Shown here: in pieces, positions 1-64,000 of the stretch
Layout of the letters: each line of letters opens with the position of its first letter
Position numbering within the stretch: the stretch's first letter is position 1
Assembly: GCA_034620365.1 (NCBI GenBank)
Contig: JAQGEQ010000299.1
Location: 620,001 to 684,000, forward strand
Direction of reading: 5' to 3'
From: Pegea sp. RAD2-039
Taxonomy: Eukaryota > Chordata > Thaliacea > Salpida > Salpidae
Length of the DNA: 64,000 bases
Made by a program: the position numbers and the translations under genes
Notes under the pieces: generated by a model
Told to the model about the DNA's origin: nothing
Databases searched by the model: none
Seen by the model: the letters and a program-made list of their open reading frames with translations, nothing else

Positions 1-134
1 TTAACACCACATTGAAAATCTGTCCATTTTAGTCAAATTGCTTCAACAGCGTTGGCATCAGTTACAAAGTGTTTAAACTAAATCTTTTCGACTAAGAAAA
101 AAGAGTAATTAACACTGGCGATAATTGCAAAAGT

Positions 135-1163
135 TCAAGAGGATATGTGAAAGCTGAATATAAAATCATTAAATTCAATTGATATCTCGCCATATATCAG
201 AAAATTGGTAGAAATCTGAGTTACTGGCGATGAAAATACTACTAAAAGTAATCTAAGAAATACTGAGATAAGATTTATTGAGCAAATATACAAATGCGCG
301 ATTATTTGAATATTAAATTTCATAATTTAAAAGAAAAAAATTAGAAAAAAAGAAGTTATGAGAGAAGTAGTCCGGTAGTTTTGTAAGTTGAACAACAAAA
401 TCTACATCTAGCTTATCACCTGATAGTCTTCAATCTTTTTACTCTTTCTAGCGTTGAAACCGATTCGAAAGATTCTGATGTAGCGATGAACAGGAGCAAT
501 AAGAAAAAGGTGACTGATTAGAAGCCAAAATGATATTCGACGACCATCTAACTGATGCCAGCGGTAGCTGAAAACCTGCGTGACCATTTCTCGAATCAGT
601 CTTTTGATTTAGAAGATTTGAAAAATAAGATAAAAATTAAAACAAATTGAAAAGAAAATCTTGTAAAGTAAGTTTACTAAAAATACAATTTGAAACATTT
701 GAATGTTTATTGTTATGACAAAAGTAAGTTTTTAATAAATAAAGTTACAGATATATGTAGAACACAATATCTAATAATTAAAAACTTTCGTGGAGCTCAC
801 CTGTACAACAATTGCAGGAAATATAAAAAATACCAAAGTTATAGCAGCCCAAGCAAAACGACTGTCTTTCATGTAGAGACAAATTAGTAAAATATCTGAA
901 AAAAAATGTCATAAGGATTTATTTTACGACAAAACATAATCTTGCAGTGAGCTATTTGTCAGTTAAAAATTTCCAGAAGATTGATTTATGATAAGATGAA
1001 ACAAACTGAAGTACAAACCTGTGCTTATATCAGCCAAATAAGTTACAATGGAAAAAGTTACACAAATCATATCAGTCCAAGTAAAGCGAAAGTCCGGTAG
1101 GTTTTGCAAGCGTTTCTCGGCTCGAGACATATATAGACTGTTTGATTTCCTATTGTCCAACAT
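135..1163 (-). CDS. XK-related (XKR) membrane protein, 5' exons, partial
   Basis: Three exons can be joined in frame: 1019-1163 (starts with ATG), 801-895 and 420-575, giving 132 codons. The peptide has the order seen in XK-related proteins: a first membrane segment ending LADIST, a short hydrophilic turn (LYMKDSRF), a second segment ending FPAIVVQ, then VFSYRWHQLDG and a third segment followed by VHRYIRI and a basic stretch. XKR proteins are multi-pass plasma-membrane proteins; some scramble phosphatidylserine in apoptosis, and which activity this one has cannot be told. A further candidate exon lies near 135-253 (LRLLLVVFSSPVTQ, like the family's LRLFE..L.SAPQL stretch), but its acceptor does not fit the phase of the preceding donor. 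Either an intervening small exon is missed or the gene is damaged. The rest lies beyond the left edge. Recognition rests on motif resemblance only. Confidence 0.6.
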
Positions 1164-4100
1164 TTTCAGGTTTGTTTATTGAGAAAAGAGAAAAGAAATA
1201 CAATAATTATGTTAATTAATAAATAAAATCTGCATTATAAATATTTGATTATTAGATATTATCTTTTTTATTGGTGATGATGAATTTAATATCCATATTA
1301 AAAAGAACTAACATTTTGATAAAAAATTACCCTAAACTAAGTTTTTGTTCTTATCTGTATTGTATAACTGATTTAGAGCTACATTTTCTGAATTCTCAAA
1401 TTTAAAAACTCATTTTAAATTGAGACAAGACTTTAGAAATATCAACAGTTTTGTATTATGCTCCAACAACCTCATTCAGCCCATTAAAGTCTTAACAAAC
1501 AAACTAGCATCAAAACTTGACAATTTTTATTGCAGTTGTTAAAAATTTGATTTTAAAGTAAAATAGTTATCCTGATAGAAGGTTATTTAACCCAAATTTG
1601 ATAAATAAGAATAAAAATATTTCAAATAGAAAATCAAAATGTTTCATTTCTGTGAAATATTTATCAACATTTCTCATAGCTATTTTATAACTGGTATATG
1701 GTAGTAAGCAACCACAACAAAAACAAATAAATTTACCAAAACAAAACATTATGAAAAAAAGTATATCAAAAGCAAAGATTAAAAGAAAGCAAGTCATTTT
1801 ACAACTGTTCAGATTTATACAAGTTGCCCAAAAATGGTTGTTTAAAACTCACTTTTTCAAATTTGGACTAAAACATCAATCTAAAAATCAAGTCTAGAAT
1901 TAAATTAGATAAAAAAATCAGTTAAAAGAATATTTAATGTAAAGTTTTATAAAAAATCCACATGATCTTAAGTAGGCAAACTTAAAACATTAAGCTCAAT
2001 GTCACTCATATGAATATAAAGATGAATTTAACAGATATAAAATAAATATAAACTTATAGAATATAATATAAGGATTGAATCATTACTTAAGTATAAAAAT
2101 AAATGTATTTAAAGCTGAAATAATAGAATGATTTTACAAATAAGCATCTATCCAAAAAGATTAAACTTATCTATATTAGATAAGATGAAACAAACAATAA
2201 TGAACATCTAGTTTACTTTTAGAATAGCATTATAAACTCAAAGTTGAATAAAAAGAACATAAAAAAGAGATAAACAAAATAATCATTTTATTATTATGAG
2301 AATGAAACCATAATTAATATCAAAATAATCAGTAACAGCTAGAAAATGATATTCATTTGTTTTATTTAACACATGGCTACAGATAACAACTTATATAGCT
2401 CTTATATCCAACAAAAAATAATATAAGGTGAAAGATAATGAAAAGATTTCAAGTAACACACTTTAGCATAATTAATATAGAAAGAATAAGAACACTAAAG
2501 GTAGGGGTAATACATAAATTATGAATCAAAAATAACAAAATAAATTCAACTAAAATGTAGAGACTGGCAGCATTATATCTCACTTGTTATTGAAATTATT
2601 TAGATTATATTTTTAAATACAAGAACAATATCAAAACAACTACAATACCTTTTAAATAAAATAATAACCATATTTTTTTATTAGCGTAAGTGAAGATAAA
2701 AAGATTCAAATACAAAAATATATATAAATAACACAAACAAACAAGTTTGATAAGAACCACCAAACATTATATCAATCAACAATCTTAAGAAAATAATAAG
2801 TTATAAAATTATAAAGTTGTCACTCTTACAAAATGAAATTATTTAAATTCATAGAATATTTGACAATATATTAAACCACAGTAAAAACCACTAAAATAAT
2901 TTTGTAGGAAAAATATTTTTATTAAACTATAAATTGTATACATAAAAATTATTAAATATAAATCTTTTTTTTCTTCACTTTTTTCACTTATTCTGTTATT
3001 TTGTATTCATAACTTATGCTAACTTATAGCTCTCCAATGTTCTTATCTTTTTCTACATTATTCATGTTAAACTGTGGTACTTATAACTTTTTCATCATTT
3101 TTCTGCACTTTTTCTTCTTTTCAACATATCTTTCTGTGTCCACTATAAAAACTTTATAATTTGTTATTTGAATAAAATAAAAAAAATAAACACAAAACCA
3201 AAATTAATTATAAAAGGTTCTGGGAAATTATCTAAATTCAATGATCATAAAATATTTTATTTATTAATTAATATTATTAATAATGGTTAATAAAAATAAA
3301 GGGATTTTAGAAAAATTAAGTGACTATTTTAATTAAAAATATATATTTTATGAAAAGTGTAAACAAACAAGTATTAAAAAGTTATTTAAAAAAAACAAAT
3401 ATTAAAAGTAACAAAAATCAATAATAAATCAATACAACTATTATTAAAAATGTTTTTATAAAACAGCGAAAGCATGAGTTTTATTATGTAAACAGTTTAT
3501 AAACGTCATAAATATCAATCTAACCACATAATACTTGATATAAATGAAAGAAATTATTTAAAGCTGTCTAAAGGTACTGTGAATCAAGCTTTAAATTAAA
3601 CTTATTTAAAATGAAACTAAATAAACAACAAATAAATAGTTTTACAAAAATGCTTGAAGAACTACTACATGACCAAATTAAATATTTATAAACTTGTTTA
3701 TAATAAACAATCAACATTTATTTATAGAAACCTAAACAATTCATTTCTAAATCTTAAATTTACTTTTTGTTAAATATGTATAATTAAAAATTAAGTAAAT
3801 AATAATAGATTTAGTTAGTTAAACTCAGTTTATAAGATAATAGAGTTAAAATATACTTTAAAATTGTCTGTATAACAACTAAAACTATTAAACAGTAAAT
3901 TGTTGCATATATGAGACTAATAATATCAGATTACCACTAATAAGCAAAAAAATAGAATATCAAAATTGCAAGAATGTTATCAAAACTGTACAATTACAGT
4001 TAATAATGAAGAGAAGAAGAAAAAAATTTTAGATGCAAAATTGACTATCCAAAAGTTTGTGCGAGCCGCCAGACAAACATTGAAAAGCTACCAATCGCTG

Positions 4101-4669
4101 TTTCCAAATTAATTAAATTCTTTATACGATTTGTAATATCGTTCAATGTAAACCCTACAAACTAATTAAAATAATCAAAGTTAAATAATGAATTGAAAAT
4201 AATGTGCTATTCTTACATTTCTGTTAGATTTATACTTTTTTCAATTAGATGAAAACGAAATAAATATAAAGATCTCACGCAATTACAAATTGTGTTTGTA
4301 AGCAAACACTTATTAGGAAGTAGTATAGTTTTATACAAAAAGATTGTTCTAGGATACTGTATCAATATAAGAGCTTATAGTAATTGATTTCAAGTTTTAA
4401 CTGTTCTTATTGACATATACTGATGATAAAGGAAAAAATAAATAATGTTTAGTATCATAACTCAATTAATTCTTGATTACTTGATTCATGTAACTACTTT
4501 AATAAAAATGACTCTTTATGTAGAGCTGTATTCAAATAAGACTATTGTTGCATTTCGCGCTGTCCTTTAATTCAGTATACAAGTTTTTGCAAAATTACAT
4601 TTAAACACACTGTCGATGGCATAACATTTTTATCCAGTTTAATTTAGATAATCAGATATCATGAGTGAA

Positions 4670-5060
4670 ACATTCACTGCTCTGTCTCTGCAGGCTTGGC
4701 AGCTATGATAAATCTAGAAATTCTGATCTCTTAAGGAGCAAAAGCGTGGATACTTGATGCAGATAGAATGATCCGATTACAACAATGGAGGATCTTTCGA
4801 TCCATTCTCACTAAGACATAGAAGCTGAATGCTCTCATGACCTGCCAAGTAACTGGGACTGAGTTTCACTCTAAAAGTCGAAGAGCTCAGAGAGGTGGTT
4901 ATGAAGATGTGTAATCACAGGCTCTGTGGAATCTTTCTTTGAGAGTGCTCTGAAGAGTCTTAATTCTTTGTACTGTGACAAACGCTGATCCTTTTTATTT
5001 CATATTTATACATTTGGTTTCTTTATAACCGTTCCAGCGTCGCCTGAGCTTCTACATGGC
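4670..5060. other. G+C-richer island, possible old repeat
   Basis: This roughly 390-bp stretch has clearly higher G+C content than the sequence on both sides and few long A/T runs. No open frame of useful length crosses it; short peptide-like pieces occur on the plus strand but are broken by stops. The composition suggests a decayed inserted element or exon rather than ordinary intergenic DNA. I could not match it to the LINE or SINE-like elements elsewhere in the window. Confidence 0.3.
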
Positions 5061-5534
5061 AATGTGTCATTCATAGTAATTATTAATAAAGTACTATTTA
5101 ATTATAATAATTATTATAATAATACAACGATGCGTTCAACCTACAACGAGCCTATTTTCATATATTAGTTACATTCGACACATTTACGTCAACGGTAAAA
5201 TAAGTATTATATAAAATAAGTATACTGTCTTACATTTTAAATACATAACAATCACTTATTTAAAGTAATACTCTATATTAATTTTATCAAATGAAATATA
5301 AGTATAAGAAAACCAGTGATTAACATTTCTTGATAGAATCAATATTGATTAGCATGCTTAGATAAAATTTCTTTGATTTAATACGTTCATTTGATGGTGT
5401 ACACTAATTAAATATTAATATTAAAATGCATATATAATGTACCTAGAGTAGTAGAAATCAGACTGCTTGAGCTTACAGATCAGAATATTTTTATTTATTT
5501 TTGCCAATTCTACCTTATTCTATTTTTTATTTAT

Positions 5535-5665
5535 TTATTTTAATAAATGCGAAGGAGGGTGCCTGAAGAGAGAACCTCCAGCTAACATACATTCTCACAA
5601 ATAACATCTATTAAGTTAGAAATCTAGGAGACAACATATGTAATACATGGCGTTCCATAATAATC
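5535..5665 (-). mobile_element. 5'-truncated LINE 3' tail (copy 3)
   Basis: Read on the minus strand, this stretch passes through ACATAT, then TTTCTAACTTAATAGATG, TTTGTGAGAATG and TTAGC, then CTCTCTTCAG and CCTCCTTCGCATTTATT, ending in an AAATAAATAAAT tail. The same order is found on the plus strand at about 32460-32600 and, more diverged, at the 3' end of the LINE at 53610-55940. It is therefore a short, 5'-truncated copy of that element. The A+T tail at about 5507-5545 is on the expected side. Confidence 0.7.
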
Positions 5666-8234
5666 TTATAATAAAAATACGTAGTTTTAATTAGATCATA
5701 TATTGCAAATTATAAACTTTCTTCAAAATATATTCTTTTAAACGATAATTTCAGCATGTTTAGTATAACTTAGATGATTTAAATTTATTCACATTGATAA
5801 GAAATCTAATGTCATTTATAGTTTTACTGATCATTTTTTCAACAATTTACTTTATATCTAAAAACTATCCTAAACAATTATTGAGGTATATCATTTGTGT
5901 TCAATTTCGATAAGAAACTTGTAAAAGTAAGAAGAATATACAGCAAAAATGTCAAACATTTCCTAAATGTTAAAAAAATACCAACCGTCAGCTAATTGAA
6001 TAATATTTTAATTAAGGCATAATAGCACATCTAAAAGCATATCAAGAAACTACAATCAAGTGTTCCGATGTAGTATTTCGAGAATTCTTAAAAACTTTGT
6101 TTAAAAAGTTATTAAAAATGATAATATTTGATAGGGTTAAATTTTTCCGTTAATATTGTAGAGTGAAGCATCTTAAGCAGAAACTGAATGAAATTAATTA
6201 AAACAAATACGTGGCTTGAACTTTTAGGCATAGTAAAAAGTTTAGAACAAGACATACAGTTTGACAAGAAAATTATTTTTCTGCAACAATAACAAAAACA
6301 AATGTTTATTGGTGTTAAACACCTACTTAAGCAAATCGTTCTAAATAACCTTCTATCTCAGATGCAGTCTTGACTTACTACTTTATATTACAAAAAAGAC
6401 TCCTTTGTGGTTGATGCTTTGAAAATGACTTATAGTAAAACATTGATCAGCAAAAGTTGAAATTTACTTGTAAATTTGTATTTTATATAAACTTGATTTT
6501 TTTTTACAAGGCCATTAAATTCTAAAAACTACAATATATGCTTGTAAGGCAAGTTTTTTGGCCTACAAATATTTCTAAACATTAAAAGTTGAAAAAAAAT
6601 ATGTTATACTGCAAGTTGTTATCTATTTTGTGTTGTATAAGTCTAAAAACTTAAACAGCTACATTAATAAATAAAATGATTACTAACTAAAACCACAGAA
6701 GGTTTTATAAAAAGACTTTACTATTTTTTGCTTCACAATTTATTAAAGAATAAATTTCATTCCTTTTAATTGTAAAACATCTTTCATTTGAATATATCAC
6801 AACTTGCAAACCGTTTTAATTACATATTTAAAAAACATCCTTCTTTTTTCAAAATCATGAAATAAAATAAAAATATTATATATCGCGTTTTATTAAATTT
6901 TATACTCATTTGGAAAGTATTAAAATTTAACATAATTAAAAAATCGTAACAAAAGTAGTAATCAATTTTTAGATTTTTTTCAAAATTTTATTACAAATGT
7001 TTTAAAATGTTGGAAACTTATTCTTTTAAAAGCTAAAAAGATTGATTTCAACAAACTACTTTGTGAATTTACATAAACACCTGGAGTAATCACTTGTTTA
7101 CACGAAATCTAACCTAAAAAGCTTTTATAATGGTGACGTAAAAAGTACTAAATTAATTTTGAATTAGTGACAACATTTAAACAGTTTTTTTTATTTACTT
7201 CAGTTTTCTAAGTTGACTAAGACTCCTTAAAATTATAAAAATATATCTTTGTTCAGTTATCTAGATTATATTGGGCTTATGTGGATATGCTAAATATAAA
7301 AGCTTCCTACGTTTGACATAGCAATAAAGCTAATCTATACTAAACTTACAACTTCCATATGTTATACAGTGGTAGGACAACATAGCCCTGTCTATTTCAA
7401 CAGATTATCATTCTTTAAATATTTTATATTTTGTGTCTGGCAGACAAAATAATAAAATATTTTCATTATTTTTTAAATTTTTACAAACTGTTCCTTCTGT
7501 AAAAATAGTTTCAGTAAAGACAACTTGACAAATATCTATAATTTACGTTTTTATCTTCATGAGAAGTATGCAAGACTTGACAGCAGACTTAGAAGTGAAG
7601 TTTAACTACTACTCAATTCACATGCTTTTAAACCTAAAGTTATTGCGTCACTAAACTTTAATGCTTATATCAAGTCAGATTGCTTTTGTTATCTCCAGAT
7701 TGGAATTTTTATAAAAAAAAACGATATTATTACTTCTGTTTTATAAATGAACATTTATTATTATATGAAATTACAAAAGTATGTTTTAAACAACCTTTAT
7801 CATTTTTGCTTTACAAAAATTGTTTTAAAATTAATACGTTAAAAGAAAACTTTCTTCATATACCTTATAAATAATATTTTGAAAAACAACATTCTGTTAT
7901 ATCAAACTGGTAAGTATAATTGAAACAGTCTAACGAGATTTTCTCCTTACTGCATGACGTACGACAGCAGCTGTTACTTAATTAGTATCTGCTAAGGAAC
8001 AACTGAATGTACCAGCCAGTAAACGCAGAGATGTGCGGTTTGATATTGTTGTAGGGCTGCGATTTGTATCAATATAAGAAATTATAAACGAATAAGTAAA
8101 TTCTTTTTTTTAAATAAATTTCAATTAGATAAACACGGTAGAAAATCATGTTAACTTTATTTTTGTTTTTATTATATTATTTACATTTTAGGAGAAAAAG
8201 TTTATTTTAAAACTGATTGAAACTTTATTGAATT

Positions 8235-11200
8235 ATGGATAAAATTGACGCTGTCGACGAAAATTTGAAGTATGATATGGAGGTATGTTATTTCGTTGTA
8301 AATAATTTATATCGACTATAACGTCTACTTAACTTATTTCATGAATAGTGTTTTCTGGGCAGCATCGTACTTTTAGTTTTTCTCTTCCTAAGACAGTTAT
8401 TAATCTCAAGTACAATTAATTTTGAGTATAATTTAAAATTAAAATTAATTTGAGTTATATATTATTACTATCATATAATTACTTGCCAGTTTGAACTAGT
8501 TCCAACAAGTGAAAACTTTATGGAGGTTAAAAAATCAAAAGATGATTTGTCCTCAAAAGTAGAACTTGAAGATCAAAACGAGGAACTAAAAGAGGAGAGT
8601 TCTTCACAAAGTGATGACTTAGTTGAATCAATGACCATGTCTCGACAAACGTCTGAATCTCTGCAAACTAGTGGAAAGAAAAATAAAAAAAATAATAAAA
8701 AACGAAATAAAAAAGGTAAAAGTGAACGACAAAGACAAAAGATTCAAAAACTCCAAGAAGAAATGATGAGTTTACAACAAGCATATGATTCCGTTAATGA
8801 TCAGCTGACTAAAGTGATGAGTGATGAAACGAAAAACGAAACAGAAAAATATAATTTACGAGAACAAGTGGAAGATATGAGAGTTGAACTAAAACAGTTA
8901 GAGGTTGGTCTTAAAATTAAATTTTAGAGTTTTTTTTTACAAAAATAAATGAATTAAGGAGATTTGAATAAAAGGTAAACACTCGAAATTCTTTTGTAGA
9001 TTATTGAAAATCTTCAAGTGGAAAAAGAAAATGAAAATTTAGATCTTCAAAAAAAAATAGAAGATGAGTTAAATGAAAAATCGAAACTAACCGAACAGCT
9101 GGACTCGATTCAGTCTGAATCAGTTAAAGTACAAGAAGAATGCGGCCGGTTGAGATCTTTTGCTGAAGAACTACAGAAGGAGTTGAATGAAATCATGATC
9201 AGAAAGGAACAAGAAAAAATTGATGAGAATCATGAAGAAAAAGAAGATGTCTTACAAGTGGATTCTTCAAAGGTCTTATTTCTTGTATAAATTTACAACA
9301 TTTTTTTTCATTTCTTTAGTTGTAGTAACAAATGTTTCAAGCTGAATTGTTTCAGGACACCTTTCATGAAGAGAATAAACAAATCAGAGCTAAATTAGAT
9401 GATCTTAAAAATGAAAAAATGCAAATCGAAGAAGAGTATGAAAAAATCGATATTGATTTAAAAGAAATTAAGACAAAGTATCAAAATCTTATTGAGGAAA
9501 ATCAAAAAGTGAAAAATAATGTAGAAGAAGTCGAAAGTAGAAACAAAAAACTAGAAAGTGAACTTAATGTGATTAAAGATGAAAAAATTGAAGTTGAAAA
9601 CGAAAATATTAAGATAAAAAAGAACTTAGATGAAGTGACAAATGAAATATCTCTTCTTCAAGATGAGCTGAATAAGTCTAAGGAGCAAACGGTTTTACAA
9701 GCAAATAATAACTTTGAAGAAGAGTTGGTAAAGCTAAAAGAAGAATTTAACGAGATTACAAGTAAGCATCTGAGTCTTCAAGAAGAAGATGAGATCATGA
9801 AAGATCTGCTCAATGCTGCAAATTCTGATAAAATGGCAATCCAAGAAGAAAAGAATAATTTGCTGCAAGAAGTTGAAAAACTTTCAAAAGAAAAAGAAAA
9901 CTTGGAAGTTGTAAATGATAAATTAAAAGAAAAAGTAAATGAAATTATATGTGAAAAGGAAAATATTCAAAAGGAGCAAGATAAATTAAAAGATGAAATT
10001 GTAGCTATCAGTAACGATAAAAAGAAATTGCAAGATGAAAATGAACAAGTCAAAGAACAATTCAGTGAAATCATGGATGAAAAGATTAGAATGGAAAATG
10101 AAATGGAGACCCAACAAGCTGAAAGTTTATACAAAGCAAGTTCAGACTCTGAATCGTACGAGAAACATAATGAAGAACTAAAAAAGCTTATCCAGGAAAT
10201 AGGGGACCAATCAAATCAGTTTAAGGTATAAAAAGTACTCTTAGATTGAAAAATTAAAATTTCATTAAAATTATAATTTATGTATAAGCATATACGTCAT
10301 GCTGAATAACAATTTTATTATAGCTTTAATCCAGTGTTCATTCTTTTTAGCTAGTTCAGAATGATTTAAAAGATCAAAATGAACAATTACAAGTAAAGAA
10401 CGAAGAACTATTATCATCAAAGCAAATCTTGTTAAATGAGAAAGCTGAACTCAACAAAAAAGTTGAATCAGCAAACGAAAAATGCGTCGAATTAAAAAAG
10501 GAAAAGCAACAAGCGATGGAAAACGTCAAAGAACTTGATGAAAGATACAACGAATTGGAGGTTATTATTTAGTGGTATTTTCAAAATACTTTTCAAAACT
10601 AACAACCAATAAGCTCTTAACCCTTTTTTCACTTTGCAATCACAAAAATCGATTTTTTTTATTTGTTATGTTTATTATAATCATAAAATAAAACTAAGAT
10701 AGATTTACAAAACGGTTGTTAAATTACAAAAAAAAAACTTACAGATACTCAGTAGCTTGTATTACGATTGTAAAACTACTTTAAAAGAAACTTGAATTTA
10801 AAGTTTCCGTTTATATGATTGGCTTTTTATTGATTCGATGAAAAACTTTATAAACTTAAAGATATTTGTTTATAGAAAAAAGAAATGGAATTACAATCTG
10901 AAAATAACTCTTTGAAAAGTCAGATAGAGCAATTGCTTGATAGCAAAACTGAATTGATAAAAGAGATTGAATCTGCTAAAATTGAAGTATGCAACTCACA
11001 GCAAAATAACTCAGCATTGGAATCTGGTGAATTTGAAAAAGATTTAGAAAAAGAAGATCTAATTGAATCACTTACAGTCAAAGAAATGGAGATTAAGGTT
11101 TAATTTATTCAAATTGTTTGTAAGCTTTTATTTCTACTTAAAAAATATAATCTTTAAAACAGGTACTCCAAGATCTTGTGAAATCCATAGAATGTGAAAA

Positions 11201-13988
11201 TTCGAATCTCAAACTAGAGAGAGACGAACAAATACAAAAGAAAAACGAAATTAAAGAAGAGTTAGATTCTAAAATTTTATCAATTACTACGTTAGAAAAT
11301 AAGTACAAAGCATTATCAACCGATTTCACTGATACAAGTCATGAACTGGAAGAAGAAACGGATAGAGGTGACCTTTATGTAAGTGCTTTCAAAGTCTTAA
11401 AGGCTTTCTTATAAATGTTAAATTTGTTTAGCGAATATTTTTGATAAACTTGCTGAATAGTGTTAAGTTAGTTTGGATTATTTAACCTTTTCTACATTTA
11501 CTTTTACTGAAAAATTGACAACTTTTGCAAATTTAGTTTTTCAAATTTAATTACTGATTATTTTTCTAAAGAAAACCAATGAATTTTCAAGTGAAGTAAC
11601 AAATGAGATGCAAATACCGCAAGATAGCGATAAAACTGATTTGAACCAACTTTTATCAAAGTTGAAAGTTAAAGAGGTGGAGTTGATGAGCTTACAAGAA
11701 GAGTGTTCTCGGTTAGGAACATATGAAAGTGAAAATGAAGATTTGAAGAAAAAAATTGAAGGAATGAGTAAAAAGCTTAATGATCTAATGGTGACTACTT
11801 TTTGTACTTTACTCTGGCTTATGTCACAACTGTAATCTGTAGTTAGTAAATTTATTTATTTATTTATAAATTTAGATGGTTTTCTGTCTATATTTTTAGT
11901 ATTCTATTTAAACAGTTTGATTTGCTACTTTGGTTTTACTCTATAAAATCTTCCTCCTCTAGCTTTGAATTTACTCAAAATTTAACATACGTTGAAAAAC
12001 GTTTTCAAATTGGTGGTAGAACATATAGATAAATTTATGTTTTGACTGTTTCTGCTTTTTCACATTTATGAATGACATGTCTATACTACTGAGTTGAAAC
12101 ACATTTGAAGTTTACTACATTAATATTTTGAGTGTCGTTTTGCTGCTTGGCACAAAATAAAAGTCTTTACACAAATTTGATTGGAAAGTACTTTAAAGAA
12201 ACCACGACAGCACCAACATAAGCCTTCTTTACAACTAACATTTTAGTTATAGTTTGACTTTTTAACGGTTTTTCATTGCTAGATTAAAGTTTAATATTTC
12301 AAGGATATGTGACAATAATAACACTTAGAATAACTTTAAGCAGTTGTTGTAGCCTTAATTAAGGTCCTCGTCTACTTTTGCGGTCACCACCTTATCAGCG
12401 AAGAAATAGTTTTCTAGTCTGAAGCCAGTACTATCCGTAAATGTGCTGATGTTTTCTTACTCTATAACCTTTTTTTTTTGCTAAATAGACTATGTTTGAA
12501 TTAGAACAAGAAATTGAAATAGGAAGAACAAGTAATATAGTTACAAGTGTAAAGATACTTTACTATATGCTTGGTTTGAAAAGTTTGAAAATAAAAATAT
12601 ATGGTAACAGCCCTTAAAACCAAATGTTTCATTCACAAATAATTACTATTCAATCTTATATCAAAGTTAATTGTAAAAAAACAATTTGCAAACCTTGTAG
12701 CTTAACCTTTGTAATCAAAGCTTCAAAACAAAAGTTATTCTTACATAAAACTTGTGAGTCATGATTGAGTAATTTCATTTGTGTTACTGCTTGGCTGCTT
12801 CAAGCTTCACTTCGCTAATTGAACTTACTTTGTTTAAACTAATTTACTTTTATTGCAGAACTTAGAAAACTCTCATAAAAGTTTGGAGCAAAAGAACCAA
12901 AGTCTCACAGAAAAGCTTGAAGAAGAAACGAAAAAAAATAAAGATCAAAAAAATGAGATGATAAAGATTTTAGAAGAAAGTTTTGAATTGTATACGATTG
13001 CAAGTGAACTTGAAACTTTTTTGATTACAAATCCAACCAAGAGAGAAGCTGAACATGAACTTGAGTCTCCTTCTAGTGATCTGACATCATCATCCAGTGA
13101 AGAAGCAAGTTCAGAATTTGAACGAAAAGAAGAATTTGAATATTTTCAGGTTGGATCTTATCTTCTAAAAACAATTTATTAAATAGAAAACATTTTAGAA
13201 AGTCAATCATGCTGAGATGTATTTGGAAAATGAAATTGAAAAGGTTCGTGAAGAAATTGACCGAGAAGTTTGTGAGAGGATGGAGATGGCTTCAGATCTA
13301 GAAGAAAAGCACAAAGAGGTAAAGAAGCTTCACGTAGGGTATGTGATTTTGAAAGCTCATTTGGAAGAGTTGAAAAAAGAGCTGGCTGAAGACATGATAA
13401 AAACAAATGAAAGTTTAAATGTGAGTTTTTTGAAGTTGTAATTAGAGCAATACAAAAAAAATTGTTTTAGAATGCTAAAGAAGAAGAAGACTCTATAAAA
13501 ATTCAAAACGAACAGATGATGACGGATTTTATCGAGTCTGAAAATATGATTAGACTTGAGATGGAAAATCATAAATCAGAAGCTCAAAGGCTTCTTGAAG
13601 AATGCAAAAAGCTTGAAGAGCAAGTCATAGATTTAGAACAAAAATTGAAAAATTCTAAAGAGAAGCTTCAACTTGAAGCTGATCGGAGTAAGAAACAAGA
13701 AGAGAAAATGCACGAATCATTTGAAACAGAAAAATGTGATCTGCAGTCTCAAATTGAGCAACTCAAAAAGGAATTATTAAACTTACAAGTAAATATTAAA
13801 CTATTTTATAAAAATAAAATTTCAAGTTTTATTGTGATTAATAATTAGTTGAGTGATTCGGCAGAATTCTTTTAATTATCATCTATTTAATTCAACAGAA
13901 GAATAGAGATTCTAGGAATCATACAAACAGCCTAAAAACAAAGAAAAGTTCAACTAAACGGGGTTTTTTCACATGTCTTGGTCAGTAG
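8235..13988 (+). CDS. Long coiled-coil protein, 13 exons, unidentified
   Basis: Exons: 8235-8282, 8490-8903, 9000-9272, 9356-10225, 10351-10560, 10876-11097, 11163-11378, 11572-11790, 12489-12548 (tentative), 12859-13149, 13199-13420, 13471-13788, 13899-13988. Together they encode about 1150 residues. Each exon is a multiple of three and each intron is in phase 0. The start is the ATG of the first exon, followed by GAG/GTATGT. A short acidic head precedes a Lys/Asn-rich basic patch in exon 2 (KKNKKNNKKRNKKGK). From there almost all of the protein is charged heptad-like sequence rich in E, K, L, Q and N, typical of a parallel coiled coil such as a golgin, centrosomal or filament protein. A Glu/Ser-rich break (near 13050-13130) lies in exon 10. 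The last exon encodes a basic tail ending FFTCLGQ. I see no catalytic or membrane domain and do not recognise the family. Exon 9 is the least certain. Confidence 0.8.
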
Positions 13989-15737
13989 ATGACTAATCTT
14001 AGCATTGCATGCAACAAATCATTTTTGTTTTTGCTATTTTGTTGAAAATAATTCAGTAGGATGCGTTGTTTTAATTTTTTTAAGCAAATTAATAAATCGA
14101 TTTCATAAATTAAAACTTGTGTATTCTTCTCAGTTATAATTTATTAATTAATATACTAAAAATCATAATAATTTTGCAGGGGTAGAAAGATGAAGTCAAA
14201 TTTGATTTTTTCTATTCCAAACGGGGCTATGTAGTGAATCAAAGCAAACCCTATTGATTTATTTATATATTAGGTTGTGTACTTGATTTTAAACAGTTTC
14301 AAGAAATAAATGACTTAAGAACATTCTTTGGTTGTTATACAGATTACTAAAAAATCAAAGAGTATTCACTAAAAATATTCTTGGCTGTTATAGCTGCTAA
14401 GTATTATTTTATAACACAGAAAACCTAAGACTATTTTGAATTAAGGCTCAGCTTTTGCTTTCAAAAACCTTTCTTGTGCTTATGACCTGAATGGATAATC
14501 AACAGATTTATTTCACGTCTTGAAAACAAACTCTATTTTCATTGGAGCTATCAAAGAGGTCATTCACATAGAGACAACATTTAAGTCAAATTATAGAATA
14601 AACTGCAAAACAATCTAAATAAAAAAAGGTTAATGTTTATTATTTCAACATAATTTTTTTTTTAGTAAAAAAAAACTTTTTTAAGTTAAACTTTTTATTT
14701 CTCTATTTCGAAACCAATTTGATGATCAAAACAGTTTGATTGCAAAAGGTAACACAAAGTCTGCAAAATAACTTTGTTATTAATCTTGTACAATTTCAGA
14801 ATGTTTAGCTTTATAATAATTAAAAGTGAGTTATTGCAATTGATAATATTTTATTAAAGTAAAATTGTTTAGTCATAATTGTGCAAGTAATAAACCAGTT
14901 CGTGGAAGGAATGGAAAGGCTTAGAGATATATTTGTTATTTGCTGGTGAATTACTATTTTGTAAACTCTCTATCAACTCTGATAACAGTTTCCATAATTA
15001 GTTTCATCTCTTAAGAATTATTTTATAAGATTTTATTTATCTTATAGATTTTGGACTTAAATTTATGAAAAAAATGGTTAGAAGAAAGCTGGGGACTGTT
15101 TAGTGTGATAAAACCTACTAATAGCACAAACTTCAATAAAAAACGTAATGAAGATTGATTACAAATAAACTATTTTTCCAAAACTAAATATAAATTGTAT
15201 AACTAATTTCTCTGTTGTAAATGACTGTATCAAAATAGACATCATTAATTTTACTTTATTGTAACTTAAATTCCTTGTGACAGTAAAATTACCAAAAAGT
15301 TTAAAAAAATGCTCTTAAGATACCAAAAATAATTTTACTCGTGGAAATGAGACTTGTAATATAAAAAACTACTTCAGTTTGTTTGCAGAATCACCAGAAA
15401 AAAATTATTACAGAAAACTTTTTTTGAACTTATTTTAATGATCAAGATATGATTATAAAAGGAAAGATTTCATATTAGAAGAAATCTTGTTGAGGTAGTA
15501 TTAATATTTTTGTTGTCTAATTTTGATGCCAAATAAAGTTACTTGAAGAAGTATGAAACACGTTAGGGAAAGAATAAATATTTATTATTTTGATCAGAAA
15601 AGTAAATAGTAGAAAAAATTATAAAACTTCACTTCTTAAAGTTTTAGTTTTTGTATTCTAACCATGCTAAAAATAAATTTCAAATCATGACAGAATTCTA
15701 TTAATGTCAAAGTATTTTGAATCCGAGTTTGTTTTAT
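13989..15737. other. Intergenic, no gene seen
   Basis: A+T-rich spacer between the stop of the coiled-coil gene and the stop of the first kinase-like gene, which is on the opposite strand, so the two genes converge. I find no coding exon, RNA gene or repeat in it. Confidence 0.55.
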
Positions 15738-16979
15738 CTAAAGAGGTTTTTTAATCCAATCATGGTTCTTCAACTGTTCAATTGAATATCGTAAATTTGG
15801 ATTAAAAGCTAAACACTTGTTGATAAAAGAGTTTACATTATTGGAAAGATTTCTTTTGAGATCCAAACATACATTTCTTTTTGACTCACCCTCTGCTGTT
15901 GTTCTAAAATTTTCTAAAGTATGAAAAGGGTGAACAAGTGTAAGAGTGAAGTACAAACATATTCCTACACTCCATGAATCAATTTTTTTTAATACTGTCT
16001 CTGGCAGCTTATTCAGATCTGCTTTCCTGGCTTCTGGAGACAAATGAACATGATTTCCAAATACAGGAAGAATTTCTGAATTACCATTGATAGAAAAACT
16101 ACTTTCAAAATTTGAAATCTTTACACAAGACCATTTTTTACTTGACATGAACAGAATGTTCTTAGGTTTGATACCTCTATGAACTATGTCGCGAGAACAA
16201 AGATACTCCAGCGCATTCAAAACTTGCTTAAAAATGAATCTAGCATAATTTTCACTAAGTCCCGATTCACTTTTCATTACTCTAGTGCATAAATCCCCAC
16301 CAAGAGCTAGTTCAAATAGCAACCAAGTTGGTTTTGTTTCTGTAGTGAAATCTAAAAGTGTGATTATATTTGGATGACGTATATTTAACATTAACTGTAT
16401 TTCATTCTTTAAAACTTGGTCAACTGCTTTTCGGGTTTTATCAGTAATATATTCCGCTTGTATTTTTAGAACACTATACTTCTTTTGTCTAATTGAAAAC
16501 ACTTTATATACACTTCGAAGACTATTTTTACCAAGACTTCGAAAGTTTCTCCACTCATTATCATTTTTAATAGATAGATTAGTTTTATGAAAAATCACTA
16601 ACTTCAGGTTGTAATTACCAGCCACTATTTCTTTTATTTCCCGATCGTAAAAGATCGTGGTGCCTTTTCTCGGCTGTAGAAGTCGGTTATCTATTCTAAC
16701 ATCTAACGTTGGTTTTGCTTCAATAAAAAACTTTTTTTCAAATGTATCAAGTTTTGTTATCGTAAACAACTTTACACCAAATGGTTGCTTTAGTTTACTC
16801 AATAAACTATTTCCTCTTTCATAAACTACTGCTTTGGTTGGTGTTAAAGGTGTAATCCAGACTCTAGAAGTGGAATTTCGTAAAAAGGCCACTGAAGTGT
16901 TAGGTTCATCTGTATACACCATTCCCCAATTATCAGGAGAAGTCTTCCTTCTACTAGGTGAGCAACTGACTCCCAACAT
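15738..16979 (-). CDS. CHK2-like FHA/kinase-fold protein 1, predicted pseudokinase
   Basis: An uninterrupted 413-codon frame. Layout resembles checkpoint kinase 2: residues about 18-130 begin with WGMVYT, aligning with the first strand of the CHK2 FHA domain, and a kinase fold spans about 145-410. Recognisable landmarks are K172 (the VAIK lysine), E193 (helix C), ARFIFKQVLNALEYL (helix E) and DSWSVGICLY (helix F). The catalytic parts are broken: HRD is HRG (267-269), DFG is replaced by NFE (290-292), APE is SPE, and the glycine loop keeps only its first Gly. Phosphotransfer is therefore unlikely; a binding or scaffold role is the natural inference. The FHA phosphothreonine-binding signature (GR, SxxH, NG) is not evident. 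It has no intron, unlike most neighbours, and belongs to a tandem trio on one strand. The intact frame argues against a dead pseudogene. Confidence 0.85.
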   Translation of the reverse strand: MLGVSCSPSRRKTSPDNWGMVYTDEPNTSVAFLRNSTSRVWITPLTPTKAVVYERGNSLLSKLKQPFGVKLFTITKLDTFEKKFFIEAKPTLDVRIDNRLLQPRKGTTIFYDREIKEIVAGNYNLKLVIFHKTNLSIKNDNEWRNFRSLGKNSLRSVYKVFSIRQKKYSVLKIQAEYITDKTRKAVDQVLKNEIQLMLNIRHPNIITLLDFTTETKPTWLLFELALGGDLCTRVMKSESGLSENYARFIFKQVLNALEYLCSRDIVHRGIKPKNILFMSSKKWSCVKISNFESSFSINGNSEILPVFGNHVHLSPEARKADLNKLPETVLKKIDSWSVGICLYFTLTLVHPFHTLENFRTTAEGESKRNVCLDLKRNLSNNVNSFINKCLAFNPNLRYSIEQLKNHDWIKKPL

Positions 16980-18428
16980 AATACAATTCGAGATTTCAAA
17001 TTGATGTGTTGATGATAAAACTTTATTTTTATTGTACTAGGTTTGTATTGAGCTACTGCAACAATTCAATTATTATGGATAAAATAATCTTTAATCACAT
17101 GAATCAGTTATATGAAAAAAAGAAGGAAGAAAAACAGCTGTTTATAGTAAACCTTAAAGTTACAGCAACACTAAAGTGTAAACTTTATGTTTACAAAACT
17201 AAAGATTATTAGTAATAACCAAATTTACATCACTAATTGTATATTCTTCATGTGTATACTTAAAGCACTGAATTTTAATGACTAGATGCTGACATTTTTT
17301 ATAACATGATAACAAGTAAGAGTTACAAAGAAAACAAAAGTAACTTCAATTTTAAGCACAAAATGAACAAATATAGTTACACCATCTTTCTTTTTAAAAA
17401 AAGTAAAAGAATCTATTGTTTGTTTTAACTCATTAATCTAATAACTAAATTTGTTTGAATTGAAACCGTAAAAGCAATTAAAATTAATGCTGAAACTCAA
17501 TAAAATTTTTTCTATTTTTAATTTATTCCTTTAATTCATAAAATCAAAGCTTTAAGACAATTAATAGTTTAATAAACGACTCAGAATTAAGTTTTCCTCT
17601 TTTATTCTCTTATTTTGATGACTATAATTGAAGTTTTACCTTTAATAAAGCAATAATTATTATTTTCCCTAAAGTATGTCTCTACGATAATAAATGAATC
17701 TGTAAAAAAATATCTTCAATCTGGATCAAAGAAACAAAGTTTTCTAAAAACAATAATCTGGTACGCTCATGATATATAAACTATTTATTTATGTAAATTT
17801 TCATTCATTTCTAACACAAAGCTAACTTTTACTAATACCTAAATAGATTAATGTAAATAAAAAGAAATTAATTCAGAGTATCAAGAAATTACTTTTAGTT
17901 TAGTTGAAACAGTAAAAATACCTTATCAAATATCAACTTTTGAAACTATTTTCTTCAAGAGATGATAATATTAATACATTTTATTATTTAAACTTACATT
18001 AGTTACATTAAATTTTTAAAATAATATACCTTTCGTAAATTTGATACAAAATACATTTGATATTACTCTTAATTTATTTCATTAAATTTTCTATTTATAA
18101 TTTAAAAACAACCAAGATAATAGACTTACCAAAAAATTTATACAACTTTGAGTTTCCTTTGAACGTTTTTGTAAATAGATACATCTTTTTTATATATATC
18201 TCTCATAATTATCTTTTCTAAGAATAATAAAATTAATATCATACAAAAATGAAAATGCAACTGAACAAAATTTTAAGTTTAAACTAGAAGATTTATTTTT
18301 GGTAAAAGAGAAAGTTGATTTAGTTTTGGATGATGCAAGCTTAAATCCCACAAAACAGCAACAAAAATTTAGTAAAGAAACTATTTAAAAGAAATTCTTT
18401 ATAAGGATTCACATTTGAAATCTTCTGA
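16980..18428. other. Intergenic, no gene seen
   Basis: About 1.4 kb of A+T-rich sequence between the first and second kinase-like genes. It should contain the promoter of the first gene and the 3' end of the second. No coding exon or repeat was found. Confidence 0.55.
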
Positions 18429-19637
18429 TTATTGAAAATCGTTTGACTTAAACCAATCATTTTGGAGCAATAGAGTAGCATTAGGACGTTTTCTAACTTT
18501 AGAAGACAAGCACGATTGTATAAAAAATTTGCCTTCAATGGAAAGATTGTTGTACCCATTTACATGAGTATTTTTGATTCCATTTGTGATATTTCTGTAG
18601 TGTTTTCGAAGGTCACAAGTTTCGCTATCAAAAGGTAATTTATTAGAAACAGATAAGAAAACACTTACTCCAAGGCTCCAAATATCAACCTTAAGTGTAT
18701 GGGGGAGTAATCTATCATAAAAACAGTTTGATATTAGTTCAGGAGCCATATAATCATGACTACCGGCCATTCCATAAGTTGATATAACATCTTCACCGAT
18801 ACATGAGTGACTAAAGTTTGTCAACTTTGCAACACATTTTGTACTTTTTGACATTAAAATGATGTTTGATGGATTTAAATCGCGGTGAGCGATGTTTTTT
18901 GAGTGTAAATAATCCACAGCTGATATTATTTGCTTAAAGATAAACTTTGAAGTTGTTTCAGTGATTCCATCTCTTTGTTTTATTCTTTGAAGTAAATTTC
19001 CACCAAAACCATATTCCATAACAATATACCCAATATTACAATTTTGTAATAATGATATTCGTTTGATTATATTTTCATGATCTAGCCTCTTAACTATATT
19101 AATTTCACGTTGAATTGAATCGAGTCCATGGAAAATGTCATAACTTTCAAGGTCTTGTCGATTACTTTTCACAGCTAAATACCTCTTATCTCTGAAACGA
19201 AACATCTTGTGAACAACTAGATATTGACCAGCGTGTAGAACTTCAATAGGTTTCATTATTGTGTTTAATCTTCCATCGAAGAAGTCATCAAATCCTGAAA
19301 TAAAAACTTTTAGGTAAACAAAGTGCCCATTTACTTCAATCTCAGCTTTTTGGTGATAAAATAGAAAGCTTTCTTTTAATTCAACTCGTTGGTTATTCAC
19401 GGATATTATCGATTTTGAAATGTTTTTTATCTTAATGTGATCTTTTTTTCGCGTTATCTTGAAAACAAATTGGGAATTGAAGTTCTTAGTGTGCACAATT
19501 GAAAATATACAATCCTCCTTGTTTCGTGGAATCTGTTTCAATACAAAGACTTTTAAAGTATTTAGTTTTACAGCAGAATGAGATTTCAAGGTACAGCATA
19601 ATGCTCCCCAAGTAGATTTACCATCAAGAGCCATCAT
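18429..19637 (-). CDS. CHK2-like FHA/kinase-fold protein 2, probable pseudokinase
   Basis: An intronless frame of 402 codons starting ATGATGGCT. Residues about 9-115 form the FHA-like part, opening with TWGALCC at the position of the CHK2 FHA start; residues about 130-400 are the kinase fold. This copy is the best preserved of the three: K157 (LAVK), E179 in helix C, an intact HRD (251-253), N258 of the catalytic loop and an intact APE (298-300) are visible. However the catalytic-loop Lys is Asn (HRDLNPSN) and the Mg-binding DFG is NFS (274-276). Loss of the DFG Asp normally abolishes or greatly weakens activity, though atypical kinases with this change exist. Its gene lies between two more degenerate paralogues in the same orientation, pointing to local duplication of an intronless ancestor. 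Confidence 0.85.
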   Translation of the reverse strand: MMALDGKSTWGALCCTLKSHSAVKLNTLKVFVLKQIPRNKEDCIFSIVHTKNFNSQFVFKITRKKDHIKIKNISKSIISVNNQRVELKESFLFYHQKAEIEVNGHFVYLKVFISGFDDFFDGRLNTIMKPIEVLHAGQYLVVHKMFRFRDKRYLAVKSNRQDLESYDIFHGLDSIQREINIVKRLDHENIIKRISLLQNCNIGYIVMEYGFGGNLLQRIKQRDGITETTSKFIFKQIISAVDYLHSKNIAHRDLNPSNIILMSKSTKCVAKLTNFSHSCIGEDVISTYGMAGSHDYMAPELISNCFYDRLLPHTLKVDIWSLGVSVFLSVSNKLPFDSETCDLRKHYRNITNGIKNTHVNGYNNLSIEGKFFIQSCLSSKVRKRPNATLLLQNDWFKSNDFQ

Positions 19638-19853
19638 TAATATATCTTAGCTGAACTTCTGCAGAAATATTAAAAAAATTCAAATAGCTTATACATAAAT
19701 CTGTTAGTGTTAATCGTCTGTTTATCATTTTCACTTTAGAATATTTTGCATATTTAACTCATAAATAAATTATAAATTAACTATTGGAAATAATAAAAAG
19801 ATTAGTCTGATTCATTTTTTTTTACTGTTATCGAAGATTCAAGTTTTGTAATT

Positions 19854-21080
19854 TCAAAGTTCAGCAGTTAATCTTAAAGATTTTTTTATTTTGAGCCGAT
19901 TTTCAGGATCTAATTGTAAACACTGTTTTATTGTATGTTTGGCTCCACTTGAAATAACCGCCTTTTCATCTAAAATGATCTTCCAATTTTCTTCTTTAAT
20001 TTCTCTCATTAAATTATGACAGTTTTTTATATCTTCAAAAGGAAATTTAGCGAAAAAACAAGCAAAAAAAGCAACTCCAAAGCTCCATATATCAACGTTC
20101 ATATCGTATGGCAATTTCGACCCAGAAATACATGATTCTAGCATTTCAGGTGCCATGTAACAAAACGTTCCAACTGGATTGCACATTTGAACCTTATCAT
20201 AATTGAAGCAACAGCAGCTAAACGATCCAAGTTTAATTGGACCCATAGCGTTGTTAGACATTAAATAGATGTGTTCAAGCTTGATATTTCGATGAACAAT
20301 GTTACGATCATGTAGAAAAACGACAGCTTGTAAAACCTTATCAAATACATGTCTGACAACTACCTCATCCAGCGCTCCTATACGCTCAACGACATTTAAA
20401 AGAGTTCCTCCATGAGCTAATGTAGTTATAACAAATTTTTCGCGTAGAGGTTGTTCAATTGCTAAGATGTTCATTAAATAGGAGTGCTCAATGCCGTTCA
20501 AAAACTTTATTTCATTTTCAAAAACTTCCTTTGGTAAATCTTCAAAGCCTTTTTTGTTCATAAATTTAACAGCACAAAAACGTTTTGAAGGTAGATAAAA
20601 CCCTTTGTACACATTTGCATATCTTCCGGCATTTAACATTTTGATCAGTTTTGTTGTCTGGGTAACCGGCAACTGGAGGTAATTTTCAGGAATATTTAAA
20701 AAAATCATCAAAACTAGCTTCAACTTCCCACAAGTTATTTCAACAGATTTGCGAGACAGTCCGACTTTTTGATTTCTTGCCAACTGACAGTTATCAACCC
20801 AGAGAATTTCATTAACTTTAGATTTAATAAACACTCGATATCCATTGTCACTTTTGTACCTAATGATCAGAAACGTTGTTTCTTCTACAATTTTTTGGGT
20901 TAGAAATTGTAAAAATCCATATTTAGCAGTCTTTATTGTTCTGTCATTTTCATTTAGACAAACTAATGTTTTGTTGTTTTCAAGAAAGGTATTTTTAACT
21001 GAAAAGTTTGTAGAATGTAACATGCCCCATGAGTTTTCTTCATGGGACAGACTTTCATTTAAGTATAATAATTTAAACAT
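19854..21080 (-). CDS. CHK2-like FHA/kinase-fold protein 3, predicted pseudokinase
   Basis: An intronless 408-codon frame. SWGMLHSTN at residues 17-25 aligns with the FHA start of CHK2 and of the two neighbouring paralogues; the kinase fold starts near 145. K172 (CAVK), E190 in helix C and an intact APE (310-312) are present. The catalytic Asp is lost (HRN, 263-265), the loop Asn is His (LEH), and DFG is GSFS with Ser in place of Asp (286). The C-terminal lobe ends early: after DPENRL the usual helix ending in HPWL is replaced by a short SLRLTAEL tail and stop. It is only about 220 bp upstream (in genomic order) of the second paralogue. Probably the 5'-most gene of a tandem trio. It is likely a non-catalytic protein, and retention of a full frame suggests it is expressed. 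Confidence 0.85.
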   Translation of the reverse strand: MFKLLYLNESLSHEENSWGMLHSTNFSVKNTFLENNKTLVCLNENDRTIKTAKYGFLQFLTQKIVEETTFLIIRYKSDNGYRVFIKSKVNEILWVDNCQLARNQKVGLSRKSVEITCGKLKLVLMIFLNIPENYLQLPVTQTTKLIKMLNAGRYANVYKGFYLPSKRFCAVKFMNKKGFEDLPKEVFENEIKFLNGIEHSYLMNILAIEQPLREKFVITTLAHGGTLLNVVERIGALDEVVVRHVFDKVLQAVVFLHDRNIVHRNIKLEHIYLMSNNAMGPIKLGSFSCCCFNYDKVQMCNPVGTFCYMAPEMLESCISGSKLPYDMNVDIWSFGVAFFACFFAKFPFEDIKNCHNLMREIKEENWKIILDEKAVISSGAKHTIKQCLQLDPENRLKIKKSLRLTAEL

Positions 21081-23320
21081 GTAAACAACTTGGAATTATT
21101 TGCTCAAGTTTTTTTATTACTAGTTTTCCTATACCTAGGCGATACAAATTTAGCTCTCAATTATGTATACAACGTTTATGGCTTCCAAGAACATTTTTTA
21201 ATTTAAGCAAGTTAGAAACATAATATAATTAGAAACAGAGTTTAAAAGGTATGTTAATATAAAAAGGTTATATGGTGTTCAGTTTATCATCTATAAAAAA
21301 CACACAATAGAAGCATTTTTATATGTGTAATAGTAGCTTTGTATCCTCTAATGAATAATATATAATTAAATCTAAATAAATATAAAACAACTATAATAAA
21401 AAATTGTTATACCCATAAGATAAGAAATATAATAAAAAAGCTGTCAAAATTAAGTTCAAACTCAAAAAGACTTTTAATCTGTTTTTCAAACTCCATTTAA
21501 ACCTGAATATAACGCTGATAATTTTTCATATTTTTTAAACACTTTATTATCACACAAAATATAAATATTTTAAACTCCTTCAAGCAATAAACTACAAGTT
21601 AATAAATTTGACAAATGTTGAGGTTTATAAACACTCATTGTATATGTAATGACAACTATGTGAAAAAACTTTGAAAAATATTTGTTAATACATTTGCCTA
21701 AGTTACTAGACTAATTTTTAAGTACTAAATAGTGTAATTTGTTGATGGAAAAAATAGGTAAAACTTTCTAAGTTTTGTAATTAAGCTTAGTAAAAATTGT
21801 TTACTAACTTTTTGTAAGTTAATTTTTCACCTAAACCAGAAATGATTTAATCAATTATTTTTCACATGTCAAGAAATTTTTTGCAAAAAATAATTGTCGT
21901 TGAACATTATAAAAGTTATTCAAATTTAACTGTGTCACAAAATGGTTTTATATTTGAATGCGCGCTACAGATTTGGTACAGGCTTGTACTATGTACCGCA
22001 TGCTGTATACGATTTTGTTTTGCTTTTACTAAACTTTTTCCTTTGTTGATTGTGAACTACGATTTGTTTTGTAATGTAAATATTAAAGAATTTATTAACT
22101 GAACTAATATTTACCAAAGTATTACTGTAATTTTTGATTTATTATTTTGTTGAAAAAGCTTTTTGCTAATAAAACAATTTGTATAAATAATAATTTACAA
22201 ACTTTTAAGTAAAACATTTTGAATTTGTTCATATTTGTTAAGTACTTAGATTTGTATTAATTCTTTGTTTTACTTTATTATGAAGTAAATTTATTGTTAT
22301 GAAATGAAATTGGAACATAGTTCATTTATTTTTAATGCATAATGATTTATTAACTATTAGCATTTGCTAAAGTTTTTCAATTTTTTTTATACATCAATTA
22401 AAAATAAATCTTGTACATATCAGATATTTTATTTTAAAGCTTTTATCGATTGCATAAGTTATTTATTTTTAGTTTATTTTGAAAACTTTAAAATATTTTT
22501 TTGGTTACTTTTATTTCAGTATCATTTGAAATTGAAATTTGAAACTGTAGCTCCTATTACTAAAATAACTTATACTTGCTGATTTTTTTTTAATATTATG
22601 CTTTAATATTGTGGTATAAAATGTAAATGCTAATTCATAAGCCTTATTATTTATTTCTCAGCTTTAGTGGAACTAAAATAAAAATACTTTTCATAAAACC
22701 TACTTGAATGTATTAAAAAATATGTCAATTTGTTAAAACTTTTTATTTGATTTCTCACATAAATTCTCACAAATAAAATCTTTTATTTTCTGTATTTATC
22801 TTCCTTTCTGGCATTTTCTTTATTCCCTTTGTTTCTTTTCTAAAGTTTTTATTTGGACTGTTAAATTTAGTAAATTATTTTAAAATAAGCTTTTTACAAA
22901 TTCTTTTGTCTCAAAAGTTTAATGATAACATAGTTATCTTTATAACCTGAAGTTATAACTTAAGTTAAGACTTAATTTATGAATTTTGCTAATAATTGTT
23001 TTGCTATTTATTTAGGTAATCTAGTTCTATAACTTGTTTTATAATTTTCATTTATTTAAAATGTAATTTTCAAGGCTATAAGAAGGAATAATAATTAAAT
23101 TTTAATGAGCTTAATCATTTAACACTCTGCTATTCTTTCACAAGTATATATTTATTTAAACAGAAATAATATTGAGCTTAATTATAACACTTAGGTTGAT
23201 TGAATTATGTTGTTATATGTATGTATATATCTAGATGATATATTTCATAATCATATTTTTCTATTTCAGAAAATGTTAGTTTTTCATATATTATAAAAGC
23301 AAATCTATCACAATTTCTAG
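21081..23320. other. Intergenic, no gene seen
   Basis: About 2.2 kb between the divergently arranged third kinase-like gene (-) and Homer (+). Both promoters should lie here. Sequence is very A+T rich with only short, low-complexity open frames. Confidence 0.5.
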
Positions 23321-26300
23321 ATGGGGTCAGTATTTATTTAATAAAGCTATAAGCTAATTAAATATTTTCTATAATGTCATCAACCAGTTTGGATTATTTA
23401 TTATATATATCTTGTGCTATTTTAGATTTAAATTAATTGAAGTATTTTGATTTATTATATAAGTTTAATTGAAATGTATGTATGGTAATAGCTTTATTTT
23501 TCTAATTATTAAAGTAATTGATAGACATCTAGAACAGCTAAAATATCAAATATATGAGTCTTAAGTGATTTCATCATCTAAATACACAATTTGTTTCATT
23601 ATTTACCTTTTTGAGTTATGTCTTAACAGTTTGTATGACAATGACTCATTTATTTTATCAAAAATGTTTATATTATGAGTCATTTTTATGAATGTTAATT
23701 TAATGAGTATCTTTTACACATATTGATTGATATTTTTTCTTGATATTAAACTGAAATATTTATTATTAGTGAAGTTCCAATTTATACATGTAAGGCTCAT
23801 GTATTCCTAATCGATCCTGATACCAAAAAGTCATGGTTACCTGCTAGTAGAACTGCAGTTCCTGTAAATTTCTTCTATGATTCAGCTAGGAGGTCTTATA
23901 GAATTATCAGTGTGGATGGTAATAAGGTTTGTAGATGAATCTTGTGAAATTAATCATCTTGTGATCATCTATTTGATTTTAGGCGATCATCAACAGCACC
24001 ATGATGCCGGAAATGACTTTTAAGAAAACCTCAGCTAAATTTGGGCAATGGGCAGATATCAGAGCTGGTACAGTTTATGGACTGGGCTTTAATACTGATA
24101 GCCTCTTGAACAAGTTTTTAGAAAATTTTAATGACATCAGGTATGTGAAAGGATTTGTTTGAAAATTCTCTGATTAAAGTCTCTTATGGAAATAATTTCA
24201 GTGATTTTTATCATCAGAATTTTCAGAGTAATTTTATTGTATCAACAAACTGTTAGATTTCCGATAATTTCAAATTGTCTTTATTTTTTACATAAATCGA
24301 ATCTACTCGACATTAAAATTTGTAAAACATTTTTAGAGATCGAGCAATGGAACTAAAAGGTCAATCTGACATGAAGGAAGTTGATTCGGAAGGTGTTCGG
24401 GATAATGAGGAGAAAATACAACAGCATGTCAACTTCAGATCAACTAAGGTGAAGAAGATTACATCTTATACAATCATCTAAACTCTTCATTAACTGCTTA
24501 TTGAGTATACAACTGGAATTTTGTTTGAAAATACCCAAAGTTTTTAGTGAAATGAACCAACGACTAGTTGGTATTAACTTCTTCATTAATATTTTTCGAT
24601 GATTTCATGGTATGCTCAGTAAATGGCTTGTGGTGCTGAATTTGTAACTTTTCGATGGTTACGTAAGACAGTAATGGAAAATTATCATTAAAAACTTCAT
24701 TTATTCTTACAGTTTTTTTTGTTACAATCATTTAAGTGATTTTACTGAAAATAACTATTTGGGAAGGTGACATTTTTTTAAATATAATTTTTTTTTACTT
24801 TTTCTGGTGCGTTTATTGATTTTTTGAATGTTTCAAGGTTTATTCAATTATTTTCTTAGTTTTAAAAACTATTGTAAGTTTGTGATAACATTTTGAATTT
24901 TATTATACTTTGGATTAATAAAAAAAGTTGTTAAATAAAATTAAAATTACTTAAATAAGTTTTTATGTTTGCTTTTCCTTGTAAACTTTGAAAACTTGTT
25001 CTTTAATGAATGTTGAAGATTATTTACATTATTTTACTAGTGCAGTAAATATTTTTGAATCTTGTAAAGCAATCTTTAATATTATAAAGATTTGTCTTTA
25101 GCATTTGCTCTTAAGTAAAAGTCTGTTTTTAATGTGTTTTAATTTTAAGCAGTTAAGAATTTTCTGTAATGCATGTCTTGAATTGTGGTTCTAGATGGCT
25201 TGTGTCATTAGTATTTGTATAATTTGTCTGAGTAATATAACTTTATTTATAACTTCAGATAACTTACTTTAATTGTAGTGGCTCTTATAAAGTTATTACT
25301 GAGCAATAGAAACACTGCAGTTATGAGCGTATGAAGATATGATTCATTTTCATAACAGTACAACCCTCAAATTGAAATGAATATTTTTAGATATTAATTC
25401 TGTTTGTAAACTTTGTTATTATTACCATCGCCAACTTAACTCTTTTGAACTTTTAAGTTCAAATCTTTTGCAAAGCAAAATTGGATTGAAATACTGATGG
25501 TTTTATTTGATGTGAACTATTTTGGCTTTGATTGATTTTAAAAGCAGACACAAAAATCTCTTTTTTAATCTTTTGTTTAAGATTTTATCAACATCTTTAT
25601 TCTAATTTGGTTATTTGGTTTTAGTTGTAACTTTTAAACATGTCAAATATGATTTGCAAAAAGTCTCGATTATTGTTCAAAACACAAAAACATGAAATAA
25701 ATTTTCAAAGTTTAGTTATCAAAATCATGAAAGGTTTTTTAATATTAACAGTTGAACAGAATGTCTGAAAATGCTTTTGATGTTTAGATACTGGCATCTG
25801 TTAAGATTTTATGTAATCTCTTTCAATCCAATCTTATTTAAAGGTTTTTCAATTCAAATTTGATACAGATTCATTTTAACATACCAAAACAACCCGTAAA
25901 AAAGTCATCTTGTATCTGAATTTTCTTGCTTTTTTTCAACTTTTATATTTGCTGTATAAATCTTTGAGAAAATTGTCAATTCAACAAACATCAACTTCAT
26001 TTTACTTCCATCACCACATTTATCAATTATCATTTTTCTAATCTTAATTTGTAGGCAGCAGTTAGCAAAAAATTAAACAAATATGTTCACATAGAAACCT
26101 CAAAGTATTTTCATTTATCCAAAAAAATTTCGAATTGTTGTTGATAAGTTCTTTTTCTCTTTAAACTTATCATCAAATAGTTTTTGGAACATTTTGAAAT
26201 GTCCACATATTGTCATCAGATAGCAACTACATAATTTCCGTTATTGATTTCTTTTATGAGCTGTTAGTGGCGTGAAAGAAGACTGCTTCTAATTATTCAT

Positions 26301-29300
26301 AAAACTTAACTTCAATATCTTCATCTAATCCTCAACCTACAGATTCACATTTGAATATTTTTAATTCTTTTTTTTTCAATTCATTTCATAACATTATCTA
26401 ATTAGTAATAATCAAAATCAATTATTCAGCTCTGAAATCAATTTCTCCTCACCTTTAATATCATCAACCAACGACGTCTTATAAAATTAACAATTACGTC
26501 ATCTCTAAACCATTTTCAGGAAACTACGAGTACATCATCTTCAACACCAACCAAAAAACTACCAATTACAACACCAAATGGAAGTAATCCATCTGAACAA
26601 GATGATGAACAACGAATCGAACCTATGAATAAATTCCCAACAATGCCAGGACACGTGACAACTACATCTTCCGATCTAAAAAATCTTCGGCATCAAAACG
26701 AACTTTTACGGCAAGCTCTAACTCAGAGGTCGGTGCTAAAATTTTATCATCTGCTAGTTACTGCTACTTAGGGTATGCTGAGGGGGGATAGAGGCTTGTT
26801 TTTACGAGACTGTGTATACTCTGCTACTTCTCATAAATTTTTAATAGATATCACAGAATAGGCAAGTTGAATTTTAGATCTTCATCTTGTTCACTCACAA
26901 ACTCTTTTTCAGATTGCTGCTCCTTGCTTCAATCCTAGCTAAGATCATTTTTAAATATTTTCATTTCAGATTCGACTTTATCCAAAATTTATCGATTTGT
27001 TTTTCTTCTTCGTTTTAGATGACACGAACAATTTTGCTCTTTTTTACTACATCTTCCAAATATTTTGAAGAAGTCTTTATCTCTTGAAAAGTCGTGAAAT
27101 TTGTTGAATGTTGATTCAATGCTGATAATTTTTACGATATTTTGTTAGGTTTCGTGCCATGAAATTTGTGAAATATTGAAAATTCAAAGCTTTCTTATCA
27201 CAGTTGTTATCCTGATTTTCTCATAATAACTCATTCATTAGTTTATTATTGATTAAAGTCTTCTTCATCTCATCTTCTTCATCTAAACTTCGATTTTTCT
27301 TCTTCAGTTTCATATTTTCAGCAAAAGTTTTTAAGTGGTTGATAAGTTTCAAATTTATATTGATGTCATTTTGAAGAGAGATTAAAAACAAGTATAAAAA
27401 GAAGAAGATCATCTTGTTCTTATTGATTATATCTCTTCAATAGCTATCTTAACTAAATCCTCATTGATTTCGTAAACTTTCTTTTACTTAATAATTGAAA
27501 ATAGATGAATTTTGGAATAATGTTGACTCGTATTTCGAATATTATCCAAAAATCAATTAAATCTTTTTCTTCAAACATTATCAAGGTCAACTTTATTTCA
27601 AATTTATTAAAATATTAATTTTAGTATTTAATTTATATTCAAAACTTTCGCTAAATTTTACCTAAAACATCTACAAAAGTATGTTTGGTGGAATTACATC
27701 TCAAATACCTTTTAATATTTCTTATATCACCAAATTTAGCTACAATTGAAATTGAATTTGAAATTTTTTAACAATTAATTGTTACTTGAAAGGTGTAAAA
27801 ACTTGTATAGATTTTCTTACACCTTTGAAATTACAGTAACAGAACATTATTGATTTTTAGCTTTGCTTTTGGCATTCAATGTTTTAGTATTGGTTGTATA
27901 GTGGTAACCACAGTTAGTAGATAAATGGTTGTTTAATCTTCACCACCATACCACCAATTTCATTTCTTTTTATTCACTTCAAATAGAAAACTGGTAAATT
28001 GCGTTGGTATCTTATTTCAACGGGTTACTTCTCAATTTTTCGTTTTTTAATCTTACAAATCAGTTGACTATTTGAAGTAATTCTCGCTTGGTTTCAATTA
28101 TCTGTGTATGAAGTTGGCTAGATAAAGCGGTTTGCTTTATATACTTTATCTCTTCAATCCATCAGGAGTTGATTTATGAGTTTAGAGTCACTTTTCCACA
28201 GAGAATTCCTTCATAATGATTTATGAAAAGAAGCGATAAAGTTTTTTTTGTGCAATTTATACAAATACTCAAATGTTGGTCCACTAACTTCTCTACCTCC
28301 TCATCTAATCTCAAACCATCTTCTATTTTCAATCATCAAATGCGGAGAAAAACAAAATTGGATTTAAACCCTCTAACCCCTTACCAACCGTATTATACTT
28401 CACATTTTTGTAACCTGTTTTTTTTCAGCAATTCAAATACTAAAAAGTGGGAAGCTGAAATGCAGAACCTCAAAACAACCAACTCTCGCCTAACTGCAGC
28501 TCTTCAAGATTCGATGACAAGTGTCGACCAGTGGCATCGTCAGCTAGCTACGTACAAAGAAGAAAATGAAAAACTAAAACGAAAAGTAAAACACTTAAGA
28601 ATGTTGAAATGTGAAGTTTGTACATCTAGTCAATTCCTCTTTATACCACAGAATAATTCCCATCAAATATTAATCAAAACTAAAAGATTCAATTCTTCAT
28701 CAACGATCAAATTTATCAAAAGTAATTCACTTGAGAGTAGGTCACCTGCTGCTTGCATTCATTATCAAATCTTTCATATCTTCATTTAAATTCTGTTCTT
28801 TTGCTTATAATTCAGTTGATAAAGTTTAGATTGGCCTATTAACCTCTTCCTTCAGATCGATATTTTAACTTATCAACATTCATTTTGAATATTTAATGAG
28901 GAAACATATAATGAGTACAAATGTCTTATCTTGTGAGTTTATGGCGAAGAGATTACATTTTTGGGTAATCACAAATCTTCTTCCACTAAAACCACTTATC
29001 TGGATTTATTTCAATCATTTCATCTAAAAACAGATAAAATAAATCTTCGATTTTCAAACAAACTTTTCTTGATCTTTAAATCAATCAAAGCTCGATTCAA
29101 CTGATTCTTTATTCTGATTGGTTGTTGACTTGCAGTTAAACGAAGCGGAACGTTCTCACAAACATGATTCAGATGGTGTAAACGACCAACTAGAACAACT
29201 TCAGCGACAAATGAATCAACTGCAACTTGAAAATAGTGAAAAAACTCAAGAATGTAATCTACTACAACAAAAAATAGGATTACTTGCTGCAATTGAAAGA

Positions 29301-29679
29301 CAACATACAGACTGTACAAATCGTTTCAAGGTTTACTTCTTCATCAATCATCTAATTTGTGATTAAATAATCTTCATCTAAAGCTGGATTTGATCTCTAA
29401 CAACCAATCTCTTCATCTGTTAGATCAATAATTTCTCTGATAAACCACTCCCACTTATACATCATCTTCTCTTATTTTAATATTATCAAAACTTCCATTT
29501 TCAATCTTCAGAAATCTCAAGAAGAGTGTGTCTCTCTCAAAAACCGACTTCAAGCCTTTGAAGAGCGGATGACGTCATTGTCGCGCGAGAAGCATCAACG
29601 ACAAAGAATGGTTACTGAGTTGACAAATCGAGTTTCTGAGATCTCAGACATCCTACAGCAACTTCAGGCATCATCTTGA
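23321..29679 (+). CDS. homer: Homer scaffold protein (EVH1 plus coiled coil)
   Basis: Eight coding exons: 23321-23325, 23770-23926, 23983-24140, 24337-24448, 26520-26728, 28429-28585, 29136-29330, 29512-29679; 386 residues. The first coding exon is only ATGGG followed by GTCAGT; joined to exon 2 it reads [14 protein letters not shown], matching the MGEQPIF start of Homer proteins. Exons 2-4 encode the EVH1 domain, with [42 protein letters not shown] and VYGLGF. Exon 5 is a Ser/Thr/Pro-rich linker. Exons 6-8 are a coiled coil with the family signature [10 protein letters not shown] and QW..QLA.YKEE. Homer binds proline-rich motifs in metabotropic glutamate receptors, IP3 and ryanodine receptors and Shank, and multimerises by its coiled coil at synapses or muscle. 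Intron 4 is 2.1 kb and intron 5 is 1.7 kb. An AATAAA lies about 110 bp after the stop (29790-29795). Confidence 0.93.
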
Positions 29680-32354
29680 ACAGCTCTAAACGGTCCTTAA
29701 AGACTTTTTGGTGATGTAGACTTAAGATCTTCAGATTTCTGGATGATGTCAATGATGTATAAGTTTGCAAAGAGCGGAAAGTCTCACTAAATAAACGATC
29801 ATTTCAACTTCATTTTGAATATTGTGTATTTTATAAAGTTTTCATCTCAACTAATCTTTCACGAATTCTTTGAACTAACTTCCAGTTAAATTCTGAACTT
29901 CATCATATTTCAAGTCAAAAAGTTTTGTCAGTTTTGAGTTATCTACAGCAGCATATGGTAACTGGTAGAAGCATGAAAATTTTATTATCAGTTAGTGTTT
30001 CATCGACATTTTCTCAACTTTTCTAACACATTTCCTTTTAAAGTTTTCGAAAAATTTTCAAAAGATATTTGATTCGATGAAATGATGTTTAAATGAGAAT
30101 ATTTGTGATATCTTTTCACTTTTCATTTTGATGTCTGATGGTAGTTTTGAGTTTCTTGAAATATTGCTGAAGGTTTATAAAAAGTCTTAAAAATGTTCTT
30201 GATATTTTTCTGCGATGTGTTTTTGACTATTTTTTACACGAAATTTTCACGTGAATTTATCGATTTGAATTTATTCATTGATTACTTGTGTAACATTTAA
30301 GTCTTTTTTCATAAACTTCCTGTTAGTACCAATATTTAACAATTTTCTATTTTTTTAAACATTTGAAATTTTAAATAAAACAATTTGATAAATAAATAGT
30401 TAAAAGATCGACTTCTGCATGTGATTACATCAAGATCTTCTTCTGAAAAATCTTTTTCTACTTTTTGCATGATTCACTGATGAGTACAACTTTTAAAGAA
30501 GCTAGTTGAATGTCTACATGCTGCTTATAGTTTTTTATTTTTCATATTTTTATTTAATGCCAATTACTTTTTGTGAAAACTTTTCTAGAATTTTAAAACT
30601 TCTAATTTATATCTTTGATGTAAATCTAAGTAGTTTTCTGCAATTTTCAAAAAATGTCGTTATTTGTCTTATCTTATTATCAATTTATTTTCTATGTATT
30701 GACTAAAAATAAGTTCATCTTTGATAATCAACTTCTTAAGACCTATTTCTAGTTCACTTGCTTTTTATTTTGCTTTTCAAACATTTAATGCATAGCAGCT
30801 TCAATTATTGATATCTAATTCATATTTTATTTCATTAGAATGTTTATTTCTGATTATTTATAAAGATTGAAAACAGTCGATAGAGAAAGTTTTCTTATTT
30901 TCTTGTTTTTAAAAAACAATTTTTTGCTGTCTCTTTTCTGTACAGTTTTATATGAACGATTTTCTTTCTTTTTAATTGTGGCAAGAGAAGTTTGTTAATT
31001 GGTTGTCAGATATTTTTCTCTATTTTTTATTTCTTGATTGAAATTATCTTAAATTGAAATAAAAAGTTTGAAGTTACAAATATAGAAATCGAATTATTTC
31101 AACTTAGTAAATGAAAAGTGTAAAAATTTATTCCCTGATTTTGAGATTATCTTAAAGATTTTTTAAAGATTAATTTTCACGATTAAGCTTTCTTGATAAT
31201 CTTAAACCTATAAAATATATCTACAAATACCTTTCAATCTGGATATAACAACTTGTCATTCATAATAGAGAGGTGGATAAACAAAATTTCGATTGACATT
31301 TTAAAATGATTATTTTATTTAGTATGTTCTTTCAATAAATTTCAATTTAACACCAACTTCGATTATTTATCTTATAAGAATTGATTTGTCCTGCACTACT
31401 GACAATGTAAGAATATTTTTATTAAAAGTTTTGCTTTATTTAGTAATTTAAGTCTCTTTTTGTGTTTCAATCTATTATTAAGTCATCACAAATTTAATTA
31501 TTTAAAGAAAACACTTTGCTAAGTACGTCGTTAAAAATAAATTGATTTTGAAAGTATAGAAAACATTTAGGTTTTGTCTTCTGCAGCTTATTTCTAAAGA
31601 TTTTTGTATTTGATGGTTTAAATAATATAAAACCACAATTATTTTGTTTACCAAAAGTATTCATTACTTTAAAAAAATCAGTTTATTCATAACAAAAAGA
31701 TATTTGAAAAGAATTATCTCCAACAACATTTTTTTAACTTTGCAGGATACCTCTGTTAATTTGAATTTAAATCATAAAAAATACTCTGCCAATAAAATAC
31801 TTTGCATATAATAAAGATTCTAATATTTATAGTTTGCTTTAAGAGGTTTACTGTTTAGTTTATGTAAAATAATAAAAATTTACAGCAAAATCAATAAAAC
31901 TTCTACAGCTATCTAAAAATATTCATTAAAACTACCATTCAATTTATAATGTATAATAGATACAAATAAAATGTATGATTAAGAATTAGCAACAAAAAAT
32001 ATAGAAGTTTTAATGTAATAAATAAATTGTCAACACATTTTTTTGAAAAGTTGTTTTCATATGAGTTATTCAAATTAGTAAAATAAATTGCAATTGTTCT
32101 GTCTTATATAATCTATCATATTTTAATCTTTTAGGGTTGCTTATTTACAAATAAATAAAAACTTGTTTGGTTTTAATAAAATGATCATTTTTTTCTTAAA
32201 CCAAAACCTGTGGGTGCTTTTAGTCATGGGCTTGTCAATTTTTATAAATTTTGGCCATTTTTCAAACTTTATGTTATTCAAAGTAAGTTAATTTCGTTGA
32301 AAATTTTGTAGATTTTAATGCAAAAGCTCTCAATAAAAATAAGTTATAAGTTGA

Positions 32355-32600
32355 ATCAGAAGTTGAACCGTTATAATATTGCCAACATTGTCAGTTCTAT
32401 ACTGTGATTTTTTCCTTTTTTATATTATTAACATTCTAAGTAATTGTTCACTGTAATATAATTTGAGAACTACTGAAATGCCATGTGTTACATATTTTGC
32501 TTTCTATATTTCTAACTTAATAGATGTTATTTGTGAGAATGTGTTAGCGGGAGGTGCTCTCTTCAGGGAAACTCCTTCGCATTTATTAAAATAAATAAAT
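32355..32600 (+). mobile_element. 5'-truncated LINE 3' tail (copy 2)
   Basis: From GAAGTTGAACCGTTATAATA this stretch matches the reverse complement of the region just downstream of the decayed reverse transcriptase at 53610-53850, including CTGTGATTTTTTCC, TTGTTCACTGT, ACTACTGAAAT and GTGAGAATG...GTTAGCG, and ends in CGCATTTATT followed by an AAATAAATAAAT tail. Copy 3 at about 5535-5665 shares the last 120 bases. The similarity begins abruptly, as expected for 5' truncation during LINE insertion. Confidence 0.75.
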
Positions 32601-33499
32601 CAGAAAAAATTAAAAGTTAAAATGTTTAATCTTTTTGGTATTTGATTGAAAATACAAGAATTCAAATACATCATAATACACTAAATCTACATATCAGTTC
32701 AATATTGCTTTATTTAACAAATGCTTTAAAAAATTACAAAATATGTGAAGAAGTTTGTTATAGAATGAAAATTTTCTTAAAGTTTTCTCTAATATGTTAT
32801 AACTAAACAAATTCAAGTCGTAGTAGACTTTTAAAACGATAAAACTTAACTAAGAACTTAAGAAGCAAAACACTAGAACTAAGTTTTAAAAGAAGAATAC
32901 AAAAAAATCAAAAATAATTAAATATTTCATGATTATAACAATTTTGTTATCAAGTTGGCAGTCATCAAATTTGATGGAATTTTTTTTTATAATTCAATTA
33001 AGTATAAAAACATTGGAATTTCAAAGTTAATAACAATTTCCCGATTTTTCTAAAAAAAATCAGATAGAAGGTCTTGTATCAGAATAATTGAAGATAATCG
33101 AATTACATAATTTATATCAAGTCTAATTAAGTTTAGAATTTGTTTTTCTAAATAATTTACTTTTATAAATAATTTACTTTTACTTGGACGGTTTTGTAAT
33201 TATAATTAGAATTTAAACGTTTCTGGTTATATTATTTCCTAATATTGTGTAACCACAATAACAGCTATACATATTTACTAATTTACGAAAATTGTACACG
33301 AATTGAAACCAAATCTGAGGCGATATCATTAAACAAACCGGACATATTGATAATTCAAAATAGGACTTTTTTCCACTGTAACAGATTCTCAGGTTATTTT
33401 TGAAATTGCTCAGTTTGACAGCAATTGTTAATGTAAAATGCTAAGGATTCATACAAAAGTAGTAGCTATTAACTATGAAACAAACAAGTTGTAAAATAA

Positions 33500-33735
33500 T
33501 TTTTTTTCTAAAATATGTTTGGAGGTTTCATGTGCTTGCTTCATGAGCTGTGATGCAAGCACGTGAACGCCTATCAAGTTAATGTAGCAAAGCGGATAAA
33601 CGCAGAAGAAATAGATACGTCGCGTATACAATCGCTTTGCAGAAAGAAAATAGCCTATCGGCTGGTATCGAACCCTCGCTTCGAGATTACCGCGCAGAAA
33701 TTTAACTAACGGTCTAAGTGAACGTTTGAATTTTG
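33500..33735 (-). mobile_element. Possible tRNA-derived SINE
   Basis: A G+C-richer island in A+T-rich DNA. Read on the minus strand it contains GTTAGTTAAA, then TTTCTGCGCGGTAATC and GAGGGTTCGATACC. The last is a good RNA polymerase III B box and the whole order matches the D arm, anticodon arm and T arm of a tRNA. The arms do not fold into a proper cloverleaf: the T stem is only partly paired and the acceptor stem is missing. It is best read as a tRNA-derived SINE head with about 150 bp of unrelated body (33500-33650), or a tRNA pseudogene. Confidence 0.45.
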
Positions 33736-33977
33736 TCATTTTAATTTTAAATAAAAAAAACTTTTTTGATGTCAAAGTTTATTGTTAAAGTGGCGAAAAA
33801 ATCATATTTAAAAAGAAATTAAAAAGATTATCTTTATTATTACGGATAAGTTGAAGTGCCATGTCTCAAAAGATTTGCAGATATGATCGTCTGATTAAAG
33901 AAGGGTAAGAAATCTTGCCTTAATCGAAACATCGTAAATAAAACCCAACTGTGAATAAAATCAAAACATTTTAGCTA

Positions 33978-35694
33978 CTAATCAACCACAGCTGGAAGTA
34001 TTACTTCATCTCGCCCTTCAATAACATCACCAATCAGATGAAAAAACTTTTCTTTGCCAGTACGATAAAATGGGATATAGCGTTCCTAAAGTTTGAAAGT
34101 TCAAGGATTTAAAAATAGAAATTTTTAACTTTTATAACGAATTAAATGATACAAGACTCTCACTTGTCCTCTTGTGCAGAAAACTAGTTCCATTTGAACA
34201 TACTCTTTAGCCACTTCCAGGTAACTTGCAATGTTTATAAATACTTCTTCAGTGGTTTGTTCTTGATGTATAATCGCCAAACTAAACGAATGAGGTCTTC
34301 TGTTTGGGTAGAAGGTCACAGATATTTTTACTTCTGAACTTTGTATCTAAAATTTAAAGAGCTCTCGTCTATTAGTTAGACACGATTTTGTATGATGGTT
34401 AAAAAAAATAACATCACTACGTTGATATCTTCAACTGGAAAACTATAAATGGATAAAGTCGGGCCAAAGTCCTGATTAAACCCATTCAAGTCGTTATAAA
34501 TTTCATTAAGCGATACATTTTCCGAATAGATATTCACAATTCTTTCTTTCCAAATTCTTACAATCACATTCTTGGTTCTACCCTTCTTGGCCTAAATAAA
34601 TTGTAATATTGAAAAGCATACAGCAATTGTTATTCGTGACAATTTTTACCAAATCTTTTTTAGCCAATTCAGAAAGAAGCTCAGGGTGTTCATAGACAAC
34701 AAAGTTCATAAGACTTGTAGGATAAGGAAAATTGAAAATAGTACACCCATACAAACCAACTTTCACGTAGAACACCATGTATCTAAAATACTGTTATCAG
34801 TACTTAACTATCAAGCCAAGATCGTACGGTTTGAAGCCTTGAAGATTGTGATCAAAAGAAACATGGTGGTCATCAAAGTAATGCCAGCGGTCACCAACTA
34901 AAATTTTTGTAATGTAGTGTCCACGTGTGCGACTATTTCAAGGAAATCGGGGCTGTAAATTGCAGACTGTGAATATAAAAGCCACGATATTACCTGTGAT
35001 AGATGATGCTCTTTAGGCTGAATTCCGGGAAATTTCCTTCATTATAATCATTCAGGTTCAGAACTTGTGGAATTTCGATCAAATTATCTGTTTTTATTCT
35101 ATTTTCAGGTTCAGGTTCAGAATTGTAGTTAAGAACCACGATCAAAACTTCTGGCACAGAAGTTAAGTGAACAGATCTTCTAATAGTTTTGGAACATTTT
35201 ACTGAATGATCGAAGCATTCTTTCATATCAACATCTTCTCTAAAGCTTCTTGATAAACACTGACTTAGATCTTCATCATCATCGTTCACGTACAAATTCA
35301 GCATCTTTTCCTTCCTACTTTCTTTATGTTTCTTATTTGCAACACAAGTCCAGCTGGTCGCTACATCGAAGCTAAGCAAGGCGGTCAAGACACCAAGTTC
35401 TTCACATTCAAGTTCTTCCATCAAGTAATATAGAAACTCGGAGGAGTCCTGTTGTATCCCCTCTTCCCTACCGTTTTTTATATCTATATATTTCATAAGT
35501 TCGCAAATGTTTTCAGCAGGATTATTCGAGTGATTATATAAACTATTAATTGCTGTAAACAGATGATATAAGCCGCTCGGAGGAGGATGAACCTTTAATA
35601 ATTTTTCTCGGATCAAATCTATGTGATAGAGATTTTGGACAATCACACTGGCATAGCAGCTGGTTCCTTTATTTTCAATTCCCACGACTCTCAT
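33978..35694 (-). CDS. USP7-like ubiquitin-specific protease, compact form
   Basis: Six exons: 34994-35694, 34828-34932, 34650-34782, 34421-34591, 34164-34346, 33978-34085; 466 residues. All introns are 45-78 nt. The USP (C19) catalytic domain starts at residue 4: the Cys box is GIENKGTSCY with C13 as nucleophile and N8 near the oxyanion hole; Q81-Q82-D83 SSEFL is the conserved QQD region; the His box is GHY with H239; WHYFDD supplies the Asp at 254-255; the core ends with the strand YMVFYV. It removes ubiquitin from proteins. About 190 residues follow that resemble the ubiquitin-like C-terminal part of USP7 in position and strand pattern, ending PAVVD. The N-terminal TRAF/MATH domain of USP7 is absent and the zinc-binding fingers Cys pairs are not obvious. 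Catalytic residues are intact, so it is probably active. Assignment to the USP7/47 group is an inference. Confidence 0.85.
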
Positions 35695-38034
35695 ATCGGA
35701 CTGGAAGCTTAACCAAAATTACCAGATACTAAAAGGTCTTGATCAAGACTACAAAACTAAATAACGCAAACACAACTGTAATTTACAATAGAAATCAAAT
35801 TAAAATTGTTCAAACAGAAGTGATACACTTATTTACTAGAAAGAAACTAAAAGATATGCAAATACAATAAAATAATTTAAAAGCTACTAAAACCTGAAAT
35901 TAAAACTCGACTTAAAGTTTTCAGTTAAAAAATACTTCAGTAGAGGAAGGACTGAATATAATGGAAATATTTTCAGCTATTTAAAAGACGTTTTTATACT
36001 TTTTTTCTAATAAATTTTAGCAGAAAAGCTTTTTTTTGATATAAATTATCACAGTCATTATTTATGTGTTAGGAAATATATGAATAAATAATTAAAGTTT
36101 TAACATTTTCAGATTATTCTTTCATTTTTTGTGAAAAGCATTTTTTACTACATGCTTGAATTTGTTTCGACATTTTTAGAAATATTGTTCTCAATTCCAG
36201 TTTAAAATCCTAAGAATATAACTTTTTAAACAACCTGTGAGCTACAAAAAGACATTGGATAAGCTAACCGGAAGAATTAGCTTAGCAGAAATGCGATGTA
36301 ACTTGCTATGCTTATTTCTCTTCATTTCAACACTTTACAGTAAAAAAATTTGAAAGATTAGAAAATAGACCAGTCTATCTATCTCTATGTACCCACAAAA
36401 AGATTCCAGATTTTATTGAAAGTTTTTATTTTTGTTTTATAATTATGTATTCTAGAACATTTTAAAGTGGTGTGGACGTCTGACTGATAAACCCTTCTCG
36501 CGTGGGTTCCAACTCTAACTCGTCATCAAAGATACAATAAATCGCACTAACTATCGAGTCGAATGGTATCTTCTCCAAACTATGTCTTGAGGTTACTTCA
36601 GGAGAAGCAAAGACTATGGGAGAAAACACAAACGGAAATCTACTTGTCCTCGATGTCACTGTCCCAAGTCACTGGGTCGTTTGACCGAGCATCGGGTCTA
36701 AAGAAAGGGTTTAATACTCTCGATATAATCAAGTCCCATTTACAGGCATCTACTGCTTCGTAAAAGACCTTAGCCAAAAAATAATGTCGATTTTGACTAA
36801 AATGAAACTTAAAAGGTTAAAATCTATTTCGGTTATTTGAAGTAATTACAAAAGTATTTTACTATTTCTGAGTGATTTCTATTAAGTTACTATTTTGGCT
36901 TTAAATGATTTGACTAATTTTAAAAATAATTTTTTTTTTATTTTTACCTTATTTAAGCTTCAAGAAGCTACAGAAAATTAAACCTAAAATTGTTTGATTT
37001 GATCATTAATATTTGATGGTTTATAAATGATTAGTATTATTTTGTAAGTGAAATAGTTACGCAAGTCAGTGTATGTTGTAATTAATGCCCTGTAAGTATA
37101 TTAACTTACAACGTCAACTTTTAAATCAGCAAGTTTTAATCTAACACCCTGCTTTTAGCTACAAATGCATATCAAGCTTTTTAAGTATTGAAACACTTTG
37201 TTTTAATGTTTGCTTTATTCTAATAAGCAAAAGTCTTTTTTGATAATACCATGATAAGAAATACTGAAAACAGATCACTAAAGGGTGATTTTTATCTGTG
37301 TTCACTAAAAGTTTAATCTAAGTTTTCTTTTGTAAAGTTAATAATACAAACTTTTTAAACTTTTTGGTTTCTGTGAAATAATTTTTGAATAAACGTGAAG
37401 TTTATCAATTCAAAAAAAAGTCACAAATCTTTAAAATATGTTCCACGGAAATCAAATATTTTTAATAATGCTATTCTACCTATTTGATATTAGTTTTACA
37501 AATTATGGCAACTATGATTATATTTTTAATTTATGTTCTAACTGTAGTATTAGCTATAAAAAAGCTATTAACAAATTTTGACAAAGATTGGTTATGCTAA
37601 GTCAAATAATTGATTTTAAATAATTAATGGTGGTTATGATGAGATAACTCATCTACTCTGCTCACATTTGCAACACTAATCTATGAACTTTGATCAAACT
37701 TAAGGATAATTTTTGCTACGTGGGCATTTTGCTTATAATGAAGAACTCTTTTGTCATATATAAGCAAAAATGTGGCTGATTTTTAAGCAAACGCAAAAAG
37801 AATGGCTGAAAAAATGTTTAAGATATTTTAAGGTTTATGTCAGTTTTATAAAAGTTGTTAGAGTTTTATATAAGTTTTTAGTTTTGTTTGTAAAGTAATC
37901 ACAGGTTTATGATAATCATTATAAAAACCTTAAGTTATAGTCGGTTTTAAGATATTCATACCATTTCAAATATTACAAATAACAAATTTTAATTGTAAAG
38001 AATCAAACTCTTTGTATGTGAGTAAAACTAAAAG
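35695..38034. other. Intergenic, no gene seen
   Basis: About 2.3 kb between the divergent USP-like (-) and sugar-carrier (+) genes. A+T rich apart from the tRNA-like island at about 36455-36765. No coding exon found. Confidence 0.5.
36455..36765 (+). mobile_element. Possible tRNA(Leu/Ser)-derived SINE
   Basis: A sharp-edged island of about 300 bp with much higher G+C than its surroundings. Near its left end it reads GTGTGGACGTCTGACTGATAA and then CTCGCGTGGGTTCCAACTC. This resembles the anticodon arm, variable arm and T arm of a class II tRNA (Leu/Ser), with a near-consensus polymerase III B box. The remaining 230 bp have no long ATG-started frame with coding character. A tRNA-headed SINE is the simplest explanation; a tRNA pseudogene inside another repeat is possible. 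Confidence 0.4.
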
Positions 38035-40577
38035 ATGGGAATCAAAGACCGGTATAATTCTTCATATGCAATCTTCATTATATGTATCTGTGAAGCCGCA
38101 GCATTTTTTCAACTTGGAATTGGGCTGACTGTTCTTAACAATGCTAAACCGGCATTGAAAGATTTTATTCGAGAAACATTTGAGGTGAGTTCTATGATTA
38201 AAGTTTTAGTTGATATTTTATTTATCATTTATTTTTTTGATCATTTTAGCATCGTTTTAATCAAACACCACCAGAAAAAAAAGTTGAACTGCTATCATAT
38301 GTAGCTTTAACTTCCTATGATATTGGTTCTACTTTTGGAGCTTTAGGTGTTCGATTTACCACAGAATATTTGAGGTAAAATTATTCAATAAAATTCAAAG
38401 TGTTAAGTCGAGTTGAAATTATTAAATGCAACAAAACTTACTTGTAAAGGAAGTAAATATTTTATATGTTTTCACCTAAAACTACGCAACAAAAAATTAA
38501 AACTTTAATTTCTATAAAAATGCTAATTGATAAAAAATTTAAAGTTTGTTTTAAAAAATAACTCATAAAGTTGATGACTTTACATTATCTAGCTTATATT
38601 AGAAATTATTTTTATTCAGTTTCTATTCTAGAACTAATCTTTAAAAATAGTGTCACAAAGTTACAAGATTTCTTGGTAAAGTGTTATCTAATAAGTAAAT
38701 AATTTGAACTATTTTTCTCTCAAATTAAATTTCACTTATTTTGATAGTCGAAAAGGAAGTCTAACTCTTATACACGCCCTCTGGTTCATTTCCGCAATCT
38801 TAATGTCACCTATAGCCAATCTAACCAGTTCTGTTGAATCAATTATTGTTGGTCGAGTTATATCTGGTGTTGCCCGTGGTATGAGTTTGAGTTTGGTTCC
38901 ACTCTATGTATCTGAGTTGACAAATCGAAAAACCCTAGCTATGTATCAAGCCTTGGTCACGTGGTTTGTAGAAGGTATCCAGATGAATTATTGTTGTTTT
39001 TACGATTGTTAAATTGTTGAACTACAGTTGGTCTAATTCTTGGTGCTGTAATTGGAGATGCTAATATCTTGGGGACATCTGAAAGGCTTCCAATTCTCTT
39101 TTCTGCCCCAGCATTATTTTCAGTATTATTCCTTTTGGCTCTTCCATGGGTACCTCAGAGTCCTTCTTGGATTATTATGAAAAAAGAGCTACCGCTAGGT
39201 AACGCAATCGAGTATGATAAAGATGATATTGAAGAGGTAGGTTTGACATATACAATTTTACAAAAACTGATTTTAGGTCTTTATTTTAGCTGGAGTCTTA
39301 TAAAGTTCTGCGAAAGTTAAGATCTGGAACAGATGAAGACGTTTTAAAGGAGCACCAGTTAATCAGAGAGGAGATCACAGCAGATGCATCCGCTGAAAAG
39401 GCCACTGTTTGGGAATTTTTCAAAAATCCCCAATATCGAAAACAACTGATCGCTGGTATCATTATAATAGCTGGTCCTCAACTCACTGGAATTACTTTGA
39501 TTTTTTACTACTCTGAAGCAATTTTTATTACTGCTGGTGTACCAGTTAATCTTGCATCTTATTATACTATCGGTAAGTTAGATTATTATTCTCTAATTAT
39601 CCATTTTTTCAATTTCTATCAGCAATTTTCAATTTTAAAAACAGAACGATTAGAGTTTCGTCAATTAAGCACAAAATATTTCGAAACACAAAACTGTCTA
39701 AATTTCAAAATTATGATGACTTTGCAAACTTCACTTTATCTTTTCTAAATCCAAGCCATCATATCGAATGTGGCAATACTTATTTGCTGAATAACTCGCA
39801 CAACTTTTCGATTATACTAAAAATAAATTTTTGATAAAAAACAATTTAATTTATCTCATGAATATATTTTATATTTACTAGGCTTGTTTGGATTAGTCAT
39901 GATTTTTTCAATCTTCTCTTTTCCTCTGGTTACTACTTTTGGTGCAAAGAAGGTCTTTGTTTACAGTGGTTTTGTAGTGGTGGCTGGACTTCTCATGTTA
40001 ATGTTATCATCAATGGACCCACCAATATTGTCCAATTACAGTAATGTTAGTGTGGCATCAGCTATTATTGTTATACTGGGAGGAATTGGTCCAAAGCAAA
40101 CTTTTTCAATTTTGCCATCTGAGCTAACAACTTATGTGACCAGACCAATGGTCTTTTGGTTGTCCACTCTTGTTTATTATATCTGCGCTGTTGCTATCAC
40201 TTTTATTACTCCTTACTCAGTCGATGCTTGGAAAGGTTACGCCTACCTTCCCTATATCGTTCTATTTATGCTAGTGGTAAGCAAATAAATATTTGATCTT
40301 TATATAGCACTAAGCTTTTCTAGAAATTAATTTTTCAATAAAAATATTTGAGTTATTAAATGATATTTTAACAAATTCCGAGAATTGTTTTAAACGAACA
40401 ATTTTTTTAATCTTCATAAAACCTAAATTGAAATCATTTTGGCAGATGGCATATGTCCAATTTTATGTACCGGATACTCATGGTCGATCTTCTATTGACA
40501 TCCAGGAAGAACTTAAGAATTCAAATGTAAACTCTTCATCATGTGATGAAAGAACTCTTTTGATTCCAAAAGAATGA
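38035..40577 (+). CDS. GLUT/SLC2-like facilitative sugar transporter
   Basis: Seven exons: 38035-38184, 38250-38374, 38748-38974, 39028-39236, 39290-39572, 39882-40276, 40446-40577; 506 residues, the usual size for the family. About twelve hydrophobic segments are visible. Family signatures: GRVISGVARGMSLSLVPLYVSEL in the first half (trans-membrane 4-5 region), PQSPSW for the PESPR site, GPQLTGITLIFYYS for the QQxSGINxxFYYS segment 7, and VPDTHGRSS for PETKGR at the end of segment 12. It should move hexoses across a membrane down their gradient. The C-terminal tail ends DERTLLIPKE, which contains a [DE]xxxL[LI] dileucine sorting signal like that of GLUT8, suggesting an endosomal or lysosomal location or regulated surface exposure. 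In segment 7 the first Gln is Pro (GPQ instead of QQ). An AATAAA at 40800-40805 may end the transcript. Confidence 0.9.
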
Positions 40578-42175
40578 TCTGAAGTTTATTCTGAACATTG
40601 ATCTGAATTTTTATTCATAATCTACTTGTTTGAGTGCATGGTAGCAAGTTTCACTTAAATTATCAAGACTCTAATTGTACAGCTGAACTAGGAAAGATTT
40701 AATAGATCAAGTATAAATTGAGTTTGGATGAAAATCTCTAATATCTATTCTAGATCTATTCTTGTAGTGTTTTACATAAACTGTTTGATCAAAAATATCA
40801 ATAAATGTTCATTTAACTGAAATTGTTTTTTAATCTAAATCTAGATTTTTTTTCTATATTTAAAATCATTATAAAAATCTATAACCAGATGTGACTAAAC
40901 TTAAATAAAAAGATTTTTCATTATCAACTATCGAACACCTGGAAAAACATTTATCAGATATTTAAATAAAACTGTTTAAAATATCCTTTAGTGCTTCTGC
41001 ATAACTACTTCTGTACAGTAAAACTAAATTAAGATATATAATTTGTCATCTTTGCAGTTTAAACATTATTGTTAAGGGTATTAAGATAGGTAGACAACAT
41101 TCTGTGTTTTTATAAATTGTTCAAGAAAATATTTCACAAACAACACTCGTTTATATAAAATCGCTTTTACTTTATTTAGTTATTTTCTTTCACTGTACTC
41201 TTAAAGTGAATCTTAATCTTGTCTGTTAAGTTATTTAGTTTGTTATTTCAAGTTTTCAGTGGCAAGAAATTTGTATTATAGAATTACTTCACGAGGTTTG
41301 ACTAGCTTTAATTCACAAAATTAATAATTTGAATAAATCCCTGATCATACTGATTAGCATGAATTAAATACAAACTACTAATTAGTCGTATTAGTTGTGT
41401 AATCTTTTTTCATCTCTATACATCCTATTTACATCAAAATATATCTTACATTTTTAGTTAAAATTAAAAGTTTCTTGATTAAGTACATTGATTTGTGATT
41501 ATCGTTTCTTAAGTATCATAAATTCTATTTTCAAACTATACATTTTTAGTTAAGTTATATTTCTACAGTTACTGATTAGAATTTTTATAAAGCTGTATAA
41601 AATCACTTATATCATAGAGAAACTTGCATATTGCCGTAAAACTTGAAATTTAGATAGTATTCAGATATTCTCGTCTGGCAAATAAAAGAATAAGAAAATA
41701 AAATAAGATTAAAATTTGGTGTCTGACAGCGTAGTCATTGGTTTGTGAACTCCTAAAATGAAAAAGTATTAAAAGGATAAGTTGGATCTGTTTAGAAAAT
41801 AATTTCTTCAAGAAAAAAACTTATGGAAGGTGTTTCAATGAAATGTAAAAGTAAAACTTATTCTTTCTTTTTATAACTAAATTCTCATGAAACCTGAAAC
41901 TTTGCTATAAACGTAATCAAATGCATAAAAATAATTTTAAAAATTTATAGTTTAAAACAAAATTGTTTGACATCGATAGATTTTATTAGGTTTTGAAATA
42001 AACTTTCAGCTTAATGTTTCTCTTAAAAATTTTAAATAATTTCAAAACCTTCGAACTTTTTACAACAAAAGAAAATTAAAAACATTTTTATTTACAATTT
42101 GTTATCAAAATAGAGAATAGAAAAGTTTAAAATTCATAATAAGATACAAGACCAAGCAAAAAGAAGGCAAGTTGC
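40578..42175. other. Intergenic, no gene seen
   Basis: A+T-rich spacer between the sugar-carrier gene and the converging claudin-like gene. It includes the 3' untranslated parts of both. Nothing else is recognisable. Confidence 0.55.
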
Positions 42176-43410
42176 TCAAGCTATGACTTGTTCAGAACGT
42201 TTAGAAATAGCAGCCTGTCCAAAACCTCCACCTAAATTCAATAAGCCAACACAAGCCCAACCAAAAGCATAAGGATAACCCCAAGCTGAAGATAGTGATG
42301 AAAATGTCACAGTGTACACGATCATAGCAATTGTCCAAAACAGCGCTGCAAACATATATGAATAAATTTGTAAGTATCATTCTTAGCTACAGTTTTCACG
42401 AAGTTTTAAATCTTCAACATTAATAACCTGATAGATAAATGAAGCCATAGCCAGCTTTACAAACTGTTTGATAGCTTTTAAGTCGGAAGCCTGATGAAAA
42501 TGTAATTGCTCCAATAAGTCCAAATACAATCCCAATGATAACAAAAGCTCTGACAGAGTTTAACGCAGCTGATGATTCTACAAAATGTTCAAAAATATTT
42601 TGTTAACAGTTGGTTGCCGAAATAGCACAATAGACTAGTTAGACAACAAAGTTATGATCTTGTAGAATAAACATTTGAATCAAACAAAATGGTTTTTGTA
42701 TGTAGATGGTTAGCTCTTTTATATTTTAATCATCTATTTTCAATCAACGAAACTATACAACTTTTGATTTTAATATTTAAAATGAAATTTATTAGAATAA
42801 TATTTTGAAAGCTTCTTTAGTTTATCGAATAGTGTTGAGCTCATTTAGAATAGTTTAATACTTCAAATTATTTTTATAGAATAATAATAATACATTTTGA
42901 ATGACTTAGTATTATTTACAAATCATACAAATGGTTTTAAGGTTGAAAATGATTGAAAACAAGGTATATAAAACAAAATTAAATCGAGTAAAACAGTCAC
43001 ACTCATGAAAACAAATATTTTATATTTTATAATTCGTCAACTCACAAACAAATCGTAACCCAATTTTTACATCTTTTTATATCTCACAGAACTTGTTACT
43101 AATGATTTAAATATTATTCATAAAATCAAATATTAGAAAGTATTTATGTACTAGTGACTAATAAATCACAAGCAATGAGTAAAAAAATAAAAATTTAACG
43201 ATAATAAAACCAGACTCGAATCATCATAATTAATTTCTTACCGATGATTGAGCAATTATCTTTTTCAATACAAGTTACCCACAATCCCCTTTGATCACTG
43301 TTTGTAAACATCCAATTCTTTGCTCCAACTGCTGAAATTCCTAACCCAAATGAGGCCCATGCACATATAATAGTGAAAACGTATAAAGTTAAAGCTGCTG
43401 AACAACCCAT
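42176..43410 (-). CDS. Claudin/PMP22-like four-pass membrane protein
   Basis: Three exons: 43242-43410, 42428-42577, 42176-42345; 162 residues, start ATGGGTTGT. Four hydrophobic segments at about 7-29, 64-83, 106-126 and 132-152. The first extracellular loop has W33 and GLWVTC with C47, then C53; W...GLWxxC...C is the hallmark of the claudin/PMP22/EMP superfamily. In claudins the two Cys are 8-10 residues apart; here only five residues lie between them, and the whole loop is short. Claudins seal or gate paracellular junctions; relatives such as PMP22 or calcium-channel gamma subunits have other jobs, and the exact role cannot be decided. Introns are 664 and 82 nt. Confidence 0.78.
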
Positions 43411-46396
43411 AATAGCTCACTAACAGTCGAGTCTAAAAAGAATTGTATTGAGATTTAATATCATTTCGACTTGATAAGTTTTACTTTAGTTTAAATAAAT
43501 AAAAGTTTATATAAAGATGATTGTCAAAAGTAACTCAAAAATACTGAAATGTTCTCTAAGAAGTCTATCCTCTCTTTAAATTCAATTTTCCTATCTTGTT
43601 CTTTTATTCTGATTGGTTACTATGACTTATATTAGATCAAAACATTGATTCAAATAAAATTAATTTAAAGCTTTCGAACTATCCATTACAAAGTTTAAAA
43701 TCTAAACTAATTGGTAGTAACTGAACTTTTTTTCTGAACCTATCCTTAAATAAGGCAGCTCTGTTATCTATTCTTCATTGAATGAATTTATTTCTCTTTG
43801 TCAAGCAAAGAGAAACTAATGAAGAAAGAACTATAATAAGAAGAATGATGCAGCATCTTTTTGACTGATTTTGTATGTAAAGAGAAAATTACCCCATTGA
43901 AAATCTTAGAATTTCATCACTAAATAAACGTTAAACATCAAATATTAAATTTTTAGAGCTTTATCAAAAGAATTAATCGAAATTTTATTCATGAGTTAAC
44001 AACAATGCGACTAAGTAGTGTAAAAAATTAGGTGAGAAGCTTTTCTAAAATCTATTAGAAAATCAACTATTTATTTATGATTTAAGAACCTTTAAGACTA
44101 TCAAAGTCAATATAAACAGATTATAGGAAACGTAACCAAAACTAACATTGAACTATATTAAATTTGCTTATCAGATTCTAATTATTTTAATTGTCAAAAA
44201 ATTATACTAACACTTTTTATTTACAGCTATCAAAATCTAAACAGAACATCAAAAACAGAACATCAAAAACAGAACATCAAAAACAGAACATCAAAAATAG
44301 AACATCAAAATATAAACAGAGCTTAGTAAGTTTTAAACTTTTTTTGACGTAATGAAATACTAATGTTGTTTTAATTACTGAAATGGCTAAATGCTTTGAA
44401 TAATATTTTTTGGTTGACAAATCTATGAGAAAGAATATGACCTCCTGTAACTTTTAAATTAAGCATTTTTAATTTCAATATTTTTAGATAAAAGATAATT
44501 TATCATCTATAAACTTGTCATTTATTTCTCATCCATCCTAAATCATATATTTTTTAAACTAATAAAACTTTCAATCTTTTTTCAGAAGCTTTGTCACTAA
44601 TAGATGTGTTTATAACATAGACATCGTATTTATTCACCAATAAAGATAAAAATGGTTTAATCTGTAACACCAACCACCTTACAGACATGATAATAACGTT
44701 TCTAAAGACCTATATGTTAAAGCTGTAGTTTTGTTTTTTGAAGTTCTAAATAAAAACGTTTAATATCTCTAATTTCAACAACAAAACATTTGTTTTGTTA
44801 AGAATTCGCGCTTGAATAGTTATTTAGTTCACATAAAACATAAATAGATTGTTTGAAACAATTATAAATGTCAAGTTTTTATCTTAAGCAAGACAACCAC
44901 ATCTATGAATGTTTTAAGTCAATTGTTTTGTAGATACTATTATAATAACTGACTAAAATATGTGTTTCTTTAGGATTACTTAAAGAATTATTAGTTATAA
45001 ATTCAATTTATGCCACCTTCTTCACTAAAAGGTTTTATTATTTTGTTATTTCAAGGTTTAGCAGCTTTTAAGCTAACACATTGAGTAAACAAGTTACCTA
45101 ATTGAAATTAGTAAAAAAATTATTTACTTTATGATGTTATTATTTTAATCTTTAACATTAGTAGTTGAAAAAAAATATTCTCAAAACTTATTCAGAATTG
45201 AATTTATAAAAATTTAAAGAAAACAAAAAGTGTTGAAAATAACTAAGATATTTTGCAAAGTTTGAATTGTATGCACATTGAGTAACTTATTTATCTTGAA
45301 TTAAGATAAATTTTATTATTTTTCCGGAAACAGTAGGTGTAATAGCTATTTGATAATCTAAAACTAACACCATCATTAAAAAACTATAACTTATTTTATT
45401 TTGGTTTTGGTCAAAAATATAAATATTAATAAAAATATTTTTTATTAACGATAAATAATCTAACTATTATAATAAACATTATTCATTGATTTTATATGGA
45501 TGTTATTTCGATTCGAAAAGTTACTTAATATAAGATCTAATTACAAAGTTATATAAAAAATGTATAAAAATCTTTCAACTATAATTTTCGGTGAAACAAA
45601 TCTTATTTTTTATTTGTAATATTTTTCACTCGAAAGTATTTGCAATATACTCTGTTTGAATTCTACTTCAATAAATCGTTTCTATATTGCATGTAATTAA
45701 AACCACCGAATGTTTTCAATCTTGAACCTTTTTATGTAAACGCAGTTAAGTAAGCAGAAAGATTTGGATCAGTCATTTAATATTGACTGCTTTGGTTTCC
45801 AGTATCAAATCTTGTTTTTTTGCAAGTTGTATGCGTACAATTTTATTATTAATAATTTTACTCGTACTAAAAACTAAGATGAAAGTGAAATTTTATACTC
45901 TTGATATAATAAATTGAATTCATTTCATTCATAAATTTTATTTTATTTATACAAAATAGCTTTAAAGTCAATTACTTAAAAGATCACTTTCTTTGAAACT
46001 TGTCAGAGAAGTGCTTGACTGAAAAGTCCTGGGAAAGTTTTATTGATTAGTTTAAGTAATTTCATCTTTAAATAAACGTTAGATAAAATCACGCCAGCAG
46101 AATTACCTTTGATCCATTTAATTAAAACTTTATTATGAATTTACAGAATTTAATTTAGAAAATTGTTTAAAACTGATGTTTATCTTACAGAAAATCTACT
46201 TAAATTGAATGCAGATAATGCTTAAAGTCGAAGATCAAACACATCTTTATAATCGTTAATACTAAGATAACATTTTGCAAATTCCTTCAGCTGATATCAT
46301 GTGCAGTCATACGTGAAAATATTTAAGTCTATTATAAAGAAGGTGATGATGAAAGATTTGATGTAACTTTGAACACAAAAACTTCATGACTAGTTG
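43411..46396. other. Intergenic, no gene seen
   Basis: About 3 kb upstream of the divergent claudin-like gene (-) and the 146-aa ORF (+). A+T rich; contains only the minisatellite at 44242-44311. Confidence 0.5.
44242..44311. repeat. Minisatellite, 14-bp unit x 5
   Basis: Five consecutive copies of CAGAACATCAAAAA. The first four are identical; the fifth has T for C at its first base and T at its last. A partial, diverged copy (ATCAAAATCTAAA) lies just before and a related ATAAACAGAGC just after. Confidence 0.95.
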
Positions 46397-46837
46397 ATGA
46401 TGGATGATAAGTTGCTTTATTTTCTTGTTAAAGATAAACAAAAAAAGCTTCTAGAAAAAACTGAGCGAGTCCTTATAAGATCAGTTAAAAGTGGTGATGT
46501 AAAGAGATCTTTTGCTAAAGATCAAGCCTTGTGGAGAATTACACCAAATGATGTCGACAATACAATAAGATTTGAGAAGAAAAATGTCATCTACAAGTTG
46601 AAGTTGCCATCTGAAGAAACTTTGGAACCAATTTCAAATAGTGAATTGGGAGTTCTATCTTGCTTTTCACAATCATCTGATTTTACATCCAACTTTGTTC
46701 CAACTAATTCTTCCAGACTACATTTAAATCGGGAAGTTTCAAGATCAGCTAGATGTATTGGTCGAGAAACCCAAATCACCAAAGCATGGAATTTAGCAAA
46801 AGATTTCAAAGATACTTTGAAACTTGAAGATAATTGA
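46397..46837 (+). CDS. Hypothetical protein, 146 aa
   Basis: Single open frame beginning ATGATGGATGAT and ending TAA-free until TGA. It is soluble, with no signal peptide or membrane segment. A basic N-terminal half (KDKQKKLLEKTE, RSVKSGDVKRSF) leads into a likely beta-rich stretch around residues 47-72 (LWRITP...IRFEKKNVIYKLKL), then a Ser/Asn-rich linker and a short C-terminal helix (AWNLAKDFKDTLKLE). Base composition is less A+T rich than the flanks and residues are well mixed, which supports coding. I do not recognise the family. It may be a complete small gene, or the last exon of a gene whose earlier exons I could not find; CTAG directly precedes the ATGs and could be an acceptor. Confidence 0.55.
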   Translation: MMDDKLLYFLVKDKQKKLLEKTERVLIRSVKSGDVKRSFAKDQALWRITPNDVDNTIRFEKKNVIYKLKLPSEETLEPISNSELGVLSCFSQSSDFTSNFVPTNSSRLHLNREVSRSARCIGRETQITKAWNLAKDFKDTLKLEDN

Positions 46838-47626
46838 ACTTTAGTTTTGTGATTTCAAAACGTTTTCTCTTCTGAATTTTATCAAACTTACAATTAGCAA
46901 TCTGATTATTTTTAGTTAATTAATAATATTCTTCTTCTTATAATCAACTTCTTTCAATATTTTTTCTTAGATTTCCGAACCTTATAAAATGAAGAAGGGT
47001 TCTAGGAAGAAGCAAACTAATTAAGAATTTTTTTTTTTTTACTAATGGTATTTTTGTTTAGCGTTTTTGAGAAAATCATCCAAAACAGCTTTGACCTTTT
47101 TCATGAAAGATATAATTACGCTTCAACTTCATGTTTCAAACATTTAATTGATATTAAATGTAATTATTTATATATTATAATGAAATAATTTCAGTAGATT
47201 TTCTTGGGGTCTTAATTCTAAGTCTTCGTTTTACCACTCTTAAAACATTTTCCAAAAAAATCAATTAAGTCTTAAAACTTATGACAGAATCTAAATTATT
47301 TTTGATTCTTACTAATTTGTAGAAAAGGATTTTTTAGTTTTGAAATAATTTTGATGGTTACTTTAGTGGTAAGACTGACACTTTGATATGCATCATTGAA
47401 CATTTTTTCAGTATTCGTTTGATGTTTAAATAAATAGGAAATTAATTCAATTATCATGTGTTTAAAGCCACGAAAAACTTAAATAAAGACACTACATAGG
47501 AAATTCTAGCCAAAACAACATTTGATACCAATTTTATTATCATTAAATAACCTCTAACATTTGTCGAAGTCATAAAATTCATATTTCAAAAAACCAAATT
47601 TCCTAAAGATGAAGCAAATGATGATT
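46838..47626. other. Short intergenic region, no gene seen
   Basis: A+T-rich spacer between the 146-aa ORF and the converging PRMT3 gene. No feature recognised. Confidence 0.55.
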
Positions 47627-49198
47627 TCAAGATATTTGATACTGTTGCTTCACTCCATCAACTGTCAAGTCTACAAGAAGAGATCTAGGATCGACTGGAT
47701 GTTTATGACACTCAATCAACCCACACACTTGTTGATCTTTTTTTACATCAATTGGTTGAGGCAGAAAGAAGAGAGTTTGTTTCCAGTGTGTTTCCTTACA
47801 GCTTCCAGTTTCAACTGGTTTAGTTGACAAAACAATTGTCTCTTCTGGTAGACTGAAATCCACATCAAAGTAACCAACAATCGTATCCAATTTACTATCC
47901 CGTGAAATAAGCAACTTAAATTCACTTTTGAAATCTAGCTGATGTTGTTTAGTTGATTTAACAATATCTAAAGCAAACACACTAACAGATGCTGATATGA
48001 TTTCGTTAGATGGAATAGTAGTAACAGTGGCTTCATTCAACACTGCTGTCTTCATACATGGCATCTGAAACCCATAAACATCATCCCAATAAGAAACAGA
48101 TCGCTTATAAGCAGTAGCTTCAGCTGCAGCTAGTAATATTTGACATTTATTGGGTAAAATAATTCCATCAGGAGCTAACCATTTTGAAGCAGCATCCAAT
48201 ACAGAGTCTAACATCGATTCATAAAGAAGAAAGTATCCCATCCACTCCGATATGATGATGTCCACGTGCGGGACTGGCAACTTAATTTCTTCTACATTAG
48301 TGCGAAGGACTTGGATTTTATCAGCAAGTCCGTTTTTGAGTATATTATCAATAGCAGATGCAGCTATGTCTGATCTTTCAACAGCAAATACCTGCTTAGC
48401 TCCAGCTTGAGCTGCAAACATGGATAAGATGCCAGTCCCACAACCAACATCAAGGACTATTTTGTCCTTAAACACACTAGGGTTCTTCAGCATAGCATCT
48501 CGATAGGCTAGAGTTCTTGTTTGATCTTGCAGCATCTCTCGATGAATATCAAAATGATCATAAGATCTGAAGTACCCCGAATCTTCAAACTCTTCATCAT
48601 CTTCTTCTTCTTTATCAAATGGTTTTCTACAAGCAGATACAGGTCGGTAGATACTACCTCCTTGAATGATAATGTCTTGCATCACTTTCTTCATTTTTAA
48701 GATCTGATCTTGCGTTCTTTCGTGATCTTCTTTCAAACGTTTATTTTCTACTACTAGTTGAGAGATCTGGGTATCAGTAAGAGATGAAGAGGTATGTTCC
48801 CCTGACCCAGCGTCCATCAAGGATGCAGAGTTAGTTAAAAATGGCTCATCATCAATCTCATCATCAATGATGAACTGAAGAAGAGGATCATTCTCAAGAG
48901 TCGGTTTCAAGTAAGATTCATTCTGCCAGATTTCTCTTTGATCTTGAAGATCTTTAGTTGTTGGGACTTCTTTTCCATTGTAGTTTGCCCTTAAAAAGTT
49001 GATCAGTTTAACATATCCAAAAAAGTCTAGTTTTAGTTCTACATGAACCAAATTCCAAATATCAAAATTACAATTTGTCTTCAGATGAATGAAATAAGCT
49101 TCAGCTGAAGGAAAAGGTTTTTTTGTAAACAAGCAGCTGATCAAATTAACTTCCATCAATTCTTCAAATGAGTCATCAGAATCACTAGAATCACACAT
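47627..49198 (-). CDS. prmt3: Protein arginine N-methyltransferase 3 (PRMT3), intronless
   Basis: An unbroken 523-codon frame, close in length to animal PRMT3. It opens with an acidic head (CDSSDSDDSFEE), then a zinc-finger-like region at 22-46, a linker with a coiled segment (145-175), and the class I methyltransferase core from about 205. The SAM-binding motif VLDVGCGTGILSMFA (248-262), the double-E loop SEWMGYFLLYESM with E318 and E327, and THWKQ near the C-terminus are all intact, so it should make asymmetric dimethylarginine from SAM. The known main substrate of PRMT3 is ribosomal protein RPS2, in the cytosol. In the C2H2 finger (CLFC...H...H in other animals) the second Cys is Thr25 and the second His is Cys43, so zinc binding through that site is doubtful. 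The absence of introns contrasts with most neighbours and may indicate retroposition. Confidence 0.95.
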   Translation of the reverse strand: MCDSSDSDDSFEELMEVNLISCLFTKKPFPSAEAYFIHLKTNCNFDIWNLVHVELKLDFFGYVKLINFLRANYNGKEVPTTKDLQDQREIWQNESYLKPTLENDPLLQFIIDDEIDDEPFLTNSASLMDAGSGEHTSSSLTDTQISQLVVENKRLKEDHERTQDQILKMKKVMQDIIIQGGSIYRPVSACRKPFDKEEEDDEEFEDSGYFRSYDHFDIHREMLQDQTRTLAYRDAMLKNPSVFKDKIVLDVGCGTGILSMFAAQAGAKQVFAVERSDIAASAIDNILKNGLADKIQVLRTNVEEIKLPVPHVDIIISEWMGYFLLYESMLDSVLDAASKWLAPDGIILPNKCQILLAAAEATAYKRSVSYWDDVYGFQMPCMKTAVLNEATVTTIPSNEIISASVSVFALDIVKSTKQHQLDFKSEFKLLISRDSKLDTIVGYFDVDFSLPEETIVLSTKPVETGSCKETHWKQTLFFLPQPIDVKKDQQVCGLIECHKHPVDPRSLLVDLTVDGVKQQYQIS

Positions 49199-52100
49199 TT
49201 TCTTTGAAAATGATTAACTTTTGAAAAATTTTATAATTTTCTAATTCTGAAAAATATATCAGTTTATCTATTAGTATTATTTCCTAAATAATTATTCTTA
49301 AATTGAAAATTATGCAAACTAATCAGAGAAATGACTCATAAGATCTTCTATCAATAAAATCAAAGTAAATAAATACACCAGGAATTGTAAAATATAAAAA
49401 TTCAGACTTTGAGATATCATCTAAATATTTCAAATTGATTTTTGCCTCATAAGTGAGTTTAAATAACTAAAAACTATAAATTTTATCAATTACTAATAGA
49501 AATTACTAAAAACAGATTATTATTAATCTTAATAAAACCAAATTTAACAATCACAGATTTATATAAGTTATCAAAATAAATAAAAGTTATGCTTTTTAAA
49601 AAGTCATAAAATAGTCTCATAAAAAATTGAACTTGAGATCTCTTTGATTATGCTTATTCAAAATAATTTATACTAATGCAATATTTAAATTTATTTCCAA
49701 TAAAATTTCAAAAATATATAAAGAATGATAAATTATTAGCCAAATCTAAACAAATTAGCTAAAAAAACAAAAACAAAACAAGTCATATAAGTGGCAAAAA
49801 CTAGTTAATCTAAAATATTTTTAAATATATATTAAATTACTTTTATTCAAATTAAACTATAAAAAATTTTAATATACTCAGAGTATAGTTATGAAAAGAA
49901 TGTTATTTGTAGAGATTAAATAAATTTGTAGAGATTTATGTAAAATAAAAATATAACAGATCATTTTTAAATAACTAAAAAGAATAAATAGAAGTAATTG
50001 TTGGAAAATAATTTCAAAAATAGGCTAGTAAGGGGTAAAGTTGAAAATTTCAAGAATATGTTTATTCTAATGATCTTCTAAAGAAGTCAAAGAGCTTCTA
50101 GTAATAATTTAGCAACTTAATTAAATTGAATATGAACATCGTAATGAACGTGTTTAAAACATATCTTAATTGGACGAATCAAGAAATGATTTAAGAATTT
50201 AAACACATTTATTAAATTATTATTTCTAAGTAGTTATTTTACACAAAATCGAAAAAAGTCTAAAAGCAATTAATTTTTAAAAATATAAGTAATAGAAAAA
50301 GAAATTATCAAAATAAGATTATTTTAATCCTTTATATTAAGTAAGAATATTTTTTATAAAAACTGTTTCTATTTAAAATAAAATTTAAATACAAAAGTAT
50401 ATCAAACTAGAATTTGTTAGAAACAAAACTGTTTTTATTGCTAAAATTTTGTAATTTATTAATAACTTGTCAATTCTATGTCACCCAAAATTTTAAATAA
50501 CATAAACAAATTAATAGTTGTGTGATTAACGTTTAATGATTTTACAAACAATTTCTTCAAATCAGTAATAATACAAAAAGTAGTTAATAATATTCAAAAT
50601 AATCGTTGTGTAAATAGAGTAAGATTGTATTTTTTTCCTGTTGCTTTATTTTTTTAGTGTATAGAATTAAAAAGATTCAAACTACGTTACTTAAATTCCA
50701 TACTGAATTAATTACAAGAAAATTGTTTTAAGTATCTTTTGCTTCTAAAAGTAAAGCCAAAGTATCTATCTAATCAATAAAAGATGAATCACAAAAATGA
50801 TTATTTATTGCTTTTTAGCAAGCTTTTGAGCAACAGCTTCCTGTAAGTAATCATCTGATGCTTCTTATTGTTTTAAACTTGTTTTGCATTCGAATATCAA
50901 CTTAAAATTCAATTAATGTATCTGTTATTTACTATTATTCCACTCAAAACATAAAATTTCTTTCTTTGAGTATAAGTTCAATCTTTGTAGTCGAGTAAAA
51001 GTTTGTTGGAGTAAGTTTTAAAAAGATGTAGTATGGAGTCCTTTTCGCCCGAGAACGGACATGCTGTAAAATAGGGCAGAAATTACGGAGATCCAATTGT
51101 TGCTCATGCAGCAAAATGTTATTTTCCGTGCCAATAGGTATGTGACAGAACATACGGACTTATGCAGCTACGCCTAGCTGGCGTCGAAGGAGCTGTCGAA
51201 CAACACTAAGTTATAGTAACAAAATGCTTACGATGTTCAAACTCCTGCTTTAAATTTGGAAATTTGCGTCTCCTAAAAGTGTTGTTCTACCCAGTTTTCT
51301 TATGAGCTTTTCCTTGTTGTAAAACACTTCAGAGACGGAACAAAGATGTAGGTCAATAAAAGGTTTAAAAAATGAAATGTATTTTTCATTTTTCAAAATT
51401 TTCATATAACGATTTTTCTTTTACTGAAATACACAGAAATATCTAGCAAGAATATAGTGATTTAAAACGGTAAAATCAAACTTATAGCTTATGTAAAAAA
51501 GTAATTATCGGTTATTAAACTTTCAATCTAAAATTTATCGGATTAGTTTATAAATACTAGTAATAGTTTAACGTTTCCTAAATTCATTATACAGTAAAGA
51601 TACAGATAAATGCCAATATTCTTCAACAAATTTAATTTCTAAAGTACCTCTACCAGCATTTATCATGTTATCATTTCTACCTACAATTATTTCATTTTTA
51701 AACTGCGGTTGTTCTCTTAAAGTTACGAGTTTCACTTTTTAATTAAAAATTAAAAAATTATAAATCTTTGCAGCTTTAGTTTTATTTTACTTTAATCTAC
51801 CAAAAAATATTTACATATTTTTTGATGGCAGCTATTGGTTTATTATTTTACATTTTTAGATTTCAAAAAGTTAATAGGGCTTTTGTAAATTTTTGCATAA
51901 AAGCCATTTTCAGAAGATTGTTTAATAAGCAGCATTAGTTAGTATCTCTTTGTAAAGGTTTTCAACTTGAATGGTTGTAAAATTTTAGCGTGATAAAATT
52001 ATGACTTTCACTAATTACTATTTTCATATAGCTCAGATATTTTCTTAAATATTATTTCTTTTCAGCTTCTACCTACTTTTATTGATTTAATTTATAAATT

Positions 52101-53029
52101 TTATACTTAGATAGTTTTATCAGTTCTATTGCTTTCTCAAAGTAGTTGTATATTTCTTATCTAAATATGATGACTTCTTAGTTATGAGTTTTGGATTTTT
52201 CAACGTGTGTTTTTTAATAGACAATATTTTTTTTAATTTAACCCATTGCTTAGATTGTTTAATTAATTTCAGTAAAATATTTTTCATACAGAAAAACTTC
52301 TGTAATTTTAATAGAGTTGAACTTCTTTAGGTGCTGTTTTATATTTGAATTATATTTTGTTTATTCTTAAATGTTTTATTCAATGATTTAGTGTAACAGA
52401 AAACCTATTCTAATTGTTCAGCTTATTTCTTCTTTTTTTCCTTCTATAATTCTAGCTTTAAATAGTTTTTCTTTAATTTGTTCAGTTAAATTAATTTAGC
52501 ATAAATAAAAATCAATTTTCAGTAAACCAGTTTATAATATTATATTTAAATCTTTATAAAACTAGAATTATTGTCTAGTATAAAGTTTTTAGCTATTGTT
52601 AATTTATAACATATGCAATGAAATTCTGGTGACTTTAAATTTTTGTCTTTATTTAGGTGTTAATATGTTTTTATCTACTTTTATTCCTTCATATTGTGGT
52701 TTTAAATATATTTATTATTATTCTTTAACTTATTTAATAATGATAAATATTTTATTTTCTATTGTTTTTTTAATAAATAAGGTTTTTGTCAGTCAGGGTA
52801 ACAATTGTATTTAAAAATATTTTGATTCTTTTATTTTTATATATTTTTTTTATTAGCTTGATACTTTTAATCTTTATAACAAATTATATTTTAGTATTTG
52901 ATAAATTTATGAAGCATTTTGTTGATACCTGAAATTATTAAATCAAATTCTGTCATCTGGAATAATTTCAAATCAATTTTTTACAGATTAAAAAGTATCT
53001 TTAACTTTTATATTCTTCAAATTTGAACT
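49199..53029. other. Intergenic, no gene seen
   Basis: About 3.8 kb of extremely A+T-rich DNA between the divergent PRMT3 (-) and TMA7 (+) genes. The only compositional break is the G+C-richer island near 51035-51350. Open frames are short and low in complexity. Confidence 0.5.
51035..51350. other. G+C-richer island, possible repeat
   Basis: Sequence such as CTTTTCGCCCGAGAACGGAC and CTACGCCTAGCTGGCGTCGA stands out against a background of nearly pure A/T. No open frame of useful size and no clear tRNA arms. A decayed SINE or other insertion is possible. Confidence 0.3.
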
Positions 53030-53471
<442 letters not shown>

Positions 53472-53609
53472 AATCTTGCTTGTAGTTGACGTTTTCAAAA
53501 CTGAAATAATAATAAACAGTTTGTAGTCAATCTGATTTAGTTTCTTGTATCTGTTATAGTTTCATGTGAGGTTTTACATTAAATGTAATAATATCTGTTA
53601 GCTGCAAAT

Positions 53610-55940
53610 GATTACAGTAAACGTGAAAGAGGTTTCTTGAAGAGAACATCTCTCGCTAACAAACATTCTCACAACTAATATATAATTATAGATTTTAAGT
53701 TGAAAATATAAAAAGATGTATCACATGCTATTTCAGTAGTCCCCAAACAATATGACAGTGAACAGATTTATAATAATATATAAAAAAAGGAAAAAATCAC
53801 AGTTTAGAAATGGCTATGTCGGTAATATTATAACGGTTCAACTTCTGCTTGAACAACACGAGCTTACTTCGACATGGCAATGTCTGATGGTAGCTGGTTC
53901 CATGTAATAATTGTGCGATATGAGAAAAAATTTGCTCTGACCAATGTACTAGGCGATATAGGCTTATTAAGGTGTAATGTGTGTCGTCTAAGTTGGTATA
54001 ACTTGAGGGAAGGACTAATAGAAAAGAAATAATCAAATTTAAGGTCAATTTGTGGATTATTTTTTTAAATAAGAATTTATAATAAGGTAGACAAGGTTGA
54101 TTGATTTTCCAAAGATTTTGGAAACATAATCGCGCCATTTAAAGTCAGATGATAGAGTAATGCCAAGGTCTAGGATTGAAGATACTTGTTGAATAATAAA
54201 TCTATTGATGGAGTATTGGTTCAAGCAATTTACAGCTGGTTTACGAGAAAAAGTTAACAGTTCAGACTTTGTGGGCTGGATTCTGAGCTGCCATTTCATA
54301 GATCAATTTTCTACAGTGTGTAGTGCAGTTTGAAGAATTGCAAGATAATAGCTTTATGTCATATGCATACACAAACACGCTGGAATCATCTACTGTTTCT
54401 GATAGTAGCTTAACAATTTTGAATATTCGGAAATCAAACTAAAAATAGAAATGATGACTACCAACAGTTATTTTGCCTAGTTTATTCATTTTAACCTAGT
54501 CTTCTAATAATGTCTTCAATGAAAATTAAAAAGAGAAGGGGTCCCAGAACGGAACCCTGAGGAACTTTACTGGTGATTTGACTAGGATTATACAAAGATC
54601 TTTCAACACGAGTTTGTTGGATTCTACCCAATAAACAATCTTCAATCCACTTTAAGATAAAGCTGCTGATTTTTAATTTTTTGTAAAACAATAATGATCT
54701 TGTTGTGTTGGACAGAATCGAACGCCTTAGCAAAGTTGAGATATAAGATGTCACAAGGAGTATTAGTTTCATAATTGGCTGTAAGCTCATTACAAAAAGT
54801 GAGATGTTGAGTCAGGGAAGATCTCCGTTTCACAAAGCCATGCTAGATATCAGATGTTAGATAGTGTTCCATGAAATGACTGGTCATATGATTGTAAATG
54901 AGTTCTGGAGATAACTGAAGTCAACGAAACTGGTCTGTAGTAAAGTGCGATGTTTCAGAAATCTACTCAACACCCGATAGAAACACATTAATACCATCAT
55001 AATTTCCACAATAAAAATTCCGTTTGCTTCGAGTTTTAACGTTAATGGAAAAAATCTTGAATTCAATCATGTTGTGATCGCATGTTAGAGCAAATTTTAT
55101 TTTTGATCAACGCAGATAAGGTTCTCAGGGTTTGATGTGATAAGAAGATCCAAAGTATTACCACTAACTTAAGTTTGAAAGGTAATCACTTGAGATAGGT
55201 TATTGGCATCAAGGAAGCTTACTAAAGCATGACTTAAAATGGCTGAGTTGGGATTTTCGCTTTCCAAGTTAAACGATTTTCCCATAAATATTAAATTCGG
55301 GTTATTTCATCAATCAATTTTACTAAAATTTAAATCCCCAAAAATATATAACTCAGGACACATGACACTCTTCAGAGCCTTCAATAAGGCCTTAACAGCA
55401 ACCCCGTCATTAATCTTAGAGGGTGGTAGGTATATATAAAACGAGAAAATTTAAACTTAGAGTAATGAAAATCAAAAGCGATAATCGCAAATCCTGGAAA
55501 AATAATAGGATCGATCTAAATTCTAGAGATCATGGGTGCAATCGATGTTTTTTGAACTGCGCAAACACCGCCGCCTCTATCATACAGTCTATCACAACGC
55601 AAAACACAAAAAAGATTACCGTCAAACAGAAAAGAATCAGGATAAAACGGTTTCAACCAAGTTTCAGTAATAACAAGAAATGTGAAATCTTGAGAATGCA
55701 AAAGATCTTTCAATTGGAAAATTGTGTCAATAATCGACCGTGCGTTGAAGAACATGCATGAAGAAAGAATGTGAGAGAAGAATTGTATTTTTGACGCTTG
55801 TGAGATTTGATGATAGGCTTCTGTGAACTGATATCTTGGGCTGGAAGAATGGTATTCACATTTGTGTGCAAGAAGCATGTGAAAAAAGAAGATGAGGGAC
55901 CAGTGGTTATTTTCCACTTCCGTTTTTTGAAAAAATAAAC
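53610..55940 (-). mobile_element. Decayed LINE-type (CR1/Jockey-like) retrotransposon
   Basis: Minus-strand fragments in the right order for a non-LTR element. At 55917-55516 the start of an endonuclease: FFNARSI...LKDLL....FTFLVITETWL, the usual N-terminal motif of APE-type endonucleases. After frame breaks, at 54833-54491 a reverse transcriptase core: ILYLNFAKAFDSVQHNKI (motif A, where the usual catalytic Asp is Asn) and VPQGSVLGPLLFLIFIEDI. At 54299-54057 the C-terminal thumb-like part with ILDLGITLSSDFKW. The frames are shifted against each other and interrupted by stops, so the copy is dead. The 3' untranslated tail (53610-53850) is shared with two truncated copies elsewhere in the window (32355-32600 and 5535-5665). 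Confidence 0.85.
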
Positions 55941-56788
55941 TTGTTTATCTGCTCATTATGTTTTGATAACATTCTATTAGTTTTTTATGTTAAACTTTGT
56001 TATTAAAAGCCGATCTTCTCAAAGTCAAACATGGTTGTCAATAAATTAAAAACTATTTTATCTATAAATCTTTTTATTGCAACATTTAATTTTGTCCTAT
56101 GTATTCTAATTTTCAATAAACTTTTTGGGTTTCTTCAAGTTCAATTATGCTTTTCAAGAACTTCTTGATTACAAAAAAAGATTAAAATTGTGATCTAAAA
56201 TGAATTTAGTTAGATATAAAACTATGAAAACTGGTTCAGATTCTTTTACTGCTTCTGAGTTTTTGTTGAATTTATTTTAATTTTTGAAATGATATTTGTG
56301 TAAGACCTACCTAATATTAAAATTGACTATCTTTGTCAAAGTGCTGACGATTAGTTCCTATTTAATTTTGGTTGAAGTTAATTTTTTAGCATAGACTTTT
56401 AGAAATATGCTTAGATATCAACTTTCTGAACCTTATTGTAACCCAACGGTTAGATTCATGTAACATAGTTTTATTTGATGATCAAAAGTTATTGATAAGT
56501 AGATAGGATACAAATCAAAAATTTAAAGAATGTCGATCTAAATAATGTTTTCATGAAAATGAATTTGTTGGTAGCTGACGAATCTGATTGAAATTTATTA
56601 TAAGCACTACTTTAAGAAAGTAAAAAGTTATGATATATATCGATAATATTATTATTGATTATTAGAGTAGCTTGGTACAAAGTTGTGTTTACCGATAATT
56701 ATTTTAGAAGACCTTTATCTACGATATTCAAAAAACTAATTTAAAGCTATAAGTCGAAACCATTCAAAAATAAAATTATACAAGGAAG
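55941..56788. other. Intergenic, no gene seen
   Basis: A+T-rich spacer between the 5' side of the LINE and the stop codon of the sushi gene; part of it is the sushi gene's 3' untranslated region. Confidence 0.5.
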
Positions 56789-59700
56789 TTATATAGGAAT
56801 ACAGTCAGGAGCAGACAGAAGCATACTTCCGTCTACGGAGCATAAACGGGATGCCAATGGTGTGGACAGTTGGTAGCCTAGATTACAAACGTATTTAAAA
56901 GTTGTCAAGACTGGAAACTCTGTTTGCCCCTTTGGAATGATGTAGCCGTTGTCGGGTTGATCTGGTGTGCAGGTTTTGACTGAAGTTGAGCCAGTGTCGC
57001 TTTCAGCTAAGAAATTTAAGAATCTAGTTAAGAAGATTAAGTTTTTGACACTTTCACTAATTTTGAGATTGTATAAGTTTTTTTCGGGAATTGAGTTTAT
57101 ATTATTTTATGATTTAAAATTTTTTATCAGAAAAGTATAATAGAAAAATCGAATAGTTGTTTTAGTAAATAAAACAAATTGTAAATATACAAACCGATAC
57201 ACTGTGGTGCTCCAGGAATGATAAGACCTCCATAAAGACAGACAGACTCAACTGGGCCTTCTGCTTTATAACCAGAATCACAACCATATGAAATAATTGA
57301 ACCAATTGCATAAACACCAGTATTCACAAAACCATTATCTGGTGCTTTAGGGGTACAAGCTGACGAACCTAATAATTTATTTTAAAGATATCAACTAATT
57401 TTATATATTAATTTTTATAATGCAATTATTTAAGAATTTAATATAAAATTTCAAATTTTTTGGATGAGTTATTTGATATGCTTGTACTGAATATTATTCT
57501 ATCATCAAGCGCAAGATTTTGGGGCAAGAAAAGTTTTTCTTTGCGTGGTGTTATTAGCCGAGGTGCTAGATCAACCAAAATAGTTTTTATTTTATCTTTG
57601 GGTCTTATATAAAATTAAAACTTGAGCCGTAGTTTTAAAACTCAAAAATTGTAGCCAGACGGGACACAGTTTTCATTTTTTCAATACCTTTCACTCTTAA
57701 GGTTGACTGACATTATTAATAGCAAACAACTCATTAAATCACTCACCACTAGCATCCAGACTACATTTAGGAAGTACAGAGAGCTTTCCATCAGGCTGAC
57801 AAATAGAAGATGGGGAACCAGACATTTGATAACCAGGGAAACACTCGAACAATGCGACATCTCCAACTTGATAAGAAGTTACATCAGAGATAGCAAAACC
57901 ATTATCAGGGTAGATAGCTTCACATCTTACATCTCCAGCTGAAAAAGATTTTCATGTACAAGTGAAAAATTGAATAATTGAATCCTCACCTAAACGGCAA
58001 GTTGAAGAGATCTTTCCGAATGTTCCGTCAGGCAAACATGAATAAGTTTCTTCACCATCCAGTTTATATCCATCATTACATGAAAGTGTTATTCCCGCTC
58101 CAACATTATATAAAGTCAAGAGTGGGAAGATCTTTCCATTCTCCAAAGAAAGAGGATTGCAAAAAGTTTCCGATCTCGCTAGAAAGGAGATTGAAGATTA
58201 ACGAAATACGTTTGTGGTTTGTTTTTTAATTTACTTACAGCAAATTGGTACTTCAGCAGAGAACTTTCCATCTACTTGACACTGAGCTTCTGAACTACCT
58301 AATACCTTATAACCATCTAGACATTTGAAGCTGATAGTTTCACCAGCTTTCCAAGCACGCTTTCCTGATGGTAGCACTTTACCATTTGGTAGAGACGAAG
58401 TAAGCACGCATAAGACTACAAGATGTTTAGATTAGTTATCTATCTTCTACACATTTCTTTTAAACTTCACCTGGAGCACATACAGAAACAGCTTCCTGGA
58501 AAGTTCCATCTGACAAGCATTTGAGTTGACCACTCTTAACAAGCTCAAATCCAGGTTTACAAGTGACAACAGCAACTTCATCCACATTGTAAGTCGGTTT
58601 TTGAAATGGTAATGCGTTTTTAGGAGTTGGAGGTGCTGGGCATGTTATTAAGTTGCTTTCTGTAGTGGCTGGTGCTTTGGTTGTTTCTGTTTTTTTTAGT
58701 TTTTAAAGTTATTAAGATCCTGTATCAAACTTTGAGTTATAAAAGTGCTTAGTACTACCTGCTTCACATGTATATTTGAAAGAAGAAAAATTTCCGTCAA
58801 AATCACAATATACTTGATCGATTCCAACCAATAAAAACCCATTTTGACATTCAAGTTGTACAAATTCAGTTGCTTTGTAAGTAACTCGATCTGGTAGTTT
58901 GGAGTTTTCTGGTAAATCTGATAGAGTGCACGTAGTTTCAAACACGTTTGATGTTGTTGTGGCAGCAGTTGTTGTAGAAGCTGTAGTCATCGTATTTCCT
59001 AGAGGAGGACATAAGTTTTTTAAAGCATTCAGAAAGTGTGCGAAACATCTTCACCAGGTAAACACAAAACAAACGTTGATGAGAATTTTCCATCTTCCAT
59101 ACAGACCAGTTCTTCATTTTGTAATAAAATATAATTATCCAGACATTTCACTGTTAACACTTCACCAACATTGTACTCAGTCTTCAGAATAGGCTGAGAA
59201 TTAGCAGGAGGTTCGGTATAAGAACAAGTTACAGTCTTTTCTGCTCAACGAAAAATTGAAGATCACAAGACATCATTTTAATCTAGAAATAAATCAAACC
59301 TTTAATACACGACGGATTAATACTTCCAAACGTTCCATCTTCTTGACAAACGGCACTTAAAGTGCCAGCTGGATTGAAACCTGGTTGACACTTGAAAGTC
59401 AGAGTTTCGCCAACTTTGTAGTAATAAATATCTGGTGGACTTCCGTTTTCAGGAAGTGTAGGCACACTACACATGATAACTGGATCAACTGAAATCATAA
59501 CTCCGCTGTTTACAAGTATGATCGTAAAATGGCTTTACCTATACTACAGGATAAGTTCAGATCTCCAAATGTTCCGTCGGATTTACAACTTGCAATCAGG
59601 TCACCGACTGGTCGGTAATTATCCCGACATTGAAATACAACAACATCACCAAAGAAATAGATATCTTTCGAAAGAGCCAATCCGTTTTCTGGGACAGTCG

Positions 59701-62700
59701 GAGGAGAACAAGTAACTGAATGATTGAAGAATATTATTTTGGGATGTAACTATTTGAAAAATTTTACTTTTTGAGCATTCGATAGTGATGTTACCAAACG
59801 TTCCATTTGCTCCACACGTAGCTGAAAGACTTCCTGATGGTTTATATCCTCCGCTGCATTGAAACTTGATCGTTTCTCCGAATGAAAAAAAGGGACTTTC
59901 AAAGAGTAGACCCTTTTCAGGAAGATCAGGAGCAGGACATTGTACTAAACAGAAACAAAATTAATAAAAAACCTGTTTCAATTATTTTAATGATATGAGT
60001 TAGAAAGAACAACACAAACCTGGAGTACACTTGGTATCAAAGGTTTCAAATAAACCATCAGCACCACATGTAACTTGTCGGGTCCCGGATAATATATAAC
60101 CTTCCGAACAAGCAAATGTAAACTCATCACCAAATGAGTATGATGATTGGGAAGGAGTCACTCCGAAATTAGGAACAGCTGGGGCGCGGCAAGTTACTGG
60201 AAAAGAAGTTTCAAGAGACAATCTCAGAGTTGATTCGTCACTTTTTACCTAAAGAGCAGAAAATTGTCGAAGCACTGAACCTTCCATTCGCCTGACAAAC
60301 TGTTTTGGAATCTCCGATTAAATTGTAACCAATTTGACATTGAAATTCGAGCTCTTCATTAAAATTGTAGATATCTTTTTCGAATTCAACGCCACCTTCT
60401 GGAACCTCCGGTGAAGAGCATTGTACTAAAATAATAATCCAGAAATTATTTGAAAGATTATCTTAATCATCAAACAAACCTAATAGACAAGTTGAATTTG
60501 AAGTTTCAAATATTCCGTCTGATCCACAACTAGTTTGAGGTGCTCCTGACAACACGTACCCTTCTGAGCATTCAAATTTATATGCTTCACCATAAGAGTA
60601 AACTTCTTTGCCAGGTGCTACTCCAAATTGTGGAACAACCGGTGGTGGACACGTGACTATTTCATGAGAACAAAGAGCTAAGCAGATTTGTTAATCAAAT
60701 CTTCAATACCTCTTTCACAGCGGAAGCTGTAAGCACTAAATGATCCATCAGCCTGGCACACGGCTTTAGTATCGCCGACTGAATAGAATCCAGTTTGACA
60801 CTCAAATTGAATTTCTTCAGTAAATGAATAAAAGTTTTTCTTGAAAGGAACACTTCCATTAGGAAGCGATGGAATTGGACATTGAGCTGAAAAGTCAAGT
60901 TTCAAATAAAGTTTTTAATCAAAATAATAGTGACCTGGTGAGCAAGCAGCACGAGCTGTTCCAAACGAGCCATCAACACCACAAGTGATTGACCCTGTCC
61001 CAACTACTATATAACCTTCGCTACATTCAAATGTGAACTTATCTCCATAAGAGTAAGTTTTTTGAGCAGGTTGGACCCCGAATTGAGGTATTGGAGGCAA
61101 GCGACAAGTCACTGACAACAAGAATGGGGTTCATGTAATCTGCTAAATCGGTTTTGATATCAACCTTTTGAACATTGGAACAAAGCATCACTAAAGACTC
61201 CATTTGCCCGGCAACTTGATGTAGTATCTCCAGTGAGTTTGTAACCAGGTTGACATTGGAACTGTATTTCTTCTTTAAAGACATAAACATCACGATCGAA
61301 GTCAAGTCCGCCTTCTGGTACACTTGGTGGGGGGCAAGTAACTTCAAAATTGAATTTAAGAGTCGAAAATATTTTTGGAATGAAATGGTTGCAAACCTAA
61401 TGAACAAGTTGTATCTACATCTCCAAAAAATCCGTCAGGACCACATTCAACAGATAGAGCTCCCAATAGGTTGTATCCAGTTTCACATTCAAACGTGAAA
61501 ACATCTCCATATGCAAATGAGGATTGCGAAGGAGGGACAGCAAACTCAGGGACAATTGGGGCAGGACATGTTACTAGATGAGAAGTTGAATCAATTCAAT
61601 CATCACGAAAACAAAAAACAGTAAAAAGAAAAATACAACAAAAAATAGAATTAAATCTAATTTTAATTTCAAGATAACTCTTTGGCCACCAAGCCCAAAC
61701 TCTGCCTATGAGACAAGTTTATTTTAGCTCTAAGTGGCTGGAATTATTACAGATTAAAATCAACCAATTTACCATTTGAATAAACTTTATACTTTTATCA
61801 TGAATTTCATGCACCACATAGAATACGAACCAGAGTCAATAGAATTACAAACCTAAATTGTTACAACACTACATGAGCAATATGAGATTACAGATGACTA
61901 ACCTAAAGCGCAAATAAACAGAGCAGGACTGAATGTTCCATCGGACTGACAAACTGTCTCAGGGTCTCCAACTAATGTGTACCCTTCTTTGCATTTGAAC
62001 TCCACTTTTTCATTGTAAAGATAAGTTTCTTTCTCGAGAGGGGCACTACCGCTTCCAAATATTGGTGCCCGACATTGAACTGCCATACAAAGGTCAGAAA
62101 GCGAGTGGAAGGTGTCAAAAAGGAATACCTGGAGAGCAAACTGCATCTGAAGTTTCAAAGACTCCACCAAAACCACAAGCAATTTGATTAGTTCCTGTCA
62201 AAATGTACCCTTCTAGGCATTGAATGGTAAAGACGTCTCCAAATGCGTAATTCACTTGGACGGGAAGGACGGCAAATTCAGGAACAGCTGGTGCAGGGCA
62301 AGTCGCTAAAAAGAGAATCATAAAAGAAGAATCTGATAAGATTTGGAATTTAAACCTGCTGCACAAACAAATAAAGAAGCAGTGAAAGTTCCATCTGCTT
62401 GGCAAGTAGCTTTATTATCTCCCACAAGCTTGTAACCTTCACCACATGTAAATTTAATCTGTTCATTATAATTAAAAGCGTCCTGCTTGAATGGGACTGC
62501 TCCAGGTGGAAGAGAAGGAGCAATACATGCAACTAAAAGAACAAAATCATTAAGTAAGTGGTCAAAAGATAGCTAGGACATCAACCTTTAGAGCAAATCG
62601 GATTCGTGATTCCAAATGTGCCCCCGTTTCCACATACAGCTGTTTCAGTTCCAGTCAGAACGTATCCAAGAATACACTCGTATTTAAATACTTCTCCGAA

Positions 62701-64000
62701 TGAATAAAGAGTTTTGGAAGCTGGTCTACCAAACTCAGGGATTCTCGGCGGTGCACAAGTTCCTGCAGGAACAAAAGTTAGGTCCTATACAGTAGTCTTT
62801 GTGATTCTGTACGCTGCTGTTATGATACTAAGTCTAATCAGAAGAGTCTTTATCGCTCTGGGACATTAATTGTGGGAGAAACAAACTTGTGTTGGCGGGG
62901 AGTTTCAACAGGTTAAAGTGTACGTTTAGCTGATTTGTTAACGAGGAGCTAAATGAACATTTTGACTGATGATGTAAGCTACTGTTAGTTTTTTTGAAAA
63001 ATAGCTATTATCGAAAGGGTTTTTAGTTGTTGTGTCGCGATGTGATGATGATGAATCTTCAGAGCTCTTGTGGTCAACAAGATATCTTTGTATTGTGAGA
63101 CAGATTTTTTAACAAAATTAGAAATTATTTCAAAATATTTGGAATAATTGGCTTTTGTAAAATTGTTGAGTAAAATTCTTCACATGGTGAAGTCATCAAC
63201 TTACTCAGAACACATCCGGTTTTAACCTCACTAAACACTCCACTTGAAAGACAAACAGATGAAATATCTCCAGCTAAATCATATCCTGATTGACATTCAA
63301 AAAATATTTCTTCATTGTAATTGTAGAATTGTTTCTCAAAGTTTATTCCATTTTCTATTTCCGGTGGTGAACATTGAACTGTAAAAGTGTTTCCAATTGA
63401 AAAAAGAAAAGTTGAAAAATGAAATCTTACCAAGTAAACAAACAAACATGGAAGCAGAAAAGTATCCATCCTCTTGGCATATGGCCGACGCATCGCCAAC
63501 TAAGGTGTACCCTTCCAAGCATTCAAATTGAATTTCATCTTCAAGCACAAACACATCTTTCTTGTAAGGAGCACCACCTATTGGGACATTTGGTGGAGTA
63601 CAAGTAACTAAAAAATGGAAAAAATTGATGCCAAACTCTTCTTGGATCCTAAATTGAGTCCATACCTTGCACGCAAACCGTATCAGTGGGAGCAAACGTT
63701 CCATCTTCCTGACAAATTGTGGTTTTGGCTCCAGTCAAATCGTATCCTCGAGAACATTCAAACTCGAAAATATTTCCGTAAACTAAAAGAGACTCCGTTG
63801 CAGGAAGAGCAAAAGGGATAACAGGAGGTGGACAAGTTACTAAAAGAAGAAAATAGTTTAGAAATATCTTCATCAGTTCAAATATCTCACTAATGAAGCA
63901 TGTGAAGAGGGAAGGAGTTAAAGTTCCATCTTGTTGACATACAGCTGATCTATCCCCTATCAATTTATATCCAACTTGACATTGAAAATCGGCCCGCTCA
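56789..64000 (-). CDS. Giant multi-sushi (CCP) protein, 3' part, 26 domain exons
   Basis: Exons from the 3' end: 56789-57006, 57195-57368, 57747-57938, 57990-58178, 58239-58415, 58471-58686, 58759-58998, 59055-59240, 59300-59488, 59539-59715, 59768-59944, 60020-60196, 60249-60425, 60480-60656, 60710-60886, 60935-61111, 61165-61341, 61397-61573, 61903-62079, 62129-62305, 62356-62532, 62586-62762, 63205-63378, 63431-63607, 63666-63839, 63891 to beyond 64000. About 1570 residues are covered. Every exon begins after the first base of a codon and encodes one sushi domain with four Cys; thirteen in a row are exactly 177 nt, and most introns are about 48-75 nt. Two exons carry Thr-rich mucin-like linkers before their domain (58686 and 58998 ends). 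The last exon ends SAPDCIPI and stop, with no membrane segment or GPI signal, so a secreted form is likely. Sushi proteins act in complement control, adhesion and matrix; the role here is unknown. The 5' end lies outside. Confidence 0.9.
61574..61902. other. Longer intron in sushi gene (329 nt)
   Basis: Separates two 177-nt sushi exons in an array where most introns are near 50 nt. It is A+T rich with no readable sushi exon on the minus strand. Confidence 0.6.
62763..63204. other. Longer intron in sushi gene (442 nt)
   Basis: Lies between a type-A and a type-B sushi exon. It has patches of higher G+C but I cannot read an intact domain in it. Confidence 0.6.

Follow-up and report, generated by a model that had tools for sequence, protein, structure and literature searches.

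Introduction

CHK2, a member of the RAD53 family within the CAMK group of kinases, has an FHA domain starting with WG or WA and a kinase domain behind it. Its activation proceeds via FHA-pThr68 dimerisation (PMC12751073). Some pseudokinases are known to modulate their cognate kinases by non-catalytic means (PMC8141879). The coccidian rhoptry kinases (ROPK) form an expanded, lineage-specific and mostly single-exon family, in which active kinases and pseudokinases are intermixed on the tree and pseudokinases originated repeatedly (PMC3682881); one of these pseudokinases, ROP5, is a regulator of the active kinase ROP18 (a reference cited in PMC3682881). Further pseudokinases, i.e., PSKH2, EphA10 and those of the HER3/JAK2 type, are single vertebrate genes, in which HRD is changed to HRN or HRG and the remaining fold is retained (PMC7586955).

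Here, we describe three adjacent genes, T1, T2 and T3, in a 64-kb window (the whole stretch of DNA analyzed) of Pegea sp. RAD2-039. Like CHK2, they have a kinase fold directly preceded by a putative FHA-derived domain with a WG start; like PSKH2 and its counterparts, two of them carry HRG or HRN in place of HRD in an otherwise retained fold. The latter pseudokinases have, to our knowledge, no FHA-derived domain, and they are single genes, whereas T1-T3 belong to a large family. As in ROPK, this family is expanded, apparently lineage-specific and composed of single-exon frames, with apparently active members and repeatedly arisen pseudokinases intermixed on the tree. Unlike the secreted ROPK, T1-T3 are probably of CHK2 origin, carry the putative FHA-derived domain, and show no strongly hydrophobic N-terminal stretch in a hydropathy scan of the first 40 residues (maximum 11-residue Kyte-Doolittle mean 1.35). 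Among the titles and abstracts listed for the open-access literature, none describes a CHK2-derived expansion.

Open frames with altered catalytic motifs

The first-pass annotation had described three adjacent intronless frames of 402-413 codons on one strand, each with an N-terminal WG motif, and all of this was borne out:

15738..16979, minus strand: T1, single-exon ORF, 413 aa; putative FHA-derived N-terminus and pseudokinase domain (HRG, NFE)
18429..19637, minus strand: T2, single-exon ORF, 402 aa; putative FHA-derived N-terminus and kinase domain (HRD, HRDLN with K to N, NFS)
19854..21080, minus strand: T3, single-exon ORF, 408 aa; putative FHA-derived N-terminus and pseudokinase domain (HRN, H in place of the loop N, SFS)

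WG lies at aa 18-19 in T1, 10-11 in T2 and 18-19 in T3, and the Pfam Pkinase family matches all three proteins (E = 8e-44, 1e-48 and 2.2e-42, respectively), which are only 21-24% identical in pairwise comparison. Beyond T1-T3, no copy remnants were found in the window at E < 0.1. The G+C content of the window is mostly 24-30%; AATAAA occurs within 300 nt of the stop codon of T1 and T2 and is absent there from T3, which is uninformative at this A+T content. TTAGGG telomere repeats are present in the genome, and a search for COX1 gave no match.

Motif reading places the catalytic sites as follows (catalytic loop to DFG site, minus strand: T1 16104..16181, T2 18810..18887, T3 20217..20294):

16158-16181, minus strand: T1 catalytic loop, HRGIKPKN
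16104-16112, minus strand: T1 DFG site, NFE
18864-18887, minus strand: T2 catalytic loop, HRDLNPSN
18810-18818, minus strand: T2 DFG site, NFS
20271-20294, minus strand: T3 catalytic loop, HRNIKLEH
20217-20225, minus strand: T3 DFG site, SFS

As the first-pass annotation had read them, the VAIK-Lys (β3-Lys) and the helix-C Glu are retained in all three proteins. None of the three has lost any of the eight scored framework residues. The DFG-Asp is missing from each, the HRD-Asp from T1 and T3, and the loop Asn of T3 is replaced by H. By these residues the trio qualifies as pseudokinases, i.e., proteins that retain the fold and have lost at least one of VAIK-Lys, HRD-Asp and DFG-Asp. The proposal that the active sites decayed independently holds in part: since the absence of the DFG-Asp may go back to one shared loss, the HRD changes of T1 and T3 are the only ones in the trio that appear to have arisen separately.

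CASK is reported to have kinase activity with unusual metal use, and some of the trio could likewise still be enzymes. This applies above all to T2, which retains Lys, Glu, HRD-Asp and loop Asn; CASK chains are also among the PDB matches listed for T3. We regard such activity as unlikely, given that T2 has lost the catalytic-loop Lys (HRDLN) and that T1 and T3 lack the HRD-Asp as well. Residue losses in a protein whose shape is retained suggest regulators rather than enzymes.

A putative degenerate FHA region

The N-terminal regions were assigned to the FHA fold by a family profile rather than by Pfam matches of single proteins; the Pfam families listed for T1, T2 and T3 at E up to 1 do not include FHA:

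16554..16937, minus strand: T1, putative degenerate CHK2-type FHA region; Arg, Ser and Asn positions are P, G and L
19257..19619, minus strand: T2, putative degenerate CHK2-type FHA region; Arg, Ser and Asn positions are I, S and S
20655..21038, minus strand: T3, putative degenerate CHK2-type FHA region; Arg, Ser and Asn positions are E, E and E

A profile built from 21 of the 27 non-canonical family members reaches the CHK2 FHA in the PDB only at E > 0.01 (0.031, 0.073 and 0.08). This modest match and the missing Pfam hit would fit the fusion of a kinase with an unrelated domain that has no more than the WG start in common with FHA. However, the three best of 177,635 PDB sequences are all CHK2, with colinear alignments spanning positions 3-110 of the 124 in the profile (3-109 in the best match). 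Profile-profile comparison of the non-canonical N-termini with the two intact FHA domains of this genome gives E = 4.3e-5 (probability 69%), and a member on contig C35 matches the intact CHK2 on C1 from its residue 138 on, covering the second half of the FHA domain. In a phmmer search, the match of T3 to CHK2 (3i6u) starts at T3 residue 78, within the degenerate region. A fusion with an unrelated domain is thus highly improbable, and the FHA origin of the N-terminus, in the trio and the family, is supported, if more weakly than the residue losses, the family itself, the retained framework, the repeated loss of catalysis and the constraint on one pseudokinase pair.

The Arg, Ser and Asn positions, which we take to be the phosphothreonine-reading residues, are intact in the CHK2 copies on C1 and C38. 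Arg and Asn are each retained in 0 of the 27 non-canonical ORFs, and within the trio a Ser is possible only in T2; positions in a decayed domain are alignment-dependent, and the Ser count differs between two counts. No SQ or TQ precedes WG in T1 (17 residues), T2 (9) or T3 (17), compared to three SQ in the C1 CHK2. Thus, neither phosphothreonine reading nor SQ-cluster phosphorylation is expected in the trio. This weakens the earlier suggestion of decoys in the canonical CHK2 or DNA-damage pathway, which would compete at phosphothreonine sites or for access to the upstream kinase. CHK2 descent speaks for such competition, and so does the intact CHK2 that this genome encodes; with both the phospho-reader and the SQ cluster gone, we consider it very doubtful.

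A dispersed family with intact CHK2

The search for an intact CHK2 and further copies, which the first-pass annotation had proposed, revealed at least 29 such single-exon ORFs, intact CHK2 included, dispersed over the 105.7 Mb genome. Instead of an isolated tandem trio, T1-T3 are therefore part of a dispersed family, in which 19 of the 29 ORFs retain VAIK-Lys, HRD-Asp and DFG-Asp, while 10 lack VAIK-Lys, HRD-Asp or DFG-Asp. The count leaves out the kinase clusters on C14 and C265, where one member from each begins without WG, including their other members, as well as C249:367505 and C249:400707. An intact single-exon CHK2 of 531 aa (C1:89992-91584) contains an SQ cluster ahead of the FHA domain and the kinase domain, and matches CHK2 in the PDB at E = 3.8e-77. 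A second intact CHK2-like ORF (L033:2305-3546 on C38) does so at E = 8.5e-62; both matches extend over FHA and kinase. These relatives, together with the FHA region recognized by the family profile, uphold the CHK2-like architecture noted before.

The trio itself differs from CHK2 orthologues by its lack of the SQ/TQ cluster, of the FHA phospho-reading residues and of the full catalytic set, and the family by its size and by the catalytic losses in 10 of its 29 members. The best non-self match in the genome is the C1 CHK2 for T2 (E = 1.4e-32), and T2 for T3. When searched singly against the PDB, none of the three has CHK2 as its best match: for T1 this is a calcium-dependent kinase, with CHK2 not among the best 60 of 1989 matches; for T2 it is CAMK2 (2.2e-31; CHK2 at 1.4e-26), and for T3 ULK3 (3.2e-22; CHK2 at 1.7e-20).

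Carriage by mobile elements was considered for the copies on C65 (two), C260 and C106, and was rejected. Since the duplicated stretches run beyond the gene, and in several pairs reach the edge of the compared DNA, these copies look like segmental or haplotype duplicates rather than gene-sized elements.

Repeated loss of catalysis and a retained framework

On 500 bootstrap trees, computed with the motif columns masked, the catalytic state changed six times in 4 trees, seven times in 391 and eight times in 105. The family may group with the CHK2 copies to the exclusion of other kinases; inner support is moderate in trees with a single outgroup, the L044 kinase without FHA-like start. Of the 500 bootstrap trees, 391 unite the trio as a clade. 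Its support is 78/47 in another tree, and an earlier tree placed T1 apart from T2 and T3; long branches meet here. Branch lengths are 2.4 (T1), 1.94 (T2) and 1.81 (T3) changes per column.

Across nine distinct pseudokinases, framework residues are retained in 60/63 cells, compared to 21/36 for the other catalytic-loop and DFG residues (p = 9.4e-6, class-defining residues left out). A first version of this comparison (68/72 vs. 27/54) was partly circular, because the class had been defined by three of its residues.

Constraint on a pseudokinase pair

High divergence, long branches and lost catalytic residues would also be found in dying duplicates, i.e., relaxed, functionless copies turning into pseudogenes, and kinase matches with internal stops (e.g., C371, C238, C6:2107219, C83, C78) could be broken relatives, or else intron-bearing genes. 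Too diverged at 21-24% identity, the trio is unsuited to dN/dS: nonsynonymous and synonymous differences are near saturation for all pairs. The 95% intervals of pN-pS indicate no difference for T1-T2 (-0.122 to 0.028) and T1-T3 (-0.161 to 0.007), so that T1 has no excess of synonymous change, while the proportions differ for T2-T3 (-0.246 to -0.060).

Other observations speak against decay. Simulated neutral copies of T1, T2 and T3 contain on average 3.5-3.6 stops at 0.05 substitutions/site (8, 6 and 3 of 200 copies open, respectively) and 10.9-11.6 stops at 0.2 substitutions/site, where 0/200 remain open for each gene; frames of 402-413 codons are unexpected at the latter distance. A paralogous pseudokinase pair (HRA/DFA, at 272 and 322 kb on C43), which may represent haplotypes, is under constraint: its coding sequences differ by 9/1239 mismatches (0.73%) and 0 indels, its flanks by 137/4504 mismatches (3.04%) and 12 indels (p = 3.7e-7). 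Nonsynonymous vs. synonymous differences in this pair (5/978 vs. 4/258, p = 0.097) are not significant alone. Retention under selection, as proposed earlier, is shown for the sister pair, but for the trio supported only indirectly, via open frames and the complete set of framework residues; altogether, we consider dying duplicates improbable.

Upstream of the ATG, splice-acceptor-like sites reached an ad hoc score of ≥12 in 12/24 near vs. 40/138 far scan windows (p = 0.03 in a rank test), too weak a signal to serve as a hint of transcription.

A model for probably CHK2-derived pseudokinases

The explanation that we favor, with moderate confidence, is that T1-T3 are CHK2-derived paralogues within a lineage-specific dispersed family, and that they were retained because of a function which is non-catalytic and probably allosteric. 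CHK2 would have given rise to single-exon paralogues dispersed in this lineage, whose FHA domain lost phosphothreonine reading while keeping its fold and its position ahead of the kinase domain. Catalytic aspartates would have been lost later in some members, several times independently. The FHA-kinase body may still pair with family kinases, similar to dimerising CHK2, and dead members could serve catalytically intact paralogues as allosteric partners or put a brake on them, with the Lys-Glu pair, the spine residues and the APE-Arg bridge holding or switching an active-like shape. What we infer here is which losses came first, the partner, the direction in which regulation runs and the process that it serves.

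In a more tentative extension, CHK2 may have founded a large family in an animal lineage, one that evolves fast and that dropped the phospho-reader first and then catalysis repeatedly, with the switchable kinase scaffold under selection. Such a family might be an animal counterpart of the rhoptry family, perhaps in germline or immunity conflict.

Within one genome, a natural series runs from an intact CHK2 through members whose FHA domain is dead and whose kinase is apparently live to members in which both are dead. With this series it can be explored what a kinase needs in order to signal in the absence of catalysis, and how a checkpoint kinase develops once it is freed from reading damage.

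Three open frames with altered active sites

The tandem trio of intronless CHK2-like pseudokinases described in the first-pass annotation consists of three adjacent genes, and the absence of introns holds for each of them, with a single frame open from start to stop:

15738-16979, minus strand: T1 ORF, 413 aa, one exon
18429-19637, minus strand: T2 ORF, 402 aa, one exon
19854-21080, minus strand: T3 ORF, 408 aa, one exon

All three match the Pfam family Pkinase (E 8e-44, 1e-48 and 2.2e-42 for T1, T2 and T3), and the reported motif changes were confirmed: the HRD/DFG positions read HRG/NFE in T1, HRD/NFS in T2 and HRN/SFS in T3, with the VAIK Lys and helix-C Glu present throughout. Further losses are the catalytic-loop Lys in T2 and the loop Asn in T3, and the glycine loop is not kept in the trio. 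A hydropathy scan revealed no strongly hydrophobic N-terminal stretch in T1, T2 or T3, which makes their secretion unlikely.

Of the neighbouring genes in the window, the sushi repeats and the PRMT3-like protein suggest by their presence that the organism is an animal, and at least the sugar transporter appears to contain introns, since its coding sequence is spread over several frames:

~38-40.6 kb: sugar transporter, one piece Pfam-confirmed
47627-49213, minus strand: PRMT3-like protein including a C2H2 zinc finger, one 528-codon open frame
54491-54811, minus strand: retroelement reverse-transcriptase remnant (RVT_1 E 2.3e-5, below Pfam's cut-off)
~56.8-63.7 kb, minus strand: sushi-repeat-like exon run, one ORF Pfam-confirmed, others recognised by eye

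An expanded family probably descended from CHK2

The window corresponds to C249:620001-684000 of its genome. That genome (105.7 Mb, 387 contigs, TTAGGG telomere repeats present) was searched with T1, T2, T3, three other members and Pfam FHA, and these searches returned many single-exon kinase frames. The three genes are adjacent as described, but they are not alone: at least 29 ORFs of the FHA-derived plus kinase layout, trio included, lie across 14 contigs, a lower bound that excludes many further kinase matches, some with internal stops, and includes four near-copies that may be haplotypes. An intact CHK2 was found in two copies, both with a Pfam-recognised FHA: C1:89992-91584, with three SQ before the FHA and a PDB CHK2 match across FHA and kinase (E 3.8e-77), and a 414 aa ORF on contig C38 (L033:2305-3546; PDB CHK2 match E 8.5e-62). 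Within the genome, the best non-self match of T2 is the C1 CHK2 and that of T3 is T2; in a member on C35, the match to the C1 CHK2 starts at residue 138.

The C38 copy has a GC3 of 0.53, above the 0.18-0.42 range of the remaining scored members, and its frame is overlapped by a 309-codon ORF, which we take, by eye, to resemble the SLX1 GIY-YIG nuclease; both lie in a G+C-richer island (L033:1329-3546, ~381.8-384.0 kb of C38; 41-49% in 500-base steps vs 14-34% in the flanks). Further single-exon kinase frames, most of them ~430 codons long, form a second set at C265 335-381 kb and C14 39-90 kb; the single member examined per contig has no WG start and carries a C-terminal extension.

The claim of an FHA-like N-terminus found support at the level of the family, but Pfam FHA is absent from the families matched by T1, T2 and T3 when each protein is searched singly. 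Of the 27 non-canonical members (all but the two intact CHK2 copies), 21 contributed their N-termini to a profile, leaving out near-copies and two C132 members. This profile ranked the CHK2 entries 1gxc, 3i6u and 3i6w first to third among 177,635 PDB sequences, though only weakly (E 0.031, 0.073 and 0.08), with colinear matches over approximately positions 3-110 of 124; compared profile to profile, it matched the two intact FHAs at E 4.3e-5 (probability 69%). In the CHK2 FHA, an Arg and an Asn hold the phosphothreonine. The two intact copies have both residues and the others have neither (0/27 each), and the FHA Ser occurs in 4/27, a figure that depends on the alignment. The N-terminus of the trio thus looks like a decayed CHK2 FHA. 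Single-protein PDB searches favour other kinases (T1 a calcium-dependent kinase, T2 CAMK2, T3 ULK3), with CHK2 ranking lower for T2 and T3 and absent from the best 60 matches listed for T1; the case for CHK2 descent is therefore made at family level, by the profile, by the copies that are intact or bridging and by a common layout.

Repeated loss of catalytic residues and retention of the fold

Ten of the 29 members lack the VAIK-Lys, HRD-Asp or DFG-Asp and are here termed pseudokinases. A maximum-likelihood tree was built from 26 rows, including one outgroup kinase and excluding near-copies, with the motif columns masked. On this tree, parsimony required seven changes of catalytic state; among 500 bootstrap trees, six changes were required in 4, seven in 391 and eight in 105. 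Judged from these sequences, catalysis has apparently been lost repeatedly in the family. Within the trio, independent decay of the active site was borne out in part: the HRD-Asp is gone in T1 and T3 but kept in T2, whereas the loss of the DFG-Asp in all three is possibly a single shared event. T2 and T3 are sisters in 416/500 bootstrap trees and the trio forms a clade in 391/500, but the branches are long and these joins insecure; a first, unmasked tree placed T1 apart from T2 and T3.

Seven framework residues (helix-C Glu, HRD His, DFG Phe, APE Pro, APE Glu, helix-F Asp and the APE-pairing Arg) were kept in 60/63 cells across nine distinct pseudokinases, whereas the rest of the catalytic-loop and DFG residues were kept in 21/36 (p 9.4e-6), the residues that define the pseudokinase class being left out of this test. 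T1, T2 and T3 each keep all seven. With framework kept and chemistry lost, the pattern would fit selection on shape, perhaps including nucleotide-dependent switching, and not on phosphotransfer.

Retention under selection, as proposed earlier, is favoured by these residues and by the open frames, but the trio (pairwise identity 21-24%, synonymous-site differences 0.60-0.68 per site) is too diverged for useful dN/dS, and an excess of synonymous over non-synonymous difference is clear only in T2-T3. The frames themselves are informative: neutral copies simulated at 0.2 substitutions per site acquired ~11 stops, and 0/200 remained open for each trio gene. The best direct test comes from another pseudokinase member, present as near-copies (HRA/DFA) at C43 272 and 322 kb: the CDS differs at 9/1239 sites without indels, the flanks at 137/4504 with 12 indels (p 3.7e-7), and non-synonymous sites (5/978) lie far below the flanks (p 3e-7); inside the CDS, 5/978 non-synonymous vs 4/258 synonymous gives p 0.097. 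One apparently active member occurs as four near-identical copies (C65, 42 and 158 kb; C260:466 kb; C106:376 kb), each part of a duplication longer than the gene; for three of the copies a contig end lies no more than ~20 kb away. Their flanks differ by 0.7-7.2% by pair and their CDS by 0.8% or less, with CDS below flank divergence in 5/6 pairs (p below 1e-4; sixth pair p 0.38).

A putative regulatory role

The observation from the window is thus confirmed, in a context larger than its sequence reveals. Expanded kinase families with recurrent pseudokinases are a known kind of thing: in the coccidian rhoptry family, too, pseudokinases arose repeatedly among mostly single-exon kinases (PMC3682881). 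For a CHK2 origin with decayed FHA, no description was found among the open-access titles and abstracts listed.

With both an SQ cluster and the phospho-reading FHA residues missing from the trio, the suggested role as decoys of the CHK2/DNA-damage checkpoint becomes less likely. CHK2 is activated in two steps, dimerisation through FHA and phosphothreonine and then phosphorylation of the activation loop (PMC12751073); a copy with the FHA-kinase body but without phosphothreonine reading or phosphate transfer could nonetheless form pairs with its relatives. By analogy with the rhoptry family and with duplication-born pseudokinases, which often modulate their cognate kinases (PMC8141879), T1-T3 would most likely be allosteric partners or brakes of apparently active paralogues, a reading in which the identity of the partner, the direction of regulation and the process served are all inferred.
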